Shown here one piece after another: positions 1 through 64,000 of a stretch of 64,000 nt of DNA. The position numbers and the translations under genes are program-made. Positions within the stretch are counted from its first letter, which is position 1. Each line of letters begins with the position of its first letter. Source of the DNA: an uncultured Lutibacter sp. (GTDB lineage Bacteria > Bacteroidota > Bacteroidia > Flavobacteriales > Flavobacteriaceae). Below the pieces are notes generated by a model. That model had not been told where the DNA came from, made no database searches, and worked only from the letters and a program-made list of their open reading frames with translations. The stretch is from contig NZ_CANLZZ010000003.1 of NCBI RefSeq assembly GCF_947495725.1, positions 490,341-554,340 on the forward strand. Direction: 5' to 3'.

Positions 1-983
1 CATAAATAAAACCTGTATAAATTTGAACTAAATCAGCACCCGCATTTATTTTTTCTAATGCATCTTCTGCAGAATGGATTCCGCCTACTCCAATTATAGG
101 AAATGCTTTCTTCGATTTTTTAGATAAATATTTAATAACGTTTGTACTTCTATCTCTTACCGGTTTACCACTTAATCCTCCATTGCCAATATTTTCCAAT
201 TGTTTTTCTGAAGCAATTAAGCCTTCCCTATTCACTGAAGTATTTGAAGCAATTACCCCATCAATTTTGGTTTCAGCCACCAAATCAATAATTTCATCTA
301 ATTGAATTTCATTTAAATCTGGAGCAATTTTTAATAAAATTGGTTTTTGAAATTTAAACGTTTTATTTAATTTTTGAACTTCAGTAATTAATTCAACTAA
401 ATAATCTTTATCTGTAAGTTTTGCGTGACTTCCAACATTTGGACAGCTTACATTCAACACAAAATAATCTACATAAGGATGCAACGCTTTAAAGCACTCC
501 AAATAATCATTGGTGTAATTATCTGGCATTGTTGCTGTATTTTTACCTATATTTCCTCCAATTATTATTTTTCCTTTATTTTCTTTTAATTTTTCAATGG
601 CGGCTTCTACCCCTTCATTGTTAAATCCCATTCTATTTATTAAGCCATTGTCAGCTTTTAATCTAAATATACGTTTTTTCGGATTTCCTTCTTGTGCCTT
701 TGGCGTAACCGTTCCAATTTCAATAAAACCGAAACCAAAATTGGCCAATTCATTGTATAAAACTGCATTTTTATCAAAACCAGCCGCCAATCCAACAGGA
801 TTTTTAAAAGTTAAACCAAATAAATTACGTTCTAATTTTTTATCATTAATTTGAAATAAGCTTCTAAAAATAGCTGAAACCCCAGGAATTTTTGAAAGGA
901 AATTTATTAATGAAAATGTAAAATGGTGAATTTTTTCAGGATCGAATAGAAAAAATAAAGGTCTAATAATACTTTTATACATA
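1..983 (-). CDS. pyrD: Dihydroorotate dehydrogenase (quinone), partial
   Basis: Class 2 dihydroorotate dehydrogenase, which oxidises dihydroorotate to orotate in pyrimidine synthesis and passes electrons to quinone at the inner membrane. Reading leftward from ATG at 983, the frame stays open to the window edge, giving about 327 codons; the C-terminus lies outside. The N-terminus ([20 protein letters not shown]) is the hydrophobic membrane-association extension of class 2 enzymes. FMN-barrel signatures follow: [40 protein letters not shown] with the catalytic-site serine region, [10 protein letters not shown], and [19 protein letters not shown] near the cut. It follows pheT on the same strand but a terminator lies between, so it is probably a separate transcript. 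Family assignment is firm. Confidence 0.95.
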
Positions 984-1008
984 TAATAATGTTTGTGCAA
1001 AATTATAA

Positions 1009-1044
1009 AAAAAGCCTTTAGTAAAAATATCTAAAGGCTTTAAA
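1009..1044 (-). terminator. Intrinsic terminator after pheT
   Basis: Inverted repeat AAAGCCTTTAG / CTAAAGGCTTT with a short A/T loop. On the minus strand it is followed by a run of T, the layout of a Rho-independent terminator. It lies just after the pheT stop and before the pyrD start. Confidence 0.8.
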
Positions 1045-1060
1045 ATTAATTTCTTATTAT

Positions 1061-3487
1061 TTAACGCAATGTTGCACCTACATTTTTCTCAAATGTATGC
1101 TGCAATTTTTGCATTATTTTATCAATTTGTTTATCGTTTAATGTTTTGTTTTCATCTTGCAATAAAAAGCTTACTGCATACGATTTTTTACCTTCTGGTA
1201 ATTTATCACCTTCATAAACATCAAATAAATCAACGTCTTTTAAAAGATTTTTTTCTGCTTGAAATGCTAAATTATATATCTCACCAAAAGTAGTTTCTTT
1301 ATCTAAAAGTAAAGCAAAATCGCGTTTAACAGCCGGAAATTTTGGTAATCCCGAAACATTAATTGATGATTTACCTCCAACTTTTAACAAGTTTTCCCAA
1401 TTAAAATCAGCAAATAAAACTTCTTGTTTTATTCCAAACTCTTTGTTAATTGATTGTTTCACAACCCCTAAATCAACTAATTTAATTTTTCCTAAACTTA
1501 ACGTTATTCCCTCTGAAAATACATCATTTTTTGTTGGAGTTGTTTTTATTTTTTGAATTCCTAAACGTTGTAACAAAGCAATTACAACTCCTTTTAAATA
1601 AAAGAAATCTGATGTTTGTGCAGTTACATTCCAACGTTCTTTGGTTCTATTTCCAGAAACAAATAAGGTCAAATGTTTTTGTTCAGAATAACCACTTTCA
1701 TATTTGTGATATGTTTTTCCAAATTCAAAGAATTTTACCGAGCTATTTTTACGATTAATATTGTAAATAACAGATTCTAACCCACTAAATAACATTGATT
1801 GGCGCATAACACCTAAATCGTTACTTAACGGATTTAACATGGCCACATTATTAGTTTCATTCAACATTTCTGTTAACGAAAGATAATTTGCCTTTGTTAA
1901 TGAATTAGCCATTGTTTCATTAAAACCCTGTGAAACAAGTTGATTGGATATTACATTTTCAATTTTAACGTTATCTACATCTGAAAATGCAATTGATGTA
2001 TTTAATTTATGAGAAAACTCTACATTATTATAACCATAAACTCTTAAAATTTCTTCAATAACATCCGCTTCTCTAGTAACGTCTACCCTATATGCTGGAA
2101 TTGTTAATCCAATTCCTCCGTCGGTAACACTATTAAATTTAATATCTAATGAAGCTAAAATATTTTTTACTGTTTCTCTTGGAATTTTTGCGCCAATTAA
2201 TCGATCCATTTTCTCAAAAGAAAGGAATACTTGGTTAGGTTCCATTTTAGTAGGATAATAATCCATTACTTCAGATGAAACTTTTCCTCCTGCAACTTCT
2301 AAAATTAAATTTGCGGCACGTTTTATAGCGTATTCGGTAATATTAGGATCAATACCTCTTTCAAATCTAAAAGAAGCATCCGTATTTAACGCGTGTCTTT
2401 TTGCCGTTTTACGAACTGCAACTGGATTAAAATATGCACTTTCTAAAAATATTGAAGTTGTATTTTCAGAAACACCAGAAGTTAAACCTCCAAAAACACC
2501 AGCAATACACATTGGGTTTTCGTTACCATCACAAATCATTAAGTCTTCTTCATGTAATTCTCTTTCAACCTCATCTAGTGTAACAAACTTTGTTCCTGAT
2601 GGTAATGTTTTAACAATTACTTTATTTCCTTTTATTTTTGATGCATCAAAAGCATGTAGTGGTTGACCTAATTCGTGTAATACATAATTAGTTACATCTA
2701 CTATATTATTTATTGGTTTTAAACCGATAGCTTTTAATCTATTTTGCATCCAGTCTGGAGAATCTTTAACCACAATATCCGAAATAGTTAAACCAACATA
2801 TCTTGGTGCTTTTTCTACATCCTCTACAACTACATCAAATCTTAAGCTTCTATCATCCACATGGAAATCAGTAACTGAAGGTGATATTAATTCTAAAGAA
2901 ATATCATTTTGAATAAGCCCTGCTCTTAAATCTCTTGCAGTACCATAATGACTCATTGCATCAGCCCTATTCGGTGTTAACCCAATTTCAAAAACCTCAT
3001 CTTTTTCTATGTTAAAAACTTCTGCAGCTGGTGTACCTGCCTTTAAAGTTTCATCCAATACCATAATTCCATCGTGACTTGATCCTAGTCCTAATTCGTC
3101 CTCGGCGCAAATCATACCGAAACTTTCTTCTCCTCTAATTTTCCCTTTCTTTATTTTAAAACTTTCACCATTATCGTCATAAAGTAAAGTTCCAATTGTT
3201 GCAACAGGAACTGTTTGCCCAGCTGCCACATTTGGTGCTCCACAAACAATTTGAACTGGATCTCCATTTCCTAAATCTACTGTTGTAATTCTTAATCTAT
3301 CTGCATTTGGATGTTGAACGCATGTTAATACTTTTCCTACAACAATTCCTTCCAAACTACCTTTAATAGATTCCACGGTTTCAATTCCTTCAACTTCTAA
3401 ACCTAAATCAGTTAACAATTCTCCTGTTTTTTCGGCTTCCCAATCAACTTTTAAAAATTGCTTTAACCAATTGTATGATATTTTCAT
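1061..3487 (-). CDS. pheT: Phenylalanine-tRNA ligase beta subunit
   Basis: Beta chain (808 aa, usual family length) of the cytoplasmic alpha2-beta2 phenylalanyl-tRNA synthetase, which charges tRNA-Phe. Visible order: N-terminal segment MKISYNWLKQFL, EMAP/OB-type tRNA-binding domain around residues 40-150 (VGKVLTCVQHPNADRLRI), B3/B4 editing region about 210-390, B5 region about 405-475, the catalytic-like core (RVYGYNNVEF onward), and a C-terminal ferredoxin-fold anticodon-binding domain from about 715 (LPKFPAVKRDFALLLD). The ATG at 3487 has a good upstream promoter and matches family N-termini. No pheS is nearby, so the subunits are encoded apart, which is common in this phylum. Confidence 0.97.
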   Translation of the reverse strand: MKISYNWLKQFLKVDWEAEKTGELLTDLGLEVEGIETVESIKGSLEGIVVGKVLTCVQHPNADRLRITTVDLGNGDPVQIVCGAPNVAAGQTVPVATIGTLLYDDNGESFKIKKGKIRGEESFGMICAEDELGLGSSHDGIMVLDETLKAGTPAAEVFNIEKDEVFEIGLTPNRADAMSHYGTARDLRAGLIQNDISLELISPSVTDFHVDDRSLRFDVVVEDVEKAPRYVGLTISDIVVKDSPDWMQNRLKAIGLKPINNIVDVTNYVLHELGQPLHAFDASKIKGNKVIVKTLPSGTKFVTLDEVERELHEEDLMICDGNENPMCIAGVFGGLTSGVSENTTSIFLESAYFNPVAVRKTAKRHALNTDASFRFERGIDPNITEYAIKRAANLILEVAGGKVSSEVMDYYPTKMEPNQVFLSFEKMDRLIGAKIPRETVKNILASLDIKFNSVTDGGIGLTIPAYRVDVTREADVIEEILRVYGYNNVEFSHKLNTSIAFSDVDNVKIENVISNQLVSQGFNETMANSLTKANYLSLTEMLNETNNVAMLNPLSNDLGVMRQSMLFSGLESVIYNINRKNSSVKFFEFGKTYHKYESGYSEQKHLTLFVSGNRTKERWNVTAQTSDFFYLKGVVIALLQRLGIQKIKTTPTKNDVFSEGITLSLGKIKLVDLGVVKQSINKEFGIKQEVLFADFNWENLLKVGGKSSINVSGLPKFPAVKRDFALLLDKETTFGEIYNLAFQAEKNLLKDVDLFDVYEGDKLPEGKKSYAVSFLLQDENKTLNDKQIDKIMQKLQHTFEKNVGATLR

Positions 3488-3513
3488 GTTTAATGTTCTT
3501 TTTTATCGAAATG

Positions 3514-3545
3514 CAAAGATAAAAAATACAATTCAGATGCATCAA
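3514..3545 (-). promoter_or_regulatory. Bacteroidetes-type promoter of pheT
   Basis: On the minus strand a TTG (3543-3545) is followed after 21 nt by TATCTTTG (3514-3521), which fits the TTTG / TAnnTTTG consensus. The pheT start codon lies about 27 nt downstream. Confidence 0.6.
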
Positions 3546-3611
3546 TTGAATTGAAGTTTTTTCAATATGAAAAGATACTAAATAATGTCTACTATTTATC
3601 TCTAATAAAAA

Positions 3612-5717
3612 TTAACTAATATTAGCCCAAATTGTGCTGTTTTTACTAATTTGTTGGTACGCAATTCTAATTGGTAAATTATTAGGTGAATTTAAGGAAG
3701 GGTCATTTGTTAGCGTTTCAATTGCAATTCTTCTTGCTGTTTTTAAAATACCTGAATCTTTAATAATATCGGCAATTTTTAGATTAAGTACTCCACTTTG
3801 CTGAGTTCCCATTAAATTTCCTGGACCTCTCAATTTTAAATCAACTTCTGCAATTTTAAATCCATCACTAGTATCTACCATTGTATTTAATCGAACTTTA
3901 CCGTCGGCAGACAATTTAAAACTTGTCATTAAAATACAATAACTTTGTTCGGCACCACGTCCAACTCTCCCTCTTAATTGGTGTAATTGAGACAACCCAA
4001 ATCGTTCGGCGCTTTCTATAACCATTACACTGGCATTTGGAATATTTACACCAACTTCAATTACTGTTGTTGCTACCATTATTTGAGTTTCACCCTTAAT
4101 AAAACGCTGCATCTCATATTCTTTATCAGCTGGTTTCATTTTTCCATGAACTATACTTACTTGATAATTTGGCGGTGGAAATTCTCTTACAACACTCTCA
4201 TATCCATCCATTAAATCTTTATAATCCATTGCTTCAGATTCATTAATTAACGGATAAACTATATAAACTTGTCGTCCTTTTGCTATTTCTTCTTTTAAAA
4301 ATTTAAAAACTGAAAGTCTATTAGAATCATATCTATGAGCAGTTTTAATTTCTTTTCTACCCGGTGGTAATTCATCTATAACAGAAATATCTAAATCTCC
4401 ATAAACACTCATAGCTAAAGTTCTTGGAATTGGAGTTGCGGTCATTACTAAAATATGTGGTGGCAACGTATTTTTCTGCCACATTTTAGATCTTTGTGCA
4501 ACACCAAACCTATGTTGTTCATCTATAATTGCTAATCCTAGGTTTTTAAACTTCACTTTATCTTCTATCAACGCATGTGTGCCAATTAATATATGTAATT
4601 CTCCAGATTCTAACTGTTTGTGTATTACTCTTCGCTCTTTTGTTTTTACAGAACCTGTAAGTAATTTTACGTTAATATTTAATCCATTCAATAATTCTAC
4701 TATGGAATTATAATGCTGTGTAGCCAAAATTTCGGTTGGAGCCATTAATGCAGCTTGAAACCCATTATCCAGTGCAATTAAAATAGTTAATAGTGCAACA
4801 ATTGTTTTACCAGAACCTACATCTCCTTGCAATAAGCGGTTCATTTGTGCATTAGAACCTAAATCCTTTCTAATTTCTTTTAAAACTCTTTTTTGGGCAT
4901 TTGTTAAATCAAAAGGTAAATTGTTTTTGTAAAAATTATTAAAGTTATCTCCTACTTCTTCAAAATTAAAACCTTTTATTTTTGCCTTTCTAACTATTTT
5001 TTTTCTAATTAATTGAAGTTGAATAAAATATAGCTCCTCAAATTTTAACCTTCGTTGTGCTTTGGTTAATAATTCTTGATTTCTAGGAAAATGAATATTA
5101 AATAAGGCTTCTGTTTTCGAAATTAATTTTAGCTCATTTAATATTGAATTTGAGAGGGTTTCTTTAAAATTTGCATTCAATTCTTCAAATAAATTTTGAA
5201 CCATTTTCGAAACAATTTTATTCGAAATACCTTTATTTAACAACTTTTCAGTTGAAGGATACACTGGTTGCATTGCCGAACGTAAGTTTTTTTTATAATC
5301 CGAAACTAATTCCATTTCGGGATGAGGCATTGAAAACAATCCGTTAAAAAAGTTTGTTTTTCCAAAAATCACATAGGGTTCATTTATTTTTAAAGCATCT
5401 TTAATCCATTTAGCCCCTCTAAACCAAACTAATTCCATAAAACCAGTTTCATCTCGAAAAGTGGCAACTAACCTGCTCCCTCTTTTTTGTTGCACCGTTT
5501 TAATGTTGGTGATTTTTCCTATTATTTGAATTTCAGAAGAATTTTGTTGTAGTTGATTTATTTTAAAAAACTGTGTTCTGTCTATATATCTATTTGGGAA
5601 AAAATTCAATAAATCATTAAAAGTATAAATACCAAGTTCCGATTTTAATAAATCGGCTCTACTTGGACCTACTCCTTTTAAATAAGAAATTGAAGTTTTT
5701 AACGAGTATACAGACAT
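3612..5717 (-). CDS. recG: ATP-dependent DNA helicase RecG
   Basis: Double-strand DNA translocase (701 aa) that remodels stalled replication forks and branch-migrates Holliday junctions. The N-terminal wedge/OB domain covers about residues 1-230 (LKGVGPSRADLL at the start). Helicase motifs follow: Walker A GDVGSGKT, motif Ia APTEILATQH, motif II DEQHRFGV, motif III MTATPIPRTLA, then the second RecA domain with TTVIEVGVNIPNA and QLRGRVGRG. The RecG C-terminal wedge-interacting region (MDTSDGFKIAEVDLKLRGPG) is complete. It is divergent from the rRNA methyltransferase at 5819. The family is unmistakable. Confidence 0.97.
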   Translation of the reverse strand: MSVYSLKTSISYLKGVGPSRADLLKSELGIYTFNDLLNFFPNRYIDRTQFFKINQLQQNSSEIQIIGKITNIKTVQQKRGSRLVATFRDETGFMELVWFRGAKWIKDALKINEPYVIFGKTNFFNGLFSMPHPEMELVSDYKKNLRSAMQPVYPSTEKLLNKGISNKIVSKMVQNLFEELNANFKETLSNSILNELKLISKTEALFNIHFPRNQELLTKAQRRLKFEELYFIQLQLIRKKIVRKAKIKGFNFEEVGDNFNNFYKNNLPFDLTNAQKRVLKEIRKDLGSNAQMNRLLQGDVGSGKTIVALLTILIALDNGFQAALMAPTEILATQHYNSIVELLNGLNINVKLLTGSVKTKERRVIHKQLESGELHILIGTHALIEDKVKFKNLGLAIIDEQHRFGVAQRSKMWQKNTLPPHILVMTATPIPRTLAMSVYGDLDISVIDELPPGRKEIKTAHRYDSNRLSVFKFLKEEIAKGRQVYIVYPLINESEAMDYKDLMDGYESVVREFPPPNYQVSIVHGKMKPADKEYEMQRFIKGETQIMVATTVIEVGVNIPNASVMVIESAERFGLSQLHQLRGRVGRGAEQSYCILMTSFKLSADGKVRLNTMVDTSDGFKIAEVDLKLRGPGNLMGTQQSGVLNLKIADIIKDSGILKTARRIAIETLTNDPSLNSPNNLPIRIAYQQISKNSTIWANIS

Positions 5718-5792
5718 TTAATTTTATAAAAACACGAAGGTAATAATTCAAATACCAATAAACAATTACATTTTTATTAACAACTAATTACG

Positions 5793-5800
5793 TAACTTTG
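5793..5800 (+). promoter_or_regulatory. -7 box of the rRNA methyltransferase gene
   Basis: TAACTTTG fits TAnnTTTG and lies 18 nt upstream of the ATG at 5819. I see no clear -33 TTG. Confidence 0.45.
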
Positions 5801-5818
5801 CAGCCTTAATTTTTTTTT

Positions 5819-7027
5819 ATGAGATTACACAGAAATTTAGTGTTTACGGTTATTGATTCAATGAAACTTATTTTTAATGAAGGAGAATATGCCGATAAGG
5901 TTGTTCAAAAAGCTTTAAAACGAGATTCGAGATGGGGAGCACGGGATAGAAAATTTGTTGCCGAAACTATATATGAAATGGTGAGATGGAAACGTTTATA
6001 CAATGAAATTGCTGGAACAAAATCTCATTACACCACAGAAAATGTTTGGAAAAATTTTACCGTTTTTGCTGTATTAAAAGGTTATAAATTACCAGATTGG
6101 CCACAATTTGTTGGTGTACCTGAAAGACGTTATAAAGGTAAATTTGATGAGTTACAAAAAATACGCGTTTTTAAAGAGTCAATTCCAGATTGGATGGACA
6201 AATTAGCTATAGAAGAACTTGGAGAAAAACATTGGAGTAAAGAAATTACTGCGCTAAACAAACAAGCCGAAGTAATTTTACGAACAAATACACTAAGAAC
6301 CAACAAAGCTGCATTACGTAAAAAACTATCAGATGAAGGAATTGAAACCGAATTTATTGATGGTTATACAGATGCTTTAAAATTAGTGGAACGTGCAAAT
6401 GTATTTGTTACAAAGTGTTTTAAAGATGGATTGTTTGAAGTACAAGATGCCTCTTCTCAACTTGTTGCAGAATATTTAGATGTAAAACCTGGAATGCGAG
6501 TAATTGATACTTGTGCAGGCGCTGGTGGTAAAACACTTCATTTAAGTGCTTTAATGGAGAATAAAGGGCAAATTATTGCAACTGACATTTACGAAAGTAA
6601 ATTAAAAAAATTAAAAATTAGAACACGTAGAGCTGGCGCACATAACATTACTACCAAAGTAATAGATTCATCAAAAGTTATTAAAAAAATGCGAGGTACT
6701 GCTGACAGAGTTTTAATTGATGCTCCTTGTAGTGGAATTGGTGTATTAAAAAGAAACCCAGACAGTAAATGGAAATTAGAAAAAGAATTTGTTGATAATA
6801 TTATTAAAACGCAATCTGAAATTTTAGCAAGCTATTCTCAATTAGTTAAACCTGGAGGGAAATTAGTGTATGCTACTTGTTCTATTTTACCTTCGGAAAA
6901 TGAAAATCAAGTGAAAGCATTTTTAAAAAATAATCCTGATTTTATAATTCATAAAGATCATAAGGTGTCTCCTTTTAAATCGGGATATGATGGATTTTAC
7001 ATGGCGCTGTTAGAACGTAAAAGTTAA
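5819..7027 (+). CDS. RsmB/NOP2-Sun family rRNA (cytosine-C5) methyltransferase
   Basis: SAM-dependent RNA m5C methyltransferase (402 aa). The N-terminal helical part (about 1-160) matches the NusB/RsmB-like substrate-binding region. The catalytic part shows DTCAGAGGKTLHL (SAM motif I), IATDIYESKLKKLK, the Pro-Cys catalytic motif DAPCSGIGVLKRNPDSKW, and the second active-site cysteine in ATCSILPSENENQV. Two cysteines of this kind are diagnostic for the NOL1/NOP2/Sun class. The rRNA position modified cannot be read from sequence: RsmB (16S C967) is the nearest named relative, but RsmF-like function is possible. It has its own promoter and ends at a strong bidirectional terminator. Confidence 0.88.
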   Translation: MRLHRNLVFTVIDSMKLIFNEGEYADKVVQKALKRDSRWGARDRKFVAETIYEMVRWKRLYNEIAGTKSHYTTENVWKNFTVFAVLKGYKLPDWPQFVGVPERRYKGKFDELQKIRVFKESIPDWMDKLAIEELGEKHWSKEITALNKQAEVILRTNTLRTNKAALRKKLSDEGIETEFIDGYTDALKLVERANVFVTKCFKDGLFEVQDASSQLVAEYLDVKPGMRVIDTCAGAGGKTLHLSALMENKGQIIATDIYESKLKKLKIRTRRAGAHNITTKVIDSSKVIKKMRGTADRVLIDAPCSGIGVLKRNPDSKWKLEKEFVDNIIKTQSEILASYSQLVKPGGKLVYATCSILPSENENQVKAFLKNNPDFIIHKDHKVSPFKSGYDGFYMALLERKS

Positions 7028-7037
7028 AAAAACACAT

Positions 7038-7068
7038 AAAAAAAGCCTGCATATGCAGGCTTTTTTTT
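7038..7068. terminator. Bidirectional terminator
   Basis: Perfect palindrome AAAAAGCCTGCATATGCAGGCTTTTT between convergent genes, flanked by A-run and T-run, so it can act on both strands. The stop codon of the minus-strand gene at 7067 overlaps its T-run. Confidence 0.9.
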
Positions 7069-7741
7069 AATCAATAATGGATTCTCCATTTAAATTGGTA
7101 GTTAAAATCTCACTCATATAATCAAAGTATGGTCTCATTGCTTTATAACTATCATCTAATTCATCTAAAAAATTAGGTGCTAATACTTCTTTATCTGTAA
7201 AATTACGCACCACAATAAATTGTTTCATACGAATCAAATCCATATCTGGATGCTCTTTATCAAAACCTCTAGGAGCAGTTTTTAGAGCATCACCTTGCAA
7301 TTCCCCAAAATACTTTTTAAACTTATTGTTTGAAATTATTTCTCTAATTTCAACAGTATCCATTTCAAATTCTTTCCTAATTCGTAATAAATCCTCTTTA
7401 TTGGGCTCCCAAAAACCACCTGCTAAAAAACTTTCTCCAGGTCTAATTCTTAAATAATAACCTCCTCTTAATCTTTGTGTAGCCCGTGAAAACGATCCTG
7501 CAAAATGTGGTTTGTATGGTGTTTTATCTTTTGAAAAACGCACATCTCTATAAATTCTAAAAAATTTAAATTTGTCAATATCATCATGCGCTTTTAAACG
7601 TTCCATAAGCTCATTATAGAAATCTTTTGCGTTTTTTTGTTCAACTTGAAATTGTTGTTTGTGGTCATTAAACCAATCTCTATTATTGTTTTTCTTTAGT
7701 TGCTTTAAAAAATCTAAAGTAGATTTATTTATAGTAGTCAT
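7067..7741 (-). CDS. DUF2461 family protein
   Basis: Conserved hypothetical protein (224 aa) of the DUF2461/TIGR02453 family. Recognisable blocks are FLKQLKKNNNRDWFNDHK at the N-terminus, FKFFRIYRDVRFSKDKTPYKPHFAG, and GGYYLRIRPGESFLAGGFW. No signal peptide or membrane segment is visible, so it is probably cytoplasmic. The family has no established biochemical role that I can name. It is convergent with the rRNA methyltransferase and shares its terminator; nothing in the context suggests a pathway. Confidence 0.85.
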   Translation of the reverse strand: MTTINKSTLDFLKQLKKNNNRDWFNDHKQQFQVEQKNAKDFYNELMERLKAHDDIDKFKFFRIYRDVRFSKDKTPYKPHFAGSFSRATQRLRGGYYLRIRPGESFLAGGFWEPNKEDLLRIRKEFEMDTVEIREIISNNKFKKYFGELQGDALKTAPRGFDKEHPDMDLIRMKQFIVVRNFTDKEVLAPNFLDELDDSYKAMRPYFDYMSEILTTNLNGESIID

Positions 7742-7827
7742 TATTGCTTATTTAAAAGTTCAATGTACAAAAAAATGAATGAATTCATACCTTAACTAGG
7801 TCGTACTAGAAACTTTAACATTACAAT

Positions 7828-7859
7828 ATGGATAACTCTTAAAATCATATGTTATCCAT
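7828..7859. promoter_or_regulatory. 9-bp inverted repeat, candidate operator
   Basis: Perfect inverted repeat ATGGATAAC (7828-7836) and GTTATCCAT (7851-7859) with a 14-nt spacer, about 40 nt upstream of the -7 box of the beta-helix gene. There is no T-run, so it is not a terminator. Binding by the nearby GntR-type regulator is only a guess. Confidence 0.4.
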
Positions 7860-7898
7860 TTCAAATCATAAGTCGTTTAAACTTAAATATATCTCATC

Positions 7899-7906
7899 TA
7901 CTTTTG
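7899..7906 (+). promoter_or_regulatory. -7 box upstream of the beta-helix gene
   Basis: TACTTTTG matches TAnnTTTG exactly. The start codon is 31 nt downstream. The same 8-mer precedes the GntR-type regulator and mnmE. Confidence 0.5.
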
Positions 7907-7937
7907 TTTCAAATAATATATAATATCACATTAATTT

Positions 7938-9089
7938 ATGAAAACATATTTTCAGTTCGTATTTTTAGTTTTAATTGGTTTAAACATTACTCACGCAAAA
8001 ACCATAAAAGTATCTTCTAAAAAAGGAAGTTCAGTTGAAAAATTGAATAAAGCGTATAATGAAGCCAAAGCTGGTGACGTTATTTTAATAGATATAGATA
8101 TTGTTTTTAAAAATACCGACAAACATTTCACTATAAAAAAAAGTGGAATTACTTTTAAAGGTAAGCGTACAGATGATGGTAATAAATATAAATTTACAAA
8201 AGAGGTTCAAAAAAACAATTTAGTTGTATTACAAGCTAGCGATATAACATTTGAAAACATTGCCTTTAGTAACGCTGTAAACTTAATTAGAGTTGAAGCA
8301 AAAAAACAGTTATTAAGCAATATTACAATTAAAAACTGTTCATTTACAAATGGTAAATATACTGGAGTTGATTTTAGAGGTGATTTTAAAAATATTATAG
8401 TTGAAAATTCAGAATTTAATAATTGTAAGTTTGGTGTTCAAACAATGGATTCGGTAATTTTAAAGGACTTTTTGGTTACTAAATGTGTATTTATAGGTGG
8501 AGATCATCAAATTAGTATTGATAATGCATTTGCCGATACAAACTTGATAGACCATTCAAATATAATAATAGATAATTGTGAGTTTTTTGTTGCTGATAGG
8601 TTTAACGTAGCTATAGCAAACACTAGAAATGCAATTATTCAAAATAATAAAAGAATGGATGGTGGTTTACAAAAATATTCACAAGCCATCCATATTGAAC
8701 ATGATACTAGAGACTTATTAATTAAAAATAACATTCTTAAAAATGACGTTGGTAATGCAATAATTATTTTTTCTACGGGATATACTGGGCACGGTAATGG
8801 ACGAAAAATACCTAATGAAGAGAAAATAGATTTTGGATCGAGTAATATTACCTTAGATGGCAACATTATTACACATAGTAAACAACCTGCCATTGCAATT
8901 GGCTACGGAAAAGGTTTTTTAAAAATTAAAGGAAATAACATTTTAAATTCTGAAACTAAAATAATTTCTGGTTATGCCACAAAAAAAACGATGTCTATTG
9001 AAGTTGAGGATAAAGCTGTTTTCAACGGGAAGAATTATAAAGACTTAACTGCTGAGGAATTAGCTAAATTAATTGTTATAAAAAGTTAG
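7938..9089 (+). CDS. Secreted right-handed parallel beta-helix protein
   Basis: 383 aa with a Sec signal peptide (about residues 1-20, ending near THA). The body consists of repeating short strands rich in I, V, N and D (ITFENIAFSN, ITIKNCSFTN, IIVENSEFNN, IIIDNCEFFV, LLIKNNILKN, ITLDGNIITH), the pattern of a right-handed parallel beta-helix. This fold is shared by polysaccharide lyases (PL6 and others), GH28 enzymes and some sugar epimerases. I can see no decisive catalytic motif, so lyase activity on a uronic-acid polymer is a possibility, not a call. It opens the plus-strand carbohydrate locus; position and signal peptide suggest extracytoplasmic glycan binding or cleavage. Confidence 0.75.
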   Translation: MKTYFQFVFLVLIGLNITHAKTIKVSSKKGSSVEKLNKAYNEAKAGDVILIDIDIVFKNTDKHFTIKKSGITFKGKRTDDGNKYKFTKEVQKNNLVVLQASDITFENIAFSNAVNLIRVEAKKQLLSNITIKNCSFTNGKYTGVDFRGDFKNIIVENSEFNNCKFGVQTMDSVILKDFLVTKCVFIGGDHQISIDNAFADTNLIDHSNIIIDNCEFFVADRFNVAIANTRNAIIQNNKRMDGGLQKYSQAIHIEHDTRDLLIKNNILKNDVGNAIIIFSTGYTGHGNGRKIPNEEKIDFGSSNITLDGNIITHSKQPAIAIGYGKGFLKIKGNNILNSETKIISGYATKKTMSIEVEDKAVFNGKNYKDLTAEELAKLIVIKS

Positions 9090-9202
9090 AAAGGGTAAGG
9101 TTTTTTTTGATAAAAACACATATGTAGTACTTTATTAATTTAAAACTCTAATAGATAACTGTACAATATTTTAATTTCGATTTATCTAAAAACCATTTAA
9201 CT

Positions 9203-10036
9203 ATGAAATATACTCGCTTACTACTTTTATTACTTTTTGTTATAGTTTTTTCTTGTTCAACATCTAATGACGATACTGATATTATAGAAATTATTACACT
9301 AGAGGAAGAAGAAATTATAGAAGAAGAAGAAGAAGAAGAAGAAGAAGAGTCTACTAAAATTGGAATTGCTATTTGCGATGGTGATGTTCAACCAACTCCA
9401 GAATATATTGATGATACCATAACTCCTACCGATAACAAATGTGATGTGTTTTTAGAAGAAAACGGACTCCTTATTTTTGAGGCTGAAAACACCAAATCAG
9501 ATTTTAATAAATGGATTTATGAATCTTCAATTCCAAATTATAGAGGAACTGGTTACTTAAGATACAAAGGACCTTTTACAGGTAGCTCTCCATTAGTTTA
9601 TAAATTTAAAATTCAAAATGCGGGAATTTATCGTTTTATGATTAGAAGTTCAAAACCTGATGGAGTTGCGCAAGATGCCAATAACGACTGTTTTATTAAA
9701 ATGGAAGGAGATTTTGTTGCTGGTGAAATGAACGCTTGTCTCAAAAATTATGACAGAAATTCAACCAATACAAATGCCTTGAAAAAAGACACCAAATTTT
9801 TTGGAACTGGTGGTATTGGAGAATTTAAAAATGCAGCTGGCCAATTAGACTTGCATTCAGTAAAACCTTGGGCTACATATAGCTTTAAAGCTGGAGAAAC
9901 CTATAGATTAACTATTACAGGAAGATCCTCTGAATTTAGTATTGATCGAATCCTAATTGTAGATTTAAACAAATACGATTATGCAAACTATAATAAATAT
10001 GCTAATAATGCGGTTCAGAGTTCTTGTGTTGAATAA
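9203..10036 (+). CDS. Surface lipoprotein with acidic linker and carbohydrate-binding-like domain
   Basis: 277 aa. A type II signal peptide ends in FSC (lipobox, Cys about residue 18), followed by STSNDD and an unusually acidic stretch of about 25 residues that is mostly Glu, encoded by a GAA microsatellite. Acidic residues directly after the lipid-bearing Cys act as a surface-export signal in Flavobacteria, so the protein is probably on the outside of the outer membrane. The C-terminal 190 residues (LLIFEAENTKSDFNKW, YRGTGYLRYKGP, YRFMIRSSKPDG, FSIDRILI) resemble the jelly-roll modules of the CBM6/CBM35/GH115-C kind. No catalytic residues are recognisable. It probably works with the preceding beta-helix protein as a glycan-binding partner (inference). 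Confidence 0.7.
   Translation: MKYTRLLLLLLFVIVFSCSTSNDDTDIIEIITLEEEEIIEEEEEEEEEESTKIGIAICDGDVQPTPEYIDDTITPTDNKCDVFLEENGLLIFEAENTKSDFNKWIYESSIPNYRGTGYLRYKGPFTGSSPLVYKFKIQNAGIYRFMIRSSKPDGVAQDANNDCFIKMEGDFVAGEMNACLKNYDRNSTNTNALKKDTKFFGTGGIGEFKNAAGQLDLHSVKPWATYSFKAGETYRLTITGRSSEFSIDRILIVDLNKYDYANYNKYANNAVQSSCVE
9320..9346 (+). repeat. GAA trinucleotide microsatellite inside the lipoprotein gene
   Basis: Eight GAA units plus GAG, in frame, coding for the poly-Glu linker. Another GAA-rich stretch lies at 9304-9313. Slippage would change linker length by whole residues without breaking the frame. Confidence 0.85.
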
Positions 10037-10164
10037 TATAACTAAAACTCGTTTTTTTTATATAGCGCCTTCCACCCTAACCGTAATCACTTTATAATGA
10101 GAGATATAACCTGCTACAGCAACTTTTATTTTTGTTAAAACATTCTATTTTTAATTTTATTTTG

Positions 10165-10197
10165 TACTTTTGAAAACAGCACAGCGCAGCACAGCAC
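10165..10197 (+). promoter_or_regulatory. -7 box followed by AGCAC tandem repeat upstream of the regulator
   Basis: TACTTTTG (10165-10172) fits TAnnTTTG. Starting 6 nt later is a four-unit 5-bp tandem repeat, AGCAC-AGCGC-AGCAC-AGCAC (10178-10197), strikingly GC-rich for this region. If the -7 box is used, transcription starts about where the repeat begins, so the repeat forms the first bases of the mRNA. The ATG is at 10216. Confidence 0.5.
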
Positions 10198-10215
10198 AAA
10201 ATATAATTATAACAT

Positions 10216-11226
10216 ATGTTTTCAACTCTTTTTGAATTAATAAATTTAGAAATTTCCAAAGGAACTTCTGTAAAATCTGTAAGTATAGTTAATGCAATTA
10301 GCGATGCAATTGAAAAGAAAATTATTGTTAGAGACAGTAAACTTCCATCGGTAAATGAAGCTGTTAAAGGTTTGTCAATTGCCCGCACTACAATTGTTAA
10401 AGCATATAAAGAGCTTATAAATAGAGGAATTATAGAATCTCGTCCTCGTTATGGGTATTTTGTCATTAGTGAAAACACAAAGCGTAAAGTAAAAGTGATA
10501 ATGCTTTTGCATAATTTAAATCCTTTTCAAGAGCAGCTTTATAATGCGTTTGAAAAAAGTGTTGGAGATTATGCATCTGTTGAAGTTTTTTTCCATCATT
10601 GCAACACTGCTGTATTTAAAAGCTTAATATTAGATAAGTTGAATAATTACGGATTGTTTGTTATAACACCCTACTCTAATCCAGATATTGCAAAAATTAT
10701 TGCCGAAATCCCTCCAGAAAAAGTTTTAATTATTGATCAATTAGCTGAACTTGAAGGTTACTCATACATATGTCAGAATTTTTATGAAAGCATATTAAAC
10801 GCAATGCCTAACATAAATAATAATCTAAAAAAGTACAATCAAGGTGTTTTACTTTTCCCAAAAGAAATAGAATTCTCTATTAAAATTAAAAATGCATTCA
10901 TTAAATATTTTGAAATGCAACATATTCCTCTAAAGGTTTTTGATCGATTCAAAAACTTAAAAAAAGGGAGTTTTTACATTGTTCTATCTGAAAACGACTT
11001 GGTTAAATTAGTTAAAGAAGCTAAAAATCAAGGCTTAAAACTTGGTAAAGACATTGGTATTTTATCTTATAATGATATGCCTATAAAAGAAATAATAGCA
11101 GATGGAATAACTGTAATTTCAACCAACTTTACCGAAATAGGTCGTTTAGCTGGTGAATTTGTAAAAAATAGAACTCCAATTTCAAAAATAGTAGAAACCA
11201 ATATTATTGAACGTAACTCCTTATAA
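10216..11226 (+). CDS. GntR-type transcriptional regulator with periplasmic-binding-protein-like sensor domain
   Basis: 336 aa. Residues about 15-85 form a GntR winged helix (LPSVNEAVKGLSIARTTIVKAYKELINRGIIESRPRYGYFV). The rest resembles the LacI/RbsB-type sugar-binding fold in weakly conserved form: LLHNLNPFQEQLYNAFEKSV, then KLGKDIGILSYNDMPIKEIIADGITVISTNFTEIGRLAGEFV near the end, which is the usual LacI-family C-terminal signature. This GntR-HTH plus PBP-like pairing is typical of Bacteroidetes regulators that bind a mono- or disaccharide in the cytoplasm. It sits 9 nt before the GH36-like gene, so it probably regulates this locus and is co-transcribed with it. The inducer cannot be deduced. 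Confidence 0.85.
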   Translation: MFSTLFELINLEISKGTSVKSVSIVNAISDAIEKKIIVRDSKLPSVNEAVKGLSIARTTIVKAYKELINRGIIESRPRYGYFVISENTKRKVKVIMLLHNLNPFQEQLYNAFEKSVGDYASVEVFFHHCNTAVFKSLILDKLNNYGLFVITPYSNPDIAKIIAEIPPEKVLIIDQLAELEGYSYICQNFYESILNAMPNINNNLKKYNQGVLLFPKEIEFSIKIKNAFIKYFEMQHIPLKVFDRFKNLKKGSFYIVLSENDLVKLVKEAKNQGLKLGKDIGILSYNDMPIKEIIADGITVISTNFTEIGRLAGEFVKNRTPISKIVETNIIERNSL

Positions 11227-11235
11227 AACTTCATT

Positions 11236-13413
11236 ATGTACAAAATAGCAACACTTTATAAACCCTTTTTTATTCTGTTTCTTTTATTAATCATAGGTAT
11301 CAACTCTTCAATATTTGCCCAAGTAAAAATATCATTTAAGAACAATGTGCTTCTTTTAGAAAATAGTGTTTTTCAACGTAAAATTAATTTAGACTCTAAT
11401 GGAAAGCTTACCACAATAAGTTATAAATTACTTAAGGATAATGAAGAATTTATCCAAAACAATAAAAATTTCAACAAAAAAGATAGCGATAAGTTTACGG
11501 TTTCTACTTCTGATGAATTTAGCTTTTTGTTAAATGATAAAAAGCACACTGGCTTAAGTGGCTGGGATTATAATAGTCATAAGTACATTAAAGATGGTAT
11601 CAAACTATTTTTAAAATCTAAAACATCAAATTTCAACATTGCCATAACATATTTAGTGTACCCAAACTTACCAATGGTTCGAAAAAAAATTGAAATATTT
11701 AATACCTATAATAAAGAACTAAAAATTGAATCCTTAGATGTTGAGCGACTTAAAATTGCTGGCGGAGGTGTAGGAACTGCAAGTTGGATAATGAATGATT
11801 ATGGTCGTCAAAAACATTTAGGTCAGTTTATTGGTAACTGTTACGATCCTGTAGTTGTAGTTCATAACCATAAAGAACGAAAAGGAATCTTTTTAGGAAA
11901 TGAAGCTCCCGGAGTTATGAAACGAACTTCCGTTTTTTTACAACAAAGTTTGTTAACAGTTGGGTTAACTCATATTGAGCAAAATTTTGGCTTTCGTAAA
12001 TGGATAAAACCGAATACTTCTTGGGAAAGCACTTGGGTATTTTCAGGAATTTATAACAATACCGATGATCCTTCAAAAATTTTAAATACAAGTGTAAATG
12101 ATTATGTTAGAAAACATCTAGGAGCTAGAATTTTTCAAGTAAAAGAAATGCCAACATTTGTATACAATACTTGGGCACCATTTAAACATAACATTAATGA
12201 AAAAATGATGTATAGCTTAATTGATGCGGCTGCCGAATGTGGTGTACAAGAATTTATAATTGATGATGGATGGCAAGATTCTTATGGCGATTGGGGAGTA
12301 AACAAAGAAAAATTTCCAAATGGTTTAAAACCAATTTTTGATTATATAAAATCAAAAGGAATGAAACCTGGAGTTTGGATTAGTTTGTGTTCTGCAGAAA
12401 CAAAAAGTGAGGTATATAAAAATCATCCTGAATGGACAGTTAAAAAAGCTAATGGAGATGATATTAATTTACATACAGATAAAGAGCAACTCTATGGTTG
12501 GGAATCTAAATCTATGTGCTTAACCACAGGTTGGAGAGACTATATAAAAAATGTTATACTTAAAATGGTTAATGAATATGGTTTAGAATACATTAAAGGC
12601 GATTTTGCTGCTGTTACAGGCGCTTATACATCTGACAAAACAAGATCTGGTTGTCATGCCAAAAATCACAATCATAAAGATCGAAATGAATCTATGCTTG
12701 AAATGTATCAAGGAACTTGGCAATTATTTGATGAATTACATGAAGCAGCCCCTAACCTATTTATTGATTGTACATTTGAAACTATGGGTGCATTACACTT
12801 AATTGATTTAGCAATGTGCAAACATGCAGATGGAAATTGGTTATCAAATTTTGTAGATACCGCGCCTTTAGGTAGTTTAAAAGTTCGAAAACTTGCTTGG
12901 TCACGCACTCCAACAATTCCTGCAGCATCAATGGTTATTGGAAATCAAGGTTTAGATGACCCAAATTTTATGTTTTCAATGAAATCTTTGGCAGGTGCAT
13001 TACCAATTGTTTTAGGTGACCCTAGAAATTTAACTTCCGAAAAACGCAAAGAAATTAAAGAAATGGCTAGCTGGTTAAAAGAGATGCAAAATTCACATAA
13101 CTTTATGACGTATCGCCAAGATTTACCGGGTTTTGGAGAACCTCAAGATGGATTTTGGGATGGTTTCCAGCGTATTAATACAGCTACTAAATCTGGTGGT
13201 ATTATTGGAGTTTTTAAACAAAAGTCTTTTCAAAAAGAAATGTGGGTAACTGTAAATTATTTAGATCCAAAAGCCACTTATAAAGTTACACTAGCACCAA
13301 ACAAAAAAAAGGTTTTTAAAGGTATTGGTGAAGAATTACATACCAAAGGATTTAAAGTGAAATTCAAGGAGCATTTTCAAGGAGAATTGTATGAAGTACA
13401 AAAAGAAAAATAA
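11236..13413 (+). CDS. Secreted GH36-like alpha-galactosidase, divergent
   Basis: 725 aa with a signal peptide (to about IFAQ, residue 31). After an N-terminal beta-sandwich comes a TIM barrel with typical GH36/clan GH-D blocks: FVYNTWAPF, EFIIDDGWQDSYGDWGVNKEKFPNGLKPIFDYIKSKGMKPGVWIS, and YIKGDF, where D456 is the expected nucleophile. Downstream, the CSSGGGRxD-like block and the acid/base loop of classical alpha-galactosidases are not obvious; instead I read IDCTFETMGALHLIDLAMCKHADGNW. So the fold and clan are well supported, but the exact linkage or sugar is not. Alpha-galactosidase and alpha-N-acetylgalactosaminidase are the likeliest activities. It follows the regulator by 9 nt and precedes a sulfatase, which suggests a sulfated galactan-type substrate. 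Confidence 0.75.
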   Translation: MYKIATLYKPFFILFLLLIIGINSSIFAQVKISFKNNVLLLENSVFQRKINLDSNGKLTTISYKLLKDNEEFIQNNKNFNKKDSDKFTVSTSDEFSFLLNDKKHTGLSGWDYNSHKYIKDGIKLFLKSKTSNFNIAITYLVYPNLPMVRKKIEIFNTYNKELKIESLDVERLKIAGGGVGTASWIMNDYGRQKHLGQFIGNCYDPVVVVHNHKERKGIFLGNEAPGVMKRTSVFLQQSLLTVGLTHIEQNFGFRKWIKPNTSWESTWVFSGIYNNTDDPSKILNTSVNDYVRKHLGARIFQVKEMPTFVYNTWAPFKHNINEKMMYSLIDAAAECGVQEFIIDDGWQDSYGDWGVNKEKFPNGLKPIFDYIKSKGMKPGVWISLCSAETKSEVYKNHPEWTVKKANGDDINLHTDKEQLYGWESKSMCLTTGWRDYIKNVILKMVNEYGLEYIKGDFAAVTGAYTSDKTRSGCHAKNHNHKDRNESMLEMYQGTWQLFDELHEAAPNLFIDCTFETMGALHLIDLAMCKHADGNWLSNFVDTAPLGSLKVRKLAWSRTPTIPAASMVIGNQGLDDPNFMFSMKSLAGALPIVLGDPRNLTSEKRKEIKEMASWLKEMQNSHNFMTYRQDLPGFGEPQDGFWDGFQRINTATKSGGIIGVFKQKSFQKEMWVTVNYLDPKATYKVTLAPNKKKVFKGIGEELHTKGFKVKFKEHFQGELYEVQKEK

Positions 13414-13445
13414 GATTAAAACTAGCCCTTCAAAACAATATAATT

Positions 13446-15023
13446 ATGAAAAAACTTCAATCTAAACTAACTAAAAGCATTACACTAATTCTATGCTTTG
13501 GGTTATTTGCTTGTTCTCATCAAAAAGAAAAAACCAAGCCTAACGTGGTTATAATTTATGGAGATGATGTGGGGTTTGGCGATATTGGAGTGTATGGTGC
13601 TACTAAAATTCCTACTCCAAATATAGACAACTTAGCAGCCAACGGAATTCGTTTTACCGATGGTCATTGTAGTGCTGCAACTTGCACTCCTTCTCGATTT
13701 TCACTTTTAACAGGAACACATGCTTTTCGATACGGAGCAAGTATTTTACCTCCAGATGCTCCTCTAATTATTCCTACAGATATGAAAACATTAGCTGATG
13801 TTTTTAAAGAAAGTGGCTATGCAACTAGTGTAATTGGAAAATGGCATTTAGGTATTGGATCAAAGGATAAACCTAACGATTGGAATACTGAGGTAAAACC
13901 TGGACCACTTGAATTAGGCTTTGATTATTCATTTTTAGTACCAGCCACTAATGATAGAGTTCCTTGTGTATATCTCGAAAACTATAAGGTTTATAATTAC
14001 GATGCCAACGATCCTATTTATGTAACCGGAAGTTATAATGGTGATGCCATTGAAAAAGTACAAAAACAAGGAAGTACTCAATACCCTGATGGACAAAAAA
14101 ACCGTGAAGCAATGACTTATTACGAAAGCACCTTTATGCATGATAATAGTGTTATTAACGGCATTGGAAGATTAGGATATATGTCTGGTGGAAAAAAAGC
14201 GCTTTGGAACGATGAAACTATGGCAGATGTTTTAGTTGGAAAAGCAAAAGAATACATTATAAAAAATAAAGAGAAACCTTTCTTTCTCTATTTAGCTTCT
14301 CAAGATATTCATGTACCACGAGTTCCGCATCCTCGCTTTAGAGGAAAGTCAGAACTTGGATACCGAGTCGATGCTATGGTTCAATTAGATTGGACTGTGG
14401 GAGCTATTAATAAAATACTAAAAGAACAAGGCTTAAGTGAAAATACTATAGTCATTTTTTCTAGTGATAATGGTCCTGTTTATGATGATGGTTATAAAGA
14501 TGGAACAACCGTTTTAAGAACGCTTGGTGAAGTTGATCGAGGACATGATGGTTCTGGAAAATGGAGAGGCGGAAAATATCAAATTTATGAAGGTGGTACA
14601 CGTATTCCGTTTATTGTTAGTTGGCCGGGTACTATAAAACCTACTGTTTCTAATGCTTTAGTAAGTCAGGTAGATTTTTTAGCCTCTTTTGCTGCTCTTA
14701 CAGGTTATACGCTTGATTCAAAAGAAGCTATTGATAGTAGAAATATGTTAGACGTTTTTCTAGGAACAAAAAAAGAAGGCTTGCCATACTTAATTGAAGA
14801 ACGATTTCAGTTGGCTTTACGAAAGGGAAATTGGAAATACATTGAACCAAAAATGGGCAAACACAATCCAAGTAAAATTGTAAAAAAACCTGAACTATAT
14901 AATCTTTTAGAAGATCCTTCAGAACAGCATAATATCGTTGAAAAATACCTTGACAAGGCACAAGAAATGCAAAATATTATTGAACAAGTTAAGGAAGAAA
15001 ATGGAATCAAAAACTTAAAATAA
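13446..15023 (+). CDS. Formylglycine-dependent sulfatase, family S1 lipoprotein
   Basis: 525 aa. The N-terminal lipobox (LFACSHQKEK) anchors it to a membrane. The metal-binding start VVIIYGDDVGFGDIGVYGA and the sulfatase signature CTPSRFSLLTG are present; Cys80 is the residue converted to formylglycine. VIGKWHLGIG, FFLYLASQDIHVPRVPHPRF and SSDNGPVYDDG supply the remaining active-site Lys/His/Asp/Asn positions, so the site looks complete. The overall look is of arylsulfatase-A-like S1 enzymes active on sulfated glycans. It needs a formylglycine-generating (anSME or FGE) enzyme, not found in this window. Only about 30 nt separate it from the genes on both sides, so co-transcription is likely. 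Confidence 0.93.
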   Translation: MKKLQSKLTKSITLILCFGLFACSHQKEKTKPNVVIIYGDDVGFGDIGVYGATKIPTPNIDNLAANGIRFTDGHCSAATCTPSRFSLLTGTHAFRYGASILPPDAPLIIPTDMKTLADVFKESGYATSVIGKWHLGIGSKDKPNDWNTEVKPGPLELGFDYSFLVPATNDRVPCVYLENYKVYNYDANDPIYVTGSYNGDAIEKVQKQGSTQYPDGQKNREAMTYYESTFMHDNSVINGIGRLGYMSGGKKALWNDETMADVLVGKAKEYIIKNKEKPFFLYLASQDIHVPRVPHPRFRGKSELGYRVDAMVQLDWTVGAINKILKEQGLSENTIVIFSSDNGPVYDDGYKDGTTVLRTLGEVDRGHDGSGKWRGGKYQIYEGGTRIPFIVSWPGTIKPTVSNALVSQVDFLASFAALTGYTLDSKEAIDSRNMLDVFLGTKKEGLPYLIEERFQLALRKGNWKYIEPKMGKHNPSKIVKKPELYNLLEDPSEQHNIVEKYLDKAQEMQNIIEQVKEENGIKNLK

Positions 15024-15045
15024 ACACAAAAAAATAAGATTACCA

Positions 15046-17070
15046 ATGAAAAACCTATTATTTTACTTGCTGTTTTTAACTGTAACAACTGGTTATACAC
15101 AAACTGATAAGACTTCTATAGAAAATAAATCTTTAAAAATTGAAGTTAATAAAGAAAATGGTTGTTTTACAGTATTAGAAAAAAAAAGTGATTATCTGTG
15201 GAAGTCAGATCCTTGGAAAAATTCAGCAGCTCAACTAAAGCTTTACACAGCAAACAAAGAAGAAATTTTGATTGATCTTTCTACATCAAAATCTATCAGC
15301 ATTAATGTAGTAAGCAAAATAAAAATCGAAATCCTTTTTAAAAATCCTTCAACTCCAAAAGGGAAAATAATTAATGGTATTGAAGTACTAACTTCTCTTT
15401 CTTTCGGCAAAGTCGGTTCAGATGTAATTGCAAAAATTGACAACGTTGTTATTCCAAAAGATTATAAAGCCAATACACTAGAATATCCATTACGAAGTTT
15501 TTATCAAAAAACGGAAGTAGAACGTGGTTTAGCTGCCATACCATATATTCAAGGAGTTGTTGTCCCATCATACATATATCCTATGCGAAATTCTAAATTC
15601 GGTGTTTTTGATGATTCTATGTACGAAGAAAGAAAAGCTGTAGGTGAAATGGGAGTTGAACGTCATGGTATTTCAATGCCTTGGTTTGGAATTGAAGGTG
15701 AAAAATCTGCTGCAATGACAATTATTCCAGAAAATGGCTCCGTTAAAATGAAATACATTCTTAATTACAACAATCGTGATAAATATATTGCTGAATATAA
15801 CAAAGAGTCAACATACCCAAGAATTTTAAGTGTATATCCTGTTTGGAACTTAAATAAATTATCTGATAAAAATTTTGTGACCTTTCACTTTATGCCAAAT
15901 GGGACATATGTAGATATGGCAAAACATTACCGCAAATTAGCTATAGAAAAAGGTTATTTTGTTTCATTAAAAGAGAAAGCAAAAAAAGCACCTCGTGTAA
16001 ATCTTATGGCTGGTGATATTTACTTACATCTTTATGGTGGCTATCCTCATTATGTAAATTTCCCTGGTATGGCATTTACTTTTAACGATGTAAAAGAAAT
16101 TGTAACCGATTTACACGATAATTTAAATGTTGAAAGATTATGGTTGAACCTTTGGGGTGTATGGGATAAATATCCACCTCATCATTGGCCTCCAAATAAA
16201 GAAGCTGGAGGAACTAAAGAACTTAAAAACGCTGTAGACCTTATTAAAAAATACGATTACAATGTTTGTTGCTATACCAATTGGGGTTGCTTATTAGAAC
16301 ATGACCCTGATTATGATTATAATCTTTTAGCTAAAAATAAAGATGGTTCTTATATTTTTAAAAACAGATGGGCACAAACAGACCCTAAAAGATGGGTGCC
16401 AACTGCAATGGATGTTTGGACTAAAGCTAATGATGAAGTAGGGTTTAATGCAAATTATAGTGATTCTGGTCAAGATGAAGAATTGAGAAAATATCTTGGT
16501 GATTTAGGAATCCCAGTTAGTCAAGAGCGCGTTGGAAGAACAGAACTTTCAGTTAAATATTGGCACAGAACCGAAGGAATGGCTCCTTTAAATCAAAAAA
16601 AAGATACACAACCATTTGTTGAAGCTCCACTATTCAATTTAGTGTATCATGATGCTATGATGACAACTAACCGTTGGCAATCTCCAGATAATGATTATGA
16701 CTTAAATGGAGATTATTCTGTGCGTAGTTTACGTAATATGTTGTATGGGAATGAAGTTATGTATGTTGTACCTCCTTATGAATATCCAGGAATTCGCCCT
16801 ATGATAAAACAAGCTGTAAAATTAATGGCTCCATTACATAAAGAAACAGCTTTTGAAGAGCTACTAAGCCATAAATATTTAAGTGTTGATAAAATGGTTC
16901 AACGTAGTACTTTTGCAAACGGAACTATTGTAACTGTTAATATGGGTTTGGTTGATCAAAAACTTCCAAATGGAAAATATATATCTGGATATGGATTTTT
17001 AATTAATCATTCTAACGGAAAAACTACAGAAGGAAGTTTTAAGGTTGTAATGGATATGACAACAAAATAA
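15046..17070 (+). CDS. Unassigned secreted glycoside-hydrolase-like protein
   Basis: 674 aa with a signal peptide ending near residue 19 (TGYTQ). The first 300 residues look like a beta-sandwich (LKIEVNKENGCFTVLEKKSDYLW). The middle reads as a (beta/alpha)8 barrel: VERLWLNLWGVWDKYPPHHW, LIKKYDYNVCCYTNWGCLLEHDPDYDYN, a short acidic block VGFNANYSDSGQDEELRKYLGDLG, and GNEVMYVVPPYEYPGIRPM. This arrangement recalls DUF5696/GH101-like barrel proteins, but I cannot place it in a numbered GH family by eye. Candidate catalytic carboxylates are the Asp/Glu in the SDSGQDEE block and E-containing strand ends nearby. Context between a sulfatase and a GH29 fucosidase strongly suggests a glycan-cleaving enzyme. 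Confidence 0.6.
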   Translation: MKNLLFYLLFLTVTTGYTQTDKTSIENKSLKIEVNKENGCFTVLEKKSDYLWKSDPWKNSAAQLKLYTANKEEILIDLSTSKSISINVVSKIKIEILFKNPSTPKGKIINGIEVLTSLSFGKVGSDVIAKIDNVVIPKDYKANTLEYPLRSFYQKTEVERGLAAIPYIQGVVVPSYIYPMRNSKFGVFDDSMYEERKAVGEMGVERHGISMPWFGIEGEKSAAMTIIPENGSVKMKYILNYNNRDKYIAEYNKESTYPRILSVYPVWNLNKLSDKNFVTFHFMPNGTYVDMAKHYRKLAIEKGYFVSLKEKAKKAPRVNLMAGDIYLHLYGGYPHYVNFPGMAFTFNDVKEIVTDLHDNLNVERLWLNLWGVWDKYPPHHWPPNKEAGGTKELKNAVDLIKKYDYNVCCYTNWGCLLEHDPDYDYNLLAKNKDGSYIFKNRWAQTDPKRWVPTAMDVWTKANDEVGFNANYSDSGQDEELRKYLGDLGIPVSQERVGRTELSVKYWHRTEGMAPLNQKKDTQPFVEAPLFNLVYHDAMMTTNRWQSPDNDYDLNGDYSVRSLRNMLYGNEVMYVVPPYEYPGIRPMIKQAVKLMAPLHKETAFEELLSHKYLSVDKMVQRSTFANGTIVTVNMGLVDQKLPNGKYISGYGFLINHSNGKTTEGSFKVVMDMTTK

Positions 17071-17168
17071 AGCTTAACCTTTATGGGTTTATTTGTAGAT
17101 ACATACCTTTTACTTATAGGACCATAAAATCACCTATTAAGAATTATTTTTATTTGAAAATAAAAAAT

Positions 17169-18779
17169 ATGAAACGTAAAATTCGCAATTCAATACTAAT
17201 ACTTTTTTGTGTAAACAGTTTTATTTTTGCACAATCAAATTCTGAAACATATAAACCCGAATGGAAATCACTTCAAAATTATGAAGCTCCAGAATGGTAT
17301 GAAGATGCAAAATTAGGTTTTTGGGTACATTGGGGAGTTTATTCAGTACCTGCTTTTAAAGGAAATCATGCAGCAGAATGGTATGGAAGATGGATGTATT
17401 CACAAAAAGATCAAAGTAGTAGAAACAATCAAGGCTTAGCTACTCATTTACACCATAATGAAACCTATGGGCCTCCAGAAACATTTGGTTACAAAGATTT
17501 TATTCCAATGTTTAAAGCTGAAAATTTTAATGCTGATGAATGGGCGGATTTATGTGTTCAAGGTGGGGCAAAATTCTTTACTATGATGGGAGCTCATCAC
17601 GATTCTTTTTGTTTATGGGATACCAAATTAAGTAAATGGAATTCAGTTAATATGGGGCCAAAACGTGATTTAGTAGGCGAAATTGAAAAAGCTGTTCGTA
17701 AAAGAGGATTAAAATTTGGGGTTTCAAACCATACCGCTTGGAATTATGCATTTTTTCAATGGAATCATATAAACAGATATGACGCAACTAATCCTGAATA
17801 CCAAGATTTATACGGAAATCCAATAGTGCAAAAAAGTGCAGATACTGTTAGAATTTACAATGGTGAAGAACGCAAAACTTGGATACCTCGTTCCCGTGGT
17901 TTGGTGAAACCTAGTGAGCGTGATATGAATCGTTGGTTAGCTAGAACTAAAGAATTAGCTGATATGTATAAACCAGATTTATATTATTTTGATTGGGGTT
18001 TTAAACTTCCTGTTTGGGAATCTCGCAGAAAAGAATTTGGCGCTCATTATTACAATAGCGCGGTTAAAAATGGCAAAGGAACATTTGGAAATCCTAATGT
18101 GGTATTAAATTATAAATCGAAATTTTATAAAGAAGGTTCTGCAGTGCGTGATTATGAGCGTGGAGGTATGAATACTATAGGTAAAATGGTTTGGCAAACT
18201 GATGATTGCGTGTACGATGATCATAACTGGGGATTTGTGGAAGGAACACCAATTAAGCCAACAAACATGATTGTAGACCAGTTAATGGATATAATTAGCA
18301 AAAGAGGTGTGTTAATGTTGTCTTTTGCTCCTAGACCAGATGGAACTTTTCCTGAAGAACAAAAAACTATGATGTTTGAATTAGGAGCATGGTTAAAAAT
18401 ATGCGAAGAAGCGGTTTACAAAACACGACCTTATGAAGTTTTTGGAGATGTTGGTGATAAATGGGGAGAAACAAACGAAACAGGACATAAAATGTATACC
18501 GCAACCACTAAAGATGTTCGTTTTACTCGTAATAAAAAAAACACAGTATTATATATTACATCATTAAAATGGCCTGAAAACGGAAAATTACTAATTCAAT
18601 CTCTTTCAAAATTAGATTTAAAAACACTAAAATCTATTAAACTAATTGGTGGAAAAGGACGTGTAAAAATTAAACAATCTGAATATGGTTTAGAAATTAG
18701 TTTACCAAAAAAACCAAACTACAAGTACGCCTACCCAATAAGATTAGAATTTAAAGGACAAATTCCTTCGGTAAAATAA
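17169..18779 (+). CDS. Alpha-L-fucosidase, GH29
   Basis: 536 aa from ATG at 17169; a TTG five codons upstream is in frame, but the ATG begins a standard signal peptide (MKRKIRNSILILFC...FAQ). GH29 hallmarks: WYEDAKLGFWVHWGVYSVPAF at the start, AEWYGRWM, FTMMGAHHDSFCLWDTKLSKWN, VSNHTAWNY, and PDLYYFDWGF, in which D275 is the expected nucleophile. WQTDDCVYDDHNWGF and the segment ISKRGVLMLSFAPRPDGTFPEEQ are also typical. It retains an exo-acting enzyme's architecture with a C-terminal beta-sandwich. It hydrolyses terminal alpha-L-fucose (some relatives act on galactose analogues). It is the last gene of the plus-strand locus and ends at a bidirectional terminator. Confidence 0.9.
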   Translation: MKRKIRNSILILFCVNSFIFAQSNSETYKPEWKSLQNYEAPEWYEDAKLGFWVHWGVYSVPAFKGNHAAEWYGRWMYSQKDQSSRNNQGLATHLHHNETYGPPETFGYKDFIPMFKAENFNADEWADLCVQGGAKFFTMMGAHHDSFCLWDTKLSKWNSVNMGPKRDLVGEIEKAVRKRGLKFGVSNHTAWNYAFFQWNHINRYDATNPEYQDLYGNPIVQKSADTVRIYNGEERKTWIPRSRGLVKPSERDMNRWLARTKELADMYKPDLYYFDWGFKLPVWESRRKEFGAHYYNSAVKNGKGTFGNPNVVLNYKSKFYKEGSAVRDYERGGMNTIGKMVWQTDDCVYDDHNWGFVEGTPIKPTNMIVDQLMDIISKRGVLMLSFAPRPDGTFPEEQKTMMFELGAWLKICEEAVYKTRPYEVFGDVGDKWGETNETGHKMYTATTKDVRFTRNKKNTVLYITSLKWPENGKLLIQSLSKLDLKTLKSIKLIGGKGRVKIKQSEYGLEISLPKKPNYKYAYPIRLEFKGQIPSVK

Positions 18780-18793
18780 AAACTAATACAATT

Positions 18794-18831
18794 AAAAAAG
18801 CCGTATTTAAATAATTAATTACGGCTTTTTT
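18794..18831. terminator. Bidirectional terminator
   Basis: Stem AAAAAGCCGTA / TACGGCTTTTT with an A/T-rich loop between convergent genes. A-run and T-run on the two sides allow it to end both the glycosidase transcript and the his operon. Confidence 0.88.
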
Positions 18832-18855
18832 AATTCTTTATATAAAGGTTTATTA

Positions 18856-19452
18856 CTAGTGTCTTCCTTCTAATATTTTTACAATATCTTTTAAAGTATA
18901 TCCTTTAGCTTGTAATAAAATTAAATAGTGAAATAATAAATCTGCACCTTCATTTAAAAATAATTCTTCATTGTCATCTTTAGCCTCAATCACAATTTCA
19001 ACAGCCTCCTCACCTACTTTCTGCGCAATTTTATTAATTCCTTTTTTAAATAATGATGCCACATAACTTTTTTCAGCATCAGCATTCATTCTTCTGCTTT
19101 TAATTACGTTTTCCAATTCAGATAAAAATCCAAATGAAGCTTCGTTGGTTTCATTCCAACAGGAATCTGTACCTTTATGACAAGTTGGACCTTCAGGTTT
19201 TACTTTAATTAATAACGTATCATTATCACAATCGTTTTTAATAGAAACTACGTTTAAAAAGTTTCCACTTTCCTCACCTTTTGTCCATAAACGCTGCTTG
19301 GTTCTACTAAAGAAAGTTACTTTACTTGTTTCTACCGTTTTTTCGTAAGCATCTTTATTCATATAACCCAACATTAACACTTGTCTAGTTATAAAATCTT
19401 GAATAATTACTGGAACTAATCCATCACTATTTTTATTGAAATCTATTGTCAT
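18856..19452 (-). CDS. hisIE: Bifunctional phosphoribosyl-AMP cyclohydrolase / phosphoribosyl-ATP pyrophosphatase
   Basis: 198 aa fusion for histidine steps 2 and 3. Residues about 1-105 are the cyclohydrolase: VLMLGYMNKDAYEKT, the SRTKQRLWTKGEESGN substrate loop, the Asp-rich metal motif DCDNDTLL, and the zinc cysteines in PTCHKGTDSCW. Residues about 110-198 are the helical pyrophosphatase with KKGINKIAQKVGEEAVEIVIEA and NEGADLLFHYLILL. Last gene of the his operon; the 114-nt gap before it holds a palindromic repeat. All key residues seem intact. Confidence 0.96.
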   Translation of the reverse strand: MTIDFNKNSDGLVPVIIQDFITRQVLMLGYMNKDAYEKTVETSKVTFFSRTKQRLWTKGEESGNFLNVVSIKNDCDNDTLLIKVKPEGPTCHKGTDSCWNETNEASFGFLSELENVIKSRRMNADAEKSYVASLFKKGINKIAQKVGEEAVEIVIEAKDDNEELFLNEGADLLFHYLILLQAKGYTLKDIVKILEGRH

Positions 19453-19480
19453 AATTGTTTATTATAATATTATTTTAACT

Positions 19481-19557
19481 GTTATCCTGAGTGACAACGA
19501 AAGATCTCAAAACCATATATGAGATTATTCAATTCGTTGCTCTGCATTCAGAATAAC
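19481..19557. repeat. Palindromic intergenic repeat between hisF and hisIE
   Basis: Long imperfect hairpin: outer arms GTTATCCTGAGTG (19481-19493) and CATTCAGAATAAC (19545-19557), then inner arms CAACGAA / TTCGTTG and GATCTCA / TGAGATT around a short loop. It resembles widespread non-coding palindromic repeats of Bacteroidetes. It has no T-run, so it is unlikely to be a terminator. Layout matches the element at 20336-20408. Confidence 0.7.
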
Positions 19558-19566
19558 AACTATTTA

Positions 19567-20322
19567 CTACAACCTTACCGGTATATTTTTCTTTTTTAAC
19601 TCCTTTTTTAAATCTACTATTTCAATTTCTTTAAAATGAAATACACTTGCCGCCAATGCTGCATCCGCTTTTCCCTCTATAAAAGTATCTGCGAAATGTT
19701 GCATATTTCCAGCTCCTCCCGAAGCGATTATTGGAATATTTACCAATTCGCTTAAATAAGCCAAAGCTTCATTTGCAAATCCATTTTTAGTTCCATCATG
19801 ATTCATAGAAGTGAATAAAATTTCACCTGCTCCCCGTTCTTCAACTTCTTTTGCCCATTCAAATAATTTAATATCTGTAGGTACCTTTCCTCCAACTAAA
19901 TGTACCATCCATTCTCCATTAATTTTCTTTGCATCAATAGCTACCACAACACATTGACTTCCAAATTTAGCAGCTAAATCATTTATTAATTGCGGATTTT
20001 TAACTGCGGAAGAATTTATAGATACTTTGTCGGCTCCAGAATTTAAAAGTAAATCTACATCTTCAACAGACGAAATTCCACCACCAACTGTAAATGGAAT
20101 GTTCACTTTCTCTGCAACGTGCATTACCAATTCTGCCAACGTTCTACGCTTTTGTTCTGTTGCTGTGATATCTAAAAACACTAATTCATCAGCGCCTTCA
20201 TTTGCATATATTTCTGCTAATTCAACAGGATCACCAGCATCACGTAAATCTACAAAATTTACTCCTTTTACCGTTCTTCCATCCTTAATATCTAAACAAG
20301 GAATTATTCTTTTTGTTAACAT
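19567..20322 (-). CDS. hisF: Imidazole glycerol phosphate synthase subunit HisF
   Basis: 251 aa (beta/alpha)8 synthase subunit; it uses ammonia delivered by HisH to form imidazole glycerol phosphate and AICAR. Diagnostic blocks: [23 protein letters not shown] with the catalytic Asp of [62 protein letters not shown] with the second catalytic Asp, and [10 protein letters not shown]. The gap to hisA (88 nt) holds another palindromic repeat. Confidence 0.98.
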
Positions 20323-20335
20323 TTTCTTCTATTTC

Positions 20336-20408
20336 GTCATTACGAATGAATTGAAGTAATCTCATTCAAAAAAGCAGATTACCACGTCGTTTCACTCCTC
20401 GTAATGAC
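20336..20408. repeat. Palindromic intergenic repeat between hisA and hisF
   Basis: Perfect outer arms GTCATTACGA (20336-20345) and TCGTAATGAC (20399-20408), plus perfect inner arms GTAATCT (20356-20362) and AGATTAC (20376-20382). This is a REP-like two-stem element of the type with TCATTNCGAA...AATCTC wording seen in many bacterial genomes. Same two-stem plan as the element at 19481-19557. Confidence 0.75.
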
Positions 20409-20410
20409 AA

Positions 20411-21136
20411 TTAATTATTTAATATAAATTGTTCTATTTGTTTCATACTAATTTTATGCTCGTAAATTGCTTTTCCAACAATAGTGCCCTCACATCCCAT
20501 TTCTGCCAATCTTGGTAATTCATCATAGGTTGAAATTCCTCCTGAAGCTATTAACTTAATATTATTTGTTTCGTTCAATATTTTTTGATACAAATCAAAT
20601 GAAGGTCCTTGTAGCATACCATCTTTAGATATATCAGTACAAATAACATAGCTTACACCGTCTTTTTCATAATTCTGAATAAATGGTACTAACTCTTTAT
20701 CAGATTCTTCTAACCAACCACCTACAGCCACTTTTTCATCCATAGCATCAGCACCTAATATAATTTTATCTGCTCCAAATTCATTTAACCATTTTTTAAA
20801 AATAGTTGGATTTTTAACTGCAATACTTCCTCCCGTAATTTGATTAGCTCCGCTTTCGAATGCAATTTTTAAATCTTCATCAGATTTTAAACCACCTCCA
20901 AAATCAATTGATAACTCTGTATTTGAAGCAATAGTTTCTAGCACTTTATAATTTACAATATGACTTGCTTTTGCACCATCTAAATCTACCAAGTGTAAAT
21001 GTCTCACTCCGTGGTCTTGAAACATTTTTGCTACTTCTAATGGGTTTTCATTATATATTTTCTCAGTTGCATAATCGCCTTTTGATAAACGCACGCATTT
21101 ACCGTTTATGATATCTATTGCTGGGATAATTCTCAT
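20411..21136 (-). CDS. hisA: Phosphoribosylformimino-AICAR-phosphate isomerase HisA
   Basis: 241 aa (beta/alpha)8 isomerase of the histidine pathway. Blocks: [22 protein letters not shown] with the catalytic Asp of [55 protein letters not shown] with the catalytic Asp/Thr region, and [13 protein letters not shown]. It starts one base after the hisH stop, which implies translational coupling. Confidence 0.98.
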
Positions 21137-21137
21137 C

Positions 21138-21719
21138 TTATAATTCTAAAAAGTTTTGTAATATTTGAGCACCTGCTTTGCTACTCTTCTCTGGGTGAAA
21201 TTGCACTCCGTAAAAGTTTTTTTCTTTTAACGCTGAAGCATATTTAATTCCATAATTGGTAGTTGCAATGCTTTCTTCATTCAAAGGCACATAAAAACTA
21301 TGTACGAGATACATATATTCCTTCTCTTTGATTCCTTTAAACAAATTCGATTTTAAATTTTCAATCTGATTCCATCCAATTTGGGGAACTTTTTCTGTAC
21401 CATCAAATTTAATTACATCAACATCAAAAATATTTAAACCCTCTGTATTTCCTTCCTCGCAATACTTGCACATTAATTGCATTCCTAAACAAATACCTAA
21501 AACGGGTTGTTTTAAGGTTGGGATAACTTTGTCCAATCCTGTAGCCTTTAACATTTCCATTGCGCTACTTGCCTCTCCAACACCAGGAAAGATTACTTTA
21601 TCGGCACTTCTAATTTCTTCTTCGTTATCTGTTAAAATGGCATCAAATCCTAAACGTTTTATTGCAAACTTGATCGATTGTATATTTCCTGCTCCGTAAT
21701 TTATTATTACTATTTTCAT
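21138..21719 (-). CDS. hisH: Imidazole glycerol phosphate synthase glutaminase subunit HisH
   Basis: 193 aa class I glutamine amidotransferase that supplies ammonia to His[20 protein letters not shown] is the usual start; the nucleophile Cys lies in [13 protein letters not shown], and the His/Glu of the triad in [23 protein letters not shown] is the oxyanion-side loop. It is separated from hisB by a 55-nt gap that contains a hairpin-forming repeat and directly abuts hisA. Confidence 0.98.
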
Positions 21720-21725
21720 TCTTTA

Positions 21726-21769
21726 GCTTTTGGCTTTTGGCTCTTAGCAAATGGCTAAAGGCTAAAAGC
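21726..21769. repeat. Hairpin-forming repeat between hisB and hisH
   Basis: GCTTTTGGCTTTTGGC (21726-21741) pairs with GGCTAAAGGCTAAAAGC (21753-21769) almost along its full length if G-U pairs are allowed. Each arm is itself a short direct repeat (GGCTTTT or GGCTAAA units). Wording differs from the other two his-operon repeats, so it belongs to a different repeat family. Confidence 0.65.
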
Positions 21770-21774
21770 AAAAT

Positions 21775-22911
21775 TTATAACATTCCTTTTGTACTTGGTA
21801 AAATCATTTTTTCTGGGTCACGTTTTACGGCTACTTTAATAGCTTTAGCAAAAGCTTTAAAAATCCCTTCAATTTTATGATGTTCGTTTTCTCCTTCTGC
21901 TTTTATATTTAAATTACAACGAGCACCATCAGTAAACGATTTAAATAAATGATAAAACATTTCTGTTGGCATTGCCCCAATCATTTCTCGTTTAAAATCC
22001 GCATCCCAAACAAGCCAATTTCTACCTCCAAAATCTATTGCAACTTGAGCCAGACAATCGTCCATTGGCAAACAAAAACCATAGCGTTCAATACCTAATT
22101 TATTTCCCAATGCTTTTGCAAACACTTCACCCAAAGCTATCATAGTATCTTCAATGGTATGGTGCTCATCAACTTCTAAATCTCCATTAACCTGAATTGT
22201 TAAATCCATATTTCCGTGACGAGAGATTTGATCTAGCATGTGATCGAAAAATGCAATACCTGTTGAAATTTTACTTTTACCACTTCCGTCTAAGTTTAAC
22301 TTAATGTAGATTTTAGTTTCGTTGGTATTGCGTGTCAATTCAGCTGTGCGGTTTTCCAATTTTAAAAACTCGTAAATTTTTTGCCAATCATTACTTTCTA
22401 ATCCAATAAAAGCATCGAGTTCATTTCTTTTTACTGAAATTTCATCGGTTCCCAAATTGGTATTGTCATTAATAAAAATTGCTTTTGCTCCTAAATTTTT
22501 AGCTAATTCAACATCGGTTAATCTATCTCCAATTACGAATGAATTTTCTAAATCGTAATCATTAGAAAAATACTTAGTTAGTAAACCCGTTTTTGGCTTG
22601 CGAGTATCAGCATTTTCATGTGGAAATGTTTTATCTATATAAACATCGTTAAAAACAACTCCTTCATTTTCAAAAGAATTCATAATAAAATTATGTACTG
22701 GCCAAAAAGTTTCTTCAGGATACACATCTGTTCCTAAACCGTCTTGATTTGTAATCATTGCCAATTCAAAATCTAACTCTTTAGCAATTTTACTTAAATA
22801 AGTAAATACTTTTGGGTAAAATATTAATTTCTCAAATGAATCAATTTGCTCATCTGCCGGCTCTTTTATCATAGTACCATCTCTGTCAATAAATAAAACT
22901 TTTTTACTCAT
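21775..22911 (-). CDS. hisB: Bifunctional histidinol-phosphatase / imidazoleglycerol-phosphate dehydratase
   Basis: 378 aa fusion. The N-terminal HAD-type phosphatase (about 1-165) has the DRDGTMI nucleophile motif ([14 protein letters not shown]), [11 protein letters not shown] and [20 protein letters not shown]. The C-terminal dehydratase (about 185-378) has [16 protein letters not shown], the His motif [15 protein letters not shown], and [16 protein letters not shown] for manganese binding. It catalyses histidine steps 6 and 8. It begins directly at the end of hisC with no gap. Confidence 0.97.
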
Positions 22912-23946
22912 TTAAATATCTTTAAGTGCTTTAATTAAAAGCTTGGTTTCTTTTTTTGTACCAACCGTTAATCGCAATGTATTATCACATAGTGGTTGTG
23001 TTGTTCTATTTCTAATAACTATCCCTTTTTCTACTAATTGTGCATACCTTTTGTTTGCATCATCGACTTTTATCAATACAAAATTGGCATCTGTTTTATA
23101 AATTTCTTCAACATATTCTACATCTTCTAATTTTTTAATTAGTCGACTTCTTTCTTTTAAAATTTTTTTAATTTCAGCTTTTACGTCACCAATATTCAAT
23201 AACCTTTTTAGAGCTTTCTTTTGGGTTAATTTGTTAACGTTATAAGGTGGTTTAATTTTATTTAAAATTGAAATTATTTCAGAAGAAGCATAACAAATAC
23301 CCAATCTTATGCCAGCCATTCCATAGGCTTTAGATAAAGTTTGAGTTATAATTAAATTTGGAAATTCATTCAGACGTTTTAACCAACTTTTCTTTGAAGA
23401 AAAATCAATATAAGCCTCATCAAGAACTACTATTCCGTTAAATGTACTTAATAATACTTCTATACTTTCTTTTGAAAAAGAATTACCCGTTGGATTGTTT
23501 GGTGAACATAAAAACAAAATTTTAGAGTTTTTATCAGCTCTTTCTAAAATAAGTTTTATACTTGGTTCAAAACCTTTGGTTAATAATACTTCTCTTTCCT
23601 CAATATTATTAATATTAGCTAAAACTTTATACATACCATATGTTGGTGGCAATGTTATAATATTGTCTTGTTTTGGTTCGCAAAAGGCTCTAAAAATTAA
23701 ATCAAGAACTTCATCACTTCCATTTCCAAGTAAAATTTGATTTTCTTTAACCTTTTTAATTTTTGCCAATTCCTTTTTAACAGTAGTTTGTTGTGGATCG
23801 GGATACCTATTTACTCCATTTTCGTGAGGATTTTCATTAGCGTCTAAAAAAATCATATCCGAATTAAACTCTTTAAACTCATCTCTTGCAGAAGAGTATG
23901 GTTTTAAGGATTTTATGTTATCACGAACTAAATCTTTTATTTTCAT
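22912..23946 (-). CDS. hisC: Histidinol-phosphate aminotransferase
   Basis: 344 aa fold-type I PLP enzyme that transfers an amino group from glutamate to imidazole-acetol phosphate. Visible: DANENPHENGVNRYPDPQQ, ILLGNGSDEVLDLIFRAFC, LPPTYGMYK, LCSPNNPTGN, VVLDEAYIDFS (PLP Asp/Tyr), TLSKAYGMAGIRLG with the Schiff-base Lys, and LRLTVGTKKE near the end. The length is normal. It starts 12 nt after hisD. Confidence 0.97.
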   Translation of the reverse strand: MKIKDLVRDNIKSLKPYSSARDEFKEFNSDMIFLDANENPHENGVNRYPDPQQTTVKKELAKIKKVKENQILLGNGSDEVLDLIFRAFCEPKQDNIITLPPTYGMYKVLANINNIEEREVLLTKGFEPSIKLILERADKNSKILFLCSPNNPTGNSFSKESIEVLLSTFNGIVVLDEAYIDFSSKKSWLKRLNEFPNLIITQTLSKAYGMAGIRLGICYASSEIISILNKIKPPYNVNKLTQKKALKRLLNIGDVKAEIKKILKERSRLIKKLEDVEYVEEIYKTDANFVLIKVDDANKRYAQLVEKGIVIRNRTTQPLCDNTLRLTVGTKKETKLLIKALKDI

Positions 23947-23958
23947 TTTAAGGCAATT

Positions 23959-25245
23959 TTATTTATTTAAACTTTTTAAACGAAGAGTTACTGCATTTTT
24001 GTGAGCATCCAATCCTTCTGCTTCTGCCAAAATCTCTATTGCTTTTCCTATTGTTTGAATACCTTTTTCTGATATCTTTTGAAATGATATGGCTTTTAAA
24101 AACGAATCTAAATTTACACCCGAATAGGCTTTTGTGTATCCATTTGTTGGTAATGTATGATTGGTTCCTGACGCATAATCTCCAGCACTTTCTGGTGTAT
24201 AATTACCAATAAATACCGAACCTGCATTTTCTATTCCATCTACATAAAAATCATTATCATTAGTACAAACAATAAAATGTTCAGGACCATATTCGTTAAT
24301 CATTTCTAAAGCAATTTGCTTGTTATTTACAAATATTAACTTTGAATTTTCAATTGCTTTTTTTGCAATTTCTTTTCTTGATAATTTTTCTAGTTGTTTA
24401 TCAAGCTCTATTTCAACTTCACTTAATTTATTTTTTGAAGTTGTAACCAAAATAACCTGACTATCTGTTCCGTGTTCGGCTTGGCTTAACAAATCTGAGG
24501 CTACAAAACTAGCATTTGCCGATTCATCTGCAACAACCAATAATTCACTTGGTCCAGCTGGCATATCTATTGCAACACCATATTTTGTTGCCAATTGTTT
24601 TGCCACAGTTACAAACTGGTTACCAGGTCCAAAAATTTTATAAACTTGGGGAATGGTTTCTGTTCCAAATGTTAAACCTGCAATAGCCTGAATCCCTCCT
24701 ACTTTTAAAATTTTTGTAACACCACATTGCTGCGCGGCATAAATTATTGCTGGATTAATTTTCCCTTTTTTATTAGGTGGAGTTGATAAAACAATTTCTT
24801 TACAACCTGCAATTTGCGCTGGAATAGCCAACATTAAAACCGATGAAAATAAAGGTGCAGTTCCGCCTGGAATGTATAAACCTACTTTTTGAATTGGTCT
24901 TTTTTCTTGCCAACATTCAACACCTTCTGCAGTTTTTGTATATACTTTTTCTGTTTTTTGAGCAGTATGAAATGTATGAATATTCTTTTTCGACAATAAG
25001 ATTGCCTGCTTTAAATCTTCAGAAACTAACTTTGCTGCTTCGTTAATTTCTTCTTCGGTAACAAATAAATCTTCTAGCTCAACCCCATCAAAAATTGAGG
25101 AATAGCGCTTAATACCATCATTTCCATTTGCTTTAATATCTTTAAAAATAGCTGTTACTTTTTCTTCAATATCTGCAACAGTTTGAGTTGGTCTTTTTAA
25201 AATATTGGACCATTCAACTTTTTCAGGATTATATATTTTATTCAT
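23959..25245 (-). CDS. hisD: Histidinol dehydrogenase
   Basis: 428 aa from ATG at 25245; a TTG two codons upstream is in frame but less likely. It is a zinc-dependent enzyme that oxidises histidinol to histidine in two NAD steps. Blocks: GLYIPGGTAPLFSSVLMLAIPA, VGGIQAIAGLTFGT, IFGPGNQFVTVAKQLA, GVAIDMPAGPSELLVVAD, DLLSQAEHGTDSQVIL with zinc and substrate residues, NEYGPEHFIV and YASGTNHTLPTNGYTKAYSGVNLDSF. It lies 30 nt after hisG. Confidence 0.98.
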   Translation of the reverse strand: MNKIYNPEKVEWSNILKRPTQTVADIEEKVTAIFKDIKANGNDGIKRYSSIFDGVELEDLFVTEEEINEAAKLVSEDLKQAILLSKKNIHTFHTAQKTEKVYTKTAEGVECWQEKRPIQKVGLYIPGGTAPLFSSVLMLAIPAQIAGCKEIVLSTPPNKKGKINPAIIYAAQQCGVTKILKVGGIQAIAGLTFGTETIPQVYKIFGPGNQFVTVAKQLATKYGVAIDMPAGPSELLVVADESANASFVASDLLSQAEHGTDSQVILVTTSKNKLSEVEIELDKQLEKLSRKEIAKKAIENSKLIFVNNKQIALEMINEYGPEHFIVCTNDNDFYVDGIENAGSVFIGNYTPESAGDYASGTNHTLPTNGYTKAYSGVNLDSFLKAISFQKISEKGIQTIGKAIEILAEAEGLDAHKNAVTLRLKSLNK

Positions 25246-25275
25246 TTTCAAAAACCTTAATGTTTAATTGTAAAA

Positions 25276-26133
25276 TTAAAGTACCATTTTTTCTATTGGA
25301 ACTACTAATAATCCTTCTGCTCCATTTGCTTTTAATTCATCTATTACTTCCCAAAATGAATTCTTCTCTACAACTGTGTGAATAGAACTCCATCCTTCTT
25401 CAGCTAAAGGTAAAACAGTTGGACTTCTCATTCCTGGTAGTAATTTAATAATGCTTTCAACTTTGTTATTTGGAGCATTCATTAATACATATTTAGATTT
25501 TCTCCCTTTTAAAACTGCATTAATTCTGAATTGTAATTTGTTTAAAATTTCTTGATTTTCGTCAGAAATTTTTGGTGAAACTGCTAAAACTGCTTCACTT
25601 GTCAGCATTTTCTCAACTTCTTTTAAGTTATTCTTAAACAAAGTACTACCACTTGAAACTATATCGCAAATTGCATCAGCTAAACCAATATTTGGTGCAA
25701 TTTCAACTGAACCATTAATAAGGTGAATATCTGGCTTTACATTATATTGTTTAAAGTAATTTACAACTGTATTTGGGTAAGATGTTGCAATTCTCATTCC
25801 ATCTAAATCTTGAATACTTTTATACTCCGCATCCTTTGGTACCGCTATTGAAACTCTACATTTAGAAAAACCTAATTTTTCTGCAATTCCAATATCAGTA
25901 CCTTTTTCAATTAATACATTTTCACCAATTATTGCTATATCAACTACACCATCTCTTAAATATTGAGGAATATCTCCATTTCGTAAATACAACACTTCCA
26001 TTGGAAAATTACTTGATGAAGCCTTTAATTGGTCTTTACCATTATCAATAGAAATACCACAATCTTTTAATAATTTTAATGAATCTTCGTTTAATCTTCC
26101 AGATTTTTGAACTGCGATTTTAATTTTGCTCAT
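25276..26133 (-). CDS. hisG: ATP phosphoribosyltransferase (long form)
   Basis: 285 aa, the long HisG form with a C-terminal ACT-like regulatory domain (about 210-285) that usually mediates histidine feedback inhibition, so no HisZ partner is needed. Blocks: KIAVQKSGRLNEDSLKLLKDCG, GDIPQYLRDGVVDIAIIGENVL, RIATSYPNTVVNYFK and the phosphoribosyl-binding GLADAICDIVSSGSTL. First structural gene of the operon, preceded by a His-codon leader peptide and attenuator, so it is controlled both by feedback and by attenuation. Confidence 0.97.
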   Translation of the reverse strand: MSKIKIAVQKSGRLNEDSLKLLKDCGISIDNGKDQLKASSSNFPMEVLYLRNGDIPQYLRDGVVDIAIIGENVLIEKGTDIGIAEKLGFSKCRVSIAVPKDAEYKSIQDLDGMRIATSYPNTVVNYFKQYNVKPDIHLINGSVEIAPNIGLADAICDIVSSGSTLFKNNLKEVEKMLTSEAVLAVSPKISDENQEILNKLQFRINAVLKGRKSKYVLMNAPNNKVESIIKLLPGMRSPTVLPLAEEGWSSIHTVVEKNSFWEVIDELKANGAEGLLVVPIEKMVL

Positions 26134-26180
26134 TTTTTTTTAATAATGTGTTTAAGTAAACTTACGTGATTTACAAATAA

Positions 26181-26209
26181 AAACCCGCTTGATTTACTCA
26201 AACGGGTTT
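26181..26209 (-). terminator. Attenuator terminator upstream of hisG
   Basis: On the minus strand: 12-bp stem AAACCCGTTTGA / TCAAGCGGGTTT (one G-U pair), loop GTAAA, then a T-rich tract (TTTTTATTTG). It lies between the His-rich leader peptide stop (26241) and hisG. Its 3' arm wording (AATCAAGCGGG) is duplicated at 10 of 11 positions inside the leader peptide gene (26245-26255), which supplies an alternative partner for the 5' arm, that is, an antiterminator. Confidence 0.88.
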
Positions 26210-26240
26210 ATAATATATTTTAATAATATTCAATACATCT

Positions 26241-26297
26241 TCAGCTCGCTTGATTACAAGAGTTTAAATGATGATGATGAAATTGAATAAATGTCAT
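26241..26297 (-). CDS. hisL: Histidine operon leader peptide
   Basis: 18 codons, MTFIQFHHHHLNSCNQAS then TGA, with four consecutive CAT histidine codons at positions 7-10. It starts about 12 nt after the predicted transcription start and ends 32 nt before the attenuator stem. Codons 15-17 (AAT CAA GCG) carry the sequence that can pair with the terminator's 5' arm. A ribosome stalled at the His codons would leave this segment free (antitermination); one that reaches the stop would cover it (termination). It acts through its translation, not its product. The His run, position and overlapping structure make chance very unlikely. Confidence 0.9.
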   Translation of the reverse strand: MTFIQFHHHHLNSCNQAS

Positions 26298-26315
26298 TTT
26301 TTTAATTTTGTGCTA

Positions 26316-26344
26316 CAAATATATAAAATTGTTTAAAACTTCAA
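26316..26344 (-). promoter_or_regulatory. Promoter of the his operon
   Basis: Minus-strand TTG (26342-26344), 18-nt spacer, then TATATTTG (26316-26323), a full match to TAnnTTTG. The leader peptide ATG follows about 18 nt after the box, so the 5' UTR is very short. Confidence 0.65.
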
Positions 26345-26541
26345 CACGTTTAATCTTTTTAATTTACAAAAACACTAAGCCTTGTTAACTATTTAACAAA
26401 GTATAAAAAAACAATATATAAGTTAAGCAAATTGTTTAAAACTCATTTAATAAGTACATAAATAACCACAATTGAAAAACTCGTTTTTCTAATATTTTAG
26501 TTAAATTTGCGTTTTCTAACAAATTACTTAAAAATCAAGAT

Positions 26542-29500
26542 ATGATTCATTTCTTTGGAAACAAAAACAGTAAAATATTTGCTGTACAAACGTCAAAAGA
26601 ACTTTCGCAGGAAACCACTGAAAAATTAAATTGGCTATTTGGAAATCAACCAAAGATAAACGAGGCATCCATAGATGCTTTTTTTATTGGTCCACGTGCA
26701 GCAATGATAACTCCATGGAGTACCAATGCTGTTGAAATCACTCAAAATATGGGGATTGATGGAATTTTAAGAATTGAGGAATTTACTGCTTCAACAAAAA
26801 GTGAAGAATTTGATCCTATGATTTTTCAAAAATTTGAAAGTTTAAATCAAGATTTGTTCACCATTGATATAAAACCTGAACCTGTTCTTGAAATTAACGA
26901 TATTGAAGCGTACAATCAGCAAGAAGGATTATCTTTAAGTGAAGAAGAAGTTGAGTATTTAAATGGTATCAGTAAAAAAATTGGTAGAAAATTAACCGAT
27001 TCTGAAGTGTTTGGATTTTCACAAGTAAACTCAGAACACTGTCGTCACAAAATTTTTAACGGAACATTTGTAATTGATGGAGAAGAAATGCCTTCTTCCC
27101 TATTTAAACTTATTCGAAAAACTTCAGAAACTAATCATAACGGTATTGTTTCAGCGTATAAGGACAATGTTGCTTTTGTAAAAGGACCAATTGTAGAACA
27201 ATTTGCTCCAAAAACAGCAGACAAACCAGATTTTTATGAAAAGAAAGAATTTAAATCTGTCATTTCCTTAAAAGCAGAAACACATAACTTCCCTACAACT
27301 GTTGAACCATTTAATGGTGCAGCAACAGGTTCTGGAGGTGAAATTAGAGATAGGTTGGCCGGTGGAAAAGGATCTTTGCCATTAGCAGGAACAGCAGTTT
27401 ATATGACGTCTTATTCTCGTTTAAACGAAAATAGACCTTGGGAAAAAGGAATGAAAGAACGCGACTGGCTATACCAAACTCCAATTGAAATTTTAATTAA
27501 AGCATCCAATGGCGCTTCAGATTTTGGAAATAAATTTGGACAACCATTAATTTCGGGTTCTGTATTAACTTTTGAGCACGAAGAAGATACTAGAAAATTA
27601 GGATTTGATAAAGTAATTATGCAAGCTGGTGGAATTGGCTATGGAAAGGAAGATCAAGCATTAAAAGACACTCCTAAAGAACATGATAAAATTGTAATTT
27701 TAGGTGGTGATAATTATAGAATTGGAATGGGTGGTGCTGCCGTATCTTCTGCGGATACCGGTGCTTTTGAAAGTGGTATAGAGTTAAATGCTGTACAACG
27801 ATCAAATCCTGAAATGCAAAAAAGAGCCGCCAATGCCATTAGAGGAATGGTAGAAAGTGATGTTAATCCTATTGTTTCTATTCACGATCACGGAGCTGGT
27901 GGTCATTTAAATTGTTTGTCGGAATTAGTTGAAGATACTGGTGGATTAATCGATTTAGATAAATTACCTATTGGAGATCCTACACTTTCAGCCAAAGAAA
28001 TTATTGGAAACGAATCTCAAGAACGAATGGGATTGGTTATTGGAGAAAAGGACGCCGACTACTTGCATAAAATTGCAGATCGTGAACGCTCACCATATTA
28101 TGAAGTTGGTGAAGTAACTAGCGATGATAGATTTACTTTTAAATCTGGAACTACAGGTGAAAAACCTATGGATTTAGAAATGAACGATATGTTTGGAAGT
28201 TCGCCAAAAACTATTTTAACAGATAAAACTGTCGTTAGAAATTATCAAGAACTATCTTACTGTAAAGATGAAATATATAATTACATTAAACAAGTTTTAC
28301 AGCTAGAGGCTGTTGCTTGTAAGGATTGGTTAACAAATAAAGTAGACCGTTGTGTTGGTGGTAAAGTTGCCAAACAACAATGTGCCGGACCTTTACAATT
28401 ACCATTAAATGATGTTGGTGTAATGGCGTTGGATTATAATGGTAAAGAAGGTATTGCAACTGCAATGGGACACGCTCCAGTAAGCGCAGTTATTGATCCT
28501 GCTGCAGGTAGTAAAAATGCAATTGCCGAGTCTTTAACAAACATTATTTGGGCACCACTTCAAGATAAATTAGCATCTGTTTCTTTATCTGCAAACTGGA
28601 TGTGGCCTTGTAAAAATGAAGGTGAAGATGCTCGATTATATAAAGCTGTACAAGCAGTTTCTGAATTTGCTATTGATTTAGGTATTAATGTTCCAACGGG
28701 TAAAGATTCTTTATCAATGAAACAAAAATACCCTAATGATGAAGTGCTATCTCCTGGTACAGTAATAATTACAGCAGCTGGACATTGTGATGATGTAACT
28801 AAGGTAGTTGAGCCAGTCCTGCAAAAAAATGACTTAAACAAAATATACTACGTAAATTTATCTAAGGATAATTTTAAATTAGGTGGTTCATCTTTTGCAC
28901 AAACGCAAAATAAAGTTGGTACTGAAACTCCAACAATTAAAGATGCTGCTAGTTTTAAAAATGCTTTTAATACCATTCAACAATTAATTAAAGATGATAC
29001 TATTTTAGCAGGACATGATATTTCTGCTGGAGGTATGCTAACTACGTTGTTGGAAATGACCTTTGCTCAAGAGAATATTGGTTTAAACATTGATATTTCT
29101 GCTTTAAATGAAGCTGACACTGTAAAAGTATTATTTGCTGAAAATAGTGGAATTATTTTCCAAAGTGCTTCAAATGATGTTCCTCAAATTTTAAAAGAAA
29201 ACAATGTTGAATTTTTTGAAATAGGAAATGCAGTTGGAGGTGAATCAGTTAAAATCAAAAATAATGGAGAAGAATTAGAATTTAATGTTCCTGAATTACG
29301 AGACACTTGGTACGAAACTTCTTATTTATTAGATGATAAACAAACTGCAAACGGTTTAGCAAAAGATCGTTTTGATAATTATAAAAAACAACCTTTAAAA
29401 TTTACATTCCCAAAACATTTTACTGGAAAACTTCCTGAAATTGATGCAACCAAACCAAGACCTAAAGCAGCAATCATTCGCGAAAAAGGAAGTAATAGTG

Positions 29501-30207
29501 AACGTGAAATGGCTAATGCAATGTATTTAGCTGGGTTTGATGTAAAAGATGTTCATATGACCGATTTAATAAGTGGTCGTGAAACGTTAGAAGATATTCA
29601 ATTTGTTGGTGCAGTTGGTGGATTTAGTAATTCAGATGTTTTAGGTTCGGCAAAAGGTTGGGCTGGAGCATTTTTATACAATGAAAAAGCAAACACAGCT
29701 TTACAAAACTTCTTTAAAAGAGAAGATACACTTTCAGTAGGTATTTGTAACGGTTGTCAGTTATTTATGGAATTAGAAGAAATTAACCCAGAACACGAAG
29801 TTCACGGAAAAATGCTTCATAATGATTCTCACAAACACGAGAGTAATTTCACCTCTGTAACAATTCAAGAAAATAATTCTGTAATGCTTTCTTCTTTAGC
29901 AGGTAGTACATTAGGAGTTTGGATTTCGCATGGAGAAGGTAAGTTTAACCTACCTATGGAAGAAAGCGCTTATAATATTGTTGCCAAATATGGCTATGAA
30001 AGTTATCCTGCAAATCCTAATGGATCGGATTATAATACTGCTATGATGAGTAGTAAAGACGGCAGACATTTAGTTATGATGCCTCATATTGAACGTTCTA
30101 TATTCCAATGGAACTGGGCAAACTACCCAACTAATAGAAACGATGAAGTTTCTCCTTGGGCAGAAGCTTTTGTCAATGCTAGAATATGGATTGAAAAAAA
30201 TTCTTAA
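26542..30207 (+). CDS. purL: Phosphoribosylformylglycinamidine synthase, single-chain
   Basis: 1221 aa single-polypeptide FGAM synthase (purine step 4), combining PurS-, PurL- and PurQ-like parts; length is close to the roughly 1300 aa of the enterobacterial type. Order: PurS-like N-terminus, linker with SQVNSEHCRHKIFNG, two AIR-synthase-like halves (SLKAETHNFPTTVEPFNGAATGSGGEIRD, GDPTLSAKEIIGNESQERMG, VPTGKDSLSMKQ, LAGHDISAGGMLTTLLEM), and a C-terminal glutaminase from about residue 970 with nucleophile C1069 in SVGICNGCQLF and WISHGEGKF. A TAAATTTG box lies just upstream. It is divergent from the his operon; AICAR released by HisF links the two pathways. Confidence 0.98.
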   Translation: MIHFFGNKNSKIFAVQTSKELSQETTEKLNWLFGNQPKINEASIDAFFIGPRAAMITPWSTNAVEITQNMGIDGILRIEEFTASTKSEEFDPMIFQKFESLNQDLFTIDIKPEPVLEINDIEAYNQQEGLSLSEEEVEYLNGISKKIGRKLTDSEVFGFSQVNSEHCRHKIFNGTFVIDGEEMPSSLFKLIRKTSETNHNGIVSAYKDNVAFVKGPIVEQFAPKTADKPDFYEKKEFKSVISLKAETHNFPTTVEPFNGAATGSGGEIRDRLAGGKGSLPLAGTAVYMTSYSRLNENRPWEKGMKERDWLYQTPIEILIKASNGASDFGNKFGQPLISGSVLTFEHEEDTRKLGFDKVIMQAGGIGYGKEDQALKDTPKEHDKIVILGGDNYRIGMGGAAVSSADTGAFESGIELNAVQRSNPEMQKRAANAIRGMVESDVNPIVSIHDHGAGGHLNCLSELVEDTGGLIDLDKLPIGDPTLSAKEIIGNESQERMGLVIGEKDADYLHKIADRERSPYYEVGEVTSDDRFTFKSGTTGEKPMDLEMNDMFGSSPKTILTDKTVVRNYQELSYCKDEIYNYIKQVLQLEAVACKDWLTNKVDRCVGGKVAKQQCAGPLQLPLNDVGVMALDYNGKEGIATAMGHAPVSAVIDPAAGSKNAIAESLTNIIWAPLQDKLASVSLSANWMWPCKNEGEDARLYKAVQAVSEFAIDLGINVPTGKDSLSMKQKYPNDEVLSPGTVIITAAGHCDDVTKVVEPVLQKNDLNKIYYVNLSKDNFKLGGSSFAQTQNKVGTETPTIKDAASFKNAFNTIQQLIKDDTILAGHDISAGGMLTTLLEMTFAQENIGLNIDISALNEADTVKVLFAENSGIIFQSASNDVPQILKENNVEFFEIGNAVGGESVKIKNNGEELEFNVPELRDTWYETSYLLDDKQTANGLAKDRFDNYKKQPLKFTFPKHFTGKLPEIDATKPRPKAAIIREKGSNSEREMANAMYLAGFDVKDVHMTDLISGRETLEDIQFVGAVGGFSNSDVLGSAKGWAGAFLYNEKANTALQNFFKREDTLSVGICNGCQLFMELEEINPEHEVHGKMLHNDSHKHESNFTSVTIQENNSVMLSSLAGSTLGVWISHGEGKFNLPMEESAYNIVAKYGYESYPANPNGSDYNTAMMSSKDGRHLVMMPHIERSIFQWNWANYPTNRNDEVSPWAEAFVNARIWIEKNS

Positions 30208-30222
30208 TAAATTATACATCTA

Positions 30223-30252
30223 AAAACTCCTTCAATTGAAGGAGTTTTTTTT
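30223..30252 (+). terminator. Intrinsic terminator after purL
   Basis: Near-perfect palindrome AAAACTCCTTC-AATT-GAAGGAGTTTT followed by a T-run, 16 nt after the purL stop. Confidence 0.9.
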
Positions 30253-30285
30253 AACAAACTTATTTTATTTTTAATTATTATATAA

Positions 30286-30326
30286 AAACAAGCCCCATTT
30301 TCAATAGAAAAAAATGGGGCTTGTTT
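30286..30326. terminator. Terminator of the pfl-focA cluster
   Basis: Stem AACAAGCCCCATTTT / AAAATGGGGCTTGTT with short loop, with a T-run on the minus-strand side after focA. It is separate from the purL terminator 35 nt away. Confidence 0.88.
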
Positions 30327-30344
30327 TATTTAATTTATAAATTT

Positions 30345-31139
30345 TTAAGCTGAAACTGATTTGTTTTCTTTACTAAATAAATATCCATAAAGCATCCCAA
30401 CAAAGAGAGCTCCACCAACTATATTTCCAATTGTTGCAGGAATAAGATTTTTTACAATAAAGGTATTCCAAGTAATATCTGCACCTTCAAATATAGCCAA
30501 AGGAATAAAATACATATTTGCAATACTATGCTCAAATCCCATTGTTACAAAGGCCATAACCGGTAACCAAATTGCAAATATTTTCCCGGTAGTATCCTTA
30601 GCTGCCATTCCTTGCCAAACTGCTAAACAAACCAACCAATTTGCTCCAACTCCTTTTATAAATGTTACTAAAAAGGTATGACTTGTTTTCCCTAAAGCAA
30701 TTTTATGCACTGAATCCACATATGGAGAACTACTTAAAATATGAGTTAAATGTGTAATTACATAAGCCACAAAAACAGCTCCTATAAAATTCCCAACATA
30801 AACCAATCCCCAATTTTTAAGAACCGTATTAATGCTTTGATTTTTATTCAATACATTTGGAATAAAGTAAGCGTTGTTACCTGTAAATAACTCGGCTCCA
30901 ACAACTACAACCAAAATAAGACCTAATGGGAAAGCTGCTCCAAAAAAGAACTTTGCCAACCCTGGATTTCCTGCCGCTATCTCTGGAGAACCTCCTCCTA
31001 TTATAATTGCTAACAAACCACCAAATGCTATATAAGCTCCTGCCAAAAAGGCTAAAATCAATGTTTTATTTATACTATAACTTGCTTTCTTTTCAGCTAA
31101 TTTATTTACAATCTCAATAACTTCTTTTGGGGCATTCAT
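30345..31139 (-). CDS. focA: Formate/nitrite transporter family channel (FocA-like)
   Basis: 264 aa from ATG at 31139 (an in-frame TTG lies three codons upstream). Inner-membrane pentameric channel family with six hydrophobic segments. Family blocks: LAGAYIAFGGLLAIIIGGGSPE, FFFGAAFPLGLILVVVVGAELFTGNNAYF, NWGLVYVGNFIGAVFVAYV, KGVGANWLVCLAVWQGMAAKD and MGFEHSIANMYFIPLAIF with the gating-region His. Located directly after pflA and pflB, it most likely exports formate made by pyruvate formate-lyase; nitrite transport is possible for the family but not suggested here. Confidence 0.9.
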   Translation of the reverse strand: MNAPKEVIEIVNKLAEKKASYSINKTLILAFLAGAYIAFGGLLAIIIGGGSPEIAAGNPGLAKFFFGAAFPLGLILVVVVGAELFTGNNAYFIPNVLNKNQSINTVLKNWGLVYVGNFIGAVFVAYVITHLTHILSSSPYVDSVHKIALGKTSHTFLVTFIKGVGANWLVCLAVWQGMAAKDTTGKIFAIWLPVMAFVTMGFEHSIANMYFIPLAIFEGADITWNTFIVKNLIPATIGNIVGGALFVGMLYGYLFSKENKSVSA

Positions 31140-31173
31140 GCTATTCAATTTCTATTGTTAACAACAATATTTT

Positions 31174-31923
31174 TTAATTAATTTTTACTTCTTTAAAATA
31201 TTGACTTAATATTTTAGATGCTTCTTCCAATTCTTCAGGAGTGTTTTCTCTTGCGTCCTTTAATTGATATTCCCAACCTAATGCTTCCCATTTATGCATT
31301 CCTAATTTATGGTAGGGTTGAATTTCAATTTTTTCAATGGTTTTGTAATCTTTAAAATAACTTCCCATTGCATGTAACAATTCAGGTTTATTTGTGATTC
31401 CAGGAATTAACACATAGCGTAACCACATTTTTTTTCCAGATTTTTCTCTGTATTTAGCAAAATTAAATGTAGTTTCTTTACAACTCATTCCTGTTAATTC
31501 TAAATAGCCTTCTTCAGTCATATGTTTAATATCTAACATTACCAAATCGGCATATTCATCTAACAATTCTTGAGTGAAATGGTTTAATATTCTACCATTT
31601 GTATCTATATTTGTATGTATTCCTTCTTCCTTTAATCTTTTAAAAAAAGGAATTAATTCTTTGGATTGTAATAGCGGTTCACCACCTGAAACGGTAACGC
31701 CTCCTTTTTTTCCAAAATATGGTTTCATTTTTAATGCAAGTTCAACCAAATCTTCAATATGATATTCGGTTCCTCCCGAATTTTCAATTGTATCTGGATT
31801 ATGGCAATACAAACATTTTAATTTACAACCTTGTAAAAATATTACAAGTCTAATTCCTGGTCCATCATGAGTTCCAAACGATTCTATCGAATGAACTCTT
31901 AGTATGTTCTCTTCTGTTTTGAT
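31174..31923 (-). CDS. pflA: Pyruvate formate-lyase activating enzyme, non-AUG start
   Basis: Radical SAM enzyme (about 249 aa) that installs the glycyl radical on PflB. The frame reads ENILRVHSIESFGTHDGPGIR then the cluster motif GCKLKCLYCHN (CX3CX2C), GGVTVSGGEPLLQ, ADLVMLDIKHM and LRYVLIPGITNK. The first in-frame ATG/GTG/TTG is TTG at 31812, which would delete two of the three cluster cysteines, so it cannot be the true start. Upstream, only ATC (31921-31923) or ATA (31903-31905) precede the conserved N-terminus, before a TAA ten codons up. I place the start at the ATC, with AGAAAG five bases ahead as a possible ribosome site. Lies between pflB and focA. Confidence 0.8.
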   Translation of the reverse strand: MKTEENILRVHSIESFGTHDGPGIRLVIFLQGCKLKCLYCHNPDTIENSGGTEYHIEDLVELALKMKPYFGKKGGVTVSGGEPLLQSKELIPFFKRLKEEGIHTNIDTNGRILNHFTQELLDEYADLVMLDIKHMTEEGYLELTGMSCKETTFNFAKYREKSGKKMWLRYVLIPGITNKPELLHAMGSYFKDYKTIEKIEIQPYHKLGMHKWEALGWEYQLKDARENTPEELEEASKILSQYFKEVKIN

Positions 31924-31972
31924 AAGCTTTCTATTTAATTGTTAGTAGTAGTAATAGTAATTAGAAAACAAA

Positions 31973-32000
31973 CCGAAAGGTTGAATAATCAACCTTTCAG
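31973..32000 (-). terminator. Hairpin between pflB and pflA
   Basis: Perfect stem GAAAGGTTGA / TCAACCTTTC (31975-31984 and 31989-31998), extendable by two pairs, followed on the minus strand by a weak T-tract (GGTTTGTTTTC). It may attenuate transcription into pflA and focA or protect the pflB mRNA 3' end. Confidence 0.6.
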
Positions 32001-32023
32001 TATATAAAAATATTTAGTAAAGT

Positions 32024-34249
32024 TTACATAGATTCGTGGAACGAACGTGTAATTACCTCTAATTGTTGTTCTTTTGTCAAACGTACAAAATTTACAGCAT
32101 AACCTGAAACACGAATTGTTAATTGTGGATATTCATCTGGATTTTCCATTGCATCTAACAACATTTCTTTGTTTAATACATTAACATTTAAATGTTGAGC
32201 ATTTCTTGAAAAATAACCATCTAAAGTAGTTGCTAAATTTTCTATTTGCTCTTCTTCATTAGCTCCTAATGATTTTGGCACAATTGAAAAAGTATTAGAT
32301 ATACCATCTTTAGAATCATCGTAATTAATTTTCGAAACAGAATTTAAAGAGGCAATTGCTCCGTTACAATCACGCCCGTGCATTGGATTTGCTCCTGGTG
32401 CAAATGCAACTCCTTGATTTCTACCATCAGGTGTTGAACCAGTTTTTTTACCATAAGATACGTTAGATGTAATTGTTAATACCGACATTGTTGGCTCGGC
32501 ATCTTTATAAACTGGTAATTTTTTTAATTCATTATTGAAATCTGCAACAGCAGCACTTGCCAATAAGTCCACTCTATCATCGTCATTTCCATACTTTGGA
32601 AACTCTCCTTCAATTTCAAAATCAACAGTTAAACCTTGTTCATTTCTAATTGGTTTTACTTTTGCATGTTTAATAGCTGACAATGAATCTGCTACAATTG
32701 ATAAACCTGCAATACCGTAGGCAATATTAATACTAGGATTTGTATCGATTAAAGCCATTTGGGCTTTTTCGTAATAGTATTTATCGTGCATATAGTGTAT
32801 AATATTCATAGAGTCGTTATAAACTCTTGCAACTTCTTTCATGGCTATTTTAAAATTAGCCATTACTTTGTCAAAGTCTAAATACTCATCATTATAAGCT
32901 GGAATTCCTTTTACCATTTCAGTTCCAGTAAACTCGCAACGACCACCGTTTAAGGCTAATAATAATGTTTTAGCTAAGTTTGTACGTGCTCCAAAAAACT
33001 GAATAGATTTTCCTAATTCTTGGTAAGATACACAACAAGCGATACCATAATCATCAGAACCTCTTAAACTTCTCATTAATTCATCATTTTCAAATTGAAT
33101 TGATGATGTATCAATAGAAACTTTAGCACAATAGTCTTTAAAGTTTTGCGGTAAACTATAAGACCATAGTATTGTAATATTTGGTTCAGGTGATGGACCT
33201 AAGTTATATAATGTATGTAAAAAACGGAATGAAGTTTTTGTAACTTTAGTTCGTCCATCTTCAAACATACCTCCAATTGCTTCTGTTACCCAAGTTGGAT
33301 CTCCTGCAAATATTTCGTCATATGCTTCCATTCTTAAATGGCGTACCATTCTTAACTTCATTACAAACTGATCAATGTATTCTTGTGCTTCAACTTCAGT
33401 TATAACTCCTTCTTCTAAATCTTTTTCAATAAAAATATCTAAAAATGAAGAAACATTACCTAAAGACATTGCAGCTCCGTCTTGTTCTTTAACAGCTGCT
33501 AAATAAGCCATATAAGTCCATTGAACAGCTTCTTGAGCATTTTGTGCAGGACGAGCTAAATCTAAATTGTAATAGTTACCCATTACAACCATTTCTTTTA
33601 AAGCTTTTATTTGTTCTGAAACTTCTTCACGTAAACGAATTACTTTATCGCTCATTGGTCCTTCTATAGCTTCTAAGTCTGCTTTTTTGGCCTCAACTAA
33701 TCTGTCTACACCATATAAAGCAATTCTTCTATAATCACCAATTATTCGTCCTCTTGCATAATTATCTGGTAAACCTGTTAAAAACCCTAAAGATCTAAAT
33801 TTTTTAATTTCAGAAGTATATGCATCAAAAACACCATCGTTATGAGTTTTTACATATTTAGTAAATAATTCTGAAATATCTTTATTTGGTTTTAAACCGT
33901 GCTCTGATAACGCTTTTTGAACAACTTTAAAACCTCCAAAAGGTTTCATAGCTCTCTTTAAAAGTTCATCTGTTTGTAATCCTACAATTACTTCGTTTTC
34001 TTTATCAATATAACCAGCTGTAAAAGCGCTTACGCCTGAAACAATTTCCGTATCTACCGAACGAACACCATTATTTGCTCTCTCTTCTTTTGTTGCTTCT
34101 TTACAAACTTCCCATAATTTTTGAGTTTTTTCACTTGGCCCTACCAAAAAATCATGAGTTCCATGATAAGGAGTAACATTCTTTGTTACAAAATCTCTTA
34201 AATTAATAACATTGTTCCAAATTCCTTTTTTAAATTTTTCAGCTATCAT
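32024..34249 (-). CDS. pflB: Formate C-acetyltransferase (pyruvate formate-lyase)
   Basis: 741 aa from ATG at 34249 ([20 protein letters not shown]), matching family N-termini; the frame runs 32 codons further upstream but that stretch is not conserved-looking. Converts pyruvate and CoA to acetyl-CoA and formate under anoxic conditions. The adjacent active-site cysteines are C405-C406 (YGIACCVS), and the glycyl radical residue is G716 in [36 protein letters not shown] and [19 protein letters not shown] are typical PFL blocks. With pflA and focA it forms a complete anaerobic pyruvate-cleavage module, pointing to a facultative anaerobe. Confidence 0.97.
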
Positions 34250-34685
34250 ATAATTATTATTTAATTTCAAATTTGTTTTTGATTTTACACCACAAAAATA
34301 AGTCATATTTAATCTATAAAAATGACATTTATCATTATTAAACAAGTGCCATAAGGTTGTGTTTTTTTTATTGTTTACTAAAACGTTTGAAGTATATAGT
34401 TAAGGATTTTATTTTTTTTATTTTTTTTTTACAAAAATATATTAGGTGTTAATTTTACACATAACAATGGTAATATTCAGTATTTAAACATTAGCAAATA
34501 CATTTAAAAAGCATTGTTTTTTTAAGTAAATTTTCTTTTTTCGGAATTTTTCTAGATTTTATTAGGATATTCATATTTATTCTTAAAAATAATATTAATA
34601 AAATATTACCCTTAAAACTTAATAAACTATACTTTTTTGCAATTTCCCCTTTTTATCTTTATTTTTCATTATTCAATATATATAA
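34250..34685. promoter_or_regulatory. Divergent intergenic region between pflB and acyl-CoA ligase
   Basis: 436 nt, very A/T-rich, no gene seen. Minus-strand -7 candidates TATTTTTG occur at 34432-34439 and near 34292-34299; neither has a clear TTG at -33. TGACATTTATCA (34323-34334) is an imperfect dyad (TGA-N6-TCA) recalling CRP/FNR-type boxes and lies about 75 nt upstream of the pflB start, a plausible anaerobic control site. Confidence 0.35.
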
Positions 34686-36461
34686 ATGACGAAGAAACCT
34701 ACACGTTTATTTGATTTTGCATACAATCAATTAGAAAATAATCCAATAACTAATTGTTTTAATTCTAAAATAAATAATGATTGGGTTGCCACATCAACTC
34801 AAAGCTACATTAATCAAGCCAATACCATAAGTAGAGCTTTATTAAAGCTAGGTGTTAAAGCCAACGATAAAATTGCAGTAGTAACAACAACAAACAGAGT
34901 TGAATGGAGTATTTTGGATATTGCTGTTTTACAAATTGGGGCAGTTAATGTGCCTCTTTACCCAACCATTTCGTCGAACGATTATAAGTATATTATAAAT
35001 CATTCCGATGCAGTATTTTGTTTTGTATCTGATAAAGAATTAGCAAACAAGGTAAATGTTATTAAAAAAGATACACAATTAAAAGATATTTATTCATTCG
35101 ATACAATTGACGGTATTTCTAGTTGGAAATCTTTACTCGAACTTGGAAAAGACACCTCAAATCAAAATACAGTCGACACTTTAAAAAATGGAGTCTTAGA
35201 AAATGATTTAGCAACAATTATTTATACATCTGGAACAACAGGCACACCAAAAGGTGTAATGCTTTCTCACAAAAATATAGTTGATAATACCTTAGTTAGT
35301 GCGAAAGCGTTAGACTTAGCACCTGGCACATACAAAGTTATTAGTTACTTACCTATTTGCCATATTTATGAGCGCTTTGCCTTGTATTATTATCAATATA
35401 TTGGATATCAAATTTATTTTGCTGAAAGCATTGAAAAATTAGGCGACAATTTAAAGGAAGTAAAACCCCATTTTATTCCTGTTGTACCTAGATTATTAGA
35501 GAAAATTTATGACAAAATTATTGATAACGCCTCTTCCCTATCCAAAATTAAAAAAGCACTTTTTTTCTGGGCTTTAGAACTAGCAAAAAAATACGAACCT
35601 TATCAAAAAAATGGATGGTGGTATTATTTTAAATTAAAAATAGCCAACAAAATTATTTTTCCAAAATGGAGGGAAGCATTGGGAGGAAATATAAAATTTT
35701 TAGTATCAGGAAGTGCTCCTCTTCAACCAATTCTAATTCGTGTTTTTACAGCAGCTAAAATTCCTATTTTTGAAGGATACGGTATGACAGAAACATCTCC
35801 GGGTATATCTGTAAACGATTTTAGAAATAATGGATTTAAAATTGGAACAGTTGGCAAAGCATTAGAGAGTATTGAAATAAAAATTGCTGAAGATGGAGAA
35901 ATATTGGTAAAAGGAACCAGTGTTATGCAAGGTTATTATAAAAACAAAGAATTAACCGATAAAACCATTATTAATAATTATTTGCATACGGGAGATATTG
36001 GAAATTTAGATAATGAAGGCTTTTTAACCATTACAGATAGAAAAAAAGAAATATTTAAAACTTCTGGAGGAAAATATATAGCCCCAACACATTTAGAAGG
36101 TACCTTAAAAGAATCTCGCTTTGTTGAACAAGCAATGGTTATTGGTGAAGGCAGAAGAATGCCTGCAGCTATTATCCAACCTCATTTTGAGTTTTTAACC
36201 CATTGGGCAAAACGAAAAGGAATTAAATACAACAACTCTTTTGAAGAATTAATTAAAAATAAAAAGGTTATTAAAAGAATTCAAAAAGAAGTTTCTAAGG
36301 CCAATAAAAATTTTGGTAAATGGGAACAAATTAAACTATTTGAACTAACACCAAATGTTTGGTCTATTGAAAATGGCAACCTTACACCTACAATGAAAAT
36401 TAAACGACAAGTAATTAAAGAAAAATACAAGCACTTAATATCAAAAATGTACGCCAAATAA
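34686..36461 (+). CDS. Long-chain acyl-CoA ligase (AMP-dependent), copy 1
   Basis: 591 aa adenylate-forming enzyme of the FadD15/long-chain acyl-CoA synthetase type. Motifs: P-loop YTSGTTGTPKGVMLSH, LPICHIYERF, A5 motif EGYGMTETSPGIS, LHTGDIGNLDNEGFLTITDRKKEIFKTSGGKY (A7-A8) and a C-terminal A10-like end NGNLTPTMKIKRQVI with the catalytic Lys. No signal peptide; it acts on the cytoplasmic side of the membrane. It activates fatty acids for beta-oxidation or lipid synthesis. Clearly paralogous to the next gene; chain-length preference cannot be read. Confidence 0.92.
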   Translation: MTKKPTRLFDFAYNQLENNPITNCFNSKINNDWVATSTQSYINQANTISRALLKLGVKANDKIAVVTTTNRVEWSILDIAVLQIGAVNVPLYPTISSNDYKYIINHSDAVFCFVSDKELANKVNVIKKDTQLKDIYSFDTIDGISSWKSLLELGKDTSNQNTVDTLKNGVLENDLATIIYTSGTTGTPKGVMLSHKNIVDNTLVSAKALDLAPGTYKVISYLPICHIYERFALYYYQYIGYQIYFAESIEKLGDNLKEVKPHFIPVVPRLLEKIYDKIIDNASSLSKIKKALFFWALELAKKYEPYQKNGWWYYFKLKIANKIIFPKWREALGGNIKFLVSGSAPLQPILIRVFTAAKIPIFEGYGMTETSPGISVNDFRNNGFKIGTVGKALESIEIKIAEDGEILVKGTSVMQGYYKNKELTDKTIINNYLHTGDIGNLDNEGFLTITDRKKEIFKTSGGKYIAPTHLEGTLKESRFVEQAMVIGEGRRMPAAIIQPHFEFLTHWAKRKGIKYNNSFEELIKNKKVIKRIQKEVSKANKNFGKWEQIKLFELTPNVWSIENGNLTPTMKIKRQVIKEKYKHLISKMYAK

Positions 36462-36542
36462 ATCTAAGTTCATCGATACGGAAATTCTTGTAAAATCATA
36501 TTAATTTTTATACTTTGCAAAGTACAACCAAACCAAATTATA

Positions 36543-38327
36543 ATGTCAGTAGAAGTTACAAGATTATTTGATTTTGCATATTATCAACTCGAAAATTACA
36601 ACCTAAATAAAGCATTTACAACTAAATATAATGGAGAATGGGTTTCTACTTCAACAAAAGAATTTATAAAAAAAGGTAACGAAATTAGCAGAGGTTTATT
36701 AAAACTTGGTATTAAATCTGGTGATAAAATTGCTGTAATTTCTACAAATAATAGAACCGAATGGAATATTTTAGATTTAGGAATTTTGCAAATTGGAGCA
36801 ATTAGTGTTCCAATTTATCCAACTATTACTAAAGATGATTTTGAATATATTTTTAATCATGCCGAAATTACTCATTGCTTTTTGTCCGATAAAGATTTAT
36901 ATAAAAAAGTAAAATCTGTTAAGAAAAACATTCCTACTCTTCAAGAAATTTATTCATTTGACGAAGTTAAAAAATGTAAAAATTGGACTAAAGTTATTGA
37001 ACTTGGTAAAGATGAAACATCTCAAGTCGAAGTTCAAAAAATTATGGACAGCGTTAAACCTGAAGATTTAGCCACCATTATATATACTTCAGGAACAACA
37101 GGAAGGCCAAAAGGTGTTATGCTTTCTCATAATAACATTGTTACAAATGTTATTGACAGTATGCCTAGATTACCTTTAAAATTAGGAGATTTTAAAGCTT
37201 TAAGCTTTTTACCAGTTTGCCATATTTTTGAAAGGATGTTACATTATTTATACCAATATGCCGGATGTTCTATATATTTTGCAGAAGGTATTGATAAAAT
37301 TGGTGATAATTTAAAAGAAATAAAACCTGATTTTATGACTGTAGTTCCTCGTTTACTTGAAAAAGTGTTCGATGGTATTATAAATAAAGGTTCGGAATTA
37401 AAAGGTATAAAAAAAGCACTATTCTTTTGGGCAGTAGATTTAGGTTTAAAATGGAAGCCTTACGAAGCAAATGGGTGGTGGTATTCTAAAAAACTTAAAC
37501 TTGCTAATAAATTAATATTTAGTAAATGGAGAGAAGCTTTAGGTGGTAATTTAAGTACAATGGTATCTGGTAGTGCAGCCTTACAACCTCGATTAGCAAA
37601 AGTATTTGCCGCGGCAGGAATGCCAGTAATGGAAGGCTATGGATTAACCGAAACTTCTCCCGTTGTTGCCGTAAATATGTTAAAAGACAACTTGTTAAAA
37701 GTTGGTACTGTTGGTAAAGCAATTGGAAACGTTGAAGTTAAAATTGCAGACGATGGTGAAATTTTAATAAAAGGTCCAAATGTTATGATGGGATATTATA
37801 AGGATCCCGAAAAAACTGCAAGTGTTATGACTGGAGATTATTTTCATACAGGCGATAAGGGAGAATTAGATTCACAAGGATTTCTAAAAATAACTGGACG
37901 TAAAAAAGAAATTTTTAAAACCTCTGGAGGTAAGTATATTGTTCCTGCATTGTTAGAGAATTCTATGAAAGAATCAAGGTTTATTGATCAAATACTTGTT
38001 ATTGGCGAAGGTCAAAAATTACCAGCAGCTATAATTCAGCCCGCTTTTGATTTTGTTAGAGAATGGGCCAGAATTCATCACGAACCAATTCCTGGCAACA
38101 ATGAAGATTTAATTGCAAATCCACATGTTATTGAAAGAATTGAAAAAGAAATTAAAAAAGGAAATAAAGGTTTTGGTAAATGGGAAACAATTAAAAAATT
38201 TGAATTAACTCCTGATATTTGGGGAATTGAAAATGGACTATTAACTCCTACTATGAAACCAAAAAGAGACGAAATTCTAAAAAAATACAAGCATTTGTAT
38301 AATAAAATATATGAAATTGAAAACTAA
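36543..38327 (+). CDS. Long-chain acyl-CoA ligase (AMP-dependent), copy 2
   Basis: 594 aa paralogue of the preceding gene, aligned without large gaps from TRLFDFAY at the start to LTPTMKPKRDEILKKYKHL at the end, so the pair is a tandem duplication. Motifs: YTSGTTGRPKGVMLSH, LPVCHIFERM, EGYGLTETSPVVAVN, FHTGDKGELDSQGFLKITGRKKEIFKTSGGKY. Insertions and conservation look normal and both copies appear functional. The 81-nt gap between the two carries no terminator, so they are probably co-transcribed. A terminator follows 28 nt after its stop. Confidence 0.92.
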   Translation: MSVEVTRLFDFAYYQLENYNLNKAFTTKYNGEWVSTSTKEFIKKGNEISRGLLKLGIKSGDKIAVISTNNRTEWNILDLGILQIGAISVPIYPTITKDDFEYIFNHAEITHCFLSDKDLYKKVKSVKKNIPTLQEIYSFDEVKKCKNWTKVIELGKDETSQVEVQKIMDSVKPEDLATIIYTSGTTGRPKGVMLSHNNIVTNVIDSMPRLPLKLGDFKALSFLPVCHIFERMLHYLYQYAGCSIYFAEGIDKIGDNLKEIKPDFMTVVPRLLEKVFDGIINKGSELKGIKKALFFWAVDLGLKWKPYEANGWWYSKKLKLANKLIFSKWREALGGNLSTMVSGSAALQPRLAKVFAAAGMPVMEGYGLTETSPVVAVNMLKDNLLKVGTVGKAIGNVEVKIADDGEILIKGPNVMMGYYKDPEKTASVMTGDYFHTGDKGELDSQGFLKITGRKKEIFKTSGGKYIVPALLENSMKESRFIDQILVIGEGQKLPAAIIQPAFDFVREWARIHHEPIPGNNEDLIANPHVIERIEKEIKKGNKGFGKWETIKKFELTPDIWGIENGLLTPTMKPKRDEILKKYKHLYNKIYEIEN

Positions 38328-38346
38328 AAAATAGCGCTTAGCTTAA

Positions 38347-38541
38347 CTATCTATAAAACTCTAGTCTGTAATTGGCTGGAGTTTTTTTTGTAAACATTTT
38401 AAATTGTCTGTAAAAAAACGAAAGATTTGGATAACCTGTTTCATAAGCAATTTGTTCAACTGAACCCTCCGTTTCTTTAAGTAATTCACAAGCCTTACTT
38501 ATTATGCATTGTTCACACGCATCTATGAAAGAATTATACAA
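38347..38541 (-). pseudogene. Remnant of an AraC-family regulator
   Basis: 64 codons matching only the second helix-turn-helix of AraC/XylS DNA-binding domains (SFIDACEQCIISKACELL, SVEQIAYETGYPNLSFFYRQ, FKMFTKKTPANYR). The sensor domain and first helix-turn-helix are missing; the same frame continues upstream without AraC-like sequence. The TTG at 38541 is not a convincing start. The acyl-CoA ligase terminator overlaps its 3' end. Most likely a decayed gene. Confidence 0.75.
38355..38389 (+). terminator. Terminator after the acyl-CoA ligases
   Basis: AAAACTCTAG (38355-38364) pairs over 10 bp with CTGGAGTTTT (38376-38385), followed by a T-run. It lies inside the 3' end of the antisense AraC remnant. 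Confidence 0.75.
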
Positions 38542-38674
38542 TGAAATTGGAAAAGATATTGCATCTGCATATCCTCCATATTTAATGAAAGAAGTAATTC
38601 CAAAAATAAAAAATGTAGTATTAGAAAGGTTAAATGCTGTTAACTTGGAAAAACTGTTGATAAAAAATATTTAA
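38504..38674 (+). CDS. Small ORF of unknown function
   Basis: 56 codons (or 49 from ATG at 38525): MKELYNEIGKDIASAYPPYL then MKEVIPKIKNVVLERLNAVN, ending in LEKLLIKNI. Composition is protein-like (mixed charged and aliphatic residues, a Pro-Pro turn), more so than its antisense frame. I recognise no family. It overlaps the AraC remnant antisense and is followed by a plus-strand terminator at 38708. It could be a real small protein or the tail of a lost gene. Confidence 0.25.
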   Translation: MHCSHASMKELYNEIGKDIASAYPPYLMKEVIPKIKNVVLERLNAVNLEKLLIKNI

Positions 38675-38707
38675 TTCAAAAAAAACATAATACAATTAAG
38701 TTATAAG

Positions 38708-38746
38708 CAAGGTTGCGAATTCATATTCCGTAATCTTGTTTTTTTA
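38708..38746 (+). terminator. Intrinsic terminator before dnaX
   Basis: CAAGGTTGCG (38708-38717) pairs with CGTAATCTTG (38729-38738), allowing G-U, followed by seven T. It would end any transcript of the small ORF at 38504. Confidence 0.6.
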
Positions 38747-38779
38747 TTTAATAAAATGAGACTTTCCCAATTGTTTTTA

Positions 38780-38787
38780 TATTTTTG
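38780..38787 (+). promoter_or_regulatory. -7 box of dnaX
   Basis: TATTTTTG fits TAnnTTTG and lies 22 nt before the dnaX start; no clear -33 TTG. Confidence 0.4.
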
Positions 38788-38809
38788 TAACACAACGAAA
38801 TTTTATTAA

Positions 38810-40519
38810 ATGGAACAATTTATAGTATCAGCACGTAAATACAGACCCCAAACTTTTGAGGATGTTGTAGGGCAAAAAGCCATTACAAATACGTTAGATA
38901 ATGCTATAAAAAGTAACCATTTAGCGCAAGCTTTATTATTTACTGGACCACGAGGAGTTGGTAAAACAACTTGCGCCAGAATTTTAGCAAAAAAAATCAA
39001 TGAAAATGCAGGAGAAACTAGTGAAGATGATTTTGCTTTCAATATTTTTGAATTAGATGCTGCATCTAACAATTCAGTAGATGATATTCGAAATTTAACC
39101 GATCAGGTTCGTATTCCACCACAAACAGGAAAATATAAAGTTTATATTATTGATGAGGTTCATATGCTATCTCAGGCAGCATTTAATGCTTTTTTAAAAA
39201 CATTAGAAGAACCACCAGCACATGCCATCTTTATTTTAGCAACAACCGAAAAACATAAAATTATACCAACTATACTTTCTAGATGTCAAATATTCGATTT
39301 TAAACGAATTGGAGTTATTGATGCAAAAGAATATTTGGCTAAAATTGCTGTCCAAGAAAATGTAAATGCGGAAGACGATGCTTTACATATTATTGCTCAA
39401 AAAGCAGATGGAGCAATGCGTGATGCTTTATCTATTTTCGATAGAGTTGTTAGTTTCTCGGGTAATGAACTTACTCGTAAAGCTGTTACTGAAAATTTAA
39501 ATGTTTTAGATTATGATGAATATTTTAAAACAACCGATTTATTATTAGAAAATAAAATACCTGAAGTTTTAATTCATTTTAATACAATTTTATCAAAAGG
39601 ATTTGAAGGTCAGCATTTTATAAGTGGCCTTGCGTCTCATTTCAGAGATTTACTAGTAGCTAAAGATAAAATTACACTAGATTTATTAGAAGTTGGAGAT
39701 AATGCCAAAAAGAATTATTTAGAACAATCTAAAAAATGTGATATTAGATTTTTATTGCAAGCTATTGATATGGCAAATGATTGCGATTTAAAATATAAAA
39801 GCAGCAAAAATCAACGTCTATTAGTTGAACTAACTTTAATGCAATTAGCCTCCATTACTTTCGATGGAGAAAAAAAAAACAATAAACCCTACATAATTGC
39901 GGCTATTCATTTTCAAAATAAAATTAAAAGAAAATCACAATCTAAACCTGCATTAGTTAAAAAAGAAATTGAGCCAGCAAAAGTTGTACCTTCAAAAGTT
40001 GTAACTAAAACAACTGCGGAAAAACAAGAACTTCCAAAACCTAAATTTGAAGTTAAAACAACAAGAAGAAGATCTGCACTTTCATTAAAAAGTATCAATC
40101 GAAAAAAAGAGCTTGAAACTTTGGAGGTTGAATATGACCAGGTTGAAGGCTTACCAACTGATGATTTTGACCAAAATAAAGTTATATTAATTTGGAATAA
40201 ATATTCTGAAATACTTAAGGAAAAGGGTAAAAAAAGTTTAATGTCTGTATTAAATGCAAATACTCCTAAAGTTGAAGGTAATAATATTTTATTCGAACTT
40301 CCAAATCATTTAATGAAGGATCAATTGTTACAAGGAAAACACCCTTTATTAAAATATATTAGAGAAGGTTTAAATAATTTTAAAGTTGATATTGTAGTTA
40401 AGGTAAATGAAGTAGAAATGAAAAAATATGCCTATACACCTCAAGAAAAATATGTAAAGTTTAGAGAAAAAAACAAGGCAATTGATTTATTGAAAAAAAC
40501 ATTCGATTTAGATTTATAA
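38810..40519 (+). CDS. dnaX: DNA polymerase III subunit gamma/tau
   Basis: 569 aa clamp-loader ATPase. AAA+ motifs: GPRGVGKTTCARILAKK (Walker A), IIDEVHMLSQAAFNAFLKTLEEPP (Walker B), sensor 1 LATTEKHKIIPTILSRCQ with the SRC arginine finger, and GAMRDALSIFDRVVSF. The zinc-binding cysteine module that normally sits between Walker A and the DAASNN segment is missing: only about 18 residues, no Cys, link the two. A Lys/Pro-rich linker (about 370-440) separates the ATPase from a C-terminal polymerase-interacting region. I see no obvious programmed-frameshift hairpin. Head of a plus-strand run with miaE and others. Confidence 0.95.
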   Translation: MEQFIVSARKYRPQTFEDVVGQKAITNTLDNAIKSNHLAQALLFTGPRGVGKTTCARILAKKINENAGETSEDDFAFNIFELDAASNNSVDDIRNLTDQVRIPPQTGKYKVYIIDEVHMLSQAAFNAFLKTLEEPPAHAIFILATTEKHKIIPTILSRCQIFDFKRIGVIDAKEYLAKIAVQENVNAEDDALHIIAQKADGAMRDALSIFDRVVSFSGNELTRKAVTENLNVLDYDEYFKTTDLLLENKIPEVLIHFNTILSKGFEGQHFISGLASHFRDLLVAKDKITLDLLEVGDNAKKNYLEQSKKCDIRFLLQAIDMANDCDLKYKSSKNQRLLVELTLMQLASITFDGEKKNNKPYIIAAIHFQNKIKRKSQSKPALVKKEIEPAKVVPSKVVTKTTAEKQELPKPKFEVKTTRRRSALSLKSINRKKELETLEVEYDQVEGLPTDDFDQNKVILIWNKYSEILKEKGKKSLMSVLNANTPKVEGNNILFELPNHLMKDQLLQGKHPLLKYIREGLNNFKVDIVVKVNEVEMKKYAYTPQEKYVKFREKNKAIDLLKKTFDLDL

Positions 40520-40550
40520 TAATTAAAAATTAGAAAATTCATTACAGATT

Positions 40551-41135
40551 ATGATGCTAGGACTACAGTTTGAAACCGAAACTTCTTGGGCAGAAATTGC
40601 CAAAAATAATTTGCAGCAAATCTTAACCGATCACGCATATGCCGAACAAAAAGCATCTGCAAATGCAACATCTATAATTATTAATTATTCTGAAGAAACA
40701 GAATTAGTGCAAGAAATGGCGCTTATTGCTATTGAAGAAATGGAACATTTTAAAATGGTACACGATATTATGGTTAAGCGCGGAATGGTTTTAGGCAGAC
40801 AAAATAAAAATGATTACGCAGCTCATCTTCAAAAGTATTTTCCAAAAACAAAAGATCGTTTAGAAAGTTTAATTCAGCGTTTGTTGGTCGCGGCTTTAAT
40901 TGAAGCTAGAAGTTGTGAACGTTTTAAAGTTTTTGCAAACAATATGAAAGATGAAGAATTATCTAAATTTTATCTAGATTTAATGGCTTCAGAAGCAAAT
41001 CATTACACTACTTTTTTAAAATTTGCTCGAAAATATCAAGATCGAGAAATTGTAGACAAAAAATGGAAGGCACTATTAAAATATGAGGCCGATTTTATGA
41101 AGGAAAGAGGAATTAAAGCAAAAGTACACGGTTAA
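40551..41135 (+). CDS. miaE: tRNA-(ms2io6A)-hydroxylase MiaE-like
   Basis: 194 aa non-haem di-iron protein. Ferritin-like four-helix layout with two Glu-x2-His type sites: DHAYAEQKASANA, ALIAIEEMEHFKMV, LIEARSCERFKVFA and ASEANHYTTFL. This matches MiaE, which hydroxylates the isopentenyl side chain of modified A37 in tRNA using oxygen. Either of two adjacent ATGs (40551, 40554) could be the start. The last base of its stop codon is the first base of the next gene's ATG, so the two are translationally coupled. MnmE downstream also modifies tRNA anticodon loops. Confidence 0.88.
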   Translation: MMLGLQFETETSWAEIAKNNLQQILTDHAYAEQKASANATSIIINYSEETELVQEMALIAIEEMEHFKMVHDIMVKRGMVLGRQNKNDYAAHLQKYFPKTKDRLESLIQRLLVAALIEARSCERFKVFANNMKDEELSKFYLDLMASEANHYTTFLKFARKYQDREIVDKKWKALLKYEADFMKERGIKAKVHG

Positions 41136-41788
41136 TGAGCGTCTTAAACTCCTACAAAACTGTTATTTGGGATTGGAATGGTACACTTTTAAACGATGTT
41201 CAATTATGTATTGACATTGTAAATGAGTTTTTACAAATCCAAAATAAAACTAAACTTAACAAAGAAAGCTATCAAAACGTATTTGATTTTCCAATAGTTG
41301 ATTATTATAAAGCAGCTGGATTAGATTTTGAACAAAATTCATTTGAAGAACTTACTTATAAGTTTATATATAAATACAATTCAAACGTTTTAAAACAATC
41401 ACTTCACAACAGTGCTCTTGAAGTACTTGACTATTGTAAAAAGAACAATAAAAATCAATATATACTTACCGCAGCAAATGAAAAAGATGTTTTGCAATTT
41501 GTAAATAAATTTAAAATTGAAAACTATTTCAAACAAATTACCGGTTTAAATAATTACAAAGCTGAAAGTAAAACAAACATTGGCATTAAACTAATGAACT
41601 TAGAACAAATTTGCACAAATTCAACAGTATTAATTGGAGATACCACACATGATTTTGATGTTGCCCAGCATTTAAATATTGACTGTATATTAATTGCTGA
41701 TGGCCATCAAAATAAAGAGAAATTAAAATCTAAATCGAGTAATAATACTGTTATTATGTCTTCATTAAAAGAATTATTATATGTTTAG
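41135..41788 (+). CDS. HAD-superfamily hydrolase, phosphoglycolate-phosphatase-like
   Basis: 217 aa. HAD motif I is DWNGTLL: the nucleophile Asp is present, but the usual second Asp is Asn, a variant I know from phosphatases of this subgroup. YILTAANEK supplies the motif II region and LIGDTTHDFDVAQ the motif IV acidic pair. An alpha-helical cap lies at about residues 20-80. Probably a cytoplasmic small-molecule phosphatase; substrate unknown. It overlaps miaE by 1 nt and the next gene by 8 nt. Confidence 0.85.
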   Translation: MSVLNSYKTVIWDWNGTLLNDVQLCIDIVNEFLQIQNKTKLNKESYQNVFDFPIVDYYKAAGLDFEQNSFEELTYKFIYKYNSNVLKQSLHNSALEVLDYCKKNNKNQYILTAANEKDVLQFVNKFKIENYFKQITGLNNYKAESKTNIGIKLMNLEQICTNSTVLIGDTTHDFDVAQHLNIDCILIADGHQNKEKLKSKSSNNTVIMSSLKELLYV

Positions 41789-42221
41789 CAAAGAAGAATC
41801 GGCATTATTAAGAAAAGAATTTTGGACCAGTTTTGGAAAATCCTTTCCAAGAAAATGGTTACTATACAATACACAAATTAAGGATTTTAATTTTAAGTTT
41901 GTAGCTAACAAATCAGAAGCAATGGTTTGTTTAGATATTGAATCGTTCGATAAAACAAAAAATGAATTGCTTTTTGAACAAGTTTTAGAATTAAAGAATA
42001 ATTTAATTGAAGATTATTTACCAGATGCTATATTTGATGAATTATACCCTTTGGAAAGTGGAAAAATAATTCATAGAATCTATGTAAAATATAATGGTGA
42101 ATTTAATATTCATAACAAAAATACCTGGCAAGGTGTTTACTTATTTTTTAATGAAGCTATGCATCAATTTGAAGAATTCTATGAAGATTTTGAAGATTTT
42201 ATTAAAAGAGCCATTTATTAA
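41781..42221 (+). CDS. DUF4268 domain protein
   Basis: 146 aa conserved hypothetical: LRKEFWTSFGKSF at the start, WLLYNTQIKDFNFKF, the central strand MVCLDIES and GKIIHRIYVKY resemble the DUF4268 family found mainly in Bacteroidetes. No signal peptide, membrane segment or known catalytic motif. It overlaps the HAD gene by 8 nt (translational coupling) and ends 75 nt before mnmE. Function unknown. Confidence 0.75.
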   Translation: MFSKEESALLRKEFWTSFGKSFPRKWLLYNTQIKDFNFKFVANKSEAMVCLDIESFDKTKNELLFEQVLELKNNLIEDYLPDAIFDELYPLESGKIIHRIYVKYNGEFNIHNKNTWQGVYLFFNEAMHQFEEFYEDFEDFIKRAIY

Positions 42222-42284
42222 AAAGTAGAATTTACTTGTTGGTTTTCATTTTATAAAGTATAAAATTCTCATCTAAAAAATCCC

Positions 42285-42292
42285 TACTTTTG
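42285..42292 (+). promoter_or_regulatory. -7 box directly before mnmE
   Basis: TACTTTTG, an exact TAnnTTTG match, ends only 4 nt before the mnmE ATG. If used, the mRNA would have almost no leader. Confidence 0.45.
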
Positions 42293-42296
42293 CACT

Positions 42297-43682
42297 ATGA
42301 ATTCTATTAAAAATGATACAATTATTGCTTTGGCAACATCGGCTGGTGTTGGTGCAATTGCCGTTATAAGGCTTTCAGGCCTAAATGCTATCGAAATTGT
42401 AAACAAGCACTTTAAATCTAAATTTGGAAAAAAAGAATTAACTACAGTAAAATCACATACAATTCACTTAGGAAACATTGTTGATAATGACCGAATTATA
42501 GACGAAGTTTTGGTATCTATTTTTAAAAATCCCAATTCATATACGGGTGAGAATGTAGTAGAAATAAATTGTCATGGATCGGTTTATATTCAACAAGAAA
42601 TAATTCAACTATTTATAAAAGAAGGAGTTAGAAATGCCGATGCCGGAGAATTTACGCTTCGTGCTTTTTTAAATGGTAAAATGGATTTAAGTCAGGCTGA
42701 AGCTGTAGCCGATTTAATTTCTTCAACCTCGGCTGCCTCTCATCAAGTTGCTTTACAACAAATGCGTGGTGGTTTTAGTACCGAAATAGAAAATTTACGT
42801 CAACAATTATTAAATTTTGCTAGTTTAATTGAATTAGAATTAGATTTTGCTGAAGAAGATGTTGAATTTGCAGATAGAACCGAATTTACCAATTTAATTA
42901 ATAAAATTAGTATAGTTTTAAAACGTTTAATTGATTCATTTGCATTAGGAAACGTGTTAAAAAACGGAATTCCAGTTGCAATAGTTGGTGAACCTAACGT
43001 TGGCAAATCAACCTTATTAAATGCACTTTTAAATGAAGATAAAGCAATTGTAAGTCATATTGCAGGAACTACAAGAGATTCAATTGAAGACGAAATAAAT
43101 ATTGAAGGTGTTGCTTATCGTTTTATTGATACCGCAGGTATAAGAAATACTGAAGATTTTGTTGAAAATATTGGAATTAAAAAAACTTTTGAAAATATTG
43201 AAAAAGCACAATTAGTATTGCATTTAATTGATGCTTCTAAAATAATTTTTCTTGAAAAAAGTATTAAAGAATTAAAAGAAAAATATCCTTCTAAAAAAAT
43301 ATTAACAATTGTAAATAAAGCTGATTTACTAACTGAAAATGACATTTCAAAACTAAATTCTCAATTCTCAGATTTATTAATTCTATCCGCAAAACAAAAA
43401 TCAGGAATTGAAGAATTAACAAATACATTAACGCAATTAGCAAATAAAGGTGCGTTAAGTAATAATGAAACTATAGTTAGTAATTCCCGTCATTTTGAAG
43501 CTTTAAATAATGCTTATAACTCTATAAAGGAAGTTCAAAAAGGATTGGAAGCTCAAATAAGTACTGATTTATTTGCAATTGATATTAGACAAGCTTTATT
43601 TCATTTAGGAGAAATTACAGGTGAAGTGACCACTGAAGATTTGTTAGGTAATATTTTTGCTAATTTCTGTATCGGAAAGTAA
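42297..43682 (+). CDS. mnmE: tRNA uridine-5-carboxymethylaminomethyl modification GTPase
   Basis: 461 aa. With MnmG it modifies U34 of certain tRNAs. N-terminal folate-binding domain (TIIALATSAGVGAIAVIRLSG, NPNSYTGENVVEINCHG), helical domain with DFAEEDVEF, inserted G domain: GEPNVGKSTLLNALL (G1), GTTRDSIED (G2), DTAGIR (G3), NKAD (G4), LSAK (G5), and the invariant C-terminal FCIGK whose Cys is needed for activity. Complete and of normal length. Confidence 0.98.
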   Translation: MNSIKNDTIIALATSAGVGAIAVIRLSGLNAIEIVNKHFKSKFGKKELTTVKSHTIHLGNIVDNDRIIDEVLVSIFKNPNSYTGENVVEINCHGSVYIQQEIIQLFIKEGVRNADAGEFTLRAFLNGKMDLSQAEAVADLISSTSAASHQVALQQMRGGFSTEIENLRQQLLNFASLIELELDFAEEDVEFADRTEFTNLINKISIVLKRLIDSFALGNVLKNGIPVAIVGEPNVGKSTLLNALLNEDKAIVSHIAGTTRDSIEDEINIEGVAYRFIDTAGIRNTEDFVENIGIKKTFENIEKAQLVLHLIDASKIIFLEKSIKELKEKYPSKKILTIVNKADLLTENDISKLNSQFSDLLILSAKQKSGIEELTNTLTQLANKGALSNNETIVSNSRHFEALNNAYNSIKEVQKGLEAQISTDLFAIDIRQALFHLGEITGEVTTEDLLGNIFANFCIGK

Positions 43683-43747
43683 AATCGTTTCCAATAAATG
43701 ATAATAAACTTTAAATTTCTACAGAAATACATAATTTCTAAAAAAAA

Positions 43748-43778
43748 CAAAACCCAACTGAAAAAACAGTTGGGTTTT
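43748..43778. terminator. Bidirectional terminator
   Basis: Perfect stem AAAACCCAACTG / CAGTTGGGTTTT with a six-A loop, flanked by A-run and T-run, between convergent mnmE and the nitroreductase. Confidence 0.92.
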
Positions 43779-43800
43779 TAATTCATTTTAATTTTTAAGC

Positions 43801-44460
43801 TTAAAGCACTTCAATAATATCTTTCTGAGCTAAACGTGCTTTTGGCAAACCAAAGTTATAATCCTCCGACTTTTTGTGATAACCCATTGCAATAGCAAAA
43901 GTACATTCATAGCCTTCAAATTCTTTAGCAAAAATTTCACCAATAGCTTTGGAATCCACGCCTTCCATTGGAGTTGAATCAATTCCTAAACGTGTTAAAG
44001 TATGTAATAAATTACCTAAAGCTATATATGTTTGTGCCTTTGTCCAATTTCCATTAAAACCATTTTCATCTGAATTTAATTCTGCAAAAGCAAATGCACC
44101 ATTAAGCATATCTTCTGCTCTTTCTTGTGGTAAATGACCCGATGAAACTTCAACATCTACAACTTTTTTATAATCCTCTTTGGTATAGTGTGTTTTATTT
44201 CCAAATAAAATACAATGGGACGCTTTTGTTGCGTGGTGTTGGTTAAACTGAAAATTGTTTTCGAATGTTTTTGAGAAGCGTTGTTTGGCCTCATCACTTT
44301 CAATAACTACAAATTTCCAAGGTTGCGAATTAATTGAAGAAGCACTCATACGCAAAGCTTCTTTAATCACTTGCATATCTTCTGTTGAAATACGCTTTGT
44401 TTCATCGTACATTTTGGTTGTATAACGCCAGTTAAGGTCTTTTATAATTTGATTCTCCAT
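43801..44460 (-). CDS. Nitroreductase-family NAD(P)H-dependent oxidoreductase
   Basis: 219 aa FMN-dependent dimer-forming family. Blocks: RYTTKMYDETKRIS (the RRSxRxF position is divergent), LRMSASSINSQPWKFVVIES, WTKAQTYIALGNLLHTLTRLGIDSTPMEG (FMN and dimer contact) and FAIAMGYHKKSEDYN. It resembles NfsB/dihydropteridine-reductase-like nitroreductases. It may reduce quinones or nitro compounds; the physiological substrate is unknown. It ends at the shared terminator and has no operon partner. Confidence 0.88.
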   Translation of the reverse strand: MENQIIKDLNWRYTTKMYDETKRISTEDMQVIKEALRMSASSINSQPWKFVVIESDEAKQRFSKTFENNFQFNQHHATKASHCILFGNKTHYTKEDYKKVVDVEVSSGHLPQERAEDMLNGAFAFAELNSDENGFNGNWTKAQTYIALGNLLHTLTRLGIDSTPMEGVDSKAIGEIFAKEFEGYECTFAIAMGYHKKSEDYNFGLPKARLAQKDIIEVL

Positions 44461-44621
44461 TTTTAATCTATTTTTTTAAACTTGTATTTACTTATTCTCT
44501 GTTTAATTGAGATACAAAAATGTAGCTTTTAAACTAACAAAAAAAGGTAAATTTCATATATAAAATGGTAAAAAACGAAGTTATTTTATTACCAATTATT
44601 CTTTCACTAATTTTTATCTTG

Positions 44622-47858
<3,237 letters not shown>

Positions 47859-47863
47859 CTATA

Positions 47864-49684
47864 CTATTTTGGTAATTTCAACTTAAAATCATGCGAACCT
47901 GGTGCAAAATTACTATGAAATGCTTTTGTACCACTTCCCCACTTTTCCCATTCTACTTCAACTCTGTTATCTCCCAAAACAATATTCAGCAATTTTTCTT
48001 TCATAGCTTTGGCAATTGATTTGTACTTTTTATCAAATGCTACATTGTTAATTTCTTGTGGATCATTAGTAATATGATATAAAGCTGGATCTAAATCTTT
48101 ATAATTTGCATTTAAAGCCCATTTCATATTATCGCCGTGTTTAGTGTTAGGACGAGTTTGTATTGAAAACACATATTCGTTAGTACGAATAAATGCACGT
48201 GGACCTGTAACGGCATGACTTTCGCCAATAACATAATCACGAACTGGTCCTTTCCCTTGTACAACCTTTGCTAAATCTAAACCATCTAAATAACTAAATT
48301 CTTCATTTTTTAATTTAGCTCCAGCAGCAGCCAATGCGGTTGGAGCAATATCTACAAACTCTGTAAAATCACTAACAACCTTTCCCGCTGGGAATTTATT
48401 TTTATCAGAAGACACCACTACAATTGGGTTATGACTATCAATATCCCACGGAGTAAATTTAGAAATAGCACCATGCTCATTCAATTTCCAACCGTGATCT
48501 CCATGAACATAAATAACCATCCATTCTTGTTTGTTCGACTCGCTATATTTTATAAAAGTATCTACAGCATCACCTATTAATTTATCTCCATAAGCACAAA
48601 AAGCAAAATAATCTTGAATCATAGTTTGTTTGTCTTTATCACTATAATTATTAGTGAAATTCCTATCAACTACTTTTTTCATTTGCTTTGCCATTGCGGT
48701 ATATTCTTCATCGCTAAGCTCTGGAACTTTATATTTGTGTTGCTTAAAACGCTCTCTATAATCGGCAGGTGGAAGCACTGGTGTGTGTGGAAAATCATAC
48801 CCAATATGACAAAATACAGGTTTAGAAGAGTTGATTCCTTTGTAAGTTAAAGAACCAACTGAAAAAGGTTTGTCTGCATTATTTAAATAATCTTGAAATA
48901 CAGAAGTATAATAACCATCACGAGTTTTCCCAGCCTTGCGTGCACTTACACCTCCAATAATCATTCCCATATCAAAAGTAGCTTTCTTTTTACCTTTAAT
49001 TTTACGCAACAAATCGTACTTTTTCACAGTAGCCTCCGCAGTTCCTTTCTTTTGAAAACCCATATCTTCAATTTCAGTAGAAATGTATTCGCGTTCACCA
49101 TTATCATTAACTATAAAAGAATAATTTTTTGGCGTTTTTAGTTTATTTCCGTTTACCTCTTTTAGCCAATCACTTCCCCACGCAGTTAAATTTTCTCTTG
49201 CTAAAGTTCTAAAATCTATATCTGTTTGATAAATAGCGTATGGCTTGGTTTTTCCATCTTTTAATGTTTTAATACGTACACCTAGTTTACCTACATGAAA
49301 AGTTTGATAACCTAATTTTACCATTTGCTCTGGCAAGGTAGGTTTTGAATGTTCTAATGTATTATTGTGGTATTCAAACTCGTAAATTCCAGATCGAAAA
49401 GGGTAACGCCCGTAATGCATAGAAGCACGAGATGGCGCACAACCCTGAGCCTGACAATAGGTATTAATAAAAGTAGTTCCCATTTCAGCCAACTTGTCAA
49501 TTTCTGGAGATTCAACATAACCCAATTCACTCATTTCATTTCCAGTTATCATTTTATTGAATGAACGCACTGCATCATAACGATGATCGTCTGTTAAAAT
49601 ATAAAGTACGTTTGGTTGCTGAGCAATAGCTTTTCCAACAAATAGAAAGCTTAGGATTATTAATGTTGTTTTTATTGTTTTCAT
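47864..49684 (-). CDS. Formylglycine-dependent sulfatase, family S1
   Basis: 606 aa with a cleavable signal peptide (to AIAQ, about residue 22). Active-site start NVLYILTDDHRYDAVRSF, sulfatase signature CAPSRASMHYGRYPFR with C82 as the formylglycine residue, HVGKLGV in place of the common GKWHLG motif, IGYDFPHTPVLPPADYRERF, VIYVHGDHGWKLNEHG, and a C-terminal subdomain with KEKLLNIVLGDNRVEVEWEKWG. All expected catalytic positions seem filled. The different wording of the CxPSR region shows it is a different subfamily from the sulfatase at 13446. First gene of a two-gene unit with the beta-galactosidase. Confidence 0.92.
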   Translation of the reverse strand: MKTIKTTLIILSFLFVGKAIAQQPNVLYILTDDHRYDAVRSFNKMITGNEMSELGYVESPEIDKLAEMGTTFINTYCQAQGCAPSRASMHYGRYPFRSGIYEFEYHNNTLEHSKPTLPEQMVKLGYQTFHVGKLGVRIKTLKDGKTKPYAIYQTDIDFRTLARENLTAWGSDWLKEVNGNKLKTPKNYSFIVNDNGEREYISTEIEDMGFQKKGTAEATVKKYDLLRKIKGKKKATFDMGMIIGGVSARKAGKTRDGYYTSVFQDYLNNADKPFSVGSLTYKGINSSKPVFCHIGYDFPHTPVLPPADYRERFKQHKYKVPELSDEEYTAMAKQMKKVVDRNFTNNYSDKDKQTMIQDYFAFCAYGDKLIGDAVDTFIKYSESNKQEWMVIYVHGDHGWKLNEHGAISKFTPWDIDSHNPIVVVSSDKNKFPAGKVVSDFTEFVDIAPTALAAAGAKLKNEEFSYLDGLDLAKVVQGKGPVRDYVIGESHAVTGPRAFIRTNEYVFSIQTRPNTKHGDNMKWALNANYKDLDPALYHITNDPQEINNVAFDKKYKSIAKAMKEKLLNIVLGDNRVEVEWEKWGSGTKAFHSNFAPGSHDFKLKLPK

Positions 49685-50007
49685 ATATATCTTTAATTTT
49701 TTTAAATATTATCATTTACTATTGCAGAATTCTCTAACAATATTACTAGTTATTCTTAACTAAAAGTTGTTCTAATTTTTTAATTGAAGTAATAAATGGT
49801 TTATTTCCTTGGCAATGGGTAGCTTCATAGTCTACATACAATGTTATTAAGTTATTGGAAAGATTTACTACATTTAGTCTCAACACAAATTTAATGGTAT
49901 AAAAGACATCTATTGACTTCAATTGGTTTAAAAACGGAAAATTAACCGAAAAATTAACGGTTAATTTTGTTGGTATTCTTAAGAAAGAATTTCATATTTT
50001 TACAGCT
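49685..50007. promoter_or_regulatory. Divergent control region between sulfatase and regulator
   Basis: 323 nt, no gene seen. Minus strand: TAAATTTG near 49879 is a candidate -7 box for the sulfatase/GH2 unit. Plus strand: TAATTTTG at 49962-49969 is a candidate -7 box for the regulator and lies within the right arm of the inverted repeat reported separately. Confidence 0.4.
49938..49968. promoter_or_regulatory. 11-bp perfect inverted repeat, candidate operator
   Basis: AAAATTAACCG (49938-49948) and CGGTTAATTTT (49958-49968) with a 9-nt spacer, centred about 55 nt before the regulator ATG. Its right arm overlaps the regulator's TAnnTTTG box. No T-run sufficient for a terminator beyond the arm itself. 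Confidence 0.5.
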
Positions 50008-51198
50008 ATGAGCAACCATCTTAACACAGATAAGATAAAGGAGTACTTACAGAAAATTTGTTCTTCTCCTGAATTTGTAAAATCTACTCGCTACACCCAA
50101 TTGTTGAAATTTTTAACCGAACAAGCTCTTAAAAATGTTCATGTGAAAGAGCAAACTATTGGTATGGATTTGTTTAAAAAAAATTACAACCCCATAAAAG
50201 ATGATGGTAAAGTTCGTGTGTACATGTTTAACCTACGTAAGAAATTAAAAACCTATTATTCTGAAATTGGTAAAGAAGACATTATTGTTTTTGTGCTAAA
50301 AAAAGGCTCATACGACATTGAATTTTCAGACCAAAAAACAAACCTTGAACAAAACCCTAAAACAGAAAAAAAAGCCTCTACAATTCAGCAAAAAAGAAAT
50401 TTTTATAAACCTTTAAGCTACGTATTAGCTTCAGTTTTGTCATTTGTTTTTATAGCACTTGCTTATCAATTGTTCAACACAAAAGAAGTTTATTGCTGGG
50501 AACCATTTGTAGCTAAAAATACAACAAACACTGTTGTACTTGCTGACCAAGTAATTATGAATAAACCTAAAGAACCTAATGGCAAACTTTATACAAACTT
50601 TGAAGTTAACAGCGCTATTGACTTTATTAACTTCAACAAAAAACATCCTGAAGATTCCTTAGCGCTTTCAAATTACACATTTTTTACAAAAGCAATTCCT
50701 TATTCTTTAATTGGCTTAACTCAATTCTTTTCTGAATATAACACTTCATTAACACCTCAAAACGAAAGTGAATTAAAATATGATGTTGTTAAAAGAGGAA
50801 ATATTATTTATTTAGGGCAGCCCAAAACTATGAGTTTATCCAAAGAAATTTTCCTTAAAAACAGTAATTTTTTTGAATGTAATCCTAATTATTTTACAAG
50901 TTCTAAAAATGGAAAGTTAAGAACTTACAAACCTAAATACGGCGATAATATTCGTATGGAATATGCAATGGTGTCTTATTTACAATTAAACAGTGGTCAT
51001 AAAGCGCTTTATTTTGCTTCCAATCATGACATTGGTGTAATGGCAACAGTTGCACATTTTACAAACCTAGATTTACTTGAAAAATTTTACAAAAAACTCC
51101 CTTCAAAAGATTCATATTTTAATGCTTTATTTAAAGTTGAAGGTTTAAACCGTTTAGATACCAATTGTGAATTGGTTGAGCTAGAAATTATTGAATAA
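50008..51198 (+). CDS. Membrane-bound winged-helix regulator
   Basis: 396 aa. Residues about 5-110 match the winged-helix domain seen in TolB- and TPR-type regulators, with the wording RYTQLLKFLTEQALKN, KEQTIGMDLFKKNYNPIKDDGKVRVYMFNLRKKLKTYY and a final beta-hairpin VFVLKKGSYDIEF. A basic linker leads to one transmembrane helix (LSYVLASVLSFVFIALAYQLF, about 135-157). The remaining 240 residues would be periplasmic; I recognise no known fold there. This is a CadC-like one-component layout: outside sensor, inside DNA-binding domain. Divergent position next to the sulfatase/GH2 genes suggests it controls them and itself through the inverted repeat in its promoter. Function is inferred. Confidence 0.7.
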   Translation: MSNHLNTDKIKEYLQKICSSPEFVKSTRYTQLLKFLTEQALKNVHVKEQTIGMDLFKKNYNPIKDDGKVRVYMFNLRKKLKTYYSEIGKEDIIVFVLKKGSYDIEFSDQKTNLEQNPKTEKKASTIQQKRNFYKPLSYVLASVLSFVFIALAYQLFNTKEVYCWEPFVAKNTTNTVVLADQVIMNKPKEPNGKLYTNFEVNSAIDFINFNKKHPEDSLALSNYTFFTKAIPYSLIGLTQFFSEYNTSLTPQNESELKYDVVKRGNIIYLGQPKTMSLSKEIFLKNSNFFECNPNYFTSSKNGKLRTYKPKYGDNIRMEYAMVSYLQLNSGHKALYFASNHDIGVMATVAHFTNLDLLEKFYKKLPSKDSYFNALFKVEGLNRLDTNCELVELEIIE

Positions 51199-51250
51199 TC
51201 AACTATACATCTCCTCGTATTAATTTTATTTACAAAAGTTTAAACAACCT

Positions 51251-52250
51251 TTAAAGTTTCAAAAACTTATTAATCTTATTTTTAATTTGAATAATATATA
51301 CACCCGAATTGAATTTAGAAACATCTATAGTATAATTTTTTATAAGTTCCTAAATCCAACACATTACCCAATAAATCATAAATTATATATGGTGTATTAT
51401 TTTCAATAAAACTCAATGAAATGTTGTTACTCGAAGGGTTAGGATATACAACTAATTTATCATTTTTTTCAATCTGTTTAGAAATAAATCCTTCACACTT
51501 TTTACTTGAAAAAACCTCCAATTTATCACCGGGATTAACATCAACTTCAAAATTATTTAGGTTCGAATTCATTACAAAAGATCCATTAATTGATACGCTA
51601 TATGGTGCAGTACCGGTTTTCATACTTATAGAAGCCTTGTTTGATTTAACAGCTACCTTACCTGAAATAGTTAAAGCCTTTTTTATTTCAAGATTAAAAC
51701 AACTTTCATAACAATTGTTTGGAACGGAAATACAAAACTTGTAATTCCCTGCATTCAAATTTTCAATTAAAATCTCATCCGAAAAGCTATACTCAATATC
51801 ATTTAAATATAATTTATAATTGTTGGTTGTTTTTGCTTTTATTTCCAATTTTCCATTATTTTGGTTAGAATAGATTTCTCCAATTGTTTTAATCGAAAAA
51901 TTATCATTTCCCCATTCTTCTTTTACAATAATTTTAGTAAAATCATATGCTTCTACTTCATAATCCAAATTATGTGTACCAATATCTGAAACCCATTCTG
52001 GCCCTGTATGATTTGCAACCCATTCTGCTTTTATTTCTGCTGCCTTTTTTGTTAATATCTTTTCTTCCTCTTCTGAAAATGCACTAGGCGGTCTGATATT
52101 AGGAATATTATCAGGAATACAATCACGAATAATTGAAGTTTCATCAATTTTAACGGTATAGTTGTTTTAGGATTGAAAACATTATTAATTTGAGTGGAAA
52201 CCGCTCCACCAATTCTTGAAGTTAATAATAAATTATCGCCAAAATTTCTA
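51251..52250 (-). pseudogene. Broken gene for a type IX-secreted protein (C-terminal part)
   Basis: The longest intact piece (to 51968) ends with a type A sorting-domain start KLVVYPNPSSNNISLSF, then derails after GTYKK in a six-A run (51336-51341). Removing one A restores NYTIDVSKFNSGVYIIQIKN, the expected C-terminal signal, to the stop at 51251. Upstream, PPSAFSEEEEK is in frame, but a second frameshift near 52160 separates it from RNFGDNLLLTSRIGG and INNVFNPKTT. The 5' end merges directly into the SusC remnant. The preserved part has two immunoglobulin-like-looking stretches. Cargo identity is unknown. Confidence 0.75.
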
Positions 52251-52632
52251 GAGCAACTGCTCCAGTAACTTCTTTTTTGGTTAGAGAGCCATAACCTATT
52301 ACCACAACTTCCTCTAAGCTTTCAAAATTTGAAATAAGTTTAACATTATGAGTTGAACCCGTTACTTTAATAGTTTGATCTGTCATACCTAAATAACTAA
52401 ATACAAGGTAATCGCCAACTTTAGCGGAAATAGTATAGTTTCCATCAAAATCCGTTGCTACTCCATTACTTGTATTTTTTACAATAACTGAAACGCCCGG
52501 AATAGGCATTCCATCATCAGAGCCTGTAACAACCCCTTTAACCTTCATTTCTTGTGCTTGTAAATTAGTTGTAAAACACAACAAAAATAGTAAACATGGT
52601 AAGAGTGAATTTCCCCATGTTTTTTACGCCAT
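52251..52632 (-). pseudogene. SusC-like TonB-dependent receptor, N-terminal remnant
   Basis: The start ATG (52630-52632) is followed by GCG and then TAA, after which the frame reads KTWGNSLLPCLLFLL...LQAQEM, a normal SusC signal peptide; an original AAA codon probably became TAA. Next come the carboxypeptidase-regulatory-like domain (VKGVVTGSDDGMPIPGVSV, ATDFDGNYTISAKVGDYLVFSYLGM) and the start of the plug (VVVIGYGSLTKKEVTGAVA). It stops there: about 900 residues of plug and barrel are absent and unrelated sequence follows. Cannot be functional. Confidence 0.88.
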
Positions 52633-53222
52633 TAATACATTTTTAAATTCATTTAATTTGGTTTAGTTTACATTTTATTTAGTTCTTGTTATTCTATAAT
52701 TATATTTGTTTTTTTTATTAATTTTTATTCCTAAAACTGACTCAAGTCACATAAAATCTAAAATTTGCTGTTTAAAAACATTTCAACTTTTTATGTAAAA
52801 CTAGAATAGGAAATCAGCAGAATTAGGATAATATTTAAATATTTATTTTTGATCATTTTCAAACAAAATTATAGCCGTTAATTTTATTCAAAGTTTCAAT
52901 GTTTAACTCACTTTTATGTTTTTATTAGATTTAAAAATGTTCGTCTGAGTATAAAAATCCCTTTGTCAATAGGCTAAATCAAAAAATTGTAGATTGTTTA
53001 AGTATATCTTATATAGATTTATTATAATCTTTAAAATGTTTATTATAATTCTCTCTTTTTTAGATATTCACTTTTATAAAACGCTTCTTTGTTTATATAA
53101 AAAACAGAAAGCCTAAAGAGTGATTCTCTTTAGGCTTTTCTTTCCAAACTTAATTTCAAATAATATTCTTTGCTCTTCCTTATTTTTTTATCTTTTGAGC
53201 TTCTTTGTATAAATTCATTATT
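52633..53222. other. Intergenic region
   Basis: 590 nt, A/T-rich. Apart from the terminator at 53108-53138 I see no gene and no convincing repeat or promoter. It probably held control signals of the lost SusC gene. Confidence 0.5.
53108..53138 (-). terminator. Terminator of the SusCD-thioredoxin operon
   Basis: Stem AAAGCCTAAAGAG / CTCTTTAGGCTTT with a short loop; on the minus strand it is followed by CTGTTTTTT. It lies about 85 nt after the last gene of the operon. Confidence 0.85.
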
Positions 53223-54428
53223 CTATAAGCTCTGAATTGCTGACTTTAATTTTGAAACTGATGGATGATCATTAACTCCTCCAGCTTTTGCATTTTCATC
53301 AAAGAATATATTGAAACTGTTTAAAGCTTTTTCTTTATCATTTCCATGTAGATAAAGTTTTGCCAACATTAGATTTCCCATAATGATACCGGTTTCTTTA
53401 TCAGCAGCAAAACTAATAGCTTTTTTTGTAAAATCATTTACAATCTCACTAGATGAAGATAGCTTTGGCGAATTCAAAATTTCATCGCAAATTCCATGAT
53501 AATTATAAATATATTGCTCTTTACCTTTTAATAATTCTGCATTTTTTATTTTAGAATCATACCATGTTTGTAACTGATTATTTGCTAAGTAATAGGTATA
53601 TTGAAAACTTTTCTTTAAAGCTTCAACATCACCTAAATCAAATTTTTTATTGCAGCTTTCTACCTCAGTATTCAATGCTTCCAAACTTTCACATTTTTTA
53701 GCAAATTCATTCAAATATCCATAAATTGGACTTGTAAAAATACTACCATACTCAAAAGGTTCTAATAGCTCTTTCAATTTGTGTTTGTTTTCTAATAAGT
53801 AGTTGTATTCCTTACTATTATACGCGAAATTGGCTCCAGAAATTATATAAAACTGCTCCTTATTCATATATTCACTTAGAGAGGTTTTAGCAATAATTTC
53901 ACGAGAAACATTTTGCATTTTATCACGATCTCCTTCTCTTTTTAAGCCCTTTAAATAAGTTATTAAAAAATCATAATCTCTGTTACCATTATTATACTTT
54001 TCTGTTAATGCTGATATTCTCAGGCTTGGATCTAAAGCTGTTTTTGCCCCTGTAATTAATTCTTCAGCTTTCATTCCTCCAAGTAATTTTTGAACTTCAT
54101 TACCGTTTGAATCAATAAATAGTAACGTAGGATAGGCTTGTACTCCATATTTTTTATTCAAGGCAATTCCTTCCCCTTTTTCCATATCCATTTTAACATT
54201 CACAAAATTCTTATTGAAGTAATCTCCTACTTTTTCTTGTGTAAAAATGTTTTTTGCAAGCCATTTACAAGGACCACACCATGTTGTATAGCAATCCATA
54301 AAGATTAACTTATTCTCTTTTTTTGCTTTTTCCAAAGCTTCATCAAATGTTCCGTGCTCAAATTCTATTCCTTGTGAAAATACATTGCCACTTACAAAAA
54401 TTGCAATTAGAATAAATATTTTTTTCAT
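53223..54428 (-). CDS. Secreted thioredoxin-fold protein
   Basis: 401 aa with a signal peptide (to VFSQ, about residue 19). Residues about 25-130 are a thioredoxin domain with active site TTWCGPCKW and the cis-Pro segment VQAYPTLLFID. The C-terminal 260 residues are helical (possibly TPR-like: MLAKLYLHGNDKEKALNSFNIFF) without a recognised family. It is expected to act in the periplasm on disulfides. Last gene of the operon, 27 nt after the TlpA-like gene; two thioredoxin-fold proteins behind a SusCD pair suggest redox handling linked to the imported ligand or the receptor. Confidence 0.85.
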   Translation of the reverse strand: MKKIFILIAIFVSGNVFSQGIEFEHGTFDEALEKAKKENKLIFMDCYTTWCGPCKWLAKNIFTQEKVGDYFNKNFVNVKMDMEKGEGIALNKKYGVQAYPTLLFIDSNGNEVQKLLGGMKAEELITGAKTALDPSLRISALTEKYNNGNRDYDFLITYLKGLKREGDRDKMQNVSREIIAKTSLSEYMNKEQFYIISGANFAYNSKEYNYLLENKHKLKELLEPFEYGSIFTSPIYGYLNEFAKKCESLEALNTEVESCNKKFDLGDVEALKKSFQYTYYLANNQLQTWYDSKIKNAELLKGKEQYIYNYHGICDEILNSPKLSSSSEIVNDFTKKAISFAADKETGIIMGNLMLAKLYLHGNDKEKALNSFNIFFDENAKAGGVNDHPSVSKLKSAIQSL

Positions 54429-54455
54429 TTTGTTTATTTTCAGTATTAATTAAAC

Positions 54456-55526
54456 TTATTTTAAAAACTTCTTTAATTCCTCTGTTAAATTATTTGAGTA
54501 ATGATGTTTATAAACAATTTCACCTTCAGGTGAAATTAAAATTAAATGAGGAATTGCCGTAATTGCATAAGTATCTGAAACATTTGTTTCATCATCAATT
54601 AATTGAGTCCATGGTAATTGATGTTTTTTTACAGCTTCAACCCATTTATCCTTGTTAATATCGGTACTTACACTTAAAATTGATAATTCGTCTTCATCGT
54701 ATTCAGCTCTAATTTCCTTTAGCTCTGGAAAACCAGCTATACAAGGTCCACACCAGTAGGCCCAAAAGTCTATTAATAAGAAACTTCCTCTGTATGATTT
54801 TAATGAAACCTTTTTATTTTCAAATGAATTTAAAGTGAATATTGGAGCTTCTTGGCCAACAGCTACTTTTTCTAAATTGTCTTTTCTTTTAATTAATTGT
54901 TTTAAATAAAAGTTATTATGAATTGAAGTATCAAAACTTGTTAGAATGGTATTTAATGTAGGTAAATCTGCTGCCCAATAAAACTTGTAAACGATAGCCG
55001 CTAATGATTGACTTTTTGAATTTTCTTTAATTGCGGCTAATAAATTTACCCCATAGTTTGATTTAAATTCAGCTTCATCTTTAGATAAATCTTTTTTGTA
55101 TTGAATTGTTTTCATTTTTGAATACCCTAAAACTTCATCTAATTTTTGAAATTCTTTGTGTAGGTTGCTTCCTTCAACAACAAGTTTATCATCACCAAAA
55201 GATAAATTATATGTTCCAGGTCCAGTAAAAATTTCAGCGCTAAATCGTTTATCATTTAGTGAAATATTGAAATTCCTAAGCACTTGAACTGTGTCAAGAT
55301 TAAATGTGTTGTTAGTTATATCAACCTCTTTTTCAATGGTTAATCTCTTTGACTCTTCCATCGTTTTAACTAGTTGATATGGATAAACCACTACCTTTCC
55401 ACTTTGTCCATCCAGAAGTTTTAAATTGAATGTACAACCTGTAACCTTTTTATTTACTTTTTGTTTGCAAGATTGAAGCAATAACATCCCACATAACAAT
55501 ACTAATATTGTTTTGTAATTTTTCAT
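54456..55526 (-). CDS. TlpA-like thiol-disulfide oxidoreductase lipoprotein
   Basis: 356 aa from ATG at 55526 (TTG nine codons upstream rejected because the ATG begins the lipoprotein signal MKNYKTILVLLCGMLLLQSC). Lipid-anchored. Residues about 30-130 resemble the DUF4369 domain common before Bacteroidetes thioredoxins. The C-terminal AhpC/TSA-Redoxin domain (about 220-356) shows VGQEAPIFTLNSFENKKVSLKSYRG, the active site FWAYWCGPCIAGFPEL and AITAIPHLILISPEG with cis-Pro. Probably reduces or isomerises disulfides in the cell envelope. Lies between susD and the second thioredoxin gene. Confidence 0.88.
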   Translation of the reverse strand: MKNYKTILVLLCGMLLLQSCKQKVNKKVTGCTFNLKLLDGQSGKVVVYPYQLVKTMEESKRLTIEKEVDITNNTFNLDTVQVLRNFNISLNDKRFSAEIFTGPGTYNLSFGDDKLVVEGSNLHKEFQKLDEVLGYSKMKTIQYKKDLSKDEAEFKSNYGVNLLAAIKENSKSQSLAAIVYKFYWAADLPTLNTILTSFDTSIHNNFYLKQLIKRKDNLEKVAVGQEAPIFTLNSFENKKVSLKSYRGSFLLIDFWAYWCGPCIAGFPELKEIRAEYDEDELSILSVSTDINKDKWVEAVKKHQLPWTQLIDDETNVSDTYAITAIPHLILISPEGEIVYKHHYSNNLTEELKKFLK

Positions 55527-55588
55527 TTTAAGTAAGTTTGAAAAGCTTCTCAATAGAAATATTGAGAAGCTTTGAATTGTATTAGTTT

Positions 55589-57004
55589 TTAATCTCTATT
55601 GTTTTCACCAATTTCTGGATTCTGTAAAATATACTTTGAGGCAATTGGTAATGCCCAATTTTTACTTCCTGCTGGCAATGTATAAGTACTACCATTATAA
55701 GTGTGAACAAGATCTATTTTAGATGAATCATAAACGTTGTATCTTTTTAAGTCGAAATAGCGATGTCCTTTCATAACCAGTTCAATTCTTCTTTCTTTTT
55801 TTACTAAATTTAAAACTACATCTTGATCTATTTCTGCTAAAGGTTCAAAAGTTCCTGTATCCATCCTTTTTTCACGTAGTGTATTTAAATCATCTATAGC
55901 TAAAGAAACATTATTTAATCTTGCGTTACATTCGGCTCTTGTAAGTAACATTTCAGGTACCGATGGTCCAATAGGTTTAAAATTTCTTACAAACCCCATT
56001 GTATAAATACTTTCTGTTCCTGATACTCCAAAAAGAAATGGCCCTCCAAATTGTCTTCTTCGTTGATCGTTTACAGCTAATAAACTCAAATAATCATCAG
56101 ATGCTATTAAAAAATTATATGTTGAATTAGAAGATTTACTCCATATTATTTCAGGATCATCCTGTGCAAGGCTAGGTGGATTTGCAATTCCTGGAAAAAA
56201 CCAATCTGCGTATGAATTAAAATCAACAAGCGTATTTGATAATAACAAAGCTTCATTGGCTGCATCACGAGCATCTTCAAAATTACCCATATACAAATAA
56301 ACTCGAGCTAAAAGACTGTAAACCCCAGCTTTTGAAGGTCTATGAATTAACTCAGGTAAATTCGGTAAATAATCCAAAGCTTCATTTAAATCACTAAGAA
56401 TAACATCATAAACTTCTTGTACTGAGGCACGCGGATACTGAACGCCAGATAATTCTGTTCCTAACCTTAATGGTACTCCTGAATCTTCATTTGCTGTTGC
56501 AGGGTTGTAGTGCACTCCATATAAATTAACTAAAGAAAAGTAAGCAAATGCTCTGTGTGCATGAGCCTCAGCTTTTAAAGCCATTTGTTCATCTAAAGTT
56601 CCACCAACCGCATTTAAAATATCTTCTATAATAATATTTGTAACGTATATTTGACCATATAATGCTTGCCAATCTCCATCTTCTTGAGCATCGGTATAAA
56701 TATTATCATTTTGTGTGAAAATATTTGTTGAAATACTACCATCAGGATAAAAACTCGAAAGATTTTCTGTAATCATTACATCGTCACTAGCCAACTCAGT
56801 ATTAGAATAGGAATTTTCAAAACCTGGAGATATAACTTGTAAACCCTGTGTGTTCCCAAATTTTTCAGTTTGATCTAACAATAATCTGTAATCATTAACT
56901 TTTTTTGGAATAATCCTTCCTTTTGGTTCTATGTCTAAAAATTCTTCTCTGTTACAAGAAAACACTATAAATGAAAGACAAAGTATATATATAATATTTT
57001 TCAT
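55589..57004 (-). CDS. SusD/RagB-family outer-membrane lipoprotein
   Basis: 471 aa from ATG at 57004 (another ATG three codons upstream is possible). Lipoprotein signal IIYILCLSFIVFSC then NREEFLDIEPKGRIIPKKVNDY, the usual SusD start. The helical core has AHAHRAFAYFSLVNLYGVHYNP, YPRASVQEVYDVILSDLNEAL, SKAGVYSLLARVYLYMGNFEDARDAA and, at the C-terminus, ERRIELVMKGHRYFDLKRYNV. It is the lid over the SusC channel and captures ligand at the surface. It begins immediately after the SusC stop codon, consistent with tight coupling. Substrate class cannot be told. Confidence 0.95.
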   Translation of the reverse strand: MKNIIYILCLSFIVFSCNREEFLDIEPKGRIIPKKVNDYRLLLDQTEKFGNTQGLQVISPGFENSYSNTELASDDVMITENLSSFYPDGSISTNIFTQNDNIYTDAQEDGDWQALYGQIYVTNIIIEDILNAVGGTLDEQMALKAEAHAHRAFAYFSLVNLYGVHYNPATANEDSGVPLRLGTELSGVQYPRASVQEVYDVILSDLNEALDYLPNLPELIHRPSKAGVYSLLARVYLYMGNFEDARDAANEALLLSNTLVDFNSYADWFFPGIANPPSLAQDDPEIIWSKSSNSTYNFLIASDDYLSLLAVNDQRRRQFGGPFLFGVSGTESIYTMGFVRNFKPIGPSVPEMLLTRAECNARLNNVSLAIDDLNTLREKRMDTGTFEPLAEIDQDVVLNLVKKERRIELVMKGHRYFDLKRYNVYDSSKIDLVHTYNGSTYTLPAGSKNWALPIASKYILQNPEIGENNRD

Positions 57005-57014
57005 AATTAACATT

Positions 57015-60000
57015 TTAAAAATTAGCATTTAAACCTAAAGTAAACGTAGGTCTTAAATTAAATATTAAACTTTCTGGGTCAACATTCCATTTGTTAAAAT
57101 TAATTAACGCCAAATTTGTTGCTTGAAAGCTTACGCTTAACCTGTTTAAACCTGCTGAACGTGCAGTTTTTTCGCTTAACTCATAAAAAAGTACTACTTC
57201 TTTTAACCTAATATGAGAGGCATCATCAATAAGCTGACTTCCGTATTTATAATAAGTTGTGTAAGTATCGAGTGAAGCATCTGCTCTTGTAGTTGGAATT
57301 CTTGGAATATCGGTTATTGCTTCATCGCCTGGGTTTTGCCATCTATTTTCAAAATCTCTATGAATATAATGATTGCCTCCAAATTTATTTGGTAATTCAG
57401 CATAATTTAAAAAGTTTGTATTTCTAAATACATGACCAAGTTTAAAGCTCGTTAATGCCCTTAAAGTAAAGTTGTTGTATGAAAATTGGTTAACCCAACC
57501 TCCATAGAATTTTGGAGTAGTAGTTCCCTGATATTTAAGTGCTTCAACAACATCAATATCTCTGTTTACTAACTCTTCATTTTCATCCAAAAATTGAGGG
57601 TCACCTTCACTATTTAAACCTTCAAATTGATAACTGTAAAGATAATTTAATGGTGTATTTACAAGAGGAGATCTCAAAACAGTATATGCATAAGGTGTTT
57701 CATCAGGTACATCAACTTTAGTTACCTCGTTTTTATTATAACTAAAATTCAATGATGAATTATACTTAAACTTTTCACCATCAACTACTAGTCCTTGGAT
57801 AGAGATATCAACACCTTTATTTTCCATTTCGCCTGCGTTGATCAGAGCAGAATTAAAACCTAATATTGATGGGAATATTACATTTGATAATAAGTCTTTA
57901 CTTTTTCGGTTGTAATATTCAATACTACCATTTAATCTGTTATTAAACATTCCAAAATCAACGCCTAAATTAGTTACATAAACCTTCTCTAACCTTAATT
58001 CAGGATTTTTTACATTTGATATAAAGGCATATTGGTTTCCTGAGAAAGGGTCACTTGATATACCAGCTTGTACAAATGGGCTTGTTGAATTATTTACGTT
58101 ACCATTACTACCATAAGTTGTTCTTAATGACAATCTATCAAATATTTTACTCTCAAAGAAATCTTCTTTATAAATATCCCACTTACCACCTACTGAAAAT
58201 AAAGGAATGTTTTTATACTTTTTACTTGCTCCAAAAAGATTTGCATCATCTAAACGTATACTTCCTGTTAATGAATACTTTCTGTCATATGTATAAGCAA
58301 AATTACCATAGTATGAAATGAATCTATTTTCATTTTCATAAATAGCTTCTTGATTAGGTATTTGATTTTGACCAAAAAAGTATACCGTTGGAAATAAATC
58401 TGCATAGTTAATATTTTTCGCAAAATCTAATGATTGATCATCATAACCATACAATCTATTTCTATAATAATCTTCCAATTCCTTTCTTGCTTCATATCCA
58501 GCAATTGCGCTAATATTGTGCAAATCTTCTTTAAATGACTGATTATAATTTAATTGTAATCTTCCAGATTGTGTTTCATTATGCTGATTATTAATATCCA
58601 AAAAACTTCCCTTTGGTATGGCACTAACAATACCTCCCCCAGAATTTGTTGTATAAGTATTTATTAAATTTCGTACCTGAAATGTATTTTCATTAAATAA
58701 ATTTTCAGTTTTAATTGAACCTTTTTCAAATTGATACCTACCTTCTAAAGATAAATAATCGGTTATTTTATAATTTAAAGCTGCCTGAAGTCTTATTTGA
58801 GAATTTACATCTCTGTTATTATTATTTTCAAACTCTTGCATTAAATTATAATCCCAATTGTAAGGGTAACCATTTTCTACACTCCGTATTTCTTTAAATT
58901 CATCGTAAAACCCTTGTGGCTGTGATAAGTACTCACCATCACTTCCTAAAATATTTTGGTATTGGTCTAAACTTTGAGCGTTAAAAACTGATAAACCATT
59001 AAATTTTGTCTTATTGTGTGAATAGTTAATTCTACCGGTGAAAGTAAGTTTAGACGTTAAATCAATTTGATTGCTAATGTTTGCAATAATCTGATCTCTA
59101 TCATTATTTTTGAAAGAATTAATATTTCTATTTTGATTATAAACTAAAGAAGCTTGATAGCTACTGTTTTCTCCTCCACCACCAACGCTAATATTATGCT
59201 GCATCCAAGTTTGATTAGCTAAAAATAAATCTTCAAATTGACCTCTACTATCTATTGTTTTTAAGTTGTTTAGTACTGAATTTGCCTCTTCATCTGAAAT
59301 TTGCCCTTCATTTAGTAATAGATAAGTTTCTAAACCTTTACTTATACTTGATGAGTTAAAATCGTTTGGTAAGTTTCTCCAAGAATTATCGGCTATATGC
59401 TTTTCAAATTCTAAAAAACTTTCAGTAGAACCATATAACTGATCGTGTAAATCTAATTGTGATGTTATTGAAAAATTTGAAGAATAATTAATTGTTGTTT
59501 TGCTGTTTTTGGAACCTTTACTTGTAACTATAACTATTACTCCATTGGCAGCTCTAATACCCCAAATAGATGCTGCAGCAGCATCTTTTAAAATTGTAAT
59601 ACTCTCAACATCATTTGGGTTAATGGTTTCCAATCCTTGTTCTATAGGAAATCCATCAACTACAATTAAAGGTTTACTAATTGAATTGATAGTACTTGTA
59701 CCCCTAACTATTGCAACATTATTTCCATCATCATCAGTATCAAATAAAATACCTGCAACTTCCCCTTCAATTTTATCGAATACATTTTGAGATGTTTTTA
59801 CACCTAACGTTTTAGTATTTATGCTTTCAAAAGATCCAGTAGCGCGTTCTTTAGAAAGTTTTTGATAACCTGTGCTAATTACAACTTCTTTTAAATCGTT
59901 AGTATTTTCTAATAAGGTTACATTTAAAACACTTTGGTTCTGAATTTTAAACTCTTGGGTTGCATACCCAATGTACGAAAATCTAATAACTTCTCCTGGC

Positions 60001-60542
60001 ACAACTTTAATTGTGTAATTCCCTTCAAAATCAGTAGCTAAACCTCTCATTTTTGCACTTCCCTTTGTACCTACCAATACATTAACACCCGGAATTGGAT
60101 TTCCATCTTTATCAATAACTTTACCCGAAATACTTTGTTGAGGCATTTCAACTAAATCGGTTCCTACAAAAGCTGGTCTTCTTTTTAAAAGAATTGTTTG
60201 ATCTTCTGTGAAATCATATGTAAACACTGTATTAGATAAACACATATCTAATAATTTATAGGTTCTTATAGTCCCTTTGTTTAAATTAAACTTAGATGAG
60301 CTTTCAAAAACATCAGAGGGAAAAACAAATGAATAATCAGTTTGATTTTCAATTAAATTAAAAACTTCATCAATTGACAATTGAATGTCATTATCAATTT
60401 TAATTTTATCATTCTGAGAAACACCTATATTAGGTGTTAAAGCGAAAATGGTTGTACAAAAGAGAAAAATAAAAACTCGCATAATATTTTTAAACATATT
60501 CCTTTTAACCCAAGGAACAAGGTTACTAAATTTAATTTCCAT
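57015..60542 (-). CDS. SusC/RagA-family TonB-dependent receptor with STN domain
   Basis: 1175 aa outer-membrane transporter. Signal peptide (about 16-43, IFLFCTTIFALTPNIGVSQ), then an STN signalling domain (about 50-120, LSIDEVFNLIENQTDYSFVF), a carboxypeptidase-regulatory-like domain (about 138-222), plug (about 230-345 with VVDGFPIEQGLETINPNDVESITILKDAAAASIWG) and a 22-strand-type barrel ending in aromatic LGLNANF. The STN domain marks it as a transducer that talks to a FecR anti-sigma factor, and such a gene lies 90 nt upstream. Together with SusD it imports one ligand in a TonB-dependent way. Confidence 0.95.
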   Translation of the reverse strand: MEIKFSNLVPWVKRNMFKNIMRVFIFLFCTTIFALTPNIGVSQNDKIKIDNDIQLSIDEVFNLIENQTDYSFVFPSDVFESSSKFNLNKGTIRTYKLLDMCLSNTVFTYDFTEDQTILLKRRPAFVGTDLVEMPQQSISGKVIDKDGNPIPGVNVLVGTKGSAKMRGLATDFEGNYTIKVVPGEVIRFSYIGYATQEFKIQNQSVLNVTLLENTNDLKEVVISTGYQKLSKERATGSFESINTKTLGVKTSQNVFDKIEGEVAGILFDTDDDGNNVAIVRGTSTINSISKPLIVVDGFPIEQGLETINPNDVESITILKDAAAASIWGIRAANGVIVIVTSKGSKNSKTTINYSSNFSITSQLDLHDQLYGSTESFLEFEKHIADNSWRNLPNDFNSSSISKGLETYLLLNEGQISDEEANSVLNNLKTIDSRGQFEDLFLANQTWMQHNISVGGGGENSSYQASLVYNQNRNINSFKNNDRDQIIANISNQIDLTSKLTFTGRINYSHNKTKFNGLSVFNAQSLDQYQNILGSDGEYLSQPQGFYDEFKEIRSVENGYPYNWDYNLMQEFENNNNRDVNSQIRLQAALNYKITDYLSLEGRYQFEKGSIKTENLFNENTFQVRNLINTYTTNSGGGIVSAIPKGSFLDINNQHNETQSGRLQLNYNQSFKEDLHNISAIAGYEARKELEDYYRNRLYGYDDQSLDFAKNINYADLFPTVYFFGQNQIPNQEAIYENENRFISYYGNFAYTYDRKYSLTGSIRLDDANLFGASKKYKNIPLFSVGGKWDIYKEDFFESKIFDRLSLRTTYGSNGNVNNSTSPFVQAGISSDPFSGNQYAFISNVKNPELRLEKVYVTNLGVDFGMFNNRLNGSIEYYNRKSKDLLSNVIFPSILGFNSALINAGEMENKGVDISIQGLVVDGEKFKYNSSLNFSYNKNEVTKVDVPDETPYAYTVLRSPLVNTPLNYLYSYQFEGLNSEGDPQFLDENEELVNRDIDVVEALKYQGTTTPKFYGGWVNQFSYNNFTLRALTSFKLGHVFRNTNFLNYAELPNKFGGNHYIHRDFENRWQNPGDEAITDIPRIPTTRADASLDTYTTYYKYGSQLIDDASHIRLKEVVLFYELSEKTARSAGLNRLSVSFQATNLALINFNKWNVDPESLIFNLRPTFTLGLNANF

Positions 60543-60590
60543 AAATTTGCTTTTTGGTTAATTAATATTTCATTGATTGATCACTGTATA

Positions 60591-60632
60591 GGGATGAAGT
60601 TATGTTTGGTAGACGACACTTCATTCCTTTTT
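60591..60632. other. Imperfect hairpin between fecR and susC
   Basis: GGGATGAAGT (60591-60600) pairs with ACTTCATTCC (60618-60627) with one G-U. On the plus strand a T-run follows; on the minus strand, the sense of the operon, an A-run precedes it. So it is not a terminator for the operon, but may act as an RNA structure in the susC leader or stop antisense transcription. Confidence 0.4.
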
Positions 60633-61781
60633 TTATTTTATATAAATAATTCTATCTTCTATTTTATAATTAATTCTATTTAAATTTTCTAGCGTTATTA
60701 ATGCGTGTTCAACATTTTGGTATTTTTTAAATACCCCTGTAATCTTAACATTTTTTGCAGTCTCATTTTCGAAAACAAATTCAATATCATACCATCGTTC
60801 TAAAATATTTGAAATTTCAAGGAGTGATTTATTCTTAAATCGTAATAATCCAGTTTTCCAGGCAGTTTCAAATGCAGCATCTACTTTATTTATGTATATT
60901 TCCTTTGAATCTTCATTATAAACTAATTTATGGTTAGGTACCAACTCCTCATTTGAATCGTTAACATTAATAGAAACTTTTCCTTCAACTAAAATCGTTT
61001 CAACTGTGTTTTCGTTTTTATAAGCCTTTACATTAAACTCAGTACCTAAAACTTCAATAAAATGATTGTCTTTCTTTACTCTAAATTTATCACCGTTATG
61101 TAAAACACTAGATGATACATCAAAATAAGCTTCACCATAAATCAACTCTACATCTCTTGGCTTACCCTGAACAAATTTTACAGGATATTTAAATTGAGAA
61201 TCTGCATTAAGCCAAACTTTTGTACCATCGGACAACTCCATATAAAACTCACCTCCTCTTGGAATAGTTAAATAGTTGAAAGCAATTTTTTCAACAGGTT
61301 TCTCTTTATTTGAATGGTAAACAATTTTCTCACCATCTGAACTTACTTTTTCCGATTTATACTCCTTCCCTTTTTCTAAGGCTACATTAGTCCCATCTTC
61401 CAAAGTTAAGGTGGCCTTATCAGTCCCAATTTCTATGTTATTTTCAATTACAACAACTTCGTTCTTTTTAGAAAACTGATTTTTAGTTAAAATATACCCC
61501 ACACTAACTAAAATAAGCAAAGCTGCAGCATATTTTAAACTAGATTTCATATAGATTATATATTTTTTCTTTTGAATACGTTTAAATAATTTTCTTTTTT
61601 CAATTTCTGAATCAAAATCCATTAAATTATATTCCACATAATAATTTAGCTTTATAAAATTTTCGAAATGTTTTTTATTTTCCTTTTCAATCAACCAGTC
61701 TGAAAGATATTCCAAGTCCTTCAAAGATGCAGACTTTGAAAAATATTTCACAATTATATTTTCTATTCTTTTTGAGATCAT
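60633..61781 (-). CDS. FecR-family anti-sigma factor
   Basis: 382 aa. N-terminal cytoplasmic sigma-binding part (about 1-80, LKDLEYLSDWLIEKENKKHFENF), one transmembrane helix (about 83-101, LKYAAALLILVSVGYIL), and a periplasmic FecR domain (FNYLTIPRGGEFYMELSDGTKVWLNADS, VELIYGEAYFDV, FRVKKDNHFIEVLGTEFNVKAY) followed by the C-terminal DUF4974-like domain that contacts the STN domain. It holds back the ECF sigma factor until the receptor reports ligand binding. Unusually it is divergent from its sigma gene, with 95 nt between them, and heads the receptor operon. Confidence 0.95.
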   Translation of the reverse strand: MISKRIENIIVKYFSKSASLKDLEYLSDWLIEKENKKHFENFIKLNYYVEYNLMDFDSEIEKRKLFKRIQKKKYIIYMKSSLKYAAALLILVSVGYILTKNQFSKKNEVVVIENNIEIGTDKATLTLEDGTNVALEKGKEYKSEKVSSDGEKIVYHSNKEKPVEKIAFNYLTIPRGGEFYMELSDGTKVWLNADSQFKYPVKFVQGKPRDVELIYGEAYFDVSSSVLHNGDKFRVKKDNHFIEVLGTEFNVKAYKNENTVETILVEGKVSINVNDSNEELVPNHKLVYNEDSKEIYINKVDAAFETAWKTGLLRFKNKSLLEISNILERWYDIEFVFENETAKNVKITGVFKKYQNVEHALITLENLNRINYKIEDRIIYIK

Positions 61782-61876
61782 TTCCTAGATTTCTTATACA
61801 TATGAAACAATAATTTTACAATACCCTTAAAGAAACTTAATTTTTTTTTTACATTGCGAAAGTTTTTACAAAAAAA

Positions 61877-62470
61877 ATGAAGAAAGACTTTTCAAATAAT
61901 AAAATATTAATCAAAGAATTTAAAAAAGGAAACGAAAAAGCCTTAAACTACATCGTGGAAACATATCATCATAGATTATGCTTGTATATTTATAGTTTAT
62001 CTAATGACTATGATGGTGCAAAAGACAGTGTTCAAAATGTTTTTATGAAATTGTGGGAAAAACGCTCTCAATTACCTGAAATTAAATCTTTTAAAAGTTA
62101 TTTATACAAAGCAGCCTATAATGATTTTTTAAATCAAATAAGAGGAAGAAAAGAAACATTAATATTTGAAAAAATTCATATAGAAACAATCGGTTCAATT
62201 GAATCAGAGAATTCTGAAGATTTAGATGAGAAAATAAAAGCTGTAAAGAGTGAAATTGAAAATTTACCTCCAAAATGCAAAGAAATATTTTTAATGAGTA
62301 AACAAGAAGGCTTAACTTATATTGAAATTTCTGAGCACTTAAACATTTCTCTAAAAACTGTTGAAGGGCAAATGTTAAACGCTTTTAAAAAATTAAAAAG
62401 TAAATTGGGTAATAAAATTAATTTACTTTTTTTAATTTTTGATTTAAGAGGAGGTTTTAAATCTCGTTAA
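61877..62470 (+). CDS. ECF-type RNA polymerase sigma factor
   Basis: 197 aa. Region 2 (about 20-95): EKALNYIVETYHHRLCLYIYSLSNDYDGAKDSVQNVFMKLWEKR, SFKSYLYKAAYNDFLNQIR. Region 4 (about 130-185): LPPKCKEIFLMSKQEGLTYIEISEHLNISLKTVEGQMLNAFKKLKSKL. Matches the Bacteroidetes ECF group controlled by FecR-type anti-sigma factors. It probably drives the divergent fecR-susC-susD operon. Transcribed alone; no terminator is obvious after it. Confidence 0.93.
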   Translation: MKKDFSNNKILIKEFKKGNEKALNYIVETYHHRLCLYIYSLSNDYDGAKDSVQNVFMKLWEKRSQLPEIKSFKSYLYKAAYNDFLNQIRGRKETLIFEKIHIETIGSIESENSEDLDEKIKAVKSEIENLPPKCKEIFLMSKQEGLTYIEISEHLNISLKTVEGQMLNAFKKLKSKLGNKINLLFLIFDLRGGFKSR

Positions 62471-62522
62471 TTTTTATCAAGTAAAGTAAAATAAATTCCA
62501 TCTCATAAAATTTTCGAAGCCA

Positions 62523-62771
62523 TCAAGTAACTTTGAATAAGGCTTTATAATCTTCGTTTCTATCAATATTATGTCTATTATAAAAAGTAGCAACTGAGTC
62601 TTTTTTAGCAAAATATTCTAAGGCACTAATCACCCCACCATCCAGATCAGAAAGGAAAAAGCTCATTTCGTTTTCAGTTGACATAGAAAACTTAGCTACC
62701 ACGGTATAGTCTGTAATTACCATTGTGATTGTACGTTTAAAGTACTCTGTGTATTTCGCTACAGCTGGTAC
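62523..62771 (-). pseudogene. Degenerate C-terminal fragment of unknown origin
   Basis: Open from just after a TAG at 62772-62774: WVPAVAKYTEYFKRTITMV, then ITDYTVVAKFSMSTENEMS, LSDLDGGVISALEYFAKKD, RHNIDRNEDYKALFKV and stop. It is in the same frame as the sulfatase remnant upstream, separated only by that TAG, but does not look like sulfatase sequence. I recognise no family. Probably the tail of another lost gene joined to the sulfatase piece. Confidence 0.45.
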
Positions 62772-63140
62772 CCACTAAGTCGAATTATACCGTATTCCTA
62801 TTTCTAAAACAGGTACTCCATAAACCCCTGTTCTAAAAGATTGTTGTCCTGTAAAAATTGCGGTTCTCGAAGGGGAACATGTTGGGTACATATAAGCATT
62901 ATCAAATATTAGACTTTCATTTGCAAGTGCATCTAAAGCTGGAGTTTCAAAATAAGTTGATCCATTAAAACCAACATCTGCATACCCCAAATCATCAACC
63001 AAAATAAATACGATATTTGTTTTTTTTGATGAGTTATTCGACACTTTTGTTTTTAATTGAGATTTACAAGAAGTTAGTACAATTGAGCATAGTAATAATA
63101 TTTTAAAATTTATTCTTAATTTTTGCTTTATAAAACTCAT
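62772..63140 (-). pseudogene. Truncated sulfatase, N-terminal remnant
   Basis: Begins like an intact S1 sulfatase lipoprotein: ATG at 63140, signal to VLTSCKS, then NIVFILVDDLGYADVGFNGSTYFETP, CSPSRTAIFTGQQSFRTGVYG with the formylglycine Cys, and VPVLE. After that, where the family continues for about 350 residues, the frame reads IGIRYNST and stops at TAG (62772-62774). Without the rest of the catalytic domain it cannot be an active sulfatase. Confidence 0.85.
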
Positions 63141-63469
63141 ATTTTTAATTCTCAATTATTAAATAACTTTTTATTACTAGTCAAAACTATTTTTATTATT
63201 AAAAACAGTCGTATGCAACAGTCTAATGAATGTTTCTATAAGTGTTAATTATGCTTTTTACCAATTAAATTAGACCTTTTTGTTAATTATACTTTAGAGA
63301 AAAAAATAAAACTGCCTAGTATTTTATATACACACAATCTTTAAATAAAGTATATTTTGTTTTCTATTTTTTCTTTTGAAAAGAATTTCATTATAAATAG
63401 TAGGAAAACCTCTTTAAAAAAACTTGTTTGTTTCAGTGCCATTTTAGTGATTCACTCTCTCGTAAAATG
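63141..63469. other. Intergenic region
   Basis: About 330 nt, very A/T-rich, between the sulfatase remnant and the methyltransferase gene. I see no gene, clear hairpin or repeat. Confidence 0.5.
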
Positions 63470-64000
63470 CTAAAAAACTTTATAAAATGTTGTTTTAATT
63501 CTCCCTTTTGAATCACCTAAGTTAATAGATAAAAGTTCTCTTTCTTCTATAACCTTAAAATTAAAAGGAGGCGCAATAATGTCTATTCCGCTTTGTTTTT
63601 TCAATCTAATTCCTTGTCCCGAAATAATATCTTTATTAGGAATAAAACTTCTATTTGGCAAATGTTCTGTAAGGATTACATATTTGTAATTAGTTAACTT
63701 CTTTATGTTTTTATGAATTTCAGCATTCGATAAATGTTGGTATACTTGTCTAATTAAAACGCAATCTGCACTAGGCAAATTATCTTCTGCAATATCTAAA
63801 CAAAGAAATTCTAAATTTTTATTTTTAAATTTTTTTCTATTATAATTTATAAGGTTATAAACAATATCCACGGCAACATAATTATTTGAGTATTTAACTA
63901 AATCCTTACCTACATTGAAATCGCCACAACCTAAATCACAAACATTAAGTTGAGGATTAAACGACTTTAAGAAAGATGAAATTACACTTATATAAGGCTC
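63470..64000 (-). CDS. Class I SAM-dependent methyltransferase, partial
   Basis: The frame runs from the right window edge for 176 residues to a stop at 63470; the N-terminus is outside. The SAM-binding motif I is VCDLGCGDFNVGKDLV and motif II is YVAVDIVYNLINYN; FLCLDIAEDNLPSADCVLIRQVYQHLSN gives the post-II acidic loop and motif IV. Rossmann-fold methyltransferase of the Methyltransf_11/25 type. Substrate unknown; relatives often lie in surface-glycan clusters, but nothing in the window shows this one does. Confidence 0.8.
   Translation of the reverse strand, partial: EPYISVISSFLKSFNPQLNVCDLGCGDFNVGKDLVKYSNNYVAVDIVYNLINYNRKKFKNKNLEFLCLDIAEDNLPSADCVLIRQVYQHLSNAEIHKNIKKLTNYKYVILTEHLPNRSFIPNKDIISGQGIRLKKQSGIDIIAPPFNFKVIEERELLSINLGDSKGRIKTTFYKVF

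What the first reader, a model, noticed from the sequence alone, without database searches (positions are those of the whole stretch)
26172..26344. Complete histidine attenuator with a His4 leader peptide and a mimic-based antiterminator in a Bacteroidota his operon
Promoter, 18-codon leader with four consecutive CAT codons, and a 12-bp terminator lie in order before hisG. The terminator's 3' arm (CCCGCTTGATT on the plus strand, 26184-26194) is repeated at 10 of 11 positions (CTCGCTTGATT, 26245-26255) inside the last codons of the leader peptide. That copy can pair with the terminator's 5' arm. A ribosome stalled at the His codons leaves the copy free and blocks the terminator; a ribosome reaching the TGA covers it and lets the terminator form. 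The design is simpler than the enterobacterial his leader, because the competing strand is coding sequence next to the stop codon.
Basis: partly seen in the sequence, partly recalled or inferred. Interest (0 to 1): 0.75.

Follow-up and report, generated by a model that had tools for sequence, protein, structure and literature searches.

The report
Histidine-starvation switch before his operon
In front of its histidine-making genes this bacterium carries a short gene with four histidine codons in a row followed by a terminator-like hairpin, a layout found at most of the related his operons examined, and it is predicted to let a ribosome that stalls for lack of histidine keep the genes switched on, a known kind of switch seen here in many families of Bacteroidota.

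Summary
A TAnnTTTG promoter-like box, an 18-codon leader (MTFIQFHHHHLNSCNQAS) and a 12-bp terminator precede hisG-D-C-B-H-A-F-IE. The leader end copies the terminator 3' arm at 10 of 11 positions, the only such copy in the 64-kb window. His-rich leaders lie upstream of 203 of 218 hisG loci, against 1 of 218 antisense controls. In 184 distinct leaders, folding of unfinished RNA with a ribosome on the first His codon lets the leader pair with the terminator 5' arm in 181; with the ribosome on the stop codon, in 5. The copy covaries with the arm at one main position and is kept through changes of reading frame, so RNA rather than peptide is conserved. Ribosome-mediated attenuation is well supported by comparison; there are no RNA data. 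The same genome has Trp- and Val/Ile-rich leaders with terminators before trpE and ilvD. No Rfam family matches at threshold. Leader-peptide attenuation in a flavobacterium has been noted in print. New member of a known kind.

The parts
26316..26344 (-). promoter-like element: TTG (26344-26342) and TAnnTTTG -7 box TATATTTG (26323-26316)
   Evidence: sequence; a TAnnTTTG box lies 15-110 nt before the first His codon in 99 of 184 loci, against 137 of 1840 shuffles
26241..26297 (-). leader ORF MTFIQFHHHHLNSCNQAS, stop TGA 26243-26241
   Evidence: His leaders in 203 of 218 hisG upstream regions
26268..26279 (-). four CAT (His) codons, predicted stall site
   Evidence: ribosome-position profile by folding
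26272..26289 (-). segment 1 (predicted): leader codons that can pair with 26243-26227 (possible protector stem)
   Evidence: moderate support
26245..26255 (-). segment 2: copy of the terminator 3' arm (AATCAAGCGAG) in the last leader codons; predicted antiterminator strand
   Evidence: pairs 26253-26247 and 26245 with 26206-26198
26227..26243 (-). stop codon and post-leader segment: predicted partner of segment 1 without a ribosome; part of it (26239-26232) pairs with 26219-26212 in the predicted antiterminator
26212..26219 (-). AU-rich partner that extends the predicted antiterminator stem
   Evidence: window only; conservation not tested
26198..26209 (-). segment 3: terminator 5' arm AAACCCGTTTGA
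26175..26192 (-). segment 4: terminator 3' arm TCAAGCGGGTTT (26192-26181) and T-rich tail
25276..26133 (-). hisG, first gene of the operon
   Evidence: TIGR00070
18856..25251 (-). hisD, hisC, hisB, hisH, hisA, hisF, hisIE

Best explanation
The segment encodes a leader peptide with four consecutive His codons followed by a terminator-like hairpin before hisG, and it is predicted to be a ribosome-mediated transcription attenuator of the his operon. When charged tRNA-His is scarce, the ribosome would stall on the CAT codons and leave the end of the leader (TCAAGCG) free to pair with the terminator 5' arm (CGTTTGA) before RNA polymerase has made the 3' arm, so transcription would run on into hisG. 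When histidine is plentiful, the ribosome would reach the stop codon, cover TCAAGCG, the terminator would form and transcription would end near 26175. Without a ribosome, stems within the leader may hold the copy back, so that the default would be termination. Shown here: the anatomy, its conservation and the covariation. Inferred: translation of the leader, stalling, the kinetic competition, termination itself and the response to histidine.
For: His leaders in 203 of 218 upstream regions against 1 of 218 antisense and 14 of 2072 other windows. With a loose scan, leader plus downstream terminator in 154 of 157 loci of the near set and 43 of 61 loci from other families of the class. Masked-ribosome folding of unfinished RNA over 184 distinct loci: >=5 bp to the 5' arm in 181 with the ribosome on the first His codon, 183 on the third, 5 at the stop. 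Own pairing reaches >=7 bp in 170 of 184, against 21% of 1104 dinucleotide shuffles and 28% of 1104 swapped arms; for 46 loci with other arm sequences, 35 against 24% and 29%. The pairing falls off six to eight codons after the first His. Covariation over 79 sequences: antiterminator 12 double-change cells (0 of 500 shuffles as high), terminator 26 double-change cells at 6 of 12 pairs (0 of 500). The copy is in another reading frame in 7 of 79 loci by the script and holds a stop codon in 2. E. coli his and trp, run the same way, also pair the arm upstream while the ribosome is on the regulatory codons.
Against: No RNA data. In full-length RNA the terminator wins even with a stalled ribosome (>=5 bp to the 5' arm in 2 of 184). 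The plain duplex test is weaker than the masked fold: own pairing lies in the best 5% of swaps in 100 of 184 loci and beats every swap in 49. Only 2 of 8 antiterminator pairs show double changes (63 of 500 shuffles reach that); further pair types are reached by 172 of 500; a one-column slide reaches a covariation score of 0.119 against 0.129. An A-C mismatch sits in the copied pairing in 66 of 79. In the window 3 to 4 bp of pairing to the arm remain with the ribosome at the stop. The protector stem beats 95% of shuffles in 50 of 183 loci, the small hairpin in 50 of 153; among 14 Lutibacter-type loci the stem does so in 7, and in 4 without the His codons. By the loose scan 11 of 61 loci from other families have a His leader but no terminator, and 7 no His leader. 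The related sequences are not independent.
Confidence: 0.88

Rival explanations
1. The hairpin is a plain, unregulated terminator or the end of a small RNA, and the His ORF is incidental.
For: The terminator wins at equilibrium in every state folded for the window.
Against: The upstream neighbour is a divergent ORF (26542-30207 on +), so no gene close upstream on this strand needs terminating; leader and terminator occur together in 154 of 157 near-set loci; the leader end tracks the terminator arm.
Confidence: 0.04
2. The leader acts at translation or by ribosome reinitiation on hisG rather than by transcription termination; PMC4833913 (abstract and passages) proposes that leader genes close to a start codon raise translation.
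For: 11 of 61 loci from other families have a His leader without a terminator that the scan found, so another output may exist there.
Against: Here the leader stop lies 107 nt before hisG with a 12-bp hairpin and T-rich tail between; terminator pairing is kept by double changes.
Confidence: 0.05
3. The conserved C-terminus (QAR, QAS) is a functional peptide motif, for example an arrest peptide.
For: QAR, QAS or QAW end 93 of 145 leaders of the near set.
Against: The same nucleotides appear in another frame as SSEL, SNEL or SSEC in L186, L188, L189 and L199, with a stop inside in L183 and L214 and in L081 (sequence).
Confidence: 0.02
4. A T-box or other ligand-binding RNA controls hisG.
For: T-boxes control his genes in Firmicutes (PMC9413887, passages).
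Against: No Rfam family reaches its gathering score anywhere in the window.
Confidence: 0.01

Closest known systems
E. coli his attenuator (Rfam RF00514 His_leader)
   Same: His-codon leader and terminator before hisG; the arm pairs upstream in unfinished RNA with the ribosome on the His codons (8.9-11.0 bp)
   Different: No match over the Rfam cut-off: window 31.2 bits against 49, 0 of 60 family genomes. Seven His codons and a terminator arm starting 56 nt after the stop, against four and 28 in this calculation. The contrast at the stop is weak there (6.9 bp). Here the antiterminator strand lies in the last leader codons.
E. coli trp attenuator
   Same: Pairing of the arm upstream with the ribosome on the Trp codons (5.0-5.1 bp) and none at the stop; terminator wins at full length
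   Different: Its segment 2 lies just after the stop (recalled); here it is coding sequence before the stop.
Bacteroid-trp RNA (RF01692)
   Same: Candidate RNA of Bacteroidetes; [quoted passage not shown] psychrophilum and likened to the E. coli trp leader (PMC6414381, passages)
   Different: Different operon; no match in this genome. In PMC2864571 only the table entry and reference-list passages were seen.
His attenuators of Firmicutes (PMC9413887, passages)
   Same: Leaders with three to five His codons before his operons, with terminator and antiterminator
   Different: Reported for the Bacillus cereus group, Eubacteriales and Erysipelotrichales; 'Bacteroidetes' does not occur in that paper's main text.
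F. psychrophilum leader-peptide attenuators (PMC9723704, passages)
   Same: 'Strong clues' for leader-peptide attenuation upstream of amino-acid biosynthesis operons in a flavobacterium
   Different: 'histidine' and 'his operon' do not occur in the main text; its supplementary list was not read (no look-ups allowed), so his may be among them.

Membership tests
Ribosome-mediated transcription attenuator | short leader ORF with a run of codons for the operon's own amino acid | tested here: met
   four CAT codons before his genes; 203 of 218 loci. That it is translated was not tested.
Ribosome-mediated transcription attenuator | intrinsic terminator shape between leader and first gene | tested here: met
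   26209-26181, covarying
Ribosome-mediated transcription attenuator | alternative pairing of the 5' arm that depends on ribosome position | tested here: met
   by folding only: 181 of 184 at first His, 5 of 184 at stop; controls
Ribosome-mediated transcription attenuator | protector stem in the absence of a ribosome | tested here: inconclusive
   window 3.3% of 400 shuffles as good, 40.5% without His codons; best 5% in 50 of 183 loci
Ribosome-mediated transcription attenuator | histidine-dependent termination in the cell | not testable with these tools
   needs RNA 3'-end mapping and starvation
Rfam RF00514 His_leader | score above the gathering cut-off of 49 bits | tested here: not met
   31.2 bits; 0 of 60 genomes over cut-off with the stricter filters used there, 4 of 60 below it; among 14 controls E. 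coli and C. glutamicum ring, one over the cut-off
Rfam RF01692 Bacteroid-trp | match in the genome | tested here: not met
   0 matches in own genome; the Bacteroides control is over the cut-off
T-box riboswitch | Rfam match upstream of hisG | tested here: not met
   no family at gathering score in the window

The most novel reading that the evidence does not exclude
Leader-peptide attenuators whose antiterminator strand is the frame-indifferent end of the leader gene are the ancestral and default control of his operons across the class around Flavobacteriaceae (Bacteroidia in GTDB terms, recalled), with sister switches on trp and ilv, which would mean that ribosome and RNA polymerase are closely coupled in Bacteroidota.
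Probability: 0.45. Interest if true: 0.6.

Novelty: new member of a known kind. Interest (0 to 1): 0.45.

Why it matters
It gives a testable his regulator for a large phylum, with no Rfam family matching at threshold, and with alignments and predicted base pairs ready for mutation. Classical attenuation needs a ribosome close behind RNA polymerase. Whether that holds in flavobacteria, which lack Shine-Dalgarno sequences (PMC9723704, passage), can be asked directly with these leaders. That attenuation is thought to be disfavoured where the two machines are uncoupled is recalled, not read here.

Tried and rejected
Column-by-column covariation of the protector stem was not attempted: by eye its register differs between clades, so it was tested per sequence, with partial support. 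A first version was spoiled by empty segments and its A:B averages are not used. In one search sixteen minus-strand loci were read in the wrong orientation; one search repeats them, and relocates hisG in 217 of 219 loci by tblastn (L166 and L173 were placed by coordinates). The strict scan (leader and terminator in 189 of 217 loci) missed plain terminators such as L008, L066 and L077; the looser scan (stem >=5, 4 T of 6) finds them and also admits weaker hairpins; of its 11 leader-only loci, L124 and L129 show by eye an imperfect hairpin. Dropped rows: L020 (short upstream); five duplicates among 110 loci noted but not removed from the count; 189 picks reduced to 184 distinct; 150 near-set sequences of suitable length reduced to 79 at <0.86 similarity. 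Of 123 family genomes with hisG, 77 were read (75 through, two through); of 62 class genomes of other families with hisG, 61 were read (G161, split over two contigs, was not). The 80 named records are best matches whose family was not checked one by one. The thrA-like locus L223 has a Thr-rich ORF but no terminator was found after it.

Full report
What is there. The minus strand of 26344-26175 reads TTG - 18 nt - TAnnTTTG, an 18-codon ORF MTFIQFHHHHLNSCNQAS with four CAT codons, and a 12-bp hairpin with a T-rich tail, followed 47 nt later by hisG. The genes behind it are hisG, D, C, B, H, A, F and IE by NCBIfam. The best named HisG match is Lutibacter agarilyticus (94% in the best segment); Lutibacter belongs to Flavobacteriaceae, Bacteroidota. 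The copy of the terminator 3' arm in the leader end is unique in the window.

Conservation. I read the upstream regions of 218 hisG loci: a near set of 157 (80 best-matching named records, 30 and 48 loci of the family, less L020) and 61 from 31 other families of the class as grouped by the genome collection. A His-rich ORF is present in 203, against 1 in the antisense strands and 14 of 2072 other windows. With the looser scan, leader plus terminator in order is found in 154 of 157 and 43 of 61; 11 of 61 have only the leader, and 3 of 157 and 7 of 61 have no His leader by the rule. By family, 26 of the 31 other families have a His leader and 23 have leader plus terminator; by the strict scan 39 of 61 loci in 22 families. 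The three near-set exceptions (L026, L178, L210) show by eye a leader with fewer or scattered His codons and a terminator.

Mechanism by folding. I folded the RNA up to the terminator loop, before the 3' arm exists, with 27 nt masked as a ribosome. With the ribosome on the first His codon the 5' arm pairs with the leader end in 181 of 184 distinct loci (>=5 bp), on the third in 183, at the stop in 5, without a ribosome in 91. Shuffled leaders reach >=7 bp in 21% and swapped arms in 28% of trials, own pairs in 170 of 184; among 46 loci with other arm sequences the figures are 35 of 46 against 24% and 29%. The plain duplex test separates less well: own pairing in the best 5% of swaps in 100 of 184. 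Moving the ribosome codon by codon, >=5 bp is kept in 90% of loci at the fifth codon after the first His, 41% at the sixth, 18% at the seventh and 9% at the eighth. In the window the predicted antiterminator is TCAAGCG with CGTTTGA, one further G-C pair and a second AU stem.

Covariation and frame. In 79 near-set sequences the seven-base copy forms >=6 of 7 pairs in 76. The position that varies most is 84/151: A-U 35, G-U 27, G-C 11, unpaired 6. 94.9% of antiterminator cells pair, against at most 51.6% when slid by 1-3 columns. Only 2 of 8 antiterminator pairs show double changes, a number reached by 63 of 500 shuffles; the count of double-change cells (12) is reached by 0 of 500 and the covariation score by 4 of 500. 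The terminator has double changes at 6 of 12 pairs. These shuffles do not correct for relatedness. The script puts the copy in another frame in 7 of 79 loci and finds a stop inside it in 2; L186, L188, L189 and L199 are clear, while in L177, L195 and L205 the ORF call itself may be at fault.

What counts against a tidy story. With the 3' arm present the terminator wins at equilibrium (>=5 bp of antiterminator in 2 of 184 with the ribosome on the first His codon). The E. coli his and trp leaders show the same in this calculation; there the contrast between regulatory codons and stop is clear for trp (5 against 0 bp) and weak for his (about 9-11 against 6.9 bp). The test is therefore a consistency check, and the switch must be kinetic. 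The protector stem is moderately supported: in the window 3.3% of 400 shuffles are as good, 40.5% without the His codons; 7 of 14 Lutibacter-type loci reach the best 5% with and 4 of 14 without the His codons; 50 of 183 over the whole set.

Wider setting. The same genome has MKNSNLNIIWWWNSLMQ plus a terminator before trpE and MKQTIINIISVVVVVIISQTD plus a terminator before ilvD. Folding gives the same contrast: trp 6.7 bp on the Trp codons against 1.8 at the stop, ilv 10.0 on the Val codons against 0.6. Among the 30 loci fetched for each, Trp leaders occur in 29, 28 with a terminator after them; Val/Ile/Leu-rich ORFs in 20 ilvD loci, 11 with a terminator, by a loose rule without a control.

Literature. 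Ten searches were made. PMC9723704 (passages) reports clues for leader-peptide attenuation before amino-acid operons in F. psychrophilum; PMC7366714 (passages) mentions leader-like short ORFs in B. thetaiotaomicron; PMC2965389 and PMC9413887 (passages) describe His leaders in Firmicutes. In these searches of an open-access library I saw no description of a Bacteroidota his attenuator; subscription papers and supplements were not searched. Hence: new member of a known kind.

Noticed in passing
L220 (own genome, upstream of trpE, G000:C4): Leader MKNSNLNIIWWWNSLMQ with three Trp codons and a terminator; 29 of the 30 trpE loci fetched from the family have such a leader. RF01692 does not match.
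   Followed up: partly
L228 (own genome, upstream of ilvD, G000:C2): Leader MKQTIINIISVVVVVIISQTD whose end (GATTAGGAA, across the stop codon) can pair with the 5' arm of the following terminator.
   Followed up: partly
L223 (own genome, upstream of an aspartokinase gene, G000:C3): ORF ending ITMRNFTIATTTTITL, Thr-rich like E. coli thrL (recalled), with no terminator found after it.
   Followed up: no
L143, L145, L148, L149, L162, L169-L172: His leaders without a terminator found by the scan; in L169, L171 and L172 the His codons and stop appear by eye to sit in a hairpin, so another output or a weaker terminator may operate.
   Followed up: no
window 26246 against 26205 (alignment A1 columns 88 and 147): An A-C mismatch inside the copied pairing is kept in 66 of 79 sequences; it may tune antiterminator strength or serve the small hairpin on the copy.
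   Followed up: no
L012, L089, L092: His leaders with a quite different terminator (GTCCTTCCTGA...TCAGGAGGGAC) whose match to the leader end is no better than swapped arms in the duplex test.
   Followed up: partly
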